Shown here: positions 1-64,000 of the stretch, piece by piece
Numbering within the stretch: position 1 is the stretch's first letter
Layout of the letters: every line of letters begins with the position of its first letter
Source: Parietichytrium sp. I65-24A
Taxonomy: Eukaryota > Sar > Bigyra > Thraustochytrida > Thraustochytriidae
DNA length: 64,000 nucleotides
Direction of reading: 5' to 3'
Assembly: GCA_012862575.1 (NCBI GenBank)
Contig: BLSF01000056.1
Coordinates: forward strand, 62,001 to 126,000
Notes under the pieces: generated by a model
The model's input: only the letters and a program-made list of their open reading frames with translations
Databases searched by the model: none
Told to the model about the DNA's origin: nothing
Made by a program: the position numbers and the translations under genes

Positions 1-3000
1 TGTCACTCTCTGTGACTCTCTTGCATACGTTTTCCGCTTGGAGATATGTGTTCGAATGATAGGTTGATAGATGCAATTGCTTACAGCGCGAGCATGAGAG
101 AGAGAAAGAGAGAAAGAGCTCATCCGTAATGCATTTGTTTGTTTTTAATACTAATTTAAAATAGAAAGTCAAAAAAATCGCATGTTGTGACTGTACAAAG
201 CGATAACCAGAATGAAAGGAAATAGACGGAAATAGCCACACTTGCATGTGCAGCACCGGTCAACCAGAAACAGCCCTGAACCCCTCTACAATGTATAAGC
301 CTCTTTCCTCCCTTTCCTCTTTCCAACTGCTACTACCGGGGCATTCAACTTGACAATTAGCCAACCTCGCAGCTCTGTCTCTCTGCCTCTCTCTCAACCC
401 GTTTCACACACGCCGTCCGAGTCAGAGCAGAACACAGCATTAGGCAGAAGCCCCAGCGCAAAGCAGCGCAGCGCAAATTACGCGCTTTGTAGGTCCCCGT
501 AAGAACGTCAAAGTGCATGCCAGCCAGCCAGCCAAGCAGTGGCTCGAGCGTAGGCGGCCATACGGCACCGTAGCCGCTCACAGAGGCACGAGACAAGACC
601 GCGAGGAAACTTCGCATGGCACACTTCCTGCATCCTAATTCCTCGCATTTCCTCGCTCTCCGACAATGGCTGGGAGCGAGTGGAAATGGAAAATGGTAAT
701 GGTCGTTCTACTAACACCGCCCAGTGGTTGGTTTTGCTCTCATCGCTGGCCGTGCTGGCTGGCGAGGAACGTTGGCGAAAACGCCAGGAGGAAGGAAAAA
801 GGAAAAAGGAGGAAAAAGGCAGAAATGGCACAAGGCAACGTCGGTTGATGTCGGTTGCGGCCGAAGTAACAACTTTTGAAATTACAAAGCTCACACCTTG
901 CCAGTCAATCAGTCCTGACTCCTGACTCCTGACGACTGCGTGCAGTAGGCTTACGCCACGCAGTTTCTTTCCGAGAGAGCCAAGAGATGCCAAGAGCGAA
1001 GGCTTGCTTGACTTGCGATTCAAATGTCACTTCACTAGCTCGCTGTCTGCGGTCATAGTGTGCGACGACACGCAGGAAATGGATCCAATCCGTTAGGTGC
1101 CTCGCGACGTGGAGCTGGAGTGCGACTGCCTGCGCTGTTTGCCTGTCCTTGTGATCAAAATTTGTCATTTCTTCTTCATTGAACAAAACGAGCGCAGCAG
1201 CAGCAGCGATAAAAAAGAAATCGCTGTTCGTTGTCGCGTTGCAAACCTTATTGTACGGTACCTGCGCTGCTTCGCATCCACCCATCTCTCGCCATTTTTA
1301 AACTAAATTTAGCTCTTTCTTTTGAACGCAAGCGGCTTACGCTTTCATTCGACATTCCACACATTTCGACGCCGGAGCTGACTGGCTGACTGACTGAAGA
1401 TGTACTCTCCCATCTGCGCAGCGCACAAGCTCACGAAACGAAAAATCATTACAATAAATTCATACCTGCAACGCCATTGCAATTTGTATAAACAAACAAA
1501 CAAACAAATGAATGAATGAGAAGAGTGAATCAATCGAAAGAAGTAAAGAAAGGATGCCTCTGCATCCTTGAAACCCTTGGCGAAAGGTCAGGCCTTCCTT
1601 TCCGCCCTCTCTCCCTTCCTCCCTCCCGTCGCGCGTAGAAGCTTCTGCAAAGTCGATCATTTTCTTTCACGAGTTGCATGTAGTCGCACACCAGTCCTGT
1701 GAAGAGTTCATTTTTGAGCTCGCTGCGAGCAACTGCTTGCGTGTTCCGAACATGACTTCGCACTCACGAGCTATCCGAACACACCACACTCGAGAGACTC
1801 GAGAGCGCGAAAACAAAAGGGAAAGAAAGAAGGAAAGAAAAGAAAAGGAGACAAACAGGAGCGCTGCTCCATTTTCCATTTTCCACTTTCCATTTCGCTG
1901 TCAATGCAATGGTGTTGCTCAATGAAGATTGGTTTTCAGAATTCGCCAAAGCTTTTGTCTCACAGACATTAGACTGTCTCAACTTTGTTCTCATTGCCAT
2001 CTTCATCTTCTCAACTCTCTCTCTCTCTCTCTGCTTTCTCTTTTCTTTCTCCCTCTCTCCAGTATTCCTGTATTCCTGGAGCGCCTCTCATCTCTCTCCC
2101 TCGCAATTTGTCACTCCAACTGCTTCCCTTCTTCTTCTTACTCACAACTCTTTGCTTTTGGTAGAAGCGCACAGTTTTTAGATCCATCAAATCGGAACAA
2201 ATTCCAGACTCCTACACATTCGCTTATCCACTTGATAGGCGTCCACTTCACACACACTGGCGGGAGGGTAGTGGATGGTATCGCTACTAGTGCGCTAATC
2301 CCAGTACACACTCCATGGGCTATGGGTGATTAGCCTCGTGCTAGGATCCAGGACGAGGTGAGAGGAGGACTGTTCAAGTCTATCTTTATTATGATGTAAC
2401 AACGTAACTTATGAGTTCCACAACATAGAAAACCAGTCGCAAGGGTCCAAAGCGGCGGTCTCTGAGAGAGAGAGGTGCCTGTCTTTCGTGATTTGCACGA
2501 CTCTTTCTCAGTCCAAGGAGAGCAGGGTCCAAAAGATTTATCCAAGAAAAAGTGAGAGAGAGAGAGGGGGAGAGAGAACGAAAGATAGACCGCGCATTCA
2601 CTCTTTTGAGTAAGAGTAGTCAGAGAGACCAAAGGAGGAGGTGGAGGAGGGAGGAATGGCACTGAGCGGTTCAGAGATTGGCCGCCGCTATAGTAGTGAT
2701 GACTGTGAGTACCGCGCGACACTGAGCACTGGCCGACTGGCCGTGAGTGTGAGTGAGCGAGGTCTTCCGAATAAGGTGCTGAGTACCTTGTGAAAGGGCA
2801 CGCTATTGCTAGGCATCTCCAACGTGGCCCGTTAGCTCAAGTTCAGGTCGCGCCACATGGAGCCATGGACGCTCCTTTCGCTCCACGTATTGTACCGGTA
2901 TTTGAACTTAGATCACTGGCGTGCAGTGCATAGAAACAGGTAACAGACCGAGTTCAAGCTGGGCGTGGGGCAATCTGCACAAAGCATCAAAACCCAAACT

Positions 3001-3082
3001 CAAAGCGCCCAGCTGATTTGCCTTTTCCAAAGAACAAGAGCATCCAAAGCAGCGGCCCCGTCTGCAAGCGCAAAAGAGAAAC
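1..3082. other. Intergenic, no gene seen
   Basis: I found no supportable gene on either strand. Open frames here are short, overlap each other and have no recognisable domain. The stretch is rich in CT/AG low-complexity sequence, including a (CT)n run at 2015-2032. The last part should hold the promoter and 5' leader of the SLC6-type gene that starts at 3083. Confidence 0.6.
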
Positions 3083-4999
3083 ATGGACGCCAAGGTCGAT
3101 ATCGAAGATGTGGAAGAGGTGGAGGTAGTGTCCATCAAGGACAAGCAGGAGGAGCCTGAGGACCGCCCAATGTGGGCCAGCAAGTGGTCCTTCATCCTCG
3201 CCTCGATTGGTAGTGCCATTGGGCTTGGAAACTTTTGGCGCTTCCCTATGCTTGCCTACAAGTGGGGAGGCGGTACCTTCTTCATCCCATACTACTTTGC
3301 TCTCGTCGTAGTGGGCATCCCTCTCATGCAGCTCGAGATGGCTGTCGGACAAGTCTTCCGCCGCGCAGCCGTCCAAGGCTTTGGCCGCCTTCATCCTCGA
3401 TTCCGCGGACTGGGAGTTGCAGCTGCGTCCATCGCATTCACAATTACTACCTACTACTGCGTGATCCTCGCGTGGGGAAATGTCATGTTCGTCAAGTCGT
3501 TCTATGCAGACATCCCATGGTCGATCAAGGGACTGAACGGAACCGATGTCATCGACGTTCCAAAGTCTTACTTTTTCAACATGATCATGGTCATCCCTGA
3601 TTTCAACAGCCAAGTCATTGTGTCCTCCATCTTTGCAGGAGCTCTCTTCATGTGGGCATCGGTCTGGCTCATCCTCGTGCGCGGCCAGGAGTTTATCTCT
3701 AAGGCTGTTTGGCTCACCGTGCTGCTGCCAGTCGCTACCCTCCTCGTCCTCGTGATCGTGGGAGCCACCCTCCCGGGAGCAGGCGACGGAATCAAGGCAT
3801 ACATTGGTCAATGGGACATGAGCCAGCTCTCCAACGGCCAGATGTGGACTGACGCTTTCGGCCAGATCTTCTTTTCGCTGAGTCTCAGTACCGGAGTCAT
3901 GACCGCCTTCGCTATGATGAACCCAAAGAACGGAAATGTGTACCAGGATGCAGTCATCGTGTCTATCGGAAACTGCTTCTTCAGCTTCATTGCAGGATTT
4001 GCTGTCTTCAGCATTGTCGGGTACTTTTGCACCCAGACCGGTTACACCTTCGCAGAGCTCTCCGATCTCGGTGTCCTCGCCGGACCAAAGCTGGCATTCG
4101 TCACCTTCCCAGCCGCTCTCACCCTTCTTGATGGTGTCGCCGCCAACGCTCTGTGTGTCCTCTTCTTCACCACCTTTTACTTTTTGGGAGTGGACTCTGC
4201 GTTCTCTCTCGTCGAGTCGGCTGTGCACAACTTCCGCGAGACCAAGCTCTTCGCTGGCTGGACCCGCAATGAGATGATGAGCATCTGCTGCGTTTGCGGT
4301 ATGACCTTGACCACCATGTTCTGCTCCGATATGGGTATCAGTCTCCTCGACATGGTTGACTTTTACGTCGCCACCACTGGACTCCTCATCGTCGGTTTCT
4401 TGGAAGTGTTTCTTGCTGGATGGCTCTACAAGATTGACGAGCTCACTGAAAAGGTCGGCACTGCATCCTGCTTGGTGTTCGACTTTGGCGTGCTCGGCGG
4501 GTTCACTCTTTTCTCCATCTTGATCAACGTATTTGCAATCCCAGATGTAGAAAACAGCGCAGGACTCATCTACGGCCCAGCTTTCGGAGTTGGCTTCGTG
4601 TGCATGATTGTCGGTGTCCTCGGAGGAGGTGCTCTCGGAGCATCCAAGGCTGGATCCTTCAAGTCCGCTCTCTACTACCTCGCGTGCTTCCAGACCGACA
4701 CCCTGGTCGACACCCTCAACGAGACCGTGTGCGAGGACAAGCCAGGAAACTGGAAGTTGTGGCACTCTTGGGGCTACCTCATCAAGTTTGTGTGCAACCC
4801 GCTCCTCATCTTCCTCAACTGCATCGCTCTCGGCAACCTCATTTACGACGGCGGCTACGCCACCTCCGACTACCCACAGGTCGGCGCGCAGATCGGAACT
4901 GCCATGCCACTCATCATCATCCTCCTGCTCTTCGTCGGCGGAGTCTTTGTGCCACGCTGGTACCGCGACCCTCTTGACGGCGAGTCTGTCAGCATCTAA
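3083..4999 (+). CDS. SLC6-type sodium/chloride-dependent symporter, copy 1
   Basis: This is a 638-residue plasma-membrane transporter of the neurotransmitter:sodium symporter (SLC6/NSS) family. Such proteins couple Na+, and often Cl-, to uptake of amino acids or related small solutes. TM1 carries the family signature GSAIGLGNFWRFP (about residues 43-55), followed by YKWGGGTFFIPYY and the TM2 motif GIPLMQLEMAVGQ. TM6 has QIFFSLSLSTG and TM8 has LGVDSAFSLVE. Residues matching the Cl- site of SERT are present: Y70, Q261, S265, N297 and S301. The TM1 position that is Asp in monoamine carriers is Gly, as in amino-acid and GABA carriers. The TM3-TM4 loop is short, with one NGT glycosylation sequon. 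The acidic N-terminus is cytosolic. The ATG follows an A-rich leader (gagaaacATGG). A paralogue lies downstream on the same strand. The substrate cannot be read from sequence. Confidence 0.93.
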   Translation: MDAKVDIEDVEEVEVVSIKDKQEEPEDRPMWASKWSFILASIGSAIGLGNFWRFPMLAYKWGGGTFFIPYYFALVVVGIPLMQLEMAVGQVFRRAAVQGFGRLHPRFRGLGVAAASIAFTITTYYCVILAWGNVMFVKSFYADIPWSIKGLNGTDVIDVPKSYFFNMIMVIPDFNSQVIVSSIFAGALFMWASVWLILVRGQEFISKAVWLTVLLPVATLLVLVIVGATLPGAGDGIKAYIGQWDMSQLSNGQMWTDAFGQIFFSLSLSTGVMTAFAMMNPKNGNVYQDAVIVSIGNCFFSFIAGFAVFSIVGYFCTQTGYTFAELSDLGVLAGPKLAFVTFPAALTLLDGVAANALCVLFFTTFYFLGVDSAFSLVESAVHNFRETKLFAGWTRNEMMSICCVCGMTLTTMFCSDMGISLLDMVDFYVATTGLLIVGFLEVFLAGWLYKIDELTEKVGTASCLVFDFGVLGGFTLFSILINVFAIPDVENSAGLIYGPAFGVGFVCMIVGVLGGGALGASKAGSFKSALYYLACFQTDTLVDTLNETVCEDKPGNWKLWHSWGYLIKFVCNPLLIFLNCIALGNLIYDGGYATSDYPQVGAQIGTAMPLIIILLLFVGGVFVPRWYRDPLDGESVSI

Positions 5000-6040
5000 A
5001 CCACCACCCACCACATGTCCTTTGTGTTTGTGTTCTGTGTTTTGTTTTGTCGGGCTCGTGCGCTTTCCGCGTCAAGGACGGCGCCTGACAAGTAAGATAA
5101 TCATCTCTATCATCTCGCGGCGGGGCTCTCGCTCTGCTTTGCCTCGCTGCCACATAATATTATTTTCACCTTTTCTGCAAGTTCAGCCATTCCTCCAGTA
5201 TCCTCCAGTCCTCCAACAATCCTCCATCCGCTTTGCACTTTACAGATCTGCGAGACACTCTTGTTGCTTGCAATTTGTGGTCTCCTCCTTCTCCTTCTCC
5301 AACTTTTTGTTTTTGTTATCATTGTGTTATCATTGTGTTATCTGTTGGAATTCGGAAGTGTGTGTTTGTGCTGGTATGTGAACTAACAGTAAGTTAACTT
5401 ATGTGAGCAGAGTGGCACAAAGTGAGACCATCTTACCACGACTAGTGAGACTATTTTGAGCCTACTTAACTAATTCCACATAAGAGTAGATAAGAATGCA
5501 GTACAGCTGAGACTAGCACTCCCTTGCATATCCTTATGCATATTAGGCGTGTGTAATGTGTAGAGAGTTTCCTAGTGACTTGCGCAAGGAAAGGAAGGAG
5601 GGAAGAGGTAGAGAGAGAGAGGCGGGCGAAAAAATCTGCGGACCGAAATAGGCGCACATAGCGTATTTCATAGACCCTGTCGCGAAAATTTGAGCAAGAC
5701 CGATTTCCGCGCTTTGGGAGTAGGAGCCCTTAGGCTTTATTCGAGACGATTTGTGCCCCCACAAAGGTCTCCCAGTAGTCCAGTGTTTTTTCGCTGTGCC
5801 AGTCATGCCAGTCAATGAATTTCTGACAGTAAAGTCAATCGTCTTTGTCTGTCTGTCCTGTTCATTGAAGATTGAAGATCGAACAAAGAAAAGAAAAAGG
5901 AAGAGAAAGAGAAAAAGAAAGAAAAGAAAACCGTTCCTTGTTTTGCACATAGGACCTTGTGACTCGATGGACTGTTGAGAGAGATAAATTTGCAAATTCA
6001 AAACTTTTTTTGCAGTTGCAGTTTTGTTTTTGGAGACTCG

Positions 6041-6113
6041 TTTTTGACAAGTCAGATCGCTCAGTTCTCGCTCACCTCATTTTTGACAAGTCAGATCGCT
6101 CAGTTCTCGCTCA
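6041..6113 (+). repeat. 34-nt direct repeat, two units
   Basis: Two identical 34-nt units lie at 6041-6074 and 6080-6113, each beginning TTTTTGACAAGTCAGATCGC. The 11-mer TCAGTTCTCGC at their ends is repeated again just downstream. It is a local tandem duplication in non-coding DNA. A regulatory role is possible but nothing in the sequence demonstrates it. Confidence 0.85.
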
Positions 6114-7091
6114 GTTCTCGCTCAGTTCTCGCTCGGAGACCAACGCTTGCGAGAGTTTCTAAGAGATCAGTTCAGAAATGGCCAGTTGATAAGTTTTACA
6201 ACTCCGAGTCGACATTGCCTTTCAGTTTGCAGCTAAGAGTCCGAATTTAGGTTTCTTCTACAACTTTTGGTCTGGTTGACCAATGCGTTGTTCTGTATAA
6301 AGTGAGTAATTTCTGTGCCAGCGAAGCAGCCAGAACAGAAAGTAACAGAAATCGGAATTCACAGTTGTTTGTACTATAGCCCACCCAACGTGGCGAGGCT
6401 GTCTCAGATGTCTCCCGCCTTGGAGCTCCAAACAGAAAGAAAAAAGGAAAGAACGCTAACTGACTCTGAACTTTGAGAACACAGCAAGAGCACCAGCCAG
6501 ACCAAAACCTTTGTTCCAACCATATAGGCACTCAGCGTCTGGCTAGCTCCCTACAGAGCTCTAAAGGCAATACTACAAACACACACTGTTTTACCGGCTA
6601 GAGTCAGAGACCAGAATTCAGAAATTCTCAACAGAACGAAGTCAGAAGTCAGATGCCTCGAGACCTGGAGTCTTGGACCAGTTGAAAGACAGCTCATTCG
6701 ATGAATGAATGAAAAGCCAAAAAACCGCGAAAATAACAGCCGCCGCTTGGTCTTGTCCAGTGCAAACCAAACAAAACCAAACTCATCGATTGAACGAGTG
6801 CAAGCATGAGTCCGGGGAAAACAAACTCCGTCAAGTTCTCATCCTCTGTGTGGCTTGCATGAAAATGGAAAAAGGCGACAGAGAAGAGCTGGGTCTCCGT
6901 GCTGCGTTACTCTGCCTAATGCAGTCACTACAATCGCTAGCCGCAACGGTAGACGGCCTCCTCTGTATGCGGAGGTCGACTCCGACGCGATTCCTGCGGA
7001 GGACTAAGCCATACAAAGCCTCAAGAAGTCTGCCGACTGAAGGCTTAATTGGAAGCCGCACACTGTATGCCTGGACAAGTCCACAAGTGGG

Positions 7092-7116
7092 TCTTTCTTT
7101 CTTTCTTTCTTTCTTT
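7092..7116 (+). repeat. (TTTC)n microsatellite
   Basis: About six CTTT/TTTC units followed by an imperfect pyrimidine tail, inside the spacer between the two SLC6-type genes. Confidence 0.9.
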
Positions 7117-9612
7117 CCTTCTTTTTTAGCGGTTGACAGACAGACAGAGAAGCAGGCAGGCGGAGAGCAGCAAAGCAAAGCGAATTAGCGGATTCATCAT
7201 TCGGAGGACAAGATCTCTCTATACAGAAGTTCAGAGTAATGAAGAATGACTTCGTTCACAATCCAGATTTGTAGCACGAGGGGCCTCCAGCGTGTGAGCC
7301 AAAACGCAGGTTGACTCTGGCTGGGCACACGTGCCGCAGGTTCGGCGAGCAGCTTGTGCCGTACGACGGTATGAGACCCAACAGAGAAAAGAAAAGAAAA
7401 GAAAGATGAAATTAAGAAGAAAAGAAAGAAAGAAGGAAAGAAAGAAAGAAAGATCGAGATCGAGACGAATTCATAGTCAGTTCACACTGGCACTGCAAAG
7501 GCTGAACTCTCTTGCATTGTCGTTGCTATTTGCTGTTTGCTTTTGGTAGGTCAGAGGAATCAAATGAGAAGAAAGTCACAACCACAGCACGTGCGGCTAA
7601 TATTAGAGGGAGACGTTGAGAGTGTGCCAGCGTGAGAGAGAGAGAGAGACAGAGAGAGAAGTGAGAGTTTCATTGCTAGCGTTCCATCTACCCAGTCATC
7701 CGGTGGTAGCTCTCCGCAGGTATCCGTACAGAGACGATTGTAGTGTGGCTTTGCCACACACAGGTCCTGGCAGAGAGCACAGAGAGACAGACAGACACGC
7801 AATGTTCCAAGAGGGTGGCGCGGAGCTCCTCACAACCGTTCCTGTTTGGAAATTCAGAAATTCAGAACTAGGTCGCGTTGTCAGATCATATCACTGTCTG
7901 TGAAGGCACTCGCTCGTTGAAATTGATCATTGATAAACGATAAAGGATAATTGAAGCACATGAGAGCTAACGTTTCTCTACTTGCAGTCGCGACCTGGTT
8001 TGGGGACCCAACTCCAGTGGTCCTTGCCTCATTACAAAATTGGTAACTGTAAATAAAAAGTAGAAAGGCGACTTGCTGAACTCCGCTCAAGTCATTTGAT
8101 TTTGATCACACTCGTCCGTCCCGAAAGTCTGAATGGTGTCTCCCGCAAAAAATTGATTGAACGTAAACGAATTGTAAGGTGTTTTGACATTTGGAATTTG
8201 TGGTGCACACCCTCGTTTTACGAGTATCTATGCGTGCGGTTAAGGCTGGGAAAGAGGAAAGAGGGAGAGGAAGGGGAAGGGGACAGCGGAGAATGGATAT
8301 ATGATTGCACGAGTGAGAGCAGAGAGCGGTGAGCGGAGAGCGATGATCTTCACAGGTCAACTGATTTCGACAGGCAAGGAAAAGAGATATGTAGTAATTG
8401 AAATTCAAAAAGAATTCACTCAAGGGAATAAGCGCCGAAAGAGTCTGGCGAAGAAAGTCCAGTTCGTCCTGATCACCTTGATCTTGACTTCATGGCTTCA
8501 ATCAAGAGAAACTAAACGACTAAACAAAGACCTGGTTGTCAATTGAGGAAACGGTGTGCTAGTAATTGCTGTTCTGATGAGTTCGACTGCGCCTTCTTCC
8601 AGCGCTTCAGGGGGCGATGGATATGGATATGTTCATTAATCAATCAAACAAGGTTACTCACACCCGTACTGACATGGGAGACCATTCGCAGTCTTCCATG
8701 CATATGCATATAAGATGCTTGCGTGGAATCCCAAACCCCAACCCAACCAACCACACGTTCGGAGCTTTACTCAGGCCGGAGCGTGAGCGATGTCACATGG
8801 TGAAGCGTGGCCATGAGAGCCCATTTGCGGAAGCAAACGCAGCTGAGAGTGAGTATTGGCACGGAAGAAAGTTGACACGCTGGAAGCAGTAGGGCACTAC
8901 AGTAGCCACTGTAGCCAGCCACCAAGCTCGCGCACTCTCGCAGCGTCTCGCACCTGTGAGAGTAGGAGAGGAAGGAAGATGCCAAAAGAATGAGTGGCCA
9001 GATGAGAAGATGAGCAGTGTTGGCGGTCGCAGAGAATGGGAAAGAGAAGAAAGTGAATGGAGAGATCTGATCATGGATTCTGGCTGGCGAAGAGAGACAC
9101 ACACGCACAGAGAGAGAGAGAGACACAAGAGAGAGAGAGAGAGAATTGATGTAGGCTACGAAACGTTCAATATGTAAAGGCAAGTGTTAGTAATCTTGAC
9201 ATTATGTATGGGAAGGAGAGGAAGGAGGTGAGGAGGAAAAGGAGCTGTGTTGTGGACATCTCTCGTGTGAGTTTTGACTCTCCGACTCCAATTGGACACA
9301 TTTGCTCATAAGACTGAGGCGAGCAGAGACTGGTTCCAAAGAGAGGCTTACTTGCTCCTAGCTCCTAGAGCTCCAAGACACAAAAACAAAGGATCAGATC
9401 TTAGCTGAGACTCCGATATGCGAGTTGATGGCTCGAGATCATCCGGCAGACCCCAAACTGCGATCACACAACTGATCGATCAACCAATCAAACCGGAACC
9501 GAGGTCTAGTCGTCTCAGTACTAGGTGCTCGATCAACCAAAGCACGAAAGAGCGACACGTCGCCGATTTCAGGATTTAGGATTTAGATTTTACTGTGAGA
9601 AAACCTCAAATC

Positions 9613-11559
9613 ATGTCGGCCGTCAAAATCGAAGACATGGATGACATTCCCGTGGAGGAAAGGTCTGTGGAGATCAGCAAGAGCGTCAACAGTGACGATG
9701 AACACGATGAGCCCGAGGACCACCCCATGTGGGCGAGCAGGTGGTCCTTTATCCTTGCGTCAATCGGAAGTGCGATCGGCCTCGGAAACTTTTGGCGCTT
9801 CCCGATGCTTGCATACAAATGGGGTGGGGGTACATTCTTCATCCCTTATTACCTTGCCCTCTTTGTGGTAGGAATCCCTCTCATGCAGCTTGAAATGGCA
9901 GTCGGCCAGGTCTTTCGCCGCGCCGCCGCCCAAGGCTTTGGAAGGTTGAACTGGAGGTTTCGCGGGCTTGGACTAGCCGCAGGTTCCATCGCCTTCGGAA
10001 TCACTACCTACTACTGTGCCATCTTGGCATGGGGCAACGTGATGTTTGTCAAATCCTTCTTCGCAGAAGTCCCATGGTCCATTAGCAACTCAACCGGGGA
10101 CGATGTGATTGCCGTGCCAAAGGCGCACTTCTATGAAATGATCAAGCTCAGTGATAGCCCGCTCAATACAAGCGTGATCTCTTCGTCCGTGTTTGCTGGC
10201 GCCCTCTTCATGTGGGCATCTGTCTGGCTTATTCTCGTTCGTGGTCAGGACTTTATCTCCAAGGCTGTTTGGTTCACTGTGTTGCTTCCCGTCGCAATGT
10301 TGATCATCCTAGTGATCGTCGGAGCTACTCTCGAAGGGGCTGGCAAGGGAATCCAGGCATACATTGGTCAATGGGACATGAGTCAGCTCTCCAACGGCCA
10401 GATGTGGACTGATGCTTTTGGACAGATCTTCTTCTCCCTTGGCCTCAGTACAGGAGTCATGTCTGCATTCGCAATGATGAACCCCACCAACGGAAACGTT
10501 TACATGGATGCTACCGTCGTTTCTTTGTGCAACTGCTTCTTCAGCTTCATCGCTGGATTTGCTGTCTTTAGCATTGCTGGATACTTCGCGGACCAGACCG
10601 GGCTCACCTTTGCGGAACTTCAGGAAAGTGGCGCTCTCGGCGGCCCAAACCTCGCCTTCGTCACCTTTCCTGCTGCACTTACTCTGCTCGATGGCGTCTG
10701 GGGCAACGTCCTCTCCATCTTGTTTTTCACCACCTTTTACTTTTTGGGAGTTGACTCTGCTTTCTCACTCATTGAGTCAGCCGTCCACAACTTCAGAGAG
10801 ACCAAGCTCTTCGGTGGCCTCAGCCGCAATGAGATGATGACCCTCTGCTGCATTACTGGAATGACCCTCACCAGCATGTTCTGCGCTGACATTGGCTTCT
10901 ACTTGTTGGACCTCATCGACTTTTACATCGCTAGCGTCGGATTGCTCGTTGTCGGGTTCTTCGAGGTCTTCCTTGCGGGATGGATCTACAAGAAAGATGA
11001 GGTGATCGAGAAGGTCGGTATGGCATCATGCCTGGTATTCGACATTGGCGTTTTCGGTGGCTTTTCTCTCTTTGCCATCTTGTTCAACGTCTTCAGCATC
11101 CCTGAAAATGAGGACGGCGTTAAGGTCTTTGATGAGATGCTCGTCTACGTCCCATCCCTCCCAGCCGGATTCGTCACGATGCTCATTGGTGTCATCGGAG
11201 GAGGACTGCTTGGAGCTTCCAACGCTGGCTCTTTCAAGGAGGCGCTTTACTACTTGGCATGCCATCAGACCAACACCTTGGTCGCAATGTTCAACGAGAC
11301 CGTGTGCATGGACAAGCCTGGCAACTGGAAGCTCTGGAACTCGTGGGGGCTCCTCATGAAGTTCGTCTGCGCTCCGCTCCTCTTCATGCTCAACTGCATC
11401 TCCTTCGGAAACATCATGTGGAATGGAGGATACGCTCCTTCGGATTACCCATGGGTTGGCCTTCAGCTCGCAACTGCAGCTCCGCTCATCTGCATCTGCC
11501 TGCTCTTCATTGTTGGCATCTTCGTGCCACGCTGGTACGAGGAGCCATCGCGCTTTTGA
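9613..11559 (+). CDS. SLC6-type sodium/chloride-dependent symporter, copy 2
   Basis: A 648-residue NSS-family transporter and close paralogue of the gene at 3083. The two proteins align along almost their whole length, roughly two-thirds identical by eye. The TM1 signature GSAIGLGNFWRFP, the TM2 motif GIPLMQLEMAVGQ, TM6 QIFFSLGLSTG and TM8 LGVDSAFSLIE are all present. The Cl--site residues equivalent to SERT Y121, Q332, S336, N368 and S372 are kept. The acidic N-terminal tail (about 38 residues) and the TM3-TM4 loop differ most. The open frame extends six codons upstream through a GTG, but the first ATG at 9613 (MSAVKIEDMDD) is the natural start and aligns with copy 1. The C-terminus ends RWYEEPSRF rather than the longer tail of copy 1. 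The substrate is unknown. Tandem duplication is the likely origin. Confidence 0.93.
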   Translation: MSAVKIEDMDDIPVEERSVEISKSVNSDDEHDEPEDHPMWASRWSFILASIGSAIGLGNFWRFPMLAYKWGGGTFFIPYYLALFVVGIPLMQLEMAVGQVFRRAAAQGFGRLNWRFRGLGLAAGSIAFGITTYYCAILAWGNVMFVKSFFAEVPWSISNSTGDDVIAVPKAHFYEMIKLSDSPLNTSVISSSVFAGALFMWASVWLILVRGQDFISKAVWFTVLLPVAMLIILVIVGATLEGAGKGIQAYIGQWDMSQLSNGQMWTDAFGQIFFSLGLSTGVMSAFAMMNPTNGNVYMDATVVSLCNCFFSFIAGFAVFSIAGYFADQTGLTFAELQESGALGGPNLAFVTFPAALTLLDGVWGNVLSILFFTTFYFLGVDSAFSLIESAVHNFRETKLFGGLSRNEMMTLCCITGMTLTSMFCADIGFYLLDLIDFYIASVGLLVVGFFEVFLAGWIYKKDEVIEKVGMASCLVFDIGVFGGFSLFAILFNVFSIPENEDGVKVFDEMLVYVPSLPAGFVTMLIGVIGGGLLGASNAGSFKEALYYLACHQTNTLVAMFNETVCMDKPGNWKLWNSWGLLMKFVCAPLLFMLNCISFGNIMWNGGYAPSDYPWVGLQLATAAPLICICLLFIVGIFVPRWYEEPSRF

Positions 11560-12396
11560 GCAGGTCCTCTCTGTGTATGTCTCTGTGTGTGTGTCCATGT
11601 CACCCTAGATTGGCCAATCCAAATATTAAATTTCGAATTCACAATACAAATTCCTCTTGTCATCCTTCTTTCTGTTTGAACATTTTTGAACAGAAAAAGT
11701 TTATGCCATTTTGTAGGTTAGGTTGGGTTAGGTTAGCCAACGAATCGCTAATAGTCTTAAGTGTTAACCAACATTCTCGGCAAGCTTCAAGGGATCCTAT
11801 GCCGACCCACTAGTGCATCCAAATTACGACCAGTAACAATGTGCTAGACGAAGTGTTACTTTGTTTTCTTCGAACATTTCGAGGAAATGTACTTTGCACC
11901 CCTACTATTGTGCATAGGCGGAACAGATAGGGGGGTGAGCTTTAGCATCTACTCGTATATTATGCATTACACCTATTGACGACTAACTTACTACTATTGG
12001 AGTCCTACCGACAAGGAGCCAAAACCGAATTACTATTTCCTGGCTACTATTTACACTAATTAGCAATTGATGTACAACTACGTACGTACTACAACTGCTC
12101 AATTGCAAAACCCAACGGGATTCATCCCACTCCTACCTTAAGTACTATATGATGCAGGTAGTCTACTTCCGTCCACTTCGCCTCCTCCTACCATCTCGCC
12201 TATCCACTCGCTACTCCCCCCACCCAAACTCTTCTACCCATGCACGTAACCCCAAGCAGTAGCACCAGCACTCCTCCTCAGGAGTCCTACCGCCAACCTA
12301 AGCACCGCAGTAGCCCCCACTGGTCCCACAGGTCCCACAGGTCCCGCAACGCGCTGTACATCGCCGAAATCCGCGGGCAGCAATCGCAGAGTGGGT
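11560..12396. other. Intergenic with TTAGG-like run
   Basis: No gene is seen. The stretch contains a short G/T-rich run at 11714-11736 resembling degenerate TTAGG repeats. Near 12320-12345 there are tandem ACAGGTCCC-type nonamers just before the next gene. Confidence 0.55.
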
Positions 12397-13374
12397 ATGG
12401 CGCCGCAGCGAGTGGGCGTGGTGGTGCTGGGTGCCGCTGCGGAGGAGCCCGCACTGAGCAGGCAGACGTATCAGAGGCGGCTGGAGCCGTGGGAGGAGGA
12501 GCAGGAGGAAGCGCTTGCCACTGCGACTGCGAATGTGAATGTGAATGGGAATGTGAATGTGAATGTGAATGATGTCGAAGATGTCGAGTCGGGAGCGACA
12601 GCAGGGATGCACGCGCCGTTGCTGGGCAACGAAGGTCAGAGGAGCGGCTCCAGATACGTCGCACGCAGCAGGAAGGGGAAGAGAGGCGGGATCGGGATGC
12701 TGGCCATGCTGGTGATGGTGGGCGTGTTCTGTATAACAGGCGCGAGACTCGCTCAAGTGGGCTTCTTCTCAGGCGGGGGCACAGGGCCGGCGACGCCCCT
12801 GGTGTCGAATGGTACGGCGAGGGAGAGAACCACTGGGACCAAGTTTAAGCTGGTGGAAACACCGCCTGGGCTGGACGATGCATTTGATCTTCTCGGACTG
12901 TCGCTGAGATCGTTGCCAAACGAGGAGCACGCGTGCGTGGTGGGGCTGTACACGGCGCACAAATTGCACGACCTTGGGAGGTGGAAGAGCCTGGCTTTGG
13001 AAAAAAAATTTGATGCGTTGTACGATGACCTCATTGCTCGCGATCATCCGCTCACACTGCGAGTCGCATTCCTCAAACCCATCCCCGGCAAGGATGTCGC
13101 CTCGAGATGGGCAGAGAGCTTGCTGAACATCCTTCGCCGCATGCAGCCGCAGAGCTCCGCTCCGCAGTTTGAGCTGGAGGAATTCCAAAAGTGGTTCCCC
13201 GAAAACGTCGCCAAGGACGATGTTGTCTGGCTGTCTTGGGACCACAACACGACTTCGTTTGCAATCAATGGCGCGGTGATCGAGTCGCGAGGGGACAGCC
13301 GCATCGGCCACGCTGTCTTCGTCAACGAGCTTTCCATACACGGACAGTCTTTGGTCAGCCTTCTCTCGGCTTGA
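12397..13374 (+). CDS. Membrane-anchored chalcone-isomerase-like protein
   Basis: A 325-residue protein. The N-terminus contains an alternating Asn-Val tract (about residues 46-58) encoded by AATGTG repeats. A basic stretch (RSRKGKRGG) and one transmembrane helix (about 99-118) follow, which suggests a single-pass anchor. The C-terminal half (about 155-325) resembles the chalcone-isomerase-like fold. It has a VGLYTAHKLHDLGRWKSL segment, then LRVAFLKPIPG, a FQKWFPENV segment and a final WLSWDHNTTSFAINGAVI strand pair. In this superfamily, proteins are either isomerases of flavonoid synthesis or non-catalytic fatty-acid-binding relatives. Catalytic residues cannot be assigned with confidence, so an enzymatic role is not claimed. 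The open frame begins at a GTG two codons earlier, and ATG at 12397 is chosen. It converges on the F-box gene downstream. Confidence 0.5.
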   Translation: MAPQRVGVVVLGAAAEEPALSRQTYQRRLEPWEEEQEEALATATANVNVNGNVNVNVNDVEDVESGATAGMHAPLLGNEGQRSGSRYVARSRKGKRGGIGMLAMLVMVGVFCITGARLAQVGFFSGGGTGPATPLVSNGTARERTTGTKFKLVETPPGLDDAFDLLGLSLRSLPNEEHACVVGLYTAHKLHDLGRWKSLALEKKFDALYDDLIARDHPLTLRVAFLKPIPGKDVASRWAESLLNILRRMQPQSSAPQFELEEFQKWFPENVAKDDVVWLSWDHNTTSFAINGAVIESRGDSRIGHAVFVNELSIHGQSLVSLLSA

Positions 13375-13902
13375 AAAGAACATGAGGAGCCCCATTGTGG
13401 GCGACTTGATATTGTATAGTGCTATTAATTCTTTTCCTCCTGCCCAAGTAGATGTCTTGAACGAGCGATGGGCTCACGTGGCAACGCGCTTTCGCGAGAT
13501 GGGCAGGAGATGTTTATATAAGAACCTATTTTGATCATTTTTCAATCGATTTGAGGTAAGCAAAATAGTAACATGCTTTTGCGCGATGTGGATGACGCAA
13601 TAATAACGCCAACTGTTTGTATCGATCACAGCAAAGCAAAGCAAAACAAAACAAAACAAAAATCACAATAAGCTTAATCATCTTTCTCCTTTCACCACAG
13701 GGCATATTTTACACTTTTCAGATGCAGTTATCTACCTCGTCTATCGTCTTCACAGTCATGGCGATGAGAGGCAAGGCAGAACAAATTTACACACACCGAC
13801 TCATATTACATCACGATGCGCAGCTCAGCTTAGCGCGGCGCTCGCGGCTGATATTTACTCTCTCTCTCTCTCTCTCTCTCCTTTTACTTCACTCACTCAA
13901 AG
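13375..13902. other. Convergent 3' intergenic region
   Basis: 528 bases between two convergent genes. It holds their 3' untranslated regions and a (CT)n run at about 13859-13880. No gene is seen. Confidence 0.6.
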
Positions 13903-15846
13903 TCAGATGATCACATCTGCCAGAGCTTGTGTGGCGCTTGAGCGCTGCCCTGGACCTTCCACGCTACTCCATCGAAGCCTCCGAATACTGTGCCTGCCGT
14001 TCGCGTCCCATCGTATAAGCGATGGAAGGTTTCCGTAAAAGTTGTTATTCAAAGTCCCTCGAGCGATATTGTCGCGCTCTAGGATGAAAGGGTGTCTCGA
14101 GCTCATGTCCGAGTCCCTGGGCTGGGAGCTTGTGACCTGGTACGTCAGCTGCGACAGCAGACAAAAGCCAAACCAGAAGAAGAGTGGCGAGAACGCTTTG
14201 ACGTATGTTATGGTGGTTTCGCTTTTCAGCATAATCTTTACCACCAAGAGGACGGCGAACACCACCAGCGGAGCAATGCAAATAAAGAGCAGGATGATCG
14301 ACTTGATGTCATCGCAGCGGTCGGCCTTGTTTTTAGAAAAGAACATGGACACTGCAATGAAAATGAAGAAACATAACAGCAAACCCTCCAAGATCCATAT
14401 GGGAGTGAACACTACAGCAGCACTCGCCGTGATATATCCGTCCAGGTGCAAAGGCAGGATCAAGCAAAAGGTGAATAATGGCAGCCAAATAATGACCAGC
14501 GGGGCAACGAAGGGGAACTTGTCCTGGCTTTCTTCCTTGGCTTTCAGCACGATACTCGTCGCAAATGCCAGGAAGGTCGCCCATAGCGGCGTGAACGTCA
14601 CGCACCAATTGTAGGCGCTCGAATACACCAACTTGAAGCCGAGCATCAGCACGAACGCGAACGCCACTATGTACAGGCCCAGGCCGACCAACATGTCTCT
14701 TCGCCGTTCGCGGAACGTCTTGATCATACAATACTGCACAAGGTTACTCGAGCTGTAAAAGATTCCATAGAAAACTGAGTCATCCTTCGCTTTCTTCTGG
14801 TACAAAAAAACACACGCGATGATGGTCAGTCCGAGCGCAATAAACATGACGAGAATAGGCGTCAGCATGACCCAAGGGCGATACGGTATAAGTTCGTCAA
14901 GCTGGCAGGAGACCAGCACCAACGTCACCAGCGGGCACACAAAGAAGAGAGGGCTGAAGATCTGGAAGAAAACCAGCCACAGGAGCCGCTCAATTTTGCT
15001 GCGCTGCTTTTTGTGCAGCGCGATCTTTTCACTGATGCGGCGCTCCTCTACAGCCAGCCTCAGTCGGTCTCCGTACTCCCTTATCCTCTCCAGGTATATC
15101 GCCTTAGCTGGGAACACGTCTGCCACATTGTTTCTGCCGTCTGCGTGCCACGTCGGACTACTGCAAGACCTGTGCTGCCTTATGCGCTCCTCCTGGATAC
15201 TCGACCCATCCCCTGCGGAGGTCCGAGCTCTCAGGCGCTCAGTCCCTGGAGAGCTGGTCTCGGCGAGCGCAAGGTCGCCATTTCCGTCGGAACTTTCCAG
15301 CTCCATCCCCGTTACACTGAGCGCCTCGATAGGCACCAACGTTTCGCCGTCTCCGCTGCCCGCTGCCCCAGAGACTCCACCGGGGTATATCGAATTGTAC
15401 ACATCCGCGGACGATGCCATCTCCATACGCTCCATTTCCATGCGGTCCAGCGCCGCAGTGGCATAAACTTGCTGCTGCTCCGTTCCTGGAACACGCGGCG
15501 CTTCTCCATTGTCCCCGTCAACATGCCGTTCCTCGCGGAGAAATCTGCGTCTATCTGCAATGATCAACTCCCCGTTCGTCGCTGCGGTGGAGAACATCCT
15601 GAATTCAGACCCTTTAAGCAGAGGTCCGGAAAAGTCCAGAAACAAGAGTCGATGCCATAACCGCGGGTCGTCGCACGATAGTTTCATCGCCCTGCATGAC
15701 GAACCCAGTTGCAGCAGCGCCTTGGCGTCCAGGTAGATGAGCAGCTTCGAAACTAGAACCGCATATGGAAGTCGTACCAGCTCGCCCCCTTGCCGCGGAG
15801 GGCACAACGTGTCCCCACTGCGGGTACGCGCCCAAGACCACGCCAT
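13903..15846 (-). CDS. F-box plus TMEM185-type multispan membrane protein
   Basis: A 647-residue protein. Residues about 24-70 look like an F-box (LPYAVLVSKLLIYLDAKALL, then CRAMKLSCDDPRLWHRL), the motif that binds SKP1 in SCF ubiquitin ligases. A polar linker of about 200 residues follows. From about 287 to 590 there are roughly eight hydrophobic helices in the arrangement of the TMEM185/Fragile-X-F family, for example PWVMLTPILVMFIALGLTII and WCVTFTPLWATFLAFATSIV. The C-terminal tail is polar. The start ATG is at 15844-15846. From family knowledge, some plant relatives of this membrane family carry a RING finger, so a link with ubiquitination would not be unprecedented. The role here, perhaps a membrane-tethered SCF adaptor, is inference. 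It is convergent with the chalcone-isomerase-like gene and divergent from the WW/FF gene. Confidence 0.68.
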   Translation of the reverse strand: MAWSWARTRSGDTLCPPRQGGELVRLPYAVLVSKLLIYLDAKALLQLGSSCRAMKLSCDDPRLWHRLLFLDFSGPLLKGSEFRMFSTAATNGELIIADRRRFLREERHVDGDNGEAPRVPGTEQQQVYATAALDRMEMERMEMASSADVYNSIYPGGVSGAAGSGDGETLVPIEALSVTGMELESSDGNGDLALAETSSPGTERLRARTSAGDGSSIQEERIRQHRSCSSPTWHADGRNNVADVFPAKAIYLERIREYGDRLRLAVEERRISEKIALHKKQRSKIERLLWLVFFQIFSPLFFVCPLVTLVLVSCQLDELIPYRPWVMLTPILVMFIALGLTIIACVFLYQKKAKDDSVFYGIFYSSSNLVQYCMIKTFRERRRDMLVGLGLYIVAFAFVLMLGFKLVYSSAYNWCVTFTPLWATFLAFATSIVLKAKEESQDKFPFVAPLVIIWLPLFTFCLILPLHLDGYITASAAVVFTPIWILEGLLLCFFIFIAVSMFFSKNKADRCDDIKSIILLFICIAPLVVFAVLLVVKIMLKSETTITYVKAFSPLFFWFGFCLLSQLTYQVTSSQPRDSDMSSRHPFILERDNIARGTLNNNFYGNLPSLIRWDANGRHSIRRLRWSSVEGPGQRSSATQALADVII

Positions 15847-16916
15847 GCGCGCCGTGCACCCCGCTCTTTTCCTCCTCTCTCCTTCTTCAACTGTATGAAA
15901 TCCACTCCAACTCGGACTCGCTCAGCTGGGTGGGCGCACGTCTTTTGCTTTTTTGCTTCTTTGCTTTTTTGCTCTTTTGCTTTTTACGTTCTCCTCCGGG
16001 CAGTCAAAATACGCAGAACGCCCAAAAGTGTTCTTGCAATTACTTGTACAGATGTATAGATAGGAAGACGCCACTGGCGAGACGAGGATGGGAAACTTCC
16101 TTTTTCCTTTGCAGGCGAAGAGCACGGCCGTTTCTGCTCTGAGGAAAGTGTACACGTACGCGCGCGCAACAGCAACGTATGCCACCGTATGCCACTGAAC
16201 GGAACCGTTTCTAGGCGTTCTGGGTAGGAGGACGTAGGACCTTGGGTCTACCCGTCTTGTGTGGATTGTGGAGGTAAGAGTTCAGTGGAAGATAGATAGA
16301 GGCTTGCGTAGTAGGCGGCGTAGAAAGGGTATGGTGTTAAGCGGTAATGTGTTGGTCTTTCTTCTAAATTCTACTACTTGTCGACTTGGTAATACTATTT
16401 GACGTAGGAAAATAGATCTGGTTCGTTAGCTGCTCGGAATGGGAAAGGTCTAAGGTTTATACTAGCTAGAAAATAGCAACTGCATGTCGGTATCGGGTTC
16501 TGCTGGCGCTCGCGGAACCCAACGAGGTTCGTGCCACCAAACTCACGAGTCGATTTCTTCCCCTCATTTATCTCAATATAACTATTATTAATATCTCATT
16601 ATATCAAAAACTCACACGACCAAAACTCTCCGTCAAACTCTCGCGGCCTTCTCATTCCCAGGAACCAAAGGTAAACTCTCTACGACTTCTCTAGCTAAGC
16701 TATCTACCAGGGTCTACTACTTCAGCTCTTCTTAGTAGCTACTAGCTAGTAGCTAGCCATGTCCACACTCCGCTATGTATAACACTAGATGAATTTTACT
16801 ACCATTGGGACTAGTGGAGCAGGTGAGACGAGACAAACTTTTTCCCCACACTTGAAAGTCTTGCGGGGAAGGTATCGTACATGGTACATGGTACATGGTA
16901 CATGGTACATCGGGGT
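15847..16916. promoter_or_regulatory. Divergent intergenic/promoter region
   Basis: This 1.07-kb region separates the minus-strand F-box/TMEM185 gene from the plus-strand WW/FF gene and must hold both promoters. It contains a TTTTGC/CTTTTT-rich tract at about 15945-15990 and a heptamer tandem repeat at 16877-16910. No core promoter element is clear enough to name. Confidence 0.45.
16877..16910 (+). repeat. GTACATG heptamer tandem repeat with upstream ATGs
   Basis: Nearly five copies of GTACATG end seven bases before the ATG chosen for the WW/FF protein. The 7-nt period places ATGs at 16881, 16888, 16895 and 16902, covering all three frames. Two of them (16881 and 16902) are in frame with the downstream gene. 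Confidence 0.9.
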
Positions 16917-17561
16917 ATGAAAGAAGAAACGACGGTCCCCACAGTGTGGGAGGCACTGCGAGCCCGGGACGGTTCTCTGTACTTTTGCCAGCGAACCCGT
17001 CGCCAGGTGCGGGGAAGCGGCAACAGCGCCTTCGAGCTGGACCCCTCAAGCGCCACCTTCCAGCGCCCGCCCCCCGGGGACCTCATCGCCGGCGCAATTC
17101 CCGCAGCTGCGGGGACTTCCCCCGCAGGTCCCGCAGGTCCCGCAGGTCCCGCAGGTCCCGCAGTTGTGGATGCCGGCGCACAGCTGGAGACGGTGCTGGC
17201 CGCGAACGACGCGAGCAGCTGGGACTGTTTCGTGGCGGATAAATGCGACGGGGAACGGTACTTTTGCAATAAGGTGTCGGGAGAAAGAACGTGGCGCGTA
17301 CCCCCAGGATGCCAGGGCAAGCAGCCGGTGAATGTACGCGAGAGCTGGCTTGTGTTCGCGAGCGAGGAAAGGGGTGGCAGGAGGTACTATTTTAACAAGA
17401 TGTCCAAGGAGTGTACGTGGCTCAGGCCCGCGGAGTTGGGCGACGCTGCGGAAGATGAGCCGGGACACGATGAGAATCCTACAGACGAAATGGAGGGGGA
17501 AGATGCCTTTGTTGGCCAGGATGGAGAGGAATTTGTCGTGCCAGAGGACTTTGACATAGAC

Positions 17562-17596
<35 letters not shown>

Positions 17597-18266
17597 CGAA
17601 GGTCTAGACAAGGCTGAGCTGCTGGGTAATAATGCTGATGAGGATGTAGAGACCAAGACGGCGATTAAGGTACAGGATACAGGAGGCCTCGTTGGAGGAG
17701 AGGCGGAGGGCGCCGACACGAGCGTGGAGAATGGGGAGAAAACGACTGAAGAGACGGTGAGGAATGAAGCCCAGCGAAGGGCTGAAGAGTTGCGCGCCTC
17801 GTTTGAGGCGGAGCAGCTGGGGAAGATTCGAATGCGCTTTGAGGCGCTGCTGGAGGAAAGGGGCGTTCAACCACATTCGCTATGGTCGAATTGGGCCAGC
17901 AAGATCAACGCCGATCAGCGAGCCGCCGATGCCCCGATTGAGCATCGGGCGAAATGGTTTGTAGCCTTTACCCGCAGCCTGATCGGAAAAGAAAAAGAAG
18001 TGCGCATCCGCCGTATAAAGCGTGCTAAACAGATATTCAAGGAGCTTCGCAAGAACGAGCCGCAAATCGCGTCCATATTGGAGCAGTTGCGAGCTTCTCC
18101 TTCTGAGCTTGTGAACCAGATTGAGCTCGCCATAACCCGAGATGATGATGGATTTCTTGATAAGTCACTTGCACTGCGTGCTCGTGCCGCCCTCGCTATC
18201 CTCACTCCAAAGGATAAAGTTCGGGTTTTCATGCCGCGAGGCAAGCTTAGGTTAGGTGAGTCCTAG
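16917..18266 (+). CDS. TCERG1/CA150-like WW and FF domain protein
   Basis: A 449-residue protein resembling the nuclear factors TCERG1/CA150 and Prp40, which link RNA polymerase II elongation to splicing. It has a degenerate WW-like segment near the N-terminus (VPTVWEALRARDGSLYF) and an Ala-Gly-Pro repeat. Two WW domains follow at about 101-130 (SWDCFVADKCDGERYF...W) and 141-172 (ESWLVFASEERGGRRYYF...W). Next come a poly-Asp tract at about 213-228 and one FF-like domain at about 297-360 (RFEALLEERGVQPHSLW, then RAKQIFKELRKN), close to the first FF of TCERG1. Animal TCERG1 has six FF domains, so this is a short version. The last codons (TTAGGTGAGTCCTAG) look like a 5' splice site, so a further exon is possible. 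The start could also be at 16881 or 16902. It converges on the TLDc gene. Confidence 0.7.
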
Positions 18267-18572
18267 CAAGTGTACATTGTGTGTTAGTGGTCGAGTTTGG
18301 CGCAAGAAAAGCTCGTAGTATGCGCGAGAGTGGGGTCGATTGCACAAATGTGTTTCATTACTAGCGTGGCTTTTGAACTGATGTTCTTTGCCTGTACTCG
18401 CCAAACTTTAGAGAAAACAACAACAATTTTTTATTGTGAAAAATAATAAGATTAGATAAAATAAAACTAAAACCACACATTTTACATGAGAGCACAAGCA
18501 AAAACAAGGAGAGAAAAAGGGGCCTCCGCACACTCTCCTTCCATCAGAGCACACAGATAGTTTCTACAGCCT
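18267..18572. other. Convergent 3' intergenic region
   Basis: 306 bases between the convergent WW/FF and TLDc genes. It is A/T-rich in the middle (around 18415-18485), as expected for 3' untranslated and polyadenylation sequence. No gene is seen. Confidence 0.5.
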
Positions 18573-20303
18573 TTACACCATGGACTTTAACCCTTTTCGC
18601 GGCCGGGCACTGCTGCTTGGAGAGCTGGTGGCGGCCAACGTAAAGCCCCACACTTCCACTGTACAACACCGGAACCGCTCTTCACTCGACAAACAGGAAT
18701 ATTTTTCAAAGGTAGGCGATCCTTCCTCGCTAGTGCCGTTGTCCAAGAACGCGTCCAAGAAGAGCGCAAACTTGCCTCCTCCTCCAAACGCGATCATCTC
18801 TTTCGTGCTGACAACGTATTGGTCATTCTTGCCTGACCACTTGTGCACACGAAAGTTGGGATGCAGCTGGAAGATGAAGGACTCCCCGGTTCCGTAGTAC
18901 ACCCTGTCCCCAGGATGGAGCGACTCCGAGCAAAATCCTCCAAACACTGCGCGGTTCATGTCCATCACCACGAGGAAAAATGGGCCCTCGCCTGCAGCAC
19001 GCTGGTATAGCGTCTGCAAATTGTAGCCATGTAGGTCTGTAGAGAATAGCAGGAGCCAATCTTTGCACGCCAGGCGAGGGGGAATGTACTTGCAAAGGTT
19101 CTTCATACACGTCTCACTCACTATGGAGCGGAATCCGGTCGGGGAGCCTTTTAACTTGGGAACATACGATCCAGTAAGCGACATTTTCTTCAGTTCCAGC
19201 AGCATACTATCTTTGGTGGACGTTGCCTCGCGGGCCTTCCCGGAATCTTGAAGGTCGCTAAATCTTGATTTGGGCAAGCTAAAGGCCGCCTTCTTTCCTA
19301 CTGATATCGCCTCCACCGCACGGCTGATGATGATTGGGAGATGAAAAGAAAGCCTGCGTTTGACCCAGTTCCCGATTCTGTCCATCGTAAAGCGGATTCT
19401 CGCATTTCTTCTCAAGAGGACAACAATGCCAAAGAGAAACATCATGATCAGCATATACATTCGCCGACTCTGGGCTCTTGAACTCCCGGGGTCACCATCC
19501 AGGAGATTATCGAAAGCAATTGACCCATCCCCGTCCTTGAGATGCTCAAACCTCCTTCCCTTCAAAGTCTCTTCCATCAACGCCTGCGCGGCCTTCGGGT
19601 CAACCGACGAAATCGGCTCTGATCCAGGTAGCGGCGGCGGAGGTGGGGCAGGGATCAACCCGTCCGCTCCGCCAGCATTCCCATCACCATCCTTCTCCTT
19701 GTCGACATCTCCCGAAACGGCACTGACCGGGCCCACGCCCTTGTTCTCAACGGCATTCGGCGCCACTTCCTGATGACGTTCGGTCATGTCATTCAACATC
19801 CCCTGCTGGGGACTTCCTTTCGCCCAGGACATTATTTGTTCGCCGCCCGATCCCGATGATGACCTCTCATCCACAGAGTTTCCTCCCTCAGCATGCTCCC
19901 CGGTTGCGCCGCCATCTGTCGTATCATCAAATTCCCCATCATCAAACTTCATCGCATCGCTATGCACGCCATGCACGCTATGCACGCCATGCACGCTATG
20001 CACGCTATGCACGATTCCACTCTCATGAAAATCGACTTTCTCATCAGCGTCATTCGCATTTGTAACGACAATTTCGTCGCCTTGAACCCGCACTGATGTC
20101 TCCTCATCCTGCTGCTTCAACACTTCCGATCCGTCCGTTACGTCCGTTACGTCCGCCGCGGACACATCACCGGACACTTCTCCGGCGCCTTGGTAGACTT
20201 CGTCCGCGCGTACCCTTGGGAAATTCGCCGAGGAACACGCCAGGAACGCCAGGAACACCAAGAACGCGCTGCGCACCGCACTTGCAAGTCGCCCGCGGGC
20301 CAT
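18573..20303 (-). CDS. Signal-peptide/TM-anchored TLDc domain protein
   Basis: A 576-residue protein. It starts with a signal peptide (RSAFLVFLAFLACSSA), then a low-complexity acidic region of about 250 residues containing an in-frame His-Ser/Gly-Val repeat (HSVHGVHSVHGVHS). One transmembrane helix lies at about 280-298 (YMLIMMFLFGIVVLL). The C-terminal TLDc domain spans about 388-560 (SETCMKNLCKYIPPRLACKD, WLLLFSTDLHGYNLQTLY, GGFCSESL, FGGGGKFALFLD, CTVEVWGF). In OXR1/NCOA7-type proteins the TLDc domain is linked to oxidative-stress resistance and V-ATPase regulation. Here the topology would place TLDc on the cytosolic side of a membrane. The open frame continues upstream only through a TTG, and ATG at 20303 gives a clean signal peptide. 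Confidence 0.8.
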   Translation of the reverse strand: MARGRLASAVRSAFLVFLAFLACSSANFPRVRADEVYQGAGEVSGDVSAADVTDVTDGSEVLKQQDEETSVRVQGDEIVVTNANDADEKVDFHESGIVHSVHSVHGVHSVHGVHSDAMKFDDGEFDDTTDGGATGEHAEGGNSVDERSSSGSGGEQIMSWAKGSPQQGMLNDMTERHQEVAPNAVENKGVGPVSAVSGDVDKEKDGDGNAGGADGLIPAPPPPPLPGSEPISSVDPKAAQALMEETLKGRRFEHLKDGDGSIAFDNLLDGDPGSSRAQSRRMYMLIMMFLFGIVVLLRRNARIRFTMDRIGNWVKRRLSFHLPIIISRAVEAISVGKKAAFSLPKSRFSDLQDSGKAREATSTKDSMLLELKKMSLTGSYVPKLKGSPTGFRSIVSETCMKNLCKYIPPRLACKDWLLLFSTDLHGYNLQTLYQRAAGEGPFFLVVMDMNRAVFGGFCSESLHPGDRVYYGTGESFIFQLHPNFRVHKWSGKNDQYVVSTKEMIAFGGGGKFALFLDAFLDNGTSEEGSPTFEKYSCLSSEERFRCCTVEVWGFTLAATSSPSSSARPRKGLKSMV

Positions 20304-20841
20304 TCCGAGCGGTCCGCTGGAGTTTGGTCCCGCCGAGGAATTAACCCACACCGCAGGGGTGCGCGCGTGTATCCTCGACGAAAATAAAATTCGCCGCGGA
20401 CACTTTTGTTCCAATAGGGTGTTAGGTAACCTGTCCTCGCTCCTCTTTCTGCCTCTTTCTCTCTCGATGCCTGAGGCAAAAAAAGAAAATGAATGGTTAA
20501 AGAAACAGGTAACTAACTGTTACCAGCCAAGTTAAGATGTGAAATATTTGAAAATACGCGCGTACGTTTTCTTCAAACTGAAAGAGATCATCTTCTACCA
20601 TATGTCATAAGATATGGACTATCTGGAATATCTTAATATCTGAAAATATGAGGACGCTTTCAATTCTTTTTAGTATTAGCGACAGGACTACTGCACTGAT
20701 AAGATTCCCGTATCAGCTCCTAGCTCTTTCCGCAGTAACTCGGAGGGTGTACGCGAGGCAAGTATTTGCTGCGGGGTTGCATGTACGTACCTTTTAGGCC
20801 CTCATTAGCATAAATTGTAGCTGCGCACAGTGTGTTGGGAG
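20304..20841. promoter_or_regulatory. Divergent intergenic/promoter region
   Basis: 538 bases between the minus-strand TLDc gene and plus-strand MED22, expected to contain both promoters. The middle is A/T-rich (about 20530-20660). I could not identify a specific element. Confidence 0.4.
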
Positions 20842-21507
20842 ATGTCGCGCAGCAACGAGCAGGTGGCGTTCGCGCAAAAGTTACGGGACTCGCTCGACAC
20901 AGTGTTGGAGAGCTACGTGAGGATCCTTCAAGCTGCCAAAATCGGCGGCAAAGTAAGTACAAGTACGACGCGGACAAGAACTGTTGCCATCTTGGATGTC
21001 TTGGATATCTTGGATGTTTTGTTTTGCATCATCGAATTCAGATGTCTGTTTGTTTGGAGCCAAAAACTGACCTTGAGCTTGGCCTGAGTGCAGTCGCAAG
21101 CTAGAGAGGCAGCCGAAAGAGAGCGGTTGCAACTGACAGCGCATGCTGCAGGCGTGGTAAGTGTGGCGAGACGGTTGGTCTTTACCTTTTTTTTTGCGAC
21201 TTGCTGAGATTTGATTGAAGATGAGGCGCTCACGACCCTTTTGATCGATTGATTTGATTGATTGATTGATCGACTGCAATCTGCTCAGGTAGCAGAAGCC
21301 CAGAGCCTTTTCAAGCTGATCACCGAGGTAAAGCTCTCGGTGCTCACGTCCAACTTGGAAGATCTGAACTCGATTGTGGAGGACAGAAACAAATCTTTTG
21401 AAGCAGAGAAGACAGCTTCTGAAAAAGAACTGAAAATGTTTCAAGCAGATATTGACTCTGCACTATTAAAGTTGGAACAACATTACTATAGCTCGGTGTA
21501 CAGGTAA
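20842..21507 (+). CDS. MED22: Mediator complex subunit 22 (three exons)
   Basis: A 130-residue protein from exons 20842-20952, 21094-21156 and 21289-21507. The introns are 141 and 132 nt, both phase 0 with GTAAGT donors and CAG acceptors. MED22 is a head-module subunit of Mediator, which connects transcription factors to RNA polymerase II. The N-terminal helix (FAQKLRDSLDTVLESYVRIL, QAAKIGGK) matches the family start, where a helix with FTEIIKTAKI is typical. A second helical part (EAQSLFKLITEVKLSVLTSN) matches the LMKLVSDLKQFLILND region of animal MED22. The length fits short fungal and algal members. The second intron contains GATT repeats near its 3' end. The convergent neighbour is EMC5. 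The identification rests on helix pattern and key residues, so confidence is moderate. Confidence 0.7.
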
Positions 21508-21692
21508 CTTCCAGAATGGGGCGAGATTCACGTTCCTCCCTCTTCTCTTTTTCGCCCCGGGAGCGCTCAATCCATTTGTTTCTGCTGGGCACTACTGGCC
21601 GGCTTACTCAAATTCTTGCGCAGCAAGATCGTATCCGCATCGCCAATGACTCCGGTTTTTTCTCTCTCGCGGACTCGTTTCCATAACGCCGT

Positions 21693-22238
21693 CTAGTTGC
21701 CCTTCTGCAAGCGCGCGCGCAAAGCTTTGGCGCGATGATTGTAAGTACGGAAGCTTGGGTCGTCCCAGAACTGCTCCCATGTCCTATTGAAAAGAAATAG
21801 AAAACAGAACATCAAGAACAACCACATGAAAAAAAGAGTGAAAAATTGTGAGATCAAACCAAGAAACATCTGCCTCGCATTCTTCAACTTACACCTTGTT
21901 CAGCATGGCGGAGCCGTCGATCGGTAACAACTTGCCAGCGCTGAGCAGCGCACCAAATACGGCCACCAACACTCCTGCGAGCGTCTCGACTTTCACATCC
22001 CAAGGCAGATAATCCGCCTCAAGTTCAATCCCTGCCGCCGTGGCCAGCTCTTTATCTGCAAACTCACAAAATTGGGCATTCCTATCAGCGCATTCCAACA
22101 ACACAACAAAAACAACAACAACAACAACAACAACATCTCTTTTGGCAAATAAACCACACAAAACTCACAGTGAACTGCAGAGAAGGACGCGTGCACCAGC
22201 AGGAGGATCCCTGCCCACGCCACTGCGGAACCAAACAT
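21693..22238 (-). CDS. EMC5: ER membrane protein complex subunit 5 (three exons)
   Basis: A 107-residue protein from exons 22238-22169, 22055-21893 and 21783-21693 on the minus strand. The introns are 113 and 109 nt, with donors GTGAGT and GTAAGT and acceptors GCAG and ATAG. EMC5 (MMGT family) is a two-helix subunit of the ER membrane complex, which inserts membrane proteins. Exon 1 encodes the first helix (AWAGILLLVHASFSAVH, compare GLFALAHAAFSAAQH in human). Exon 2 encodes an amphipathic link and the second helix (VETLAGVLVAVFGALLSAG). Exon 3 encodes WEQFWDDPSFRTYNHRAKAL, matching the conserved HPSFYVFNHRGRVL tail. The frames join exactly (Tyr across intron 1, Val across intron 2), which supports the splice sites. 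The start is the ATG at 22238; the GTG two codons upstream is ignored. It is divergent from dapB. Confidence 0.85.
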
Positions 22239-22784
22239 TTTCACTGCCTATGTACGCTAATCCCCCTCAGCCTTGCTACTCAGTACCACAATAATTTTCT
22301 GCGCGGACACTTCTCCTTCTTCCTCCCTCCCTGCCTGCCGTCACTACCTCCCAACACTACCTCCGCTTACCAATACGTTAGAAACCCCTGGTGATCTGTC
22401 AGAGGAACACGAGGAACGCCATTCTGTTCGCAGCTCGGTTCTTGTTCTTCATTCGCGAACAGAGATCTGTTCTCCGTGTCTTCACAATTCACAAGAGACT
22501 TCTATCAGCTGATAGAGGACAGCTAACAGCGGCCGTCGAGGAACAAAACGAATGAAAAGGAGCAGATCTTGGACCAGGAGAACCGCGAGTGGAACGACGG
22601 ACAGAATGTGTCGTCTGATGCACTTTGTGTGGCACAAGTTTGCGAAGAGTCGAGATTGGACAAGTTGAAAACTCAGCGGACAAAGCGTGGCAGCAAGAAT
22701 TTGCAGAGTGTACGGTGCAGCAATCAGTGCAAGAGTGGATTCTTGTGTGTGGAGAGTCTTGAAAGACGAGATCAGTTTTGGAAG
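22239..22784. promoter_or_regulatory. Divergent EMC5/dapB promoter region
   Basis: 546 bases between two divergently transcribed intron-containing genes. It probably carries both promoters and leaders. No core element is clear enough to name. Confidence 0.4.
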
Positions 22785-23833
22785 ATGGCGTCCGGCAGCA
22801 ACGTGGTGTGCGTGGTGAACGGTCTCCCTGGAAACATGGGCAAGGAGGTACGTCCGCGAATGTGTGTATTGGCCAAGCTGAAGACGATTTGGCTTGCGAG
22901 CTGGCGATGACTGACTCTTTTGTGTGTCGAACGTAGATCGCTGAGACTTGCCTGCGAAGAGGTGTTCAGGTTGCCCCCCTGGCGTTGACTGGGCCCAGCA
23001 TGCCGAGCAATGTATCGGTGTCCGAAAGCGGAAGCTCCAGTAAGTTGCGAGAGAGAGCCGTGTGCATTCCACAAGTTGGGACACGAGCGCTGGTTTAACG
23101 AATGTATTCGTTCATCCGTGCAAAAGTTGAGGTGAAGCTCCTTCCTCCAGGTGATGCGTCGGAAAGCGAGTTGCGTGAAGCAATGGAAAAGTACAAGTCA
23201 GAAGGTAAAATCGTCATTGCGATCGATTTTACCCACCCAAGCGCGGTCAACAAAAATGCAGAGCTATATTGCAAGCTGAATCTTCCATTTGTGATGGGAA
23301 CTACTGGTGGGGATCGCGATGCTTTAGAGAAGGTTGTTTCGGAGTCCGGAGTGTATGCATTGATCGCGCCAAACATGTGCAAGCAGATTGTTGCTTTCCA
23401 GGCAATGATGGAGACCATGTCTTTGGCTTACCCAGGCGCGTTTGGGGGTTATTCTCTTCAGATTACTGAGTCGCATCAGAGTGGAAAGGCTGACACCAGC
23501 GGAACCGCAAAGAAGATGGTCGAGTACCTCAATATTTTGAAAGGAGGGGAGCCTTTTCCAGTAGAAGACATCAAGATGTTACGCGAGAAAGATGCACAAC
23601 TTGGATTTGGGGTGCCAGAAGACGCCCTTGCAGGACACGCATGGCACACCTACACCCTGTCAAGCTCGGATGGTTCCGTGATCTTTGAGTTCAAGCACAA
23701 CGTTTGCGGTCGTCGCACATACGCCGAAGGTGTTGTCGATGCTGTATTGTATCTTGCCAAGAAAATCCAGGACAATTCTGAGCAGAAAACGTTCAACATG
23801 ATTGACGTCCTTCGTGCGGGCGAGATGCAGTGA
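22785..23833 (+). CDS. dapB: Plant-type dihydrodipicolinate reductase (three exons)
   Basis: A 290-residue enzyme from exons 22785-22847, 22937-23039 and 23127-23833 (introns 89 and 87 nt). It reduces hydroxy-tetrahydrodipicolinate with NAD(P)H in the diaminopimelate route to lysine. The N-terminal nucleotide-binding loop is VVNGLPGNMGKE, split by intron 1. The segment FVMGTTGGDRDAL and the catalytic region ESHQSGKADTSGTAK (His about 172, Lys about 176) are in the plant/algal form of the family. ALTGPSMPSNV and FEFKHNVCGRRTYAEG also fit. Intron 1 shows a branch-like GACTGAC and intron 2 TTTAAC. The frame across intron 2 gives an Ile codon. No transit peptide is visible before the nucleotide-binding loop, which is odd for a plastid pathway. 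An upstream leader exon or cytosolic location would explain it. Confidence 0.88.
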
Positions 23834-24298
23834 GCCCACGTCTATCCCTCCGCCTCTACACATCTATATATACAAACTTCAAAATTCAAGTTTATGTCGC
23901 CCCGTCAAGTTCCCGATGTTTTTAGTTCCTTTGTTTCCGCAACACTGCAACCGGCAATCTGCTTTCTCAACAAAAGTAGGCACCTGTTCGACAACGCAGT
24001 TGAAAGATGCATGCTTTGCCATCGCACAAGTTATTTGACTCCTCCTTCCTTGCTAACCAAAATTATAGTTTTCCTGGCAGTAGAGCCACGCCCACCACAC
24101 ACCCAGAGTACGTGTACATGTGTGTTTACTACAAAGCAGACTTGCGCACAACTCCCGCGCGTGCTGCGCTCCAAACGCGCAAGTAAACTAAATAGAAAAG
24201 ACATACACGCGAGCTTGCTTTCGCAGAGCGCTCCACGCCTCCGTCAAACCCGTGAATCTGACACACGAGAGAGCTATTGCAAGGCAACTCCGGACGAC
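23834..24298. other. dapB-pICln intergenic region
   Basis: 465 bases between two genes on the same strand, with dapB 3' sequence followed by the pICln promoter. A reading frame in phase with pICln is open from an ATG at 23894, but its translation resembles no part of the family. I treat it as non-coding. Confidence 0.5.
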
Positions 24299-24883
24299 AT
24301 GGAGCTAAGCGCGTCGCTGGACGGGACTCACGGTCAACTGCACGTGGGCAGTGACGCCATCGAGTGGCGCTCCGTTGACGGGTCTCGCAATGAGACATTG
24401 GCTCTAACGCGCCTTATCATGCACGCTATCTGCCGTGACGAGAGCATTGCGCCAGCGCCCTGCGTGTACTGCCAGGTGGAAGCGAAAGGTGGCAGCACAG
24501 ACTGCGATGCAGATGAAAATGTAAATGAAGATGAAATGCGCGAGATGGCTTTCGTGCCGGATGACGCAGCAAAAGTGCAGGATCTTTTCGACGAGATTGC
24601 CAGAATGGTGGCGCAGCTTCCAGTTGTAGGGGATGATGAGGAGGATGAGGACGACCAAGCTGCATGGGGCTTTGAATGCCAGGATGAGCAGGAGCCTGAG
24701 CTTGACGAGGAAGAGCTTCTCCGCAGGATGCAGGCATGGGACGCTCTGCTTGTTGAGGGAGAAGGAGCAGCGCAGGCGAGCGATGGCAGGTTTGATGACG
24801 CCGATGAGCAACCGGGAGAAGGGTTCAGTCAAGAAGATGCAGGACAAGAACCAGAGGGTCCACCGCCGCAAGCGGAGATGTGA
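24299..24883 (+). CDS. pICln-like methylosome/volume-regulation protein
   Basis: A 194-residue acidic protein of the pICln (CLNS1A) family. pICln chaperones Sm proteins to the PRMT5 methylosome during snRNP assembly. The PH-like core is recognisable as GQLHVGSDAIEWRS, LTRLIMHAICRDES and CVYCQVEA, matching the GTLYI...LSWL...SLHALSRD...YVMV order of the family. The conserved post-core segment EMAFVPDDAAKVQDLFDEI matches the FRFVPSDKSALEAMFTAM part of human pICln. The tail is strongly acidic and ends in a RFDDADEQ motif like the GQFEDAD tail of animals. The N-terminus is about 40-60 residues shorter than usual, lacking the first strands. The frame is open upstream from an ATG at 23894, but that sequence does not resemble the family, so ATG at 24299 is preferred. 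An undetected upstream exon is possible. Confidence 0.72.
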   Translation: MELSASLDGTHGQLHVGSDAIEWRSVDGSRNETLALTRLIMHAICRDESIAPAPCVYCQVEAKGGSTDCDADENVNEDEMREMAFVPDDAAKVQDLFDEIARMVAQLPVVGDDEEDEDDQAAWGFECQDEQEPELDEEELLRRMQAWDALLVEGEGAAQASDGRFDDADEQPGEGFSQEDAGQEPEGPPPQAEM

Positions 24884-26046
24884 ACCTCCAGAATATGGTA
24901 TAAGTGCTGCTAGAAACACATTTCTCTCTGCTATGCTGGGGGTCAAACGAGAGAATATTACATTTCTTGTGTCTGTTCTGCCCCGCGGTATCGTTCTTGC
25001 TCGACTTTTTTCTCCGCCTTCAACCGTACTCTTCTGCGCTCAACTGCTGAATAGAACTCAATGTCAAAGATGATTCTGCAATCACTGTCAGTACGGATGA
25101 AATGCAGTTGTTTGGGAAGCTCGGAGAGAAGAAAGGATTGCGGTGTTCTCGGTATGTCGAAGAGGCTCTCGGGCGTTCCGAGAAAAAGACATGTTTTCCT
25201 GTTAAAATGACTTGAGATTATCAAATATTTTGTCCCAGAAGAAACGTGCGATTCCGTAGTCCCGTGAGGGTGCTTCTTATCCTCCTTTGATTCGATAAAC
25301 CTCAGAATGCTTGGCCTCGATTGTGTGCAATTAGTTGCCAAGAATCAGAGAAAAATTTGTCCAGCGACCAGCGCCAGCTTGAAGAGTTTAAACGCATCGA
25401 GTTCGAATACCAAGTCATTATCAGGTGTAACAAAGCACCAACCTTTCAGCTTAGCAGAAGCGGGATATCTTGTCTTTTGACTTCGAAAAGATGGCACTTC
25501 ACGAACATCCAAGCTTGGCAGCTCTGCCACAGGCGTTTCTCTTATCTGAACACAGAGTCTCCCCGTCTGTCCCTCTGGATTCAATGCTGACTCGTACTCA
25601 ATCATACTTTCTGAATAACATCGCGCACACTCATCACATACATTCACATCCATCGCATTCATTCGCAATCATTTCGCATTTTCCACATTTGCCAATCATT
25701 TGCTTTTCAACATTTGCTGTCAGAAATGACTGTCAAAAAAAAGGACGAAAAAGCGTTCCGCGAAACGGTCCTTTCCAAACTCCTACCCCTTCCTACTCAT
25801 CCGCTAGTGACCACCTCCAACAGTCGCTACTCCTTCGTCTACCATAATCCATAAGCTCCCGGAAAGTGAGGCAAAAGGACACATACATGCAGCGCAACCT
25901 ATACTCCGAACAAAAGTGTCCTCGGCGCGTACCCCTTCGAGCGCTAGAAAATACATATACTACAATACACACGCAGGCACTTACGCACGCAGGCGGCGCA
26001 CCTGGGCTACGTCTTTGATTAGCAGTTGGTGGCCGCGCTGAAGAGT
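24884..26046. other. Intergenic, no gene seen
   Basis: 1.16 kb between pICln and the LRR gene. The short open frames lack any recognisable domain. The region probably holds pICln 3' sequence and the LRR gene promoter. Confidence 0.5.
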
Positions 26047-29000
26047 ATGGGAGGGAACCAAGGGGATGATGAGCTCGCAGACGCGGAAGCCGGCGTGGCA
26101 GAGGCGTTGGCAGAAGCGGACGAGGGTTTGAACATAGCGGACCAGGTGTCGGAAGTGTCGGAAGTGTCGGAAGTGACGAGCAAGAAAGGCAGCGCCGTGC
26201 TGGCCTCAATGCGGGAATTAACTTGCCGAGGAGAATATGACCACGAGGTAAGTGTTGTTAAGAGAATGAGCACAATGTACTGTACATAGCGAGTCGTCGA
26301 GCGAGAGAAACGAGGCATGATGCATTGATGCATTGATGCATTGATGCATATGCATCATGTGCAAGTGAAGGTGTGTATGTGTTCAATGCACGATGAAAAG
26401 GTGGCTCGCAAAGATGTGTGGATTGCGCTGATTGTTTGCGTTTGTCGGAAATGCCTGGGCAATGAGATGATTCTAACTGGTGGATAACACGTTGCGAGAA
26501 GGCCCTGCAAAAGATGTTGTGGCTTTTTGATGATAGCGGCGACGAAAGGGCTCGGCCGACGGTGGCATTTCTAGAATCTTTGCGGCACAAAGCTGTGCAG
26601 ATGTTTCTGCCTTGGGTGTGTGAAAGGGAGGATTTGACGCGAAGTCGCTTTCAAGATATGCTGAATTTGATGCGCTGCAAGGACATAAATTATGACTGCA
26701 AGGCCACGGCGGAGCGTGTGCTCTCGTGCGCTGTCGCAATAGAAAATGCTGCACTGGCGCTGTGCAGCCAAGACCCGGAGGAACTGATGGACTGTGTGCT
26801 TGATCCTCTTTGTCAGGCAGTCGAAGACGCGCGGCCAAGGAGCGATGTGTCTGAGTATTGGGCTCCCGTCAACGTTGTGGTGCTTTTGCATATTGCAGCG
26901 AGAATTGTGAACAAATATGCCGACGATGAGTTCGTCCAACAGGTGGCCATTGATAGTATGATTCGCGCCTGCGAACTAGCCATGCAAACTAAAGCAGTAA
27001 GGAGAAGCTTGATCGAGTCGCGCGATCCTCTCGTTCTCTTTGCCTTGGAATATTTGCAAAACCCAGTCCTGCTTAGCGCCATACTGTCAAGGATGGACGA
27101 GACATTTTTCCCTACATGGCTGATTACAAAGGCAGACAATGGTGTCGAGCCATCGATCTTTGGGGTAATCGCCAGGTCCTCACCAAGTTCAAGTTTTGGG
27201 CAGGCGATGGAGAATAGAAACTCTATTTGGGAGGCTTATCTCAGCCACCCGAGCCGTCGCTCTGAAATGGTTCAGTGGCTGCGTGTCGCCCTTACCAGTG
27301 ACTCCCCGAAACATCTTACGGAGAAGGCTTGCTTGGTGTTGCTGAATGCTGCAACTTTCTCTACTCAGAGCGAAGCATTGCAGAAATTTGTCGAGGATGT
27401 GTCTACAAACGCTATTTCGGAACAGGCGCTCGCTCTGCTGCAGACTGTTTTGACCACGAGTGAGCAACCCGCGGAGAACGAAGAGCTCTGCGGAGGAGCT
27501 TCAAGGATCGAATTAGTGTTATGCGACTCTAGGCTCCGGGAAGGGGAGGAAGTTTCGTCTCCAGTCTCAAACGATGACGACATTCCCGGCATGGTAGACA
27601 TTGGCGAGGTTGATGCTGATGATCAAAAGTCGTCCCATGAACCATCAGAAGAGGATGACTACGATGATGACGATGACTTTGACGCCTTGCCCTTGCCCGA
27701 TGATGAGGATCCTGAAAATCAGATCAAAAATGGCGAGCAGCCACCGGCTCCACCAGCAAATGTTGTCTCGGAATCTGGATCCCGGAACTACAAAGCCCTA
27801 TTTTCGCTGTTCCCCGGGGACGACTCTGTCGACAACCTATACATCCTTCTGGCTAGAAAAGCAGAGTCGCCCGGATCTGTGGGTGTAGGCCACTTTGTAG
27901 ATATGGAAGAAAGTGTACCAGAAGGAGGGGTCTGGGCTGGCCGCTCCTTTCACGAAGAATATATCGAGGTGGCTCGATCAATGCAAGATGTAGGATGTGG
28001 TGCATCTGCTTCAAACGTACACGTCGACAAATTCTTCGCCGACGATGATGATGAACTAGGTACCTCGTCGAACGAAGAGGGTAAGGAATCTTTGACCTCA
28101 TCGTCGGAGCATAAAGTGCGAATCATGCAAGACACAAATGTCTTGGAGACTATTGTACTCGGTGACGGAGCAAAAGAGCTCATCAGCATCAGCTCTTCGC
28201 GTTTAAATGGTGGCACAATCACCGTTGAAGCTTCATGCGCACTGTACTGCATTGTGGGCTTCAGCCCAGAACAGGTGGAAGAACCGCCGACGAAGGAACG
28301 CTCCACCGTTTCAGGTGCCAAGGAGGGCTTGGAGGAGTATTTATGGCAGCTTTTCGTGCAGGTTGAAAAAGGGCTGTTTGGTATTGGTACTTCTTCCGAG
28401 TCAATATTAAAGCTTTTGAACGAGCCCACTTGCTTGCGCCGCCTCTCTGCACAGACGCTCTATCGAGTATTTCGTTCGTGTTTCGCAATCACGCAGAGCA
28501 AGCCTGCCTTTGCGAACAATTTGAGCACACTATGGGAATTTTTCGTCGCCTCCTACGTAGCTGGCCCTCATTGGGACTGGGACTGGGACTTGGAGCATGA
28601 AGATACGGAGGACTCCAGCAAATTGGACCACATACGCCTCGAACAGATCCCATGGCACCATAAATGTCTTCTTGTCTGCCCAGAGTGGTCGGTGGCGCAA
28701 AATCATCAACTGGCCGTGCAAACGCTTGCCATTGCTGGTGCCTTCGCCACTTGCACTGAGACGTTGCTCCTTTCTTCCAAAACCAGAGTAACCAACAAAG
28801 CCGCGCTGTTGTATTTATTGGCAGGAAGCAAGACTCGCCAAGAATCCTTGCAGCGCTTGGAAGATCTTCTCGCAAACTACGTCCTCTCAAAGTGGGCGAT
28901 TCTTGCATGGCTATATCACCTGGAGGAACGATTGCGAGACTCCTTGAAAAATAACGACCACAAAGAAGGAGAAGCGCTCTTGACAAGACTCAGCAAGATT

Positions 29001-30851
29001 ACATCTGATGACAAAGCCCCGCGTGGTTTACGCCTTGTCTCCTTGGGCATATGGCTACGTTTGCTAGGTTTAGATCTTCACCGTTTTTCTGGGCAATTTC
29101 GGAGCAACTTTTCTCAAATTTTGGGACTTGGACTGAAATCGACGTCTTCTTCGCTCCGAGTTGGTGCTTTACGCTGTGCGGAGGCATTTACGCGACGGCA
29201 TACCCTCTTCGATGTAGGAGGAAACTCGTTCGATGACCTCTTAGGTGCTCAGCACGAAGACGATCACTCGAACTGGATTCAAAGCATCACCACAAGTATC
29301 GCATGCACTTGCTGTGCGAGGGCAAGGGGTGACGAGAGACGCCGTGTTATGGTCGAGTCTTTGAAAATCAGCCCACTATGGGCTTCGTTCGTTCGAGGCT
29401 TTGGTGAGATGGACATCGTTTACCGGACAAGAGCCATTAGGGAATTCATCACGGCAATGTCAGCTGGTAATTTCGCAAACGAGGATATCAATAGCATTGT
29501 CGGAGATCTCAGCTTCGAGTCGGAGATGTGCAGTGTGATCCTGTCCCAAAGCTTGTTCGTCGGAGGTTACAATTTCTCCAAAGCCCTCTTCGAAAGGGTG
29601 GTAGAGCAGCGCTTGTCTGGCGAAGACCAGTTTGAATACGAAGCAGCGACTTCGTTCCTGGCTCAATACATGGCAACATACACCTTTCACGAAGATGATA
29701 GACTCTGTGAGCGGTTTGCCACGCTCTTGTCTGGCAACAATGAGCTGTGTGTAAACACAATCGAACTCTTTACATCTGCTTATCGAGCTGGATGCCTTGG
29801 AAAGTTTGTGTACTCTCACTTCAAGATACTTTTAGAGGCTATCGAGAAAGTCAAGGACAGCCTGGACGAGGGTTGGTTGCAAAGGACACTTGAAGCAATG
29901 GCACCTTTCGCCGCCTCAGAGCACGCGCATTTGGCTCTAGAGGCCCGAGATGGTGAAGAGAGTGTCGGAAGGAGCCTGGACAGAGTCTTGACTCTCACTG
30001 GGAAAACAGAATTCACGAGGCTCTCTCTCTCTGGTGGTGCAATAACGAGCGGGGATCTCATTGATCTTGGTGGCACTTTGATCAAGTTTAACGTACGTGA
30101 GCTTGATCTCTCTAATAATCGCATTGGAGATGAGGGCGTATCCACAATCTCATCATGGCTTACGGAAGGTTCTGGTGTCCATTTATCGTGTCTCTCTGTG
30201 CGAGGGAACAACGTCGGCTCGGCGGGTCTGAAATCTCTTAGTAATGCGTTGCGAAACAAGTCAAGCTCACTCAAATCTCTGAATCTGTCTCAGAACGACG
30301 TTACAAAGGGTGGCGAGGACAGCACCGGGGTTATGGCTCTAACGGAGACACTGTTGTGGAATACCACACTTGAGGAACTGGATCTCTCGGCGAATGACCT
30401 TAACGCCGAGGCGACAGCGCTACTCCTACGAGGGCTGCGATACAATGGCTCGCTGAAACGATTGTACCTCGAAGGGAATGAGTCGTCGGCGGAGTGTGCA
30501 CAACAGCACGACGTGATCATAGATAAACTCAATTTGAACGAAGACGGCTTGACTCAAAGCCCTCACCTTGTCTCTCGCAAGACTTTGGGCGAGAAAGCCC
30601 GGAGCCAACAAGACCGTGCAAGAGTTCGCAAAACCTCGAGGCAATTTTCAAAGCTGGTCGCCATGCGACGACCTGGTGTACTGGCAGAGCAAACCAGTCA
30701 GTACCTGAGCGAACAGAAGGACGGAGAGGAGGCGGAACGCGAAAACGATGACCTCGTTCGCGAAGAGATCCGGGCATTGCAGGACTCAATTAGATCATTG
30801 CGCGAGCAAGAAAGAGAGGCGCTGGAATCCTCGTATAAAATGCTGTCGTAA
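26047..30851 (+). CDS. Giant LRR protein of unknown function (two exons)
   Basis: About 1517 residues from exons 26047-26247 and 26499-30851. The 251-nt phase-0 intron has a GTAAGT donor, a TTCTAAC branch site at 26471 and an AG acceptor at 26497-26498; the next AG at 26501 also keeps frame. Exon 1 encodes an acidic N-terminus with a SEVSEVSEV repeat. The middle is helical (HEAT/ARM-like by eye), with an Asp/Glu-rich stretch at about 448-473 and a WDWDWD tract. From about 1239 to 1390 there are leucine-rich repeats of the RNase-inhibitor type (LRELDLSNNRIGDEG, LSCLSVRGNNVGSAGLKSL, LEELDLSANDLNAEA). The C-terminus is a charged coiled coil. I do not recognise the family or assign a function. 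Without the first exon the protein would start at 26514, but the clean intron argues for the longer form. Confidence 0.65.
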
Positions 30852-31184
30852 GCGCCCCCTTCCGCTTTGCTGTGCAATACAAACAAATTTACATACATAC
30901 GCATTAACAAAACTTTTGAAAGGAGGTCGTCAGAGGTTCTTGATTTTTATTTGCATCGCCTGACGTCTTTATTTTTGTCTTTCTTTCTCATGAGACAAGA
31001 TACGAGCTGATTCGACCTCGGCTCGGTGAACGCCTGCTCAAGTTGAACTGTCAACGCAACGAGTAAGCCTGCCGGAGACAGGCGCAAATCTCAAGCTCGA
31101 AGAAGACCGCCAAAGGCGGGCGCACTTTGGCTTGTTAAAAAAAGAGTCAACAAACACAAAAAATATTATATATTACTATCATGG
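30852..31184. other. Convergent 3' intergenic region with four hairpins
   Basis: 333 bases between convergent genes. Four short perfect or near-perfect hairpins occur in 117 bases: 31003-31025 (8 bp, 7-nt loop), 31042-31055 (5 bp, 4-nt loop), 31067-31083 (5 bp, 7-nt loop) and 31107-31119 (5 bp, 3-nt loop). They could be a structured non-coding RNA or 3'-UTR structures. No known RNA family is recognised. Confidence 0.5.
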
Positions 31185-34100
31185 TTAAATATCCTCCTCA
31201 GATACGGCGACTTTCTTCCGACCCATTTTGTCTTTCATCTTGCTGCTGAACGAAGAGGTTGTCTGTTTGAACGAGTTCCCCATGTTCTTGAACTTGCTAC
31301 GCAAGTTTACTCCTCTCTTGGGATTCTCCACATCTCCGTCTGCATCATGCACGGGATCGGCAACGACAATCTCCTTACTGCTTTGACCCATCCTGGACAC
31401 TGCCCCACGAGCGTACGCAACTCCGCCGCCGATTGTTTGGCCAAAACGAGACTGAGCGGTTTGTTGGTAGAAAAGACGAAGATGTTCACGGGATTCCTTC
31501 ACATTCCGCAAGCGCGCTGCGGCAAAGCACCCAACTGGGAGCCCACAGAACAGCATTGTGAAAGCCATCAAATACCATGAGGCAACCGACCAGTAAATTG
31601 CTTGTGAGAATTCGCAGCAAAAGGTTTCCTTGACGCCAGCGTATGCATTGTAAACCTTTGAGCAGCCTAGTGCGCTGTTGAGATCTTCGCTGAGCTGGAG
31701 AACATCGCTCTCCAGATCACTGGAAATGCTCTCCAGATCGACTTGAAGCAATGGCCGAAGAATAACTCCAAGCTCCGGCAGCTGCTCATTTATCATTTTG
31801 TAGATTTGATTGCTCACTATCACAGAGGCTTCGAGCCCAAAGCTGGTGAACAGAGCTTGAACTGGCTCAGACATGGCCCCATCAGCGACATTTGCGGCGG
31901 AACTTCCGGTACAATCCTGAAGGTAAGACTTGACGATGTCGTCAGCATCAAGCTCGACAACCTTGACAAAGGGCGGTACCTCGACCGAATACAGGCAGTA
32001 CCCATTGCTGACAGTGCCATTGAGCTTTTGGCACAAAACCGGGGCAATGCTCTCAACAGCGGTAACACCAACATTCTCTGCACCTGCACAAATATCTGCG
32101 GTAAGAATCACGAATGGAAAGACAAGGCCTCCGATCACGATGAAGATGAAAGGCATCACACAAAGCGAGCATGCCGCAAGGGCATTGCCGCACCCTGGCT
32201 TGAAGAAAGTGCACAGTGTCATCAGCATCGCCACAGCTGGAATAATGAAGAGAAGGCCCATCACTTGCGTTCGTGACAGCGGTACACTGAATACGCTGTT
32301 AATTTCCTCCGGAGCTATGGTCTCGATGGACTGGTCGTTGTAGAAAATTATAGCGTTCGTGAGGCACTCATCGGTGATGCACTTGATGCCGCCGGGGTAA
32401 GGAATTAGCGCCCCGTCTCCGTCGATGTATCCAGTTACAGATGGGTTTTCATAGCCTTCGAACTCTGAGGCATCTGCAAATTCCGTTGTCGTCAGGGTTC
32501 CGTTTTGTGTGGATTGATAAGCGGTGAATGACTTGTACAGGTAGTAGAACGAGCCTTTTTCACGGAGGGATCCATCGTTGTCCCTGGCAGTGTCGATCAC
32601 CCTAACTGTATCAAGAACAGAGCCAAGCTTGGATTCGAGCGCTGTCGCATTTGTACTCACAGCAAGAATAGCACGATCCAATTGCTGCGCAATGTGGGTA
32701 ATACCACCTTCGAGACCGCCAGCACCATTCATGATTTCGAGGAGCCTCTCCTCCCGAAGTTCACTAAGGATATCGTGGAGATCTTGGGTGAGAAGCACGT
32801 AGACCCGATTTTCCGTGTCGATGACATCCTGTAGCTGAGTAAAGTTGAGGTTGCCCGTCATATCGTTACCCAGAGTGTCGATTCGATCCTTGAGGTCGAG
32901 CAAGGTACTGTTGTCCTGCGAGCCAGTAATCGAATTTTGCAGTTCGGTTGCTTGCGAGATCGACTCCTCCACGTTGCTTTGCGCACTGACGATGGACTCT
33001 TTGCCAGACTGCAAGGTAGATTGAAGGTCTTCCAACTCCTGGAGGTTTGAGCCATCAAGATCCGCTGTCTGGTTTAGATTGTTCATTGCGGCGAGTGCAT
33101 TGGGTAAGTCAAGGGTGCTCAATGAACCTGCAAAGGCTTGCAGAGCATCGGAGAGATATCCCCACTCCGCGTACGGGAATGGGCAGTCGGAGCACGTGGT
33201 GATGATATCGGCTAGAGAAGAATCATCATAGTCGTAGCAAACGCCTGATGTGTCCGAGCAATCCTCATCTGTGACTGTCCCTTTCAAGAGCAGAGCAGAC
33301 ACCTTATCGTTGATTGTGGCCTTGTACAGTGCCAATATATTATCCATGGCGGTCTTCGTAGTGCTCACTGCGCCAGAGAAGCCACTGGACATGGTCCCGT
33401 TTGGAAACGACGGCGAATTCAACTTGTCCAAGATGTCATTCACGTCAGCCAGCATGGCGCTGAAGTCCAGGTTAGACTCATCAAAACTCGTCAGATTTCC
33501 ACGCACTTCAGCAACTTTGGCCCTGCTTGACTCCAACTGCACCCTGGTCAACTCCAGAGTCTCCGCGAGAGATGTTGTCATATTGCTCATGGAGCCGTCG
33601 AAGGAGCTTTTGATCGAGTTCAACTCTTCAGATATATCGTCCAGCTGCGATGTTACATTGGCCAATGTGGCGTTAAAGTCTTCGATCTGTGATGTGACAT
33701 TCCCGAATTCTGCTGGGAGCTCAAAAAGGCTGGCGTTGATCTGTTCGGGGATACCAGATATTTGCATTACGCAGTCCACTTTAGCCACAGTTGCTTTAAC
33801 CTCCTCAAGCTTGTCGGCAATCGGCTGAACCGAGGGTAGATTTCCAAACGATGTCGAGTTCAGCTCGGAAGAAACTTTGGACAAGTCAAGTTCGTCAAGT
33901 TCCAGAATGACATCATTCAGAGCGGAAACCAAAGCGCTCAATGATCCAGCGGAGTTGATCCCCTGTTGCGCATTCGTGATGGAGGACTTCATGAGGCCGA
34001 GCAACGACACGAGATTGCTTTTGTCTGTGAGCAGGGTATCGATGTCATTTGCGACGCTACTTGGAGCCGGGAGTTGGTCGTAAGCAGAGTTGAAGGCTGC

Positions 34101-35300
34101 AAAGCTGGTTGCGAAGTTGCCAAGCGTAGTTGTTGTCCAGACATCGACATCACTTGTCGGGTTGATCAGTACCTGGATCTTGCTATCCGTGTCTGTGGCG
34201 TTGCCCTGAATCTCGTCGTATTGACCTACGCTCTCAATCGCTGAGGAAAGACTAGTAGTCTTCATTAGGTCGATAGCACTCACAAGTTCGTCAAGATCTT
34301 GGCTCATATCTGCGAGAGCCGCGTTTTCTAATGCAGATTGATAGCCATTTAGCAAATCCTTGGCATTTGACAGCTCGCCATCGAGTTCGGTGAGGTTCGT
34401 CTTCAACTCAGTCAAGGTCAAGTTTATGCTGGTTACATCGATCGAAGAGGAGCTTGCGGTGACGTTGTCCAGTGTTTCCTTGAAATCATCCAGGAATGAG
34501 GTGTCCGAGAAGAAATCAAGGATTTCTTGCGCGCAGACAAACGCGTCATGTACAACATCTAGCGAGGCACTGGTAAAGACGGTTTGATTGACGCGGCTGA
34601 ACAATGTTACACCCGTTGTGCCCACAAGCGAGCCGACCAACTGCACAGCTGGGTTTGCCAATCCCGCGGTCAGGGCAACGACCCCATCTGGGGCCTCTAG
34701 CATGGCGAGCTGGGCGTCGGTGAAGCCGCGATTTCCGCGAACCTGTGCGAGCATAGTGAAGGTGAACATTAGGACCATAAAGATAATCAAGCAAGCATAG
34801 GTCGCAGCAGTCTGCCAGACAGGGTACTCGTCAGGTTTGATTATCTCTCCATCCTCGTACTCCTGCATCACCGGGTGTTTGCAGCAGCAGCAGCGGCAGA
34901 TGCACGCGATAATCCCGACAACGAGCGCCAGAAGAGCAAAAAAGAAGCCCGCACCTGCGTACATCATCAAACTCTGAAAATAATTGACCCACGAGCCTGG
35001 GTTTGCGGCGGCGTAGTCCTGATCAGTGATCAAGGAGATAGGATCTGACTCGGAAAAGTCTTCTAGCCACTCCGCGGAGCAAATTTCGAGTGCACTTTCG
35101 TTTCCGCACGGCACCACAACGGCATCATAAGTTCCGAGGTCTGCAGAGACTGTGGCAAAGCTCAGCTTCCTTCTCGGGATCCCGTTCAGGGCGTTGATGT
35201 CGCTGTTGTCTCCATGGCATGATTCAAACTCGTAGCCATCCGCCAGTGCTCGAGGCAATCCCACTGCCGCAAGCAGCGACAGCAGCGCGAGGCCCTTCAT
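31185..35300 (-). CDS. Large prominin-like pentaspan membrane protein
   Basis: A 1371-residue membrane protein with a cleavable signal peptide (residues 1-20). The arrangement is that of prominins. There is an extracellular N-terminus, then TM1 (about 113-135) ending in a Cys-rich cytosolic turn (CICRCCCCKHP), and TM2 (about 167-187). A very long extracellular segment of about 820 residues follows, with many predicted coiled-coil heptads and NxS/T sequons. TM3 (about 1010-1030) and TM4 (about 1040-1075), a second extracellular loop with several cysteines, and TM5 (about 1228-1255) complete it. A basic cytosolic tail ends in Lys-rich sequence. Prominins are cholesterol-binding proteins of membrane protrusions, usually around 860 residues. 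The first large loop here is much longer. The ATG at 35300 is chosen over an in-frame GTG two codons upstream. Assignment is by topology and the Cys cluster, not close identity. Confidence 0.5.
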   Translation of the reverse strand: MKGLALLSLLAAVGLPRALADGYEFESCHGDNSDINALNGIPRRKLSFATVSADLGTYDAVVVPCGNESALEICSAEWLEDFSESDPISLITDQDYAAANPGSWVNYFQSLMMYAGAGFFFALLALVVGIIACICRCCCCKHPVMQEYEDGEIIKPDEYPVWQTAATYACLIIFMVLMFTFTMLAQVRGNRGFTDAQLAMLEAPDGVVALTAGLANPAVQLVGSLVGTTGVTLFSRVNQTVFTSASLDVVHDAFVCAQEILDFFSDTSFLDDFKETLDNVTASSSSIDVTSINLTLTELKTNLTELDGELSNAKDLLNGYQSALENAALADMSQDLDELVSAIDLMKTTSLSSAIESVGQYDEIQGNATDTDSKIQVLINPTSDVDVWTTTTLGNFATSFAAFNSAYDQLPAPSSVANDIDTLLTDKSNLVSLLGLMKSSITNAQQGINSAGSLSALVSALNDVILELDELDLSKVSSELNSTSFGNLPSVQPIADKLEEVKATVAKVDCVMQISGIPEQINASLFELPAEFGNVTSQIEDFNATLANVTSQLDDISEELNSIKSSFDGSMSNMTTSLAETLELTRVQLESSRAKVAEVRGNLTSFDESNLDFSAMLADVNDILDKLNSPSFPNGTMSSGFSGAVSTTKTAMDNILALYKATINDKVSALLLKGTVTDEDCSDTSGVCYDYDDSSLADIITTCSDCPFPYAEWGYLSDALQAFAGSLSTLDLPNALAAMNNLNQTADLDGSNLQELEDLQSTLQSGKESIVSAQSNVEESISQATELQNSITGSQDNSTLLDLKDRIDTLGNDMTGNLNFTQLQDVIDTENRVYVLLTQDLHDILSELREERLLEIMNGAGGLEGGITHIAQQLDRAILAVSTNATALESKLGSVLDTVRVIDTARDNDGSLREKGSFYYLYKSFTAYQSTQNGTLTTTEFADASEFEGYENPSVTGYIDGDGALIPYPGGIKCITDECLTNAIIFYNDQSIETIAPEEINSVFSVPLSRTQVMGLLFIIPAVAMLMTLCTFFKPGCGNALAACSLCVMPFIFIVIGGLVFPFVILTADICAGAENVGVTAVESIAPVLCQKLNGTVSNGYCLYSVEVPPFVKVVELDADDIVKSYLQDCTGSSAANVADGAMSEPVQALFTSFGLEASVIVSNQIYKMINEQLPELGVILRPLLQVDLESISSDLESDVLQLSEDLNSALGCSKVYNAYAGVKETFCCEFSQAIYWSVASWYLMAFTMLFCGLPVGCFAAARLRNVKESREHLRLFYQQTAQSRFGQTIGGGVAYARGAVSRMGQSSKEIVVADPVHDADGDVENPKRGVNLRSKFKNMGNSFKQTTSSFSSKMKDKMGRKKVAVSEEDI

Positions 35301-38300
35301 TTCCACCGACCCTTTCCTCTAACACCTTCCACCGTCTCCTGAGTTTGCAGCGCCCCGCTTCCCCGAGGTCCACCGACACGAGAGACCTTTAAACGCGCTC
35401 TGCAACAGCTGCAACCGCTGCAACAATCAGAGTCTTTCCTTGGCTGCGAGACCGAGGAAGGGAGGCCTCGGAGTTTAGGCGATGCTTGGACCTTTGAATG
35501 GTGACTGCCAGCCAGCCAGTTCCCACTATCTCCTGCTCAGCTCAGGCTCTCTTCACTGTCCACTCTTCAGTCGACTCTCACGATTCATTCAGCTCTCAGT
35601 TCGAAGAAACAGCTTCAACTTATGTGTCAGTCTAGACTAGAGTACCACCTTGAACTTGCCACCCTTCTGATGCATGTGTGCATGGATGCACAACTATTTC
35701 CCATTCGCATCTTTAACGTTTACGGTAGCATTCACATGAACCTTTGAATTGGATTCTCCCACGTCGCTACGATCTCTACGATCTATCTATCATCATCTCA
35801 TCATCTCCACCTTGCTGTGTTGGTGTTGCTCAAAGTCAGACAAGATAAGTAAGATAGGAGGTTGCGCGAGAAAGCTGTGGCTGTTGGAAGGGCACAGAGG
35901 CAACCAATTTTTGTCTGTTGCGTTGTGTTGTGCTCCGCACGATCGTGCATCATGCCTTTCGAATTAAAAAAGTAATAATTCGAATGTCTGTGACTCGGCC
36001 TTTGTGCTGAAGACGTATTTAGCCGTGCGGCTGCAACCAGTGGGCGAGCACTTTCACTCTCACTTTCACTTTCACTTGTTTTTTTTCGGCCTATCACAGC
36101 ATTACTTGTGCAGTCCGGAACGGGTCCAAAACCTGCGCCGAAGGAGAGCCGCAACAGCCGCAACAACGTACGTGTAATTTCGTGTACATAACATTACGTT
36201 CCCTCATTCTCTCGCTCCGGTGGTTATTGGAAGCACAAACATGCACAAACTACTTACTCTCATTGGAAATCGGAAATTGGAAACAACCCGGATTGCAACA
36301 CAATGTACACCGGAGGATGGCGAGTAGTTTAGGTCTATTTTCAATCAAATGAAGTATTCTTTCAAGGAACGAGTTAGTCGTGGAACCTCGCGGTCCACAC
36401 AACAGACATGGAGACATGGAGACACGGAGACTTTAAGACTTGCAGGTTCCGCGCCCGTCGGCGAACTGGACATGGATTTGGAATGGAAGTGGCTCGGACT
36501 TTTCCCGCGAAATTTAGAGCTGACGCGGATTTCTCTATAACCCCTAACCCCTAGATAAATCGACGGCATCACGTTCGAGTTCAAGAAGTCAAAACAAGTG
36601 TGCAAATGCAACGTGGAGCCCAGCCGCACAGCTCTGCTAGCTCTGCTGCTGGAAAGCAGCCATGCCGCACGATGCTGAGCAACATCTTCAAAGTTTTCGC
36701 AATTGCCTGTCCTGAGTGTGAGTCCTGACCATCGCAGTGTCGTATTTCGCAACCTAAATCAGCTCCGTCCCAAATCTAGTTTGGATTAGTTCATTTTGGC
36801 AGTGCACACCTTCCCGTGCCGTCTAACAACGGCACACAAGGTGGGACGAACGTGTGAACCAAAGAGTGGTGTAATATATGGATCTACTAGTGCTGGATTT
36901 AAAGTGTGCACGGTATTGTTCATACAAGAACACGACGAAAAATCTAGTTCTGGAGGAAGACTCGTTGTTCGTGAAGCACTCGAGAAGTGTTCGAGAGCGT
37001 TCGGCAAGAACCTGGAAAATGTGTGCAAGCGTTACATCGAAGGATAGTTTACTTGTAGGCGACTTTGAGATCGTGCGAGGTGCAATGTTAAGAGAAACCA
37101 TAGAATTTAATCCAGTATTTCTACTAAGCGAGAAGAATAGTGCTCACTACCAGCGCCGGTAGGTTAATTAACTGTAAGTCCCACTCTTTTTTTGTTGCGC
37201 TGCACGCGAGTAAAAAGAGCCACTAAAATTAAGCTGAACGGAACGCAGAGTTCTTTTTGAATTAATTTCTAGAATGAAGAGCTAGGTTTGTCCTTTTGAT
37301 CCTTGATAAGCACCAAAAAAAAAAGAAGATGACCACATTTTTCAGATAGAAACATGCAAGACAGAAAAAGCCGAATGTGTGTGTGTACTAGGCCGTGAAT
37401 AGGCCTCTGTAGGGCTGCAAAAAGTGTGAAAAGCGGCACGTGGAGTAAGCGTTTCGAAGTAGCTTTGTACAGTCCATAAGTTCATTTTGACATGGCTTGG
37501 GTCTTCTGTTTCTTGCTTTCAAGTTTGGTAACTCGGCCGATTCCTCTGCGCATGTCTGCGCGCCATGACTGCCAAAAGCGCTGAATCTTGGTGGATCTCG
37601 CGACTTCTTTCTCGGCTTTGCAGTCTTTGGCGATTTTGCGAGCCTCTGTCAAAGCTCTTTCTATAGCCGGCCAAGTCTATGGTGAAGGGACTCTAGTCCA
37701 TTCTGAGACATGATTGACTCTTTCCGAGTCCCAAACTGCTAGCTCAGGGGTGTGGTGACCTTCTCAGGGATTCTCCAAAGGTGGTTTCGTCAACTTTGTG
37801 ATCAGTCGTCAACAGCAGCAGCAGCATGCGATCTTGAGAGGTCTTTGCCAACTCTTTTGATTGATTGCCTGATTCAAGCGCACACGAGTTTGTACCTTTG
37901 CTTGGTACCGACCGGTACCGATACTCAGAAGCAGCGGTGGCCTTCGAAGGTGTAACCTATCGGGAAGCATCTCGGGACAAAACATCCTTTCGCACCAGCC
38001 GCGCGTGTTTTCACAGTCAATCAACCGCATCTATTTCTCCCACCCTAGACCGTCACAAGAAACGAGATCGTCCAAAATCCACCAAAGCAAAACAAAACAA
38101 AGCAAAAAATAGGAACGAGTTTCCTTAGTAATGCGTTTGCACCAAAGTATCTACAACCTGTAACCCAAACACTATGATACTCACTCGCTCGTGCCACGCT
38201 TACGCTACTTGAGCTAAAACTTGTGAAACCTTTTGCCATTCCCAGTGTAAAACATTGTAAAAACACATTGTAAACACTTGACTTGTTCACTCTGTTTGCT

Positions 38301-38916
38301 CCACCTTTACGACCACAGTCAACCATCAATCGTCAACCATCAATCAATCAAATTACCAATCTTTCTTTCTTTCTTTGCCAAGTCCCGCATCGCAGGTCAA
38401 ACGCACACACAGCGAGAGAGAGTGTGTGTCTACTCTGTCTACTCATGCACTAGGTTATCTCGAGTGGGTTTAGTGGTTATAGTTTCGTGGTCGACGGCTA
38501 AAAGTATTGGAGATACGTAAGTTTTGCTTGAGGCACGCACAGACACTCAGTTCACTCAGTACACTCAGTACTCGTACTCATCCTTTGACAGTGACTGTGT
38601 CTGTGCTTGGGAGCATTTGTGAGCATTTGTGAGCACTGACTTGCCTACGGTGACCGTGACGGGCGAGCTCACTGCGACCTGCGACTGGACGCGTCTCTCG
38701 TTCGTCTTAGGTTAGTGTGCTGTGCTCCGTGGGGGCTTGCTTACTCGCTCGCTTGCTCGGCTGGGTGGCTCGGCCGCTCTCTCGGACCGTTCTCGTTCTC
38801 GTTCTCGTTCTCGTTCTCGTTCTCGTAAGCGCCCCTCGGGGACGTCTGGGACTTTGCGTGTCAGCACGGCATTGGTGTGCGGCGGGCGGCGGGCGGCGGG
38901 CTTGTGTTTGGAGAAG
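35301..38916. other. Intergenic, no gene seen
   Basis: 3.6 kb between the divergent prominin-like and PH/BAR-like genes, presumably containing both promoters. Small open frames around 36345-37160 show no recognisable domain. CACTTT repeats occur near 36055-36078, and a TTCTCG hexamer array lies at 38790-38826 in the leader of the downstream gene. Confidence 0.55.
38790..38826 (+). repeat. TTCTCG hexamer array in 5' leader
   Basis: About six tandem TTCTCG units, directly followed by GTAAGC, which resembles a splice donor. In the frame of the downstream gene it would encode Arg-Ser repeats, but no ATG precedes it in that frame. I therefore treat it as 5' leader. Confidence 0.85.
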
Positions 38917-40449
38917 ATGGACAACAGTTGGGTGATCCAGATGGAAGGCACGCTGCTGAAGCGCGGGGCTGGGTACGTGCGCAAGGAGGACAAGCCGAAG
39001 AAGAAGCTGTCGTACTTTTTGCCCAAGCGGAGAGGCACGCTGATACGGAAAGGAACTGCGGAGAAAAAAAGGTACTTTTACCTGCTCACGTTGGCCCCAG
39101 ATGCGGGAAACCCTCCAAAGGTCGAACTGAGATACTTTACCGCGAAAAGGTCGCACGACGCTCCAGCAAAAGGTGTGGTGCCGTTTGATTCAGGCATGCG
39201 GGTGGAGCTGGTGGGCCACTCTACCATCTGCCTCATTACAACTGGGAGAACGTACTATCTGCGCCCTGACAAGAGCGCCGGAGATCCATCAAGCGCACAG
39301 GCGCGGATTACGGCGGGAAAGTGGATCCACATCTTTGATTTTGCAATCAACGGCCTCCGCGCGTGGGAGATGGCCGGAAGCAACGAGGTCGCGGAAGCGA
39401 TGCATCCCATCTCGCGAATGTCGACGCGAATGAGCCCTTCTGACATCGAAAAGGAGCGGAAACGGCTCACTGAGGCGTACACAGAGGCGTACCACAGCGT
39501 TGTGAGTGCGACTGACAGCGAGCCCGAAGGAGAGTTAGATACGGAGCCTGGTGCCAAGCGCGAGTCCACGCAGCAGGAAAACAGGGCAAAGCTGCAAAAA
39601 TCGGCGGAGAAATTCGAAGCGCTGTGGGACCGATTTGGGTTGCAGGGGTACAACGCAATGGTGGCTCACTTTGGGCCCGTTCAAATTGACCTGCAGCGCA
39701 TGGAAGACCACCTGAAAATTAGGTGCAAGCTGATTGAGGCAGAGCTTAGCCTCTTTCGAAAGCACCACTATAAGTCCCAGGATGTCGCGGCAAACGAGCA
39801 GCTGACAACTGCGCATGCCTTGAATGTCATTCATTCGAGCTTTGAACGCCGTGCGCAACATGGAGCAGCAGAGTTAGCAAAGTTGGATGATGAGGTCATA
39901 ACTCCCATCACTCAAATGATCACCAAGATCAACTCCGAGGTGGATTCAATTGTGAGCTTCCACTCATCGACTACAAAAAATATCGAGCGGCTCTACAAAG
40001 GGGTGAGCGATCTCACTGAGAATATCCACACCCTCCAAATTGCATACAAGAACTCGGTGCCGTCGTCAACGAAAGCAAAACAGTCCTTCATGGGCAAATC
40101 AAAGTCGCAAAATGTTGCTATGGACGATCCCGCTGCCATCGCTGAAGAGCTACACACAACGCGAGAGCTTCTTGCTGACTGCAGAAACGCCCTTCGTACG
40201 GAGGAAGCGAAGCACGCGTCTCGAATGAAGATGGCACTCCGATCCCTCCATGCTATAGAAGTGGAGCGACTGAACAAGCAAAATCAGGTCATGCTTCGCT
40301 TGGCAGAGATTGAGACCGAAGTATTCAAAATTTCAACTCGTCATTTTGACGACTCTGGAGAAATGTTCCAGGCTGTTTACGCCATCGACCCGGCTACTGA
40401 CTTGGAGGCAACATCTGACCGCTTACGTAGAGACATTAGAGACTTTTAG
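38917..40449 (+). CDS. PH domain plus BAR/F-BAR-like helical protein
   Basis: A 510-residue protein, probably cytosolic and acting at membranes. Residues about 8-155 look like a split PH domain: EGTLLKRGAG, an insertion of basic residues, then KKRYFYLLTLAPD, VELRYFT, and a final helix KWIHIFDFAINGLRAWEM. Residues about 205-500 are almost entirely charged helix with heptads (KLQKSAEKFEALWDRFGLQG and EELHTTRELLADCRNAL). This is the pattern of BAR or F-BAR dimers that sense or bend membranes. The PH-BAR order resembles some endocytic adaptors turned round. The frame is open for 65 codons upstream from a GTG, including an Arg-Ser hexamer repeat, but the first ATG is at 38917. The BAR assignment is by helical character and neighbouring PH, not by specific signature residues. 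Confidence 0.55.
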   Translation: MDNSWVIQMEGTLLKRGAGYVRKEDKPKKKLSYFLPKRRGTLIRKGTAEKKRYFYLLTLAPDAGNPPKVELRYFTAKRSHDAPAKGVVPFDSGMRVELVGHSTICLITTGRTYYLRPDKSAGDPSSAQARITAGKWIHIFDFAINGLRAWEMAGSNEVAEAMHPISRMSTRMSPSDIEKERKRLTEAYTEAYHSVVSATDSEPEGELDTEPGAKRESTQQENRAKLQKSAEKFEALWDRFGLQGYNAMVAHFGPVQIDLQRMEDHLKIRCKLIEAELSLFRKHHYKSQDVAANEQLTTAHALNVIHSSFERRAQHGAAELAKLDDEVITPITQMITKINSEVDSIVSFHSSTTKNIERLYKGVSDLTENIHTLQIAYKNSVPSSTKAKQSFMGKSKSQNVAMDDPAAIAEELHTTRELLADCRNALRTEEAKHASRMKMALRSLHAIEVERLNKQNQVMLRLAEIETEVFKISTRHFDDSGEMFQAVYAIDPATDLEATSDRLRRDIRDF

Positions 40450-41794
40450 ACATTTGTGGGTCGTGTTCGCCTTTGGGCGTCCGTTCTTTTTCCCAAGGTA
40501 GAAAGCGGGGAGGAAGGAAAACATCTTGTCAATGCGGGCCATCTGTACATTTCATTAGCGCCCCTCTCTACAGTCTCTCGGCCGAGAATCTGCTTCATGT
40601 TTCATGTTTCCATACAACCTAACATGTCCTCCCCAAAGGCACGAAGGGCTTGGCAATGTAGCGGCAGCAACGATCCACTGAATTTGATGGGTCGATAAAT
40701 AAGGGGCTGTTGTCTCTACGTTTGCAGCTCGCTCGCAGGCTAGCTAGAGCTAGATTCGTGACTGGACAAGGAGATCCGGGCAAAAGATAACGTAAAATAA
40801 ACTCTGCAGAAACGTGCAGGAACGTTGAAATGACAAAAATCTGTTTTAAAAATTGATATTTCTACAATATTCTCATTACGCATGCTTATCGCGATCCAAG
40901 CAGAAAATTTGACCTCAAAACTCACGAACAATCTCGTTTCCGTAAAGATGTTTGACCTGGAGACGCACGAACGAACTCGTTTCCGTAAAGAGGTGACCAC
41001 GCCCCCGACCCCTTGCAAAAGCAGCGCAGCCGACCTGTGAGAGCATCAATGGAAGTGGTTGTATATGTGGAGCTCTTCCGTAATCAAGATCCACGGGAGG
41101 GGAAATAGGTTCTTATCCTCATTGGCACAGTAGCGACCGACGCCATGGTCCATCAATGACTGGCTAGAGAGGCTCAGATCCAAATGAATCTTGAACAGTT
41201 GGGAGTCACTGCTTCCGCCGATTGTTCACGCTGGGCCTGCCGTTCGCTTGAGACACAAGGTGAAGCGCTTTCCACACCGCCGTGACGGTGCACTTGTTGT
41301 ACTATTTTCTGTCAATATCGCGGCGTCTTGATCTTCCTCGCGGGGGACGGAAAGACAAAGGGTACAAATGTCTAAGTGTGAAACCCTGGATCGGCTGAGC
41401 AGCCATTGGTGGGAATGCAGCAGATACTCTCAGAGTCTTTTAGTTTGGTAATTAAAAAGGGAGAAACGTATGTACTACGCTGTTTGAGTCTTTAGTGTCA
41501 GTGATCGTCAATTTGCATGCATATAAACAACAAGAGAGCAAGGGGAAGGGAGAATACCCGATGTGGGTGACTCTTGGCAAAAAGCAAGTTTGGGTCATGG
41601 GCTCTTGGCCCTCAAAGCACCACGTGTTATCCGGGTGAACATTTGGTTCCATCAGACGCATCGCTCTACCTGCATTAAAAAAAAAGTGAAGACATACTTG
41701 ACGCTAAACAGAGTATGTCGGATTGAAAAGAAAGGAAACTAGCAATGTGGTGAGGAGAGTGCGCGCCTGCAGAAACATATTCTTCTGATGCAAT
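40450..41794. other. Convergent 3' intergenic region, no gene seen
   Basis: 1.35 kb between the convergent PH/BAR-like and polo-kinase genes. The two 3' untranslated regions must be here. I see no gene or known RNA. Confidence 0.5.
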
Positions 41795-43798
41795 TCATCC
41801 CGTTGAGGCTCTCGGCGAGTTCTGCTTCACCAGCTGATGAAGGACGTCTTTGGTATATTTAAGACGCTTTGAAATTTCTGGGTAGGCTTTTGCATCAGCA
41901 ATCATAATCTTCCGGGAGTTGTGCTGTTTGTCAAAGAATGTCAGCACTTTTGCCTTTGCAGAAAGCAGTATTTGTGTCTCGTCGAAGAAAGCCACCTGAA
42001 CCGTGCGATTTGAGAGTCTGAAAAACATCGCATGCCTGGTACGCACCCACTTCTTCACATAAGGGAGCGGCTCCAAAACGAGCGGTTTGTTGGCGTCAGC
42101 GTTCGGTTTCTCGCTCTCTTTATTATCGTTCGGTGCGGATGAAGAAGAATGCTTCTCAAGACAGGTTCTGAAATGGCGAAGCAAGGTGACTTTCTTCTGG
42201 AGAGCCGGAGGAAAGTTGTCCAAGTTGTGTGAGCTATACTCTGCAGCCCCGCGCTCATAATACTGAAAGTTGTGTCTGTCTGGCGCGACAAGGAGTTTGG
42301 TGGAGTCGTTAAAGTACACGCCAACAACGCCACCGCGCAAAATGTATCCCAAGCCATATTTGCTCGTGTAGTCCACCCATTTATCAACCATTATGACAGA
42401 AGCATCGCTCTCATCAGAGCCTAGTTGGGTCGCGGTTACAGAGTCCGAACTGCTACGCTGCCCGGCGACGCTAGAAGGTTGCTGGCGAGGGTTTAGAGAC
42501 TTTGTGGAGCCGTCTTTTAGAGCGGAGGCATTTTGTGCTGTGGAGTCGGTGCTGTCTAAAGCTGTGCCCTTCGCCACAGCACTATCGCTCTCCAAATTAA
42601 GTGAGCCAAGTCGCTCAATCCCGAGACTGTGTGAAGACGCGGTGGGGCTTCTTTTCCACCGATTGTTGGTGTGCGCCGCATTTTCCTTGTCCTCAACGAC
42701 TGCAGGGCTGCTTGCTGACACCTTCGCAAGACGAGCGGTTAGCGATCCGGACGAAGGTGATCGGCTAGGAGGGCCATCCGGAGAGTCCAAGCTCAGACTC
42801 CTGGGCGAATCGGATGCAAAGAAAGGATGTGCCCGTATTTCCGAAAGTGATGGGCGGAGTTGCGGGTCTCGATTAAGAATCGTCCGGATCAAAGATTTCG
42901 CTTGTGCAGAGATCGTCACATGTGGCGGAAACGTATAGTGATTTGCCTGAATACGTTTGTAAGTCTGTTGTACGTTTTTCGTCTCGAAAGGGGGTCTCCC
43001 AACTAGCATGGTGTAGAGAATGACACCGATGGACCAAATGTCGACTTCAAAACTGTGCCCCTGTTTTCCGTCCAAAATTTCTGGGGCGATATAATTTGGC
43101 GTTCCGCACATTGTGCGCTTCTTTTCGTCCACGTGGTCTAGTTTTGTGGCGAGCCCAAAGTCCCCAATACGGACTTCCATCCCGTTGGTTAAAAAGATGT
43201 TGCCGAGCTTGAGGTCGCGGTGAATCACATTCTTGCTACGAAGATACTCCACACCGTCCAACAGCTGCAAGAGTATTACTTTTGCCTGGCCTTCGCTGAG
43301 ACGCTTTTTGCGTTTCACAAGCTCCATCAAGGTTTGGTTGTTGCAATACTCCAAGAGAATGTACACAAAGTTTCGGTCCTCGAAAAAGTGCTCAAAGCGA
43401 ACAATGTTGCGGTGTGAGAGAGATTTGTGAATTTTGATCTCGCTCAACAGTTTCCTAAGCGACCGCTCCTTCTTCAGGGACGACTTGTCCACGCACTTTC
43501 CCGCGCAAATGTGGCCGGACCCAGCGTGATTAAAAAGATAGCACTTGGCAAACCCCCCTTTGCCCAGCAGCTTGCCTTTGTAGTACGCCTGCCCGCCTTT
43601 CTTGTCGATCACCTTTTCGTCCACCTCTCTACTAGGGGTGCTCTCCTTTTTCGAAGACTTGGACTTGCTATCTGACTCTGATGACTTTCTGCTGGAGCTC
43701 CCCGATATGGGCCTTTCAGCCTCGGAGCCTCCTGCATGGTGCACTCCTTGCACCGCATCGCGGCCCTGAATCTGCTGCAGTTCGCCGAGAGGCGTCAT
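41795..43798 (-). CDS. PLK: Polo-like kinase with two polo boxes
   Basis: A 667-residue Ser/Thr kinase of the PLK1 type, which controls mitotic entry, spindle poles and cytokinesis. After a Ser-rich N-terminus, the kinase domain (about 72-330) has the ATP loop LLGKGGFAKCY, catalytic Lys101 in AGKCVDK, VIHRDLKLGN (Asp195), DFG at 213-215 and activation segment KRTMCGTPNYIAPE, where Thr229 matches PLK1 Thr210. A Ser/Pro-rich linker follows. Polo box 1 starts near 469 (DKWVDYTSKYGLGY, Trp equivalent to W414) and polo box 2 near 575 (LPYVKKWVRTRHAMFF). The phosphopeptide pincer His-Lys of PLK1 (H538/K540, in DHTKL) is not kept: the local sequence reads FFDETQILL. All other landmarks fit an active kinase. 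The start ATG is at 43796-43798. Confidence 0.95.
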   Translation of the reverse strand: MTPLGELQQIQGRDAVQGVHHAGGSEAERPISGSSSRKSSESDSKSKSSKKESTPSREVDEKVIDKKGGQAYYKGKLLGKGGFAKCYLFNHAGSGHICAGKCVDKSSLKKERSLRKLLSEIKIHKSLSHRNIVRFEHFFEDRNFVYILLEYCNNQTLMELVKRKKRLSEGQAKVILLQLLDGVEYLRSKNVIHRDLKLGNIFLTNGMEVRIGDFGLATKLDHVDEKKRTMCGTPNYIAPEILDGKQGHSFEVDIWSIGVILYTMLVGRPPFETKNVQQTYKRIQANHYTFPPHVTISAQAKSLIRTILNRDPQLRPSLSEIRAHPFFASDSPRSLSLDSPDGPPSRSPSSGSLTARLAKVSASSPAVVEDKENAAHTNNRWKRSPTASSHSLGIERLGSLNLESDSAVAKGTALDSTDSTAQNASALKDGSTKSLNPRQQPSSVAGQRSSSDSVTATQLGSDESDASVIMVDKWVDYTSKYGLGYILRGGVVGVYFNDSTKLLVAPDRHNFQYYERGAAEYSSHNLDNFPPALQKKVTLLRHFRTCLEKHSSSSAPNDNKESEKPNADANKPLVLEPLPYVKKWVRTRHAMFFRLSNRTVQVAFFDETQILLSAKAKVLTFFDKQHNSRKIMIADAKAYPEISKRLKYTKDVLHQLVKQNSPRASTG

Positions 43799-44599
43799 TG
43801 CCCAGGTTGCTTGCCTATACCACTAATCACTCCAGCCTCCAGATATCCGATGTCAAGTGGGACTCGGAGGGCACCAAATATCAGCAAATGCTGAAAAATT
43901 ATTCCCCCTCTCGCACTGGCCAGACCTTATATGGGAGCGGGGCAAACAAACAAACAAACAGATAAACAATCAAACAAAACGCCCAATGCCAAGTGATCCC
44001 CCTGATCAGGAACCAACTCTGGTTCTCTTGCCCCTCCGATTCACCAACTCTCCAACGTAAAAGGACCAAGCGCCAGCGAATTTCTATGTCCGGCCGCCCC
44101 ACGCCAGTTTCGACGGTCCCGAAGCAAACTAAATGATTCCACCACAGCCCTCCACCCAAAACTCAACCGCTCGGTCAAACCGACCACCCCGCTAATCGAC
44201 GCCCACACCGACTCAAGAGCAAGCAATTGACTGACCGACCAAAGTATCCTCCTGCGGCGAACAAACGGGCGGCCACGCAGCGCGAATCTGTCCTCCTGCC
44301 TCGACTCCAACCAATCCGCCGACTCTTGGCCACACAGATCCAATCCCTATCACGATCACGATCCCAATCCCAATCTCGACCTCGAGAGAGCGTGGGAGAT
44401 AGATCGACTGAGATAGTGAGATAGTGAGATAGTGAGACAGTGAGGTTGCGCGATTGCGAGAGGAGGAAGAAGAGCTCTCTCGCGCGCAGTGTGCTCCCCT
44501 CCTGTCGCTCTCCCGCGTGTGTCTGGTGACTGACTGTGAGTGATGTTTCTTACTTACGTTCTTTCTTTCTTTCTTTCTTTGTCTCTCTCTCTTGATTCA

Positions 44600-44633
<34 letters not shown>

Positions 44634-46710
44634 CAGTGAGTGAGTTGTATATGTCCTCAGCTCCTCCGAGTGAATGTGAAGAATGTGAAGAATGTGAAGA
44701 ACTCGGAAAGTTTGGTCGCTTTTTTTGGTTTTTGTTTTCATTTTTTTAAAATGCTGCCTCCGCACAAGTCAGGCGCCCTCACAAACCGCCTCTGCCGGGC
44801 AACAGCTGCGCCGTAGGAGTGTGTTACCTGCGATAGGACCTCGGGTAGGTTTGCTCAGCCTCTCCTCCGGCATTGAGAGGGAGGCAGGATTTCGCTCCGG
44901 TTACTTTGTGAGGGGCTTCTGCCTCGCCCTCACAGCCCCGCCCGGCCCCCTCTCAGCTCGCGTCTCTAACCACGACTCCTCTAGCCACCCCTACCCTAAT
45001 ATAGCACTCCTTAATAACGTCACACGGACTCTTAGTATAGGACGGTATTAACGATGGATAAGAACCCGGTGGAGTAAGAGTTGGTTATGCGGAGGTAGAC
45101 CCGCTGGAGTAGGGGTGAATAGGGGGCTGGTAAGAATAACTTCCGGGCATTGCCCAACTGCAAAACGCCTGAATTTCTGAGATCTGAGTTCTGAAATTCT
45201 GTTCAAAAATGAAAAGTTCTCCTGATTTCTGTGCATTTGTGAATGTAAATTTGGTTTGGAGTTTGGTAACTTTTTTCGAGGGAAGGAAGGGAAGGAATGG
45301 AAGTAGCGAAAGTTGTGAGCAATAGGTCGTGCAAGAAACTTTGGACCATGCGGAAAACAAAAAGCCTGAGAGCTGAGCTGATGTTGTCTTTCAACAAGCA
45401 TAGCATGTTCAGTGGTGCTCGGAGAGAGGGAGACGAAGAAACGCACGCGTTCACTGTCAAGTTGGTGAACAATCATGATCGCGCGGAAATGGGCGGAAAG
45501 GCATGCAAAAGCAAGATACCAGTACCCTGCGATATTGCGTTGTTGCGTTGTTGCTTTACGTGAAAGGAGAGGGCGGAGGTGAACTTTAGCTTGCGTGGGG
45601 ATCGCAGTATCGATCGTCACTCTGCCTCCGAATTGCGGAGGACGTCGTGCGCAGATGTACGTTGTCGAAAATTGGAGGTGATGGATGTGGGCGGCTTTCA
45701 TGTGCGGAAGATGAAGGATTTCGTTACATTCTGTCGCTTTTGGTTTGTTGTTTTGTAAGGCATGAGAGAAGATCTAAGATCTTGCGAAGGGAGCAAGAGG
45801 AGGAGGTAGATAGAAGATCATCAGGTGCGATGTAACTTCCTGAATTTCAGAGGCTCTGCGCTGGTTCCTCGAGGAAAGGACGAAGGTGGAGAGGAACAAT
45901 GCGACGAAAGGCAATTTGGCTCTTCTGCGTCCTCTGTTTCGCAAAGCTTTGAACGTTTTGCCCGGTGTGCCTCGAAAGTGACCTAAACCCAATCATCCGC
46001 CCACTTGGAAGCAGCCGGTCAGTAGCTCTCCAAGCGAGAGCAACATGCTCTCAGAAATAAGCAGTTTCGTATTCACAGTCAGAAGGGCAATGGCATCCTG
46101 GCTCATGAATGATCCCGGGCAACTGCTGTCCGTCCACTTCACAAGAGCTCCGAATTCAGGAAGTTCAGACAACCTTTATTTTGGGCAATCCCCTTCAAAA
46201 TGTGGGCCGCCGCGAGGAGGAGGATAGCGCCAACGCATGTGCGTTTCGCCGGGAGCGATGGGGAGGGGGAGAATCTCCTTCGGTTTCGTTTCGCTACAAG
46301 ACCACCATCGATGGCATGCAGAGCAGAGTTTCCGGGACCTACTGGCCCCGAGTAATGATCCCCAGAAATCCCCTGACCAAACTGGTTGCCCTGACGTTTT
46401 CCGAAGAAGGAGGGGAGGAGGGAGGGAGGGCCAGCGAAGTTTCAACCTGAAATCAGGGAGAACGGGAAAAGAGCAGACGTGCGCATTTGAGAGCTATTTC
46501 CCCATTTCATCTATTTCATCTTTTCATCATAACAATGAGCTCGGAAACTGCCTCTGCAGACTGATGTTCTAGCATGTCCAGCCTTCCCCGACTAGGTGGT
46601 CGGTTTTTGTAACGTCTTGGTTGCCTCTCTTGTGCTACGTTTTATGAATTACCGGCCAGGAACTCTGGCAACCAGCTGGTACAGCTGGATGAACATCTTA
46701 GCGGGAATCA
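43799..46710. other. Intergenic, no gene seen
   Basis: 2.9 kb between the polo kinase and the first permuted tRNA. It includes a (CTTT)n run at 44559-44580, a (GATT)n run at 44603-44633 and AATGTGAAG nonamers near 44670-44700. Open frames, the longest 217 codons on the minus strand at 45048-45701, look random in composition and carry no domain. Confidence 0.5.
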
Positions 46711-46800
46711 GGGAAAGGTCCTGGGTTCGAGTCCCAGCTCGGGTACATTAGTTATACAATTAGCCCGTGTAGTGTAGTGGATATCACGTTCCCCTCCTAA
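46711..46800 (+). tRNA. Permuted tRNA-Arg(CCU), copy 1
   Basis: The 3' half (46711-46745) lies upstream of the 5' half (46763-46800), with 17 nt between them. Joined in biological order they give a 73-nt cloverleaf. The 5' acceptor strand GCCCGTG pairs with CTCGGGT (six of seven positions, with G1.U72 and one U.U). The D arm GTGT/TCAC (one U.U) has loop AGTGGATA. Anticodon stem TTCCC pairs perfectly with GGGAA around loop CTCCTAA, anticodon CCU. The variable region is AGGTC and the T arm is CTGGG/CCCAG with loop TTCGAGT. The discriminator is A73 and CCA is not encoded. U8, A14, G18G19, the G15-C48 pair and the arginine identity bases A20 and C35 are present. The split falls between positions 38 and 39. 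The B box precedes the A box. Maturation would need circularisation or BHB splicing followed by removal of the spacer, as for known permuted tRNAs. Confidence 0.93.
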
Positions 46801-46813
46801 GCTTAGTTCTTTC

Positions 46814-46820
46814 TTTTTTT
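46814..46820 (+). terminator. Pol III T-run after tRNA copy 1
   Basis: Seven consecutive T residues begin 14 nt downstream of the 5' half, as expected for RNA polymerase III termination. The position implies that the transcript includes a short 3' flank, which is needed to form the splice helix. Confidence 0.75.
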
Positions 46821-47330
46821 ATTTTGTTGTTTGTTTCGCTGTCCAATGGATGCAATACGATTCACTTTTGGATTTATTTTTATTGGTTTTGACGAGACAC
46901 CATTGAGGTCAATCACATGCACGCTTGATGCACGTCGGCAGTGAGCTCTGAATGAGATTTTGCGCTTTAGTTCGAAATGGCTTCAGGAATGCAATTCAAA
47001 GGCCGAAGTGGCCGAAGTTCGTTGGATTGGGGCCCTCGCATTTCGCATTTCGCAGTATTCGCAGCTCGCAGCTCTCTCAACTTGCATTTCGCCTTCGCAT
47101 TTATTCGCATTTCGCTTTACACGCTTTACATCGCTTTACACGCTTTACGCAGTATTCGCAGTATTCGCAGCTCGCATTTAGCACATTTTAGCACTCCACA
47201 TCACAGGACATCCATGCACGTCCACTCATGTCCACTCATGTCCTTTGCAGAGAACGAGGCAAGCCTTTTTTTGGCGCCTGGTCTCGACGCGGACATTGTG
47301 AAACGATTGGCGAGTTGCCAGCAGGAATCA
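46821..47330. repeat. Spacer with TTCGCA-rich repeats
   Basis: 510 bases between the two permuted tRNA genes. From about 47030 to 47190 it is built of short imperfect repeats of TTCGCA, GCATTTCGC, CAGTATTCGCAG and CGCTTTACA. No gene is seen. The flanks of the two tRNA genes are not otherwise duplicated, so the pair is not simply one long recent tandem repeat. Confidence 0.65.
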
Positions 47331-47419
47331 GGGAAAGGTCCTGGGTTCGAGTCCCAGCTCGGGTATATGACTTACTAATCAGCCCGTGTAGTGTAGTGGA
47401 TATCACGTTCCCCTCCTAA
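47331..47419 (+). tRNA. Permuted tRNA-Arg(CCU), copy 2
   Basis: A second permuted gene of the same isoacceptor, exactly 620 bp downstream. The 3' half is 47331-47365, the spacer is 16 nt (47366-47381) and the 5' half is 47382-47419. Both halves are identical to copy 1, so the mature tRNA is the same 73 nt with anticodon CCU. The spacer and the outer flanks differ from copy 1, apart from a shared AGC(G/A)GGAATCA immediately before the 3' half. Upstream -8 to -5 (AGGA) can pair with anticodon-loop bases 33-36 (TCCT). In copy 1 the equivalent is GGGA, so the T36 pair changes from G.U to A-U. Preservation of both halves and of the pairing argues for function rather than a pseudogene. Confidence 0.93.
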
Positions 47420-47434
47420 TCTACAGTTCACTTC

Positions 47435-47441
47435 TTTTTTT
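47435..47441 (+). terminator. Pol III T-run after tRNA copy 2
   Basis: Seven T residues start 16 nt after the 5' half, matching the arrangement of copy 1 and supporting independent Pol III transcription of each gene. Confidence 0.75.
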
Positions 47442-48808
47442 CGTTTTTGTTCTCCTGACTGACGCTCACAGCAAATCAGACAAAGAAAGAGCTTGAGACA
47501 TGTCGCAGCTGATGAAAGTATCGAGGGACGAGGGATGGGCCAAGCAGCCAAACAGCCAAGCGCTCGAACCGGCTCAACTTTATCTCCTTCCACCAACCAC
47601 AAACTGACAATTCGGCGCGCAAAAAAAGCAAAGTGCAAAGTGCAAGCCCTTGAAAGCCTGAAGTACGTACATACTACGACGCTAAGCAGCCAGTTGAGAC
47701 TGACTGACAGGACTGTCGCGGAGGCATGAAGAAAGTCACGACAGGAACAAGAACGACAACAACAATGACGAACTTCACCCGAGTCTAACCTCAGCTTCTC
47801 GGGCATTTCACTTCGTCCATCATGATTGCAAAACCTATGCCGGTACTCACTGTCATCTCGTTCGCCGGCTCTTCGCCTCTTCCTCTGCTGTCTCTTCGTG
47901 TGGCCCACGCACGCCGCCATCTTGTTTGCTGTTGGATGCTGCAGGATGCTGCAGGCCCACCTCTTCTGTGATTTCTTAGATTGACGAAAGTGCTTGACTG
48001 TTCAGAAATGTTCAGAATTGCTTTTTGTTTTGTTCAGAGATTTAGAAATTAGAAGAATTTTTCAGAGTTCAGCGTTCGAGCTGAAGACATGTTCGCGATT
48101 CACGTAGTTCATGGCTACAGTACAGGTAAGTACACTTAGTGCAAATAGGTAAGACGTCCACCCCTTCTTGCGTGCGAGGTTCTCCTGGGAAGATGAAGAT
48201 GAAGTTCAAGATTAAGATCCTGTCCGTCTCAGCTGCCAAACAACCTTTCTTTTTTAATTGTTAGAATCATATGTTTACGAAAACAAGTGTAAATGTAAAT
48301 AAATATTTTTAAATCGAGCGCCATGAAAAGCAACAATTCATAACAAATAACAAAATTCACATTATTTTAAAGAAGAACAGCACTGCCTGTGAGCCCACAT
48401 GCCCACATGCCCACATACCCCACAGAACCCGACCCAGCACCTCTCATCATAGTAGTTTACCGTAGCGAGGCATATGCCGCCCCTGGTCGTCTCTCTGTCT
48501 CCTTTCTCTCCTTTCTTCTCTCTTCTCTCATTTCCCTCCTCTGTTGTGAGTGGCACAAGTGGTATAAGTGGCACAAGTGAGTGTCCGCCACCACAGACAG
48601 CAGCTACGAAGAGCGAGTTAGGTGTAGGTGCGGGGACTCCGGAGGGCTCAAAGAGAGCGCTGCGCGCGGGGGCATAGGGGTGTAGGGGGCAACTAGACGG
48701 AGACGGAGCGCTGTGGTGGGATTGCTTTTATTGGTCAGCGTGCCCAGGGTGTGAGGGACCACTGAACTAGGTGTATATCCGCGTTGCAGAGATAAATTGC
48801 CGACGGAA
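47442..48808. other. Intergenic, no gene seen
   Basis: 1.37 kb. A minus-strand ATG at 47918-47920 opens a short basic reading frame that soon meets a donor-like GTGAGT, but no convincing following exon was found. A 6-bp hairpin lies at 48068-48085. The end of the region should contain the promoter of the coiled-coil gene. Confidence 0.45.
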
Positions 48809-50083
48809 ATGGAGAATCCGTCGGCTTTGCTGAGGAAGGCAAAGACGGACGAGGCTCTGGCTCAGGAAATTTTATCTGGTGGCCTGAATCCGTTATTGCA
48901 CAGCGTTGGCAGGGTTTCACTGGAGGAGCTGCGCAAACACGGGGACGACGAAGAGGACGAGGTCATTACGAAGATCAAAATGCTTTTAACTAGCGCACTA
49001 GACTCCGGCCAGCTGCGGTCTTTAACGCGAGCGATCGTGTTGGCATGGCAAGCAGACTATGATTCGGAGACCTTGAGACTGGCCGAGTCCAAGCTTATTC
49101 GTAAGGCGAGAGAGACGCAGCTAGGCAAGGACTTTAAAAGTGCCATGGAGCAGCGCAGCCGCGTACAGCTTCAGGAGTGCTTCAAAATTGCGTCCGACCT
49201 TTCCCTTACCGAGTCGCACTTTCCTATTCTCGCGGAGGCGCGCGCTCTTGATAAGGAGCTCGAGCAGGAAGCCACTAATTTGCAAGATGCAGCTCGCCCA
49301 GCTTTCACAGAAAGGTTTGGCAAAGTCATCGAGCAGATCTCGCAAAATATCTTTGGTGTTGATATCGTCAAGCTTCAGGAAGAGGTGGAGGCTGCTTCTG
49401 TGGCAGCCAAAGCAGATATGGAATTGTTTAACGAGAGGCTTCAGGCCTCGCTGGCTCAATACAGAGACACGAAAGACAAACCCACGAGCTCTGAAAAGCT
49501 CACCGAGCTGGAGAGCTTGAAGGAGGCGTTTAAAGTGCTGAATCCAAAATCCTTGGAGACACAAGTTCAGAATCTCCGCGACCAGCTCCAAGAGATTCAG
49601 GCAGAAAACGCGGAGCTCCTGCTTGAGTTGCGCGCAGAGAGCGCCAAGCCGCCTGCCATGTCTGCCGAGGGCTTGGAAGAGCTTGAGCACCTGAGAGCCC
49701 GAGTGCTCGAGTTAGAACAGAATGAGGAGGAGTTGCACGAAAGGATCGACGCCGCCGCCAAGGTAGGGGCGCGGTGGATGGAGGAGAAGAAGGATAAGGA
49801 GCTCGCCGAACTACGAGATTCACTGGATGAATCCATACAGGCAATGAGGGCCCAAATTAAAGCCGAGGTGGAAAGTGAGTTCAAGCGAAAGAGCATGGAA
49901 CTTGTTTCAGCCGAGAAAAAGATGAAGGTCCAAGCTCTTGAGGGACTTGAGCAGGCTCTGAAGAAAACTCATCAAAGCGAGATCCGGAATATGGAAGCTG
50001 AATTAAACGATCTTCGAGAGCGTCTCAATGTCGCGGAGAGAAGAATCGCGTCACAGGACAAAGCCATCAAGCTTCGCGGGTAA
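48809..50083 (+). CDS. Coiled-coil protein of unrecognised family, copy 1
   Basis: A 424-residue, highly charged protein. The N-terminal 150 residues form a compact helical segment that starts NPSALLRKAKTDEALAQEIL and contains LTSALDSGQLRSLTRAIVLA. The rest is mostly long coiled coil, with LRARVLELEQNEEELHERID and VGARWMEEKKDKELAEL. A paralogue follows 1.7 kb downstream on the same strand with the same order of segments. I recognise no named family, signal peptide or membrane helix. A structural or scaffolding role is the natural guess but only inference. The frame begins four codons earlier at a TTG; ATG at 48809 is chosen because it aligns with the paralogue's start. Confidence 0.75.
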   Translation: MENPSALLRKAKTDEALAQEILSGGLNPLLHSVGRVSLEELRKHGDDEEDEVITKIKMLLTSALDSGQLRSLTRAIVLAWQADYDSETLRLAESKLIRKARETQLGKDFKSAMEQRSRVQLQECFKIASDLSLTESHFPILAEARALDKELEQEATNLQDAARPAFTERFGKVIEQISQNIFGVDIVKLQEEVEAASVAAKADMELFNERLQASLAQYRDTKDKPTSSEKLTELESLKEAFKVLNPKSLETQVQNLRDQLQEIQAENAELLLELRAESAKPPAMSAEGLEELEHLRARVLELEQNEEELHERIDAAAKVGARWMEEKKDKELAELRDSLDESIQAMRAQIKAEVESEFKRKSMELVSAEKKMKVQALEGLEQALKKTHQSEIRNMEAELNDLRERLNVAERRIASQDKAIKLRG

Positions 50084-51822
50084 TGTAATCTTTTATTCTC
50101 CCTTGCTTGCTTCGACAATTGTCCATACAACTTTGCTTTCTGATCCTCTTTTTTTTTTACTAGCTCTACACCCTTACACGTCCTCTGGGTTCACATGATA
50201 GCCCAGTTGTGGTTATTTTTTTTCGTCGCGAAAAGCTCACAAAGTCTCATCGCGAGATGATTATAAAAACAAAAAGACAAAATAAAGACAAGTTGAGAAG
50301 AATATTTTGTTCATGAACAGGAGAACCCCCACGTATCTGTAGCGGGTACCGGCACCGGTACCAGTATCGAATTCTCCGACCCGAAGCATGACAAATTTCC
50401 AAAGGACACAAAATGCATTCCGCGAGATTGGCAGGCATAGCAGAAACGAGAATCTCCAAAGCTTTCGTTTCGACTCGGCATCTGAAGCACACTAAAGCTG
50501 CTCTATCATCCGCCGCTACTCGCCGACTGTATTTTGCATTCTTCGCCATTCTCACAATCTCGCCTGCTTCTTCTGCCTACCGTACTCGCCATCGATAGTG
50601 GAACTGAGTAGTAGCCGTAGGGACCGTAACGGTAACTTAGCCAAACGGCACTCTTTGGGAGACAAGTGTAGCTGCTAGCATCCCTCTTCAGAATTCAGAG
50701 TTTGATCGAGAACAAGATGGGTTTTATGAGCCATAAAAGGAACGCGGATGACGAATGAACCAATCTGCGATCGGCCATTGGTTGGCATCGCGGCTCCGAA
50801 AAGGAAAGAAGGAACGAAGGAAGGAAGGAACGAAGGAAGGCTGCCATCAAAATGCATCCTATCGATCTCTGTCTGAAATCGCCCATCCGATCCCGTTTCG
50901 CTCCAATGCTGGGAGACGCCGTGCTCGTAAACTGTAGCGCAGACATGGTGCGCTGCAAGAAAAGGCGTCACGGTTCGTTCATCCCTGCTAAACGAATGCC
51001 TACGATGCACGTTTGCAAAGTCTCGGGAGCGATAGAAAGCCGAGCGGGCCAAAGTTTGTAGACGTTGGCAGAGCTGCTTTTCATCAGCAGAGACAGCTTG
51101 ATTCCTTCGAGATAGCCCCACGCATATATGATTGTCGAGTATGCTAAGTTCACTCGCAGGGTTGGAAAGGTAAATAAAGAAAAGAGAAGCTTGCTTTTTA
51201 CAAAAAAACTTTAAGCCTGGGGGGTACTTTGTACGCTCATATTATGGAAGGTTATACTGCTTACAGCTATTGATTGCTTTTGCTACCTTTTGCGTCCAAG
51301 GACAAGATTTTTTAACGTGTTGTTTATTAAGACTAAATTTTGGCCACTATTAGCCGAATCGGAGACCCCGGTAGATGTGCTCATTGAGACTGAATACCTC
51401 ATTTCCATAGAGGACATGTCTCGCTACCTTCGTGACCACCGGACTTCATAACCCCTTGCAAGTACATCATCGCCCGGGCTTGGTACAAATCGCACCGCTT
51501 CGACATAGCCAACGAACAACGAACAGTACTCTGCCATTTGCGCCCGATACCCCCCTCTTTTCAACCTGTGCAAATGTTTACAATGTGTGCCTTGGGACAT
51601 TCGAGTTGGAGTTGGTTGATTTCATTCATTCATTCATTCATTCTTCCTTCATTCATTTGTTCAACCAATGAACATGAACGATTGACTGTCAATTGAAACA
51701 TTCTGATCAGAGCGAGCAAGCGAAGAGCGGCTGTAGAGAGACGAGCGCGGGGCAAGTAAGCAGAGCAGAGAGCAGAGAGAAGAGCAGAGCAGAGCAGAGC
51801 AGGGTTGAAAGAGAAGGGCAAG
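50084..51822. other. Intergenic between coiled-coil paralogues
   Basis: 1.74 kb without a supportable gene. It includes a T-rich stretch after 50140, GGAA-type repeats near 50800-50840, ATTC repeats near 51627-51658 and GAGCA repeats just before the next gene. Confidence 0.5.
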
Positions 51823-53052
51823 ATGAGAGAAAACGCATCTGCCCTCCTGCGGAGCGCAAAGACGGACGACGAGCTCGCGGAACTCATCATCAATGGCGGC
51901 CTGAACCCCTCGCAGCGAGCCGCGGTCGCGCGCGACGAGAGCAAAGAGATGGACGTTGGCGTCGTAGACAGTATTGAGACCCTGCTCAAATCCGCGTTGG
52001 AGACAGGACACCTCAAGTCGCTTGCGCGAGGGGTTGCATTAGCATGGCAGGTCGGGTACACCTCCGAGCTGGTCTCGCGGGCTGAGCCGCGCATGGTCAA
52101 AAAGGCGCAGGAAGCCTTTCTGGCTCGCGACCTCAAGGCCGCTATGGAGAGCAAGAATGCACTTGCATTGTATGGCTGCTTTGAAGTTGCCAAGGAGCTC
52201 GGGGTGGACGAAAAGTCTATGGCTATTTTACATGCCGCCAAGGAAATGCACTCCCAACTCGAAGAGGAGGAGCAGAAGAAGCGCGATGCTGCTCGCCCAA
52301 CACACAACAAAATGTTTGGTTCTGTTATCGATGAGATCAGAGGAAACATCTATGGAGAGGACTTCAAAGCAGTGAACGAGGCGATCGAGTCCGAGACTGT
52401 CTCCGCACGCAGAGCAATCGTGTCGCGTCTCACTTCGCTAGATGACAAAGTCCAGCAGTTCAAGTCCATGGGCAAGAAGCGGAACAGCTTCGGAAAACTC
52501 AACGAATTGAAGGATCTGGAGCAAGAGCTTCAAAGAATCAATCCTTCTCGTCAGGACGAGAAAATCGACGAGTTGCGACGACAGCTTGACGAATTGCGCG
52601 GCGAAAATGCAGAACTTCGCATCAACATCAAGGAGTCAAATGACGACGCGGAGGAAATTGCACGCCTCCGCGCCAAAGTTGCGGAGCTCGAACAAAATGA
52701 AGAAGTTCTTCGAGCCAATATCGAAGCTGCTGCACAAGTCGGAGCACAGTGGATGGAAGAAAAGAAGGACAAGGAGATGGAAGAACTCCGAGTCTCCGTA
52801 GAGGAGTACTCCGAGACTCTCAGGGCACAGGTTCGCGAAGAAGTGGAAAAGGAGTGGAGCGCAAAGTGTGCGGAAATGCTTCAAAAAGAGCGCAAAATGA
52901 AAGTTGTCGCGTTGGAGGGAATGGAGATGGCACTCAAGAAGCGCGGTCAGGCAGAGATTGCTCAGCTCAAGGAAGCTCATGTTCGCGAAATAAAGGCGCT
53001 CAAGGACCAACTCATAGCCGCAACAAACTCAGTTCGCATTTTGACGTGCTGA
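51823..53052 (+). CDS. Coiled-coil protein of unrecognised family, copy 2
   Basis: A 409-residue paralogue of the gene at 48809. The shared N-terminal helical segment reads NASALLRSAKTDDELAELII, GGLNPSQRA and LLKSALETGHLKSLARGVAL. The centre keeps RDAARP...FGSVIDEIRGNIYGEDF, and the coiled coil keeps LRAKVAELEQNEEVLRANIE and VGAQWMEEKKDKEMEEL. Conservation is strongest in these blocks and weak in the linker, as expected for an old duplication under constraint. There is no membrane helix or known catalytic motif. The open frame extends six codons upstream from a TTG within purine repeats. ATG at 51823 is the first ATG and aligns with copy 1. The C-terminus ends with a Cys. Confidence 0.77.
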   Translation: MRENASALLRSAKTDDELAELIINGGLNPSQRAAVARDESKEMDVGVVDSIETLLKSALETGHLKSLARGVALAWQVGYTSELVSRAEPRMVKKAQEAFLARDLKAAMESKNALALYGCFEVAKELGVDEKSMAILHAAKEMHSQLEEEEQKKRDAARPTHNKMFGSVIDEIRGNIYGEDFKAVNEAIESETVSARRAIVSRLTSLDDKVQQFKSMGKKRNSFGKLNELKDLEQELQRINPSRQDEKIDELRRQLDELRGENAELRINIKESNDDAEEIARLRAKVAELEQNEEVLRANIEAAAQVGAQWMEEKKDKEMEELRVSVEEYSETLRAQVREEVEKEWSAKCAEMLQKERKMKVVALEGMEMALKKRGQAEIAQLKEAHVREIKALKDQLIAATNSVRILTC

Positions 53053-53346
53053 GAAACCCCTCTCATTCTTTCGCTCTCTCGCTCGCTTAGCCAGGAGTTT
53101 GATAAAACCATGTGCGTTCGAATCGAAGGTTAGAGTATAGTTATATAGAAATTGTTCCCTAAAATCCCAATTGTAATGTACCCATTTTTCGTCGATCCAA
53201 TGAACTCCTCTGCGATGCCACAATCTTTCACAAGCAAAAAAAAAAAAAAAAAAAATAGCACAATTTCAAGGGCAGATCATAACAGTAGTGTAAAACTTAA
53301 TTAAATTTTCAATCACAACACCCTAGTCGAACCTTGCCGAGCCAAT
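53053..53346. other. Convergent 3' intergenic region with A-tract
   Basis: 294 bases between the convergent coiled-coil and TTC27 genes, with an uninterrupted A run of about 21 bases near 53236-53256. No gene is seen. Confidence 0.55.
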
Positions 53347-56300
53347 TTAGCTGGAGCTCGACGCGAGAATCTCGCGCAGCGGATCCCCTTTCTCTGCAGG
53401 AAGTGTACCGGCCTCTAACCTATTCAGCGTAGATTGCACCAGGGACCTGGCTTCTTTAGCGACTTGCCGCTTGCCCTCTTCATCCAGCTTCGGATCGTTC
53501 TCCGCATCTTTCATGAACGAGTGGTATAAGTCCTTGACCACCATGATAATACGGTCTGCTTTGCCTTCATCTCGCTCCCAAGTGTCCTCGCGCTGAAGCA
53601 CCCGTGACCTTCGGAGGAGGCATTCTCTTTTGCTGGAGTAGTCGCCAATATGATCGTAGTACAAGGACATGCCTTTCCAAACGTTTTGGTCTCCCGAGCA
53701 TTTGGCTTTCACTTTGTCAAACAGAACCATTAATTGCTCCTTCAGAGAGTTTACGAATTCTGCCGTTGGAACCGAGGCGTCTTCTCCTTCGGTCTCGCGA
53801 CCTAGCAACTCTTTGTCTCCCTTCCTTGCAACTCGATCATCCAAAGCCAAAATGGCATCGATGGCCATGACAAATGCTTGCACATCCACGGTGCGACGGA
53901 GGTCAATCAGGTTGCTGATGCCGTCCAAGACCAGATGCCACTGTTTAGTGTCCATGCTTAAAGTCACATAGTTCTCCCAAATCCTTGGGTTGTTGCGTGA
54001 GTGCCTGACCGCACCAGAAATTGCCTTCATCGCACCCGAGTAGTCATTAATTTTGACAAGAACGGACGCCAGATTTGCGTACGCATCGCCCTCCTCAGGC
54101 TCCTGCTGGATCACGGTAGAAAACGCGACGCGGGCTTCTTCCCAATCTTCGATGTGCATGGCCGCCGTTCCCAAGCGAAACCAACTGCCTGGAAAAAGAG
54201 GGTTCATTCTCAGAGCATCATGAAGGTGCTCGATAGCATGTCGAAACTCCCCCTTTTCGAACGACAGAATGGCCCACAGGCGCTTGGCGCGAGCATACTT
54301 TTGGTTGGAAAACTCCCAAGCCTTCGAATACCATTCCTCTTCCCTCTTGAGATTCCCCATCACACAATACAAATTCGCGGTAGGAGCAACCTCAAGACGC
54401 TCGGCAACAAGCATCTCAGCACGGGCCTTTCTATCCATAAGAACAAGGCAATCGGCAGCGTCTTCCCACATGTGAATTTCTTCATAGATTTTGAGTGCAG
54501 ATCCAGCCACTCCAAGCTCCATGTAACGCTGCGCAAGCTCGCGCTTGAGGCCCCACAGCGGTGGCCAGGCAACGGCGTGGAGCCATCTCAGCCTATCCTG
54601 CACAGGGGCGGAGTTGTCAATCTCCTCCTGGCGAGCCTGCAAGGGTGTCAATCGGTTTGACTGCTGATCGACCAAAACTTGCATTTGGAGCACACTTCTC
54701 TCCTTCGTCCGGTTGCGCTCAAATTCCAACTGAGACTTGACAAACAGAGCGCAACTGTAAATCTGCCAATTTTGGGCGCTGACTACGATGCGCTCAGTGT
54801 AGGCAAGCATTTCTTCCGCCGTGAGGCCTTCCATCGCATAACTATTCTTCACATCCATGCAAAGTCCGAGGACGATGGACTGATCGAGCAGACTTAGAAC
54901 CCCAAAGCGTTGCAGGTCTTCGTCTTCTGTAGCCGCCTTGGAGAACTTGATCTGTTCCCGGATCGGCGTGTGCTCGTCCAGCTCCTCTAGCTTGACTGTT
55001 GCCACGCCGGCTACTTTGTCTTTTCCGTAAGCAACACCCCAGTCGTTCGGAGGAAGCTCCTCGGATGGTTGCTCGTCTCCTTGCTCCGCAGACATCTCGG
55101 GGGTCTCCGATTCGCCGGATGGAGGTTCGGTTGCGGTTTGAGAATTTTCTTCGGCTTCTGCGGGGGTGCTGCTCTCCTCCTCTTCTTCGGATTCATCAGC
55201 ATCAGCCTTCCGGACCGTGCTTTTAGAAGAAGCCAACAAGATTAATTGTGACTTTTCGGCCTGGAACTTGGTGCGCTTTCCAAGAGCGCCGCTCAACTTA
55301 ACTGAGAGTCCTGCTGCTTCCTGAGCCATGCTGAATGCTTCCTTTGCCTTCTCAACAAACTTCATCTTGTGCATGGCAATTCCGCGCTCGCACCACAAAC
55401 GAGCAACACGGGTAGAGTCGTCTTGTCCTGTATTGGTGCGCTCCAGTGCTTGAAGGGATTTTTCAAACCCACGCTCGGTCTCCTGGCTCAGGGATGGGGC
55501 CGCAAACTCTTGGGACTCGAGTGACTCTTGATGAAAAGTTGCAGCTCGCGCGGCCCACCACTGAGAGGTCACCAGATGAACGATGGCCTGACGCACTTGG
55601 ACTGCAATAAGCTCTTGAAATTGCTTCTGCTTAAACTCTCTCTGCTTGGGATCAGCCCCTTCGTCATCAGCCTCATCTTCTAACTTGGCCTTTTCAAGCA
55701 TATCCAGTGGGTCAACTGCGCCAGGAGTGATGGAAGGGTTGGCCACAGAGCGCAGGACAATACGAGCTACGTGAAGGTAGTGGATGAGTTTCGCATCGCG
55801 GTAGATCTCCTCTCCGTTCGCGCCAAGCATCAGGGCACAACGCGCGTGGAGTGCTGGGAAGGCGTCAAGCTCGAGCTGGTCGATCTCCTTACCCGTCAAT
55901 GCTGCCTTCGCCTTAACGTCAGACGCCAACGTGGAAAGCGCCGACTCGAGGTACTCAGTCTTACTCGTTGTCTCTGCATCGTAAACACCGCGGATAAAAG
56001 GGAGTGGATATAGCGAAGCAAGCTGCTCATCCGGAATATTCGGCCCCGTCCAGTTCGCTTGCGAGAACAAATTCAAGCAGCACACGCCAAGCAGCAGACA
56101 TGACGCCGCGCGGAGAGCTCGCTGGTTCACGTGCACTTCGGGGCTGGACACGTTGGGATCCTTGAACTCGGGGTTGCCCACGCAGCTTCCGAGCCCTTTG
56201 TCAATGTGCTCCACAATACGCTCGTGCAGAAACCTTGATTCGCGCTGTTTCACTCTGCTCACCGTGTGTTTCTGCGCGTCCTCTTGGGCGATGACCCCCG

Positions 56301-56643
56301 CGACCAAGGGCGATTGCATGGCATTAAGGGACTCGCCATCGGCCACGAGAATCGCCATCTTCAATAATTCTACCTGCAAAATGACGGTCCCATCACTTGC
56401 GTCCACGCCCTCTTCCTCTATGACCTTCTCCATCTGAGCTTGCATTTCGCGCAGACCGTCTCCGTCGCACTCCACGACTCTCAGCTCCATTTCGCGCAGA
56501 GAGTACAGCGGATCTGCGATGGACCTGCGCCCATCAGCAGGCACGTCATCGTCCATTATCTCCATGTCGCCCATCTCCGCCATGTCCATGCCATCCAGCC
56601 CGATGAACTCGGTCAAATCAGCGTCGCTGCTCGTATCCGACAT
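53347..56643 (-). CDS. TTC27: Tetratricopeptide repeat protein 27 (TTC27/Emw1)
   Basis: A 1098-residue protein of the TTC27/Emw1 family. Family members are large TPR scaffolds with genetic links to cell-wall integrity in yeast and to U5 snRNP assembly in animals. The N-terminus is acidic. A long helical region follows (LLLGVCCLNLFSQANWTGP is family-typical). An inserted low-complexity Glu/Ser/Pro stretch lies at about 470-545. The C-terminal half carries TPRs: LYCVMGNLKREEEWYSKAWE, ARAKRLWAILSFEKGEFRHA, SWFRLGTAAMHIEDWEEARV, DAYANLASVLVKINDYSGAM and PRIWENYVTLSMDTKQW. The last of these pass through the conserved tryptophans of the family. Length is close to fungal and plant members plus the insert. 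The start ATG is at 56641-56643, close to a CAAT-repeat leader. It is divergent from the RING gene. Confidence 0.88.
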   Translation of the reverse strand: MSDTSSDADLTEFIGLDGMDMAEMGDMEIMDDDVPADGRRSIADPLYSLREMELRVVECDGDGLREMQAQMEKVIEEEGVDASDGTVILQVELLKMAILVADGESLNAMQSPLVAGVIAQEDAQKHTVSRVKQRESRFLHERIVEHIDKGLGSCVGNPEFKDPNVSSPEVHVNQRALRAASCLLLGVCCLNLFSQANWTGPNIPDEQLASLYPLPFIRGVYDAETTSKTEYLESALSTLASDVKAKAALTGKEIDQLELDAFPALHARCALMLGANGEEIYRDAKLIHYLHVARIVLRSVANPSITPGAVDPLDMLEKAKLEDEADDEGADPKQREFKQKQFQELIAVQVRQAIVHLVTSQWWAARAATFHQESLESQEFAAPSLSQETERGFEKSLQALERTNTGQDDSTRVARLWCERGIAMHKMKFVEKAKEAFSMAQEAAGLSVKLSGALGKRTKFQAEKSQLILLASSKSTVRKADADESEEEEESSTPAEAEENSQTATEPPSGESETPEMSAEQGDEQPSEELPPNDWGVAYGKDKVAGVATVKLEELDEHTPIREQIKFSKAATEDEDLQRFGVLSLLDQSIVLGLCMDVKNSYAMEGLTAEEMLAYTERIVVSAQNWQIYSCALFVKSQLEFERNRTKERSVLQMQVLVDQQSNRLTPLQARQEEIDNSAPVQDRLRWLHAVAWPPLWGLKRELAQRYMELGVAGSALKIYEEIHMWEDAADCLVLMDRKARAEMLVAERLEVAPTANLYCVMGNLKREEEWYSKAWEFSNQKYARAKRLWAILSFEKGEFRHAIEHLHDALRMNPLFPGSWFRLGTAAMHIEDWEEARVAFSTVIQQEPEEGDAYANLASVLVKINDYSGAMKAISGAVRHSRNNPRIWENYVTLSMDTKQWHLVLDGISNLIDLRRTVDVQAFVMAIDAILALDDRVARKGDKELLGRETEGEDASVPTAEFVNSLKEQLMVLFDKVKAKCSGDQNVWKGMSLYYDHIGDYSSKRECLLRRSRVLQREDTWERDEGKADRIIMVVKDLYHSFMKDAENDPKLDEEGKRQVAKEARSLVQSTLNRLEAGTLPAEKGDPLREILASSSS

Positions 56644-59068
56644 TTTCGCTCTCCTTCCTCAGCTCCAATCAATCAACCAATCAATCAACCAATCAATCAA
56701 ACAATCAATCAATCAATCAATCAATCGATGAACCAATCAATGAATGAATGAATCAATCAATCACTTCTCCTTTCCTCTTTCCTTTGCTGGTGGACTGGAT
56801 ATCATTCAAAATGTACCAACCAGCAAGTGCAAACAAAGCGCACTCGCACGCACACTCCTTCACTTTCTCCTCTTTCCTTTCTCCTCTCGCGCGCCGCGAC
56901 CCACCAGCGCTGTGAATCTTACGGTATGTGTTAGACGGATATAGCGTATGTCAGGTGTCCCCGCGGACTGTGGGACGACTTTGTCTGGTGAAATGTGCTT
57001 TCTGGTTTCTACTCACATCTACTCTTCTGGAAGAAAGAGAAAAGTGAAATCATGACAAAGTAGAGGAAGAAAGGAGGCACTCATTCCAGCAAAATGCGTT
57101 CCCCTCGCGTGCGAATGTTACGCGAGCTTGACAGGTGCCATTCAGCGGAGTCAACGGAGTAGCCCACTGGGAAGTCTTCAGTGCTACCATAAAAGATGGT
57201 TGGCTCTATGCGGGTATATAGTACAGGACCAAGTGTTGCGAAAATGCTCGGCAGAAGCAATAAAAGAAGGCACAAATCAAGCCACGAAGTGAGAGCGTAA
57301 ACAAACCCTATCGGAAGGTGGGGTGTATGGGGTGGGCACAAATCTGATCCAGAGCAACTCAGCTCTCGCGCCAGTATTGAAAAATGTTTTTAATGAATAA
57401 GAACGCAGAGATAATTTCATGACATGGTTGAAACACCACAATCAAGAAGCAGACTTTGCTCGAACGCTCGACCCGCCCAATGGCAAAGGATTGAATCGCT
57501 CATAGCTGGATTCATGCTCTTCTGTTTTTTTCGGTGAGGTACTCCGGTGCCGGTACGTACTTCAAACTGGTTAAGCTCGCTGCCATACCTCACATACCGG
57601 TACTGAGTACCTCATAATTAGTAAACACGCGGCTTGGCAGCATCTGGCATCGGTGGAGATAAAAGAAGAAAGAAAGAAAAGAAAGTGAAGAAGGGAAATG
57701 TTTTCCAGGAGGTAATTTTGCACTTTGGGCTGCAGTTTCTATCATTCTTTCAATGTGGTAAGTATGCCCTAAATACATGTTCATGAAGCACAAATGAGCG
57801 GAACGAAGGGCTCAAGCGAGAACAGGCAAACCCGAAACTGAGGCAGTCACGGACGCACGTTGGCACAGACGCGCGAAAGCGAGAATCTGGTTGTTCTAGG
57901 ATAGGATGTCCGCCCCATTGTTGACGAGGTTCACCAATGAACTTTTGGCCTGCAATGGTTTCGAAATTTGCGAGAAAAGGGTTGAGAGGCAATGGCTATT
58001 GGCTATGTCGGCCTTTGGAGATTGCGAATGGGAATTGCCATGCATGCGCAACTCACTTTCGGAACTTCGTCTCGATCATACTAGATTTCTCGACTCTGAT
58101 CCCCCTAAACTGACTGCGCGTTGGGTTTTGGAATTGTTTTTTTGGTTTTGTGTCGGGTGTAGTATCCCTTTAATTTTTGAGAAATGCGTTTTGTGGCTAA
58201 GATTCAAGTTCGGCCCTGAGCAGAGATGGTTAGCAAATGGGGAAACGAATCGTCGCGGCGCTGAGACTGAGACTGAGCGCTCTGCGTCAGAGTCAGAGTC
58301 TGCGTCAGAGTCTGCGTCAGAGTGGGGCTCTGAGACTGAGCATTTTGCGTCAGAGTCTGAGTGTGAGTGTGAGTGTGAGTGTGAGTCTGCGTCGGAGTCG
58401 GCCCAGGAACCTGCATTCATTCTTCGGGTTTGACTTCGTCCCGCTCGGGATTGAACCTAAAGTTGCTCCATTTGAATTGTGCTGCAGACACCGGTTCCGC
58501 GGCCGTTAGATACCCTTAGTGACCTGGTGCCCCTCAAAGCCTGCGGAACTCTTTGGGCAGAGAAATTTCTCTCCTCTTCTTAACGCCCCCTAGATATTCC
58601 TATGTTCTCTCCATTTCCTAAATCATCGTGTGACATCTGTGACATTCTGTGACATGCCATGCCTATAAAAGACGCCTGAGATGGACGTGTCATCCGAGCC
58701 AATCGCTCCCATCGCCTCATCTCCATCCATCCCACGACCGTCTCGATCGTCTTGGACAGGCAACAAATCCCAGTTCCCAGTTCCAGGCGTCATATCAGAG
58801 TAAGAAACAAATCATGAACATTGACTGTCTCCGAAAATCTCCGAAACACAAAAAGCTCTCAACAAGTTGAAGAGAGAGAAGAGCTCTTGCGATTTCCGGT
58901 GTGCGCCGTGCCTACTGGTAAACGGCGTTACAAGATTCCTACGGGGGTTGCCGGGTGCTTAGCTGAGTCGGTGAGTTCGTGAGTCAGTGTGCATCTCAGA
59001 ATCTTGCAGGTGTCCTCGGCGGCGCAGGATTTAGTCCGAGGTGTACGCTCGAGACTGGAACGGCTCTC

Positions 59069-59101
<33 letters not shown>

Positions 59102-59381
59102 GTCTCGCCCTGCTGGTCGCGCATGTACGAGAGTACGAGAGTACTCAGTACCGGCCGGAGAAGCGCTCGTGAGACTGGGAGAGGGCGGTGCGGATATAGC
59201 TATTATTGGCCTTCTTTCTCTGTTTCTGTAACGGCTGAGAAGAAGTGGCCTCGAGCACACCTTCCTTCCAGCTGCGGGGTGTGGGCTGTGGCGAGTAAAG
59301 GGGACAGTGACAATCTTTTAGAAATCTGGGAAAGCCGGGTCGGAGCTGGGATTGGTGAGATTGCGTGTTTATAAGCAGGAA
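56644..59381. promoter_or_regulatory. Divergent TTC27/RING intergenic region
   Basis: 2.7 kb between divergent genes, with repeats: (CAAT)n at 56666-56763, a GAGTCTGCGTCA/GAGTGT-type region at 58262-58400 and (TGTC)n at 59069-59106. An open frame at 57906-58433 (175 codons) ends in Ser-Glu and Cys-Glu repeats produced by the repeat DNA. It has no known domain and is not called a gene. Confidence 0.5.
58262..58400 (+). repeat. GAG(T/A)CTG-type hexamer array
   Basis: About 140 bases of imperfect six-base repeats (GAGTCT, GCGTCA, GAGACT, GAGTGT). The array would encode Ser-Glu or Cys-Glu repeats on the plus strand and is probably non-coding. Confidence 0.8.
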
Positions 59382-62012
59382 ATGGCCGGCTATGGAGGGA
59401 GTTCCTGGCGACGAGAGTTGGCCATTAGTGGCCCGCCGCTTTCCAAAGAAGCTAGGGTTAAGAATCGGATGGAGATTGTGGAAAGAAGCAGCTCGAATGT
59501 CAAGTCGCTCGAGATCGGGAGGAGAATGAGGACCAGCTCGCAAGACCTTCTAGGGGTGAAGTCGCATCAAAGACACTTTTTGAGCGTAAACTTGCGACAA
59601 GCTCCTCTGACATTGAAAACCCTTAATGAGGAAGGCAGCGAGCGGATATGGAGCGCCCCGCCGCACAATCCACCTCGCAAGGTGTTGTACCCGGAGCTGT
59701 CAGATTCTACCGTTGCTCTCAGTATGCATCGCAAGAGCGTGCGCGTTGGCATGGAGCCTTCTGTCATTCAGAGAAAACTGCTGTTTCCTGTTCAATCTTG
59801 TCACACAGAGGAGAAAGTCTTGAAGATTCGCTCGGAAAGCGACGCAACTTGCAAAGTTGTGCGGTTGAAGGAAAGCGAAATGTCGGCTTTTGCACATGAT
59901 CACCATGTATATTGTCAAGAGAAAGGAGATGCCACCATGCACGATGACGATGACCCCATGGAGATTGAGGAAGAAGAGAGTGTGTATAATTTTACTGTCC
60001 AGGCACCGCCGCATATGCGAGATGCTTTCGGGACGCAAGACAGCGGCCAGCCTTCAGCTCCGGCTCTCGAACTTATGCTGCCTTCCAAAGCTGAAATTCC
60101 CGAAGACAATAAGCCATCAATCTTGAATGCAGAGCCAGGAAAGCCAAGCGAACCCAGTGGCGCAGAAAACCAAGAGGCTGTCTCGGAATGCGAAGCGCAT
60201 GAATCCTCAGACGCAAAGATCGCGATGAGTCTCGAGGGACACATGATGAGCCTTGAAGACAGTCTGGAGATCGAAGGAACGGCAGAAGAGCTCGAAGCGG
60301 CTCGTACAACCGAGAAACAAAGTTCTGCAACTCTGCCGACAGAGGTCCAGCGAGCAGAAGGAAACCCACAAAAGACAAAGGAAAAGCACATAATCGTGAT
60401 TGACAGCGACAGTGACGATGAAAGTGAGGTCAAAGGTGACTGTAAAGCTGGAATAGTTGAGAGTAAGACTGCTGCCTCCGCTGCGAAACCTGAAGCTGGC
60501 AGCGAAAAGGGCTTCAACGAAGAGTTGCTGCCCCCCAGCAAAGAGAAGAACGGTAGCGAAATTGACATCGTTATACGTGCGGCACCTGACACTCGCAAAG
60601 ATGGAGAGGCGGAAGGCCGGAATGCCGCCAGTTTCGTCTTGGAGTCGCCCAAGAACAACAGCAAAGACATTTTACCGGAAGAAATTGGCGAAACTCGTCA
60701 CGGGAAGAAGAGAGTGCGAGAGCCGGAGACCTCAAAAGATGACGACTGCTTCGTGAAAGACGCAAACAAAAAAACTATGTACACTTCAACCTCCAGCTCC
60801 GTTGACAGTGCCGAGGTGTCGACCTCGAAGGAAGTGAAAACAAAAATGAACGACGTGAGTGATCGCAGCAGCGATTTGAATTTGATTGCATCCAGTAAGG
60901 ATCCTGCACAAAGTACAGAAGATGACCAAGAGCGAGAGGATGCGTCCGAAGAGACTTTAAAGGAAGAACAAACTGGCCAAGAAATTTCCGATGAGACTGC
61001 AAAAGCAACGGAGACAGTGGATGCCGTTGGCCAAAGTGTCGAGGTTACGGATGGCGCTGACGATGTCGAAGAAGAGAGCAAGGAGGAGGACAGCGAAGAC
61101 AACTTGCTTGAGGATGCGAATACGGGTGTCCAAATCGCCAGGAAGTGCAAAGCTCAGGAATCAGAAGAGATGGCTTCCAATCTGCCCGTTGTGGAGCCGA
61201 AGTCGGCTCCTTTTGACGCCGGGGAGTGCGAGAATCTGCGAATCAAGGTGTTCGCATTGCAAACAAAGATCGATGATCTCCACTCCCTTGTTAGCGCGGT
61301 ACAAACGGCAAAGACAAATGATGTGAATGAGCTCTCCGGGATGGTGCGAAAGTTAACAGAAACGGTCTCTAGGCTTCACAAGGAGAACTCCACCAAAAAT
61401 GAAGAGGCAGAATCGCTTAGGCTGCAAGTCACCAAGCTAAGCTCCAAGCTCACTCAGTCTGAGCAGAACTTCGAGCTGAGGTCACGACAGGCGTTGGATT
61501 TATCAACCGAAGTGCAGACCGCCAAAGAAGATCACGAAAAGGTTGTCACGCTAGCTCGCACCATGGCGAACCAGCTAGCCGGTGCAGAAAATGAAGCGTA
61601 CAGGCTGCAGAGCCAGCTTCAGGATGAGTCGCGGAAACGGGTGGAGCTAGAGTTACAATCTAACTGCATCCGAAAGCTCGTACATTCAGCTTATGAGCAA
61701 ACAACGTCCTGGAGTGACCATATTTCTGAAGTACTAGACCGGTTTGACAAAAGTTTGGCATCCATAGATGCTCGCAAAGATCAGGTTCAAACTGCAATGT
61801 TGGCTCACCTCAGATCAACCAAGATGCTCAAGCAGCGAAGCGTTCCTCTCTGCATCGCTTGCTTCACTCAGCCTATTGCTGTTTGCTACGTTCCTTGTGG
61901 GCACCGAAGTGTGTGCGCCAGTTGTGATCACAGGATCGAAACCTGTCCCGTTTGCAGAGGTTTTATCCGCGAACGGGTGCGCACCTATGATGCCGGGGTT
62001 CCTCACCATTGA
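59382..62012 (+). CDS. RING-finger protein with SUMO-interaction-like motifs
   Basis: An 876-residue protein, probably an E3 ubiquitin ligase. The C-terminal C3HC4 RING (about 824-858) has all eight ligands: C824, C827, C839, H841, C845, C848, C855 and C858 (segment VPCGHRSVCASC...CPVC). Before it lies a coiled coil of about 200 residues (LRIKVFALQTKIDDLHSLVS and onward). The middle is acidic and disordered. It contains a strong SUMO-interaction-like motif, IIVIDSDSDDE at 337-347 (hydrophobic core plus acidic/Ser tail), and a second IDIVI core at 394-398. RING plus SIMs is the pattern of SUMO-targeted ubiquitin ligases such as RNF4 and Slx8, so a nuclear quality-control role is a reasonable inference, not proven. 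The frame extends ten codons upstream from a TTG; ATG at 59382 is chosen. Confidence 0.75.
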   Translation: MAGYGGSSWRRELAISGPPLSKEARVKNRMEIVERSSSNVKSLEIGRRMRTSSQDLLGVKSHQRHFLSVNLRQAPLTLKTLNEEGSERIWSAPPHNPPRKVLYPELSDSTVALSMHRKSVRVGMEPSVIQRKLLFPVQSCHTEEKVLKIRSESDATCKVVRLKESEMSAFAHDHHVYCQEKGDATMHDDDDPMEIEEEESVYNFTVQAPPHMRDAFGTQDSGQPSAPALELMLPSKAEIPEDNKPSILNAEPGKPSEPSGAENQEAVSECEAHESSDAKIAMSLEGHMMSLEDSLEIEGTAEELEAARTTEKQSSATLPTEVQRAEGNPQKTKEKHIIVIDSDSDDESEVKGDCKAGIVESKTAASAAKPEAGSEKGFNEELLPPSKEKNGSEIDIVIRAAPDTRKDGEAEGRNAASFVLESPKNNSKDILPEEIGETRHGKKRVREPETSKDDDCFVKDANKKTMYTSTSSSVDSAEVSTSKEVKTKMNDVSDRSSDLNLIASSKDPAQSTEDDQEREDASEETLKEEQTGQEISDETAKATETVDAVGQSVEVTDGADDVEEESKEEDSEDNLLEDANTGVQIARKCKAQESEEMASNLPVVEPKSAPFDAGECENLRIKVFALQTKIDDLHSLVSAVQTAKTNDVNELSGMVRKLTETVSRLHKENSTKNEEAESLRLQVTKLSSKLTQSEQNFELRSRQALDLSTEVQTAKEDHEKVVTLARTMANQLAGAENEAYRLQSQLQDESRKRVELELQSNCIRKLVHSAYEQTTSWSDHISEVLDRFDKSLASIDARKDQVQTAMLAHLRSTKMLKQRSVPLCIACFTQPIAVCYVPCGHRSVCASCDHRIETCPVCRGFIRERVRTYDAGVPHH

Positions 62013-62230
62013 ATCGAAAACTGTATATAATTGGCTCGCTCAATGTTTCACGACTCGGCTGCAAAGGCTGCATTGTGCTTTTCCATAGCAAGGCCGTCGT
62101 ATGCGTTAATTAACAAGCGATGTGAAAAGTCAAATGCGATTATTTACCAAGGTTTTTTCGTGTCGAAGACTTCTAATTACCGTTTTTTTAAAATGTGCAC
62201 AGGAGAGGGGAACTGAAGAGTGAAAGGTGC
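62013..62230. other. Convergent 3' intergenic region
   Basis: 218 bases between convergent genes with a T-rich segment near 62180-62190. No gene is seen. Confidence 0.5.
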
Positions 62231-63592
62231 TCAAATCCTGTTCGCCCCTTCGCGTTGTTCAAGATTCTCTTTAGCTGATTGGAAATCCGACTTTGGCGGC
62301 TCATTGAATATAGAAACTTGAGGTTCCTTGCTACTCAAAGAAGAGATCGGGTCCACCACTTCGCCGGTGTCAGTCAGAGAGCCAGGGCTTTCTCGCAAGT
62401 GCCTTATTTCCGTGTCAGTGCGCAGCTCACCTTGAGCCTCCGATCCTGCGGTCTCTTCGTTGATTTCTGGATTGGTTCTTGTCTGGTATTTTGTCGGCTC
62501 AACGACCATCGCTGGATCAGCGACGCTTTCTGGGGGCGCCCACATATGCAAGACTGTGAGCGCAGTCTTAAAGGCTCCCGTCGCCACCATCTTATTATCA
62601 GAGTCAACTTCGCGAAAAGGCTTTCCAAGTTGCGCAATTGTTATCCGGTCTGGAACAATATTCCATGACCGGTATGCCTCAATCATATCGATGGAGTTCC
62701 GGAGGGAGAGAGGTTCTTTCACCAACGCAGCTGCAATGGCGGCCCTGAGTGAATGGCGAGGGACAATCCCTATTTGCGAGAATGCCAGGCAGGTTTTAGA
62801 TAATTGGAATTGAGACAAGGTCAGTACGTGACGTTCAAAAGAGTTTTCCAGCGCCCGCTTTAGCATATTATCTGGATCAATCTGGCAAATAGCCAGGCCG
62901 CGGGAGAGCTCAACAACGTCTCCCTCCTTAATCGTGTGCCGAAGCTCATTTATTCTAGTCAAGAGTATCTCATCGGAACCAGGCGGCACGCGAAGCTCGC
63001 AAGCGCCAAGGGATACTAGCATAGCTGTCAAGCTTCGCATGTCGAGCCGATGCAGTTTGTTCAAACTCATCTCCATGAGAGTTTCGAGGACATCATCCAC
63101 CTCGCCTTTCTTCTTGTGTGTCCTCCAGGCCACTTTCCACGCATAAGCGATTTCGGCTTTGTCAAATTCCCGTTTACGCCGTTCCAATAGGCTCGCCAAC
63201 TGAGCTCTGCTGGGCTTGTCCGACGTACCCAATTGCCTGAGCCTTTGCAGCAGCGCGCTTCCCGAAAAAGTCGTTGCCTTCCCTTTTGTCTTCTCCTTTT
63301 CGGGTTGCGTTTTCTCGCCTCGAGTAAATGCCTTCTTATTCTCCTCTCCTTTGACAAATTTGTTCGATGATTCACCTTTCCTAGAAACCCTCTTCCCACC
63401 GTTCCCATCGCGTGGGCTGCCCGATCTGTCTGCAACCCATTTCTTCGTGCCGTCGCTCTTGGAGTGAGCTTCTCTAAAGCTGCCAATTCGGACACCGGCA
63501 AGATTTGCGCACAGTGGCGAATTGAAAGAAGACGACACAAAGCTGCCTTTCAACAACCTTTCTGGCCGTGCTTTCGCCCATCTCAGCAACAT
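62231..63592 (-). CDS. Organelle-targeted helical-repeat protein
   Basis: A 453-residue protein. The first 40-45 residues are Arg/Ser-rich and free of acidic residues until REAH, typical of a mitochondrial or plastid targeting peptide (LLRWAKARPERLLKGSFVSS). A Lys/Ser-rich linker follows. Residues about 150-340 are paired amphipathic helices with a loose repeat (LRSLTAMLVSLGACEL, VVELSRGLAICQID, QLSKTCLAFSQIGI). They resemble FASTK/RAP or octotricopeptide-type organelle RNA-binding proteins, but no RAP domain is visible. The tail is acidic and disordered. The function is unassigned; organelle RNA handling is a guess. The frame begins four codons upstream with a GTG, and ATG at 63592 gives the better targeting peptide. 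Confidence 0.5.
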   Translation of the reverse strand: MLLRWAKARPERLLKGSFVSSSFNSPLCANLAGVRIGSFREAHSKSDGTKKWVADRSGSPRDGNGGKRVSRKGESSNKFVKGEENKKAFTRGEKTQPEKEKTKGKATTFSGSALLQRLRQLGTSDKPSRAQLASLLERRKREFDKAEIAYAWKVAWRTHKKKGEVDDVLETLMEMSLNKLHRLDMRSLTAMLVSLGACELRVPPGSDEILLTRINELRHTIKEGDVVELSRGLAICQIDPDNMLKRALENSFERHVLTLSQFQLSKTCLAFSQIGIVPRHSLRAAIAAALVKEPLSLRNSIDMIEAYRSWNIVPDRITIAQLGKPFREVDSDNKMVATGAFKTALTVLHMWAPPESVADPAMVVEPTKYQTRTNPEINEETAGSEAQGELRTDTEIRHLRESPGSLTDTGEVVDPISSLSSKEPQVSIFNEPPKSDFQSAKENLEQREGANRI

Positions 63593-64000
63593 TCTCCGCC
63601 TCACAGCAGTTAAGGATCTACAGACATACAGATTTACAGATCTCCAAGCTTAGACCGCCCTGACCACCAGATGACTTTCCCGAAAGTGTCCGCGCGTGAA
63701 AATAGGATACGGCGACTGCCTGTCCTCCCTCTCGGCGTATCTAAAAACCTAATTCACCGATCGGCGTTTTTGGAAGTGTACTGAGTACTACTCACTCACT
63801 GTCACTTCGCGCAGAGTCGAATGAGTCAAATTACTTGGAGTCGAAGTGTGTCTTTCGTGGATGCCTGGACCCGTGTTGATGACGTCATCTATCGTCATCT
63901 GGTCATCTGGTCATCCAGCCCGCCGAGTAATTCGGACTGCGCAGATATGCTCCTGAGAGTATCTGCGTATGCGCGAATATGTGAAGGGGGTTCCGCAGGC
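63593..64000. promoter_or_regulatory. Upstream region with CRE-like palindrome
   Basis: The 408 bases upstream of the minus-strand helical-repeat gene. They contain the 12-base palindrome GATGACGTCATC at 63878-63889, a perfect CRE-like site of the kind bound by bZIP factors, followed by GTCATCTG repeats. Any gene to the right of the window edge cannot be seen. Confidence 0.5.

Follow-up and report, generated by a model that had tools for sequence, protein, structure and literature searches.

Two tRNA-Arg(CCU) sequences with their halves in swapped order

In the window (the whole 64-kb stretch of DNA that was analysed), positions 46710-46799 begin (read 5′ to 3′) with 36 nt of a tRNA 3′ half (tRNA positions 38-73), go on with a spacer of 17 nt and end with the 5′ half of the same tRNA (37 nt, positions 1-37). 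The same order of halves occurs once more 620 bp downstream, at 47330-47418; we refer to the two as copy 1 and copy 2. The preliminary description had reported a single permuted tRNA-Arg(CCU) gene at 46711..46800, with the 3′ half 17 nt upstream of the 5′ half. The sequence is as it was described and the swapped order of the halves is confirmed, best placed at 46710-46799; the second copy had been overlooked. The parts of the two copies are as follows.

46710..46745, + strand: copy 1, 3′ half, tRNA-Arg(CCU) positions 38-73 (from the sequence, ARAGORN on the joined halves and the held-out covariance model)
46746..46762, + strand: copy 1, intervening sequence of 17 nt between the mature tRNA 3′ end and 5′ end
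46763..46799, + strand: copy 1, 5′ half, positions 1-37 (A46800 is an alternative position 38)
47330..47365, + strand: copy 2, 3′ half, tRNA-Arg(CCU) positions 38-73 (from BLAST, the sequence and the held-out covariance model)
47366..47381, + strand: copy 2, intervening sequence of 16 nt
47382..47418, + strand: copy 2, 5′ half, positions 1-37 (from BLAST, the sequence and the held-out covariance model)

ARAGORN identifies the 73 nt formed by the halves, joined in the order 5′ + 3′, as a tRNA-Arg whose anticodon is CCT. The conserved bases are present by position (U8, A14, G15-C48, G18G19, A20, U33, C35, UUC 54-56 and A73), so that U8, R15-Y48, G18G19, U33 and U54U55C56 of a complete tRNA are all found. 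Earlier this had been called a canonical cloverleaf; that holds for the T stem and the anticodon stem (each paired 5/5), for the G15-C48 pair and for A20 and C35, but the acceptor stem is imperfect, with a U6.U67 mismatch and G1.U72, and the fourth pair of the D stem is U.U. The order is that of type II permuted genes: the 3′ half lies upstream, and a short sequence (17 and 16 nt) links the acceptor ends.

Standard scans, as run here, overlooked or mis-joined both genes. Neither ARAGORN with default settings nor Rfam at the gathering threshold listed a tRNA in the window, while ARAGORN, with introns of up to 3 kb allowed, made one gene at 46763-47365 out of the 5′ half of copy 1 and the 3′ half of copy 2. 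That a standard scan would miss or break the gene had been foreseen in the preliminary description.

The joined tRNA was compared by BLAST with the genome (42.5 Mb in 172 contigs). There were four matches, all within the window, and these were the halves of copies 1 and 2. The tRNA bases of the two copies do not differ at any position (0/73), while their spacers differ in both length (17 versus 16 nt) and sequence. We compared the flanks in ungapped blocks of ten, 60 nt each way. In the last 10 nt of the leader (within 46700-46710 in copy 1) 9/10 positions are alike; beyond −10 the likeness falls to 2-3/10 per block, at or near chance. The trailers agree at 2-6/10 positions per 10-nt block, values raised by T runs. 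So sharply bounded an identity points to selection on the tRNA and the short leader; the alternative would be gene conversion confined to exactly these stretches. An exact search with 32 nt of the 5′ half in collections of genome contigs and of viral contigs gave no match.

Two further features of the neighbourhood were seen. Imperfect repeats of the TTCGCATTTCGC type lie between the two permuted genes, at 47035-47198 of the window. Tandem open reading frames at 48755-50083 and 51760-53052 appear, by eye, to have similar N-terminal sequences and coiled-coil-like C-terminal parts, and are likely paralogues.

Splice junction, leader and transcription signals

Next to the halves lie the following features.

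46671..46679, + strand: ACCAGCTGG, which may be a Pol III promoter element upstream of copy 1; the sole ACCANNTGG in the 64-kb window
46700..46709, + strand: leader element of copy 1, AGCGGGAATC; in the anticodon loop, U36-U33 are possible partners of 46703-46706
46814..46820, + strand: T7 run, presumed Pol III terminator of copy 1
47320..47329, + strand: leader element of copy 2, AGCAGGAATC; at −7 it has A in place of G, which could still pair with U36
47435..47441, + strand: T7 run, presumed Pol III terminator of copy 2

The join of the halves can be read as 37/38 or 38/39 in both copies, and as 39/40 in copy 1 only: in the interval 46711..46800 the 5′ half ends with A46800, and the base just before the 3′ half, 46710, is A as well. 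The junction is best placed at the canonical 37/38, where it fits the leader pairing; this replaces the join at 38/39 proposed earlier. Counted back from a cut before position 38, the possible pairs in both copies are U36:−7, C35:−6, C34:−5 and U33:−4, and at −7 the G of copy 1 and the A of copy 2 each match U36.

The same four pairs, in the same register, are possible in ordinary introns of this genome: in all nine tRNA-Gly(GCC) introns (9/9) and in that of one presumed tRNA-Arg(CCG). The tRNA-Gly(GCC) introns are 12-13 nt long in 9/9 copies of the fetched loci (L046, L053, L056, L057 and L059), with one variable intron position. The probable tRNA-Arg(CCG), at 219-303 of locus L074 (C6:109.7k), has a 13-nt intron at 37/38 and is named Trp by ARAGORN. 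Position 32:−3 is paired in tRNA-Gly(GCC) and in neither tRNA-Arg; in the permuted gene it is C.A, not a standard pair. Four pairs of four would arise by chance in ∼2% of cases, and so the weight of the observation rests on the agreement with the ordinary introns and on conservation between the copies. If formed, the leader pairing would be a relaxed hBH form like that described for green-algal permuted tRNAs in the review by Soma (PMC3978253).

Free folding lends little support to such a structure. Compared with shuffled sequences the pre-tRNAs show no extra stability (z of 0.39 and 0.63). At one chosen pair of ends the minimum free energy (MFE) structure of both copies contains the anticodon stem together with the leader helix. 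When 42 sets of ends were folded for each copy, the two occurred together in 1/42 for copy 1 and 7/42 for copy 2, and in another folded stretch of copy 2 the MFE structure did not combine them. The target structure has −22.1 kcal/mol versus MFE values of −26.4 and −25.5 kcal/mol, i.e. it lies 3-4 kcal/mol above the minimum. In the folds the GGGAA of the copy 1 leader itself can compete for the anticodon stem.

As to transcription, the motif ACCANNTGG precedes copy 1, with its start 39 nt ahead of the 3′ half. Among 81 ordinary tRNA genes of the fetched loci it is present within 80 nt upstream of 27, downstream of one (1/81) and in the reversed form at three (3/81), and in 25 of the 27 motif-bearing genes its start lies 10-29 nt before the tRNA. 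The gap is longer in copy 1 and provides space for the leader. Since the motif was first noticed in a listing that included the upstream stretch of copy 1, these counts are descriptive, and more weight belongs to the finding of just one site in the 64 kb. The 81 genes are ARAGORN calls. Tandem copies of a single species make up many of them, and at least one call is doubtful (a Lys inside a Glu array), so that they do not count as 81 independent cases. Upstream of copy 2 the motif is absent, as it is in 54/81 ordinary genes. In front of ordinary tRNA genes (loci L009-L067) ACCANNTGG often takes the form AACCAAGTGGT or AACCAGCTGGT; it may be an upstream Pol III element specific to this lineage.

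Downstream, a T7 run follows the 5′ half of each copy and there is no T4 inside copy 1 or copy 2. Thus, a terminator-like signal stands after the 5′ half and none between the halves, with an upstream motif in copy 1 only. A run of T4 or more is present within 30 nt downstream of 75/81 ordinary tRNA genes in the fetched loci.

Searches of the genome and the splicing machinery

A search that allows for permuted tRNAs had been proposed as a check on the gene, and we carried it out with a covariance model (R2) made of nine ordinary tRNAs of the same genome, cut at 37/38, with the halves swapped and the spacer set to N. The model was built without any tRNA-Arg(CCU) to avoid circularity. The set searched consisted of the window and 28 loci round B-box matches (104 kb), followed by 43 more loci; loci L001-L024, L036-L039 and L100-L115 lay outside the set. 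In the window and the 28 loci copy 1 scored 70.8 bits (E-value 1e-21 in 104 kb) and copy 2 scored 66.0 bits (E-value 4.6e-20), while the next of the 21 matches in the 104 kb had 26.1 bits and fell on an ordinary tRNA. The best score in the 43 further loci, 28.6 bits, was again at an ordinary tRNA. Thus, in the window and 71 loci the model found no permuted gene beyond the two copies. A sister model (R1) was trained with copy 1, and its scores of 95.9 and 86.7 bits were left out as evidence. R1 also gave 47-74 bits at eight places that are tandem runs of like ordinary tRNA genes; unlike at those eight, no ordinary gene supplies the halves at either permuted copy.

The survey for further permuted genes covered T arms that fit two B-box patterns and permutations at 37/38; the patterns were sought in the genome and the surroundings of the matches checked. 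The pattern GGTTCGANTCCC occurs at 62 places: one mitochondrial, two in the permuted copies, 46 in ordinary tRNAs (16 + 30) and 13 with no tRNA, where the T stem is incomplete. The pattern GGTTCRAATCC occurs at 53 places, of which 13 are mitochondrial and seven had been examined already. The remaining 33, in 32 loci, comprise three in ordinary tRNAs and 30 with no ARAGORN tRNA. Three of these 30 places (L076, L094 and L099) have a fully paired T stem and could be degenerate or unusual tRNA genes; on inspection no tRNA could be made of L099.

An ordinary tRNA-Arg(CCU) gene elsewhere in the genome had been named beforehand as an observation that would speak against the permuted gene. By BLAST of the joined tRNA, only the two permuted copies were found in the genome. 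We also used two patterns, both of which require TCCTRA in the anticodon loop and a T loop of the standard kind. The pattern that allows for a short intron (TCCTRA, gap of 8-38, GGTTCRANYC) matched at 11 places versus 14 and 16 in reversed-pattern controls; the one for genes with no intron (TCCTRA, gap of 12-16, GTTCRANYC) also matched at 11 places, versus 4 and 4 in its controls. The 22 matches represent 21 distinct places in 20 loci, and ARAGORN found a tRNA in none of the loci (0/20). By the two patterns and the BLAST search, then, no ordinary tRNA-Arg(CCU) was found in the assembly. In the genome search with the Rfam tRNA model (RF00005) 63 of 1347 candidates were scored, so that the list of ordinary tRNAs from it is incomplete and cannot alone prove the absence of Arg(CCU). 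A reader of AGG is needed, as AGG makes up 94/558 Arg codons in 14 long open reading frames of the window. An ordinary tRNA-Arg(UCU) was found in the genome; it could read AGG by wobble, and therefore the permuted gene need not be essential.

We looked for the enzymes that would splice such a transcript. The endonuclease family PF01974 has three matches in the genome, one on contig C90 and two pieces on contig C11. The C90 frame is Sen2-like: in a search of PDB sequences it matched archaeal EndA (5x89, 5e-12) and Sen2 (8iss_B, 1.4e-7). The first C11 piece matched Sen34 (7zrz, 2.7e-8) and the second is below the family cut-off; we take the two pieces for one Sen34-like gene. The genome gave no match for the RtcB ligase, with a control positive in 9/14 genomes, and none for PF09511 (tRNA ligase), for which the control was likewise silent.

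The host is a thraustochytrid, i.e. a labyrinthulomycete stramenopile, and thraustochytrids are non-photosynthetic. Among the 63 scored of the 1347 candidates we saw no plastid-like cluster of mixed tRNAs apart from contig C141 (39.3 kb), which is mitochondrial. ARAGORN found 21 tRNAs on the four pieces of this contig, and some of its frames we take by eye to be nad7, nad9, cob, cox1, rpl6 and rps4. Parts of nad7 and cox1 are, again by eye, repeated, and there is a 5.1-kb run of N. In 29 frames of at least 130 codons on one strand of C141, some of them partial or repeated, TTA accounts for 18/7025 codons as against 420 TTG, at 32% GC, and 17/18 TTA codons lie before the first Met or within the last 11 codons. 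No tRNA-Leu(UAA) is present among the 21 tRNAs. Thus, TTA is all but absent inside the genes of C141, which is consistent with TTA being a stop. The mitochondrial code that bears the name of Thraustochytrium (NCBI table 23) uses TTA as a stop. In Schizochytrium sp. TIO1101 the mitochondrial stops are TAA, TGA or TTA and there are likewise 21 mitochondrial tRNAs (PMC7799850).

Interpretation and comparison with known permuted tRNA genes

A permuted tRNA-Arg(CCU) gene, as proposed in the preliminary description, is by a wide margin the best-supported reading, given two copies with an identical tRNA, a conserved leader, the upstream motif of copy 1 and the T7 runs. We infer that the two copies are very probably working, tandem, circularly permuted genes of type II (37/38) that mature via a circular intermediate. 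Transcription would begin ahead of the 3′ half and stop at the T7 run that follows the 5′ half, giving a precursor with leader, 3′ half, spacer, 5′ half and trailer. The anticodon stem and the leader helix (RGGA with U33-C34-C35-U36) would draw the two ends close to each other to form a splice site, and a tRNA splicing endonuclease of the Sen2/Sen34 type would cut after 37 and before 38. A ligase would join the ends into a circular pre-tRNA, from which RNase P and RNase Z would remove the 16-17-nt spacer. With CCA added, the mature tRNA would read AGG codons.

One could think instead of an ordinary tRNA-Arg(CCU) gene with a long intron, extending from 46763 to 47365, with the orphan outer halves as the relic of a tandem array. 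This is exactly the call made by ARAGORN when long introns are allowed, and duplication of an intron-containing gene is, according to the review (PMC3978253), a likely origin of permuted genes. Still, the intron of ∼530 nt would hold T7 runs at 46814 and 47266 as well as six T4/T5 runs, all likely Pol III stops, while the ordinary introns measured here have 12-13 nt. Both outer halves are intact (0/73 differences), the leader element beside each 3′ half is conserved and so is the 16-17-nt spacing of the halves; we regard the long intron as improbable. Slightly less probable still is that the halves are non-functional fragments or pseudogenes left by rearrangement or retroposition, a view with which the missing motif of copy 2 and the lack of a stable pre-tRNA fold would agree. 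It would have to account for tRNA bases that stayed unchanged next to flanks that are unrecognisable, by the narrowly confined gene conversion mentioned above; moreover, BLAST of the genome found only two copies, and no other Arg(CCU) gene was found by BLAST and the two patterns.

The least probable of the alternatives, one that we hardly credit, is a regulatory RNA that resembles tRNA and is akin to YrlA (bacterial Y RNA-like), in which a T-like arm precedes a D-like arm. A permissive search with Rfam RF02553 gave 24.0 bits (E-value 0.015) at 46688-46815 and 19.6 bits (E-value 0.28) at 47333-47410, scores far under the gathering cut-off of 69 bits for this family. The matches presumably arise since YrlA also has tRNA-like arms in swapped order. 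The sequences here make up a complete tRNA, anticodon stem and loop included, and reach 66-71 bits by the permuted-tRNA model; the host, besides, is a eukaryote.

If the two copies are permuted genes, their internal A and B boxes are in reversed order, and an upstream element could take the place of the boxes. A more specific proposal can then be made, to which we give slightly less than even credence: the two permuted genes would be the only source of tRNA-Arg(CCU) in this thraustochytrid, and they would be transcribed with the help of a lineage-specific ACCANNTGG Pol III element and not from the internal A/B boxes. Were this so, permuted genes could be expected to arise wherever upstream-driven transcription of tRNAs meets canonical 37/38 splicing, and permutation would be no algal or archaeal peculiarity. 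The motif also offers a testable account of the transcription of genes whose internal promoter boxes are reversed. Outside the tRNA and the short leader hardly any likeness between the two copies is left, and this makes them a natural experiment on the bases that the splicing machinery needs.

Permuted tRNA genes were reviewed by Soma in 2014, with 34 genes from six algae and one archaeon (PMC3978253). Two more are described from the nucleomorph of Amorphochlora (PMC4494063), and others from Auxenochlorella, where they came to light once a standard scan had fallen short of a full set (PMC12636532); PMC13353863 only cites Soma 2007. In the literature searched, with subscription papers largely outside it, we found no report of a permuted tRNA gene from a stramenopile. 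A pair in a thraustochytrid would widen the range of permuted tRNA genes to a non-photosynthetic lineage and would favour independent origin.

The closest resemblance is to the type II (37/38) genes of Ostreococcus, Micromonas and chlorarachniophyte nucleomorphs, which likewise have the 3′ half first; their junction is at 37/38, the place that fits best here too (PMC3978253, PMC4494063). The spacer of 16-17 nt can be set beside the 5-64 bp of algal and nucleomorph type II genes (PMC3978253). A pairing of the leader with the anticodon, of the hBH type, is described for those genes, and one of this type would be possible in the present copies. The T stretch after the 5′ half is a feature that the review also states for C. 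merolae (PMC3978253).

Several traits set the present copies apart from the algal and nucleomorph type II genes. The tRNA is Arg(CCU), and Table 1 of the review has no type II Arg(CCT) (PMC3978253). Two neighbouring copies carry an identical tRNA, and the host is a non-photosynthetic stramenopile. The upstream motif of copy 1 is one that it has in common with ordinary tRNA genes of the same genome. C. merolae comes near in some of these respects: it has two permuted Gly(CCC) genes with the same mature tRNA, as here, and six type II genes. It has a permuted Arg(CCT) too, but this gene is of type IV (59/60) with an intron at 14/15, unlike the architecture seen here. In Auxenochlorella, as in our case, the standard scan missed the genes, and the host there is a green alga (PMC12636532). 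The thraustochytrid pair is best seen as two permuted genes of a known kind, in a lineage that is probably new, and the comparative evidence for their function is good.
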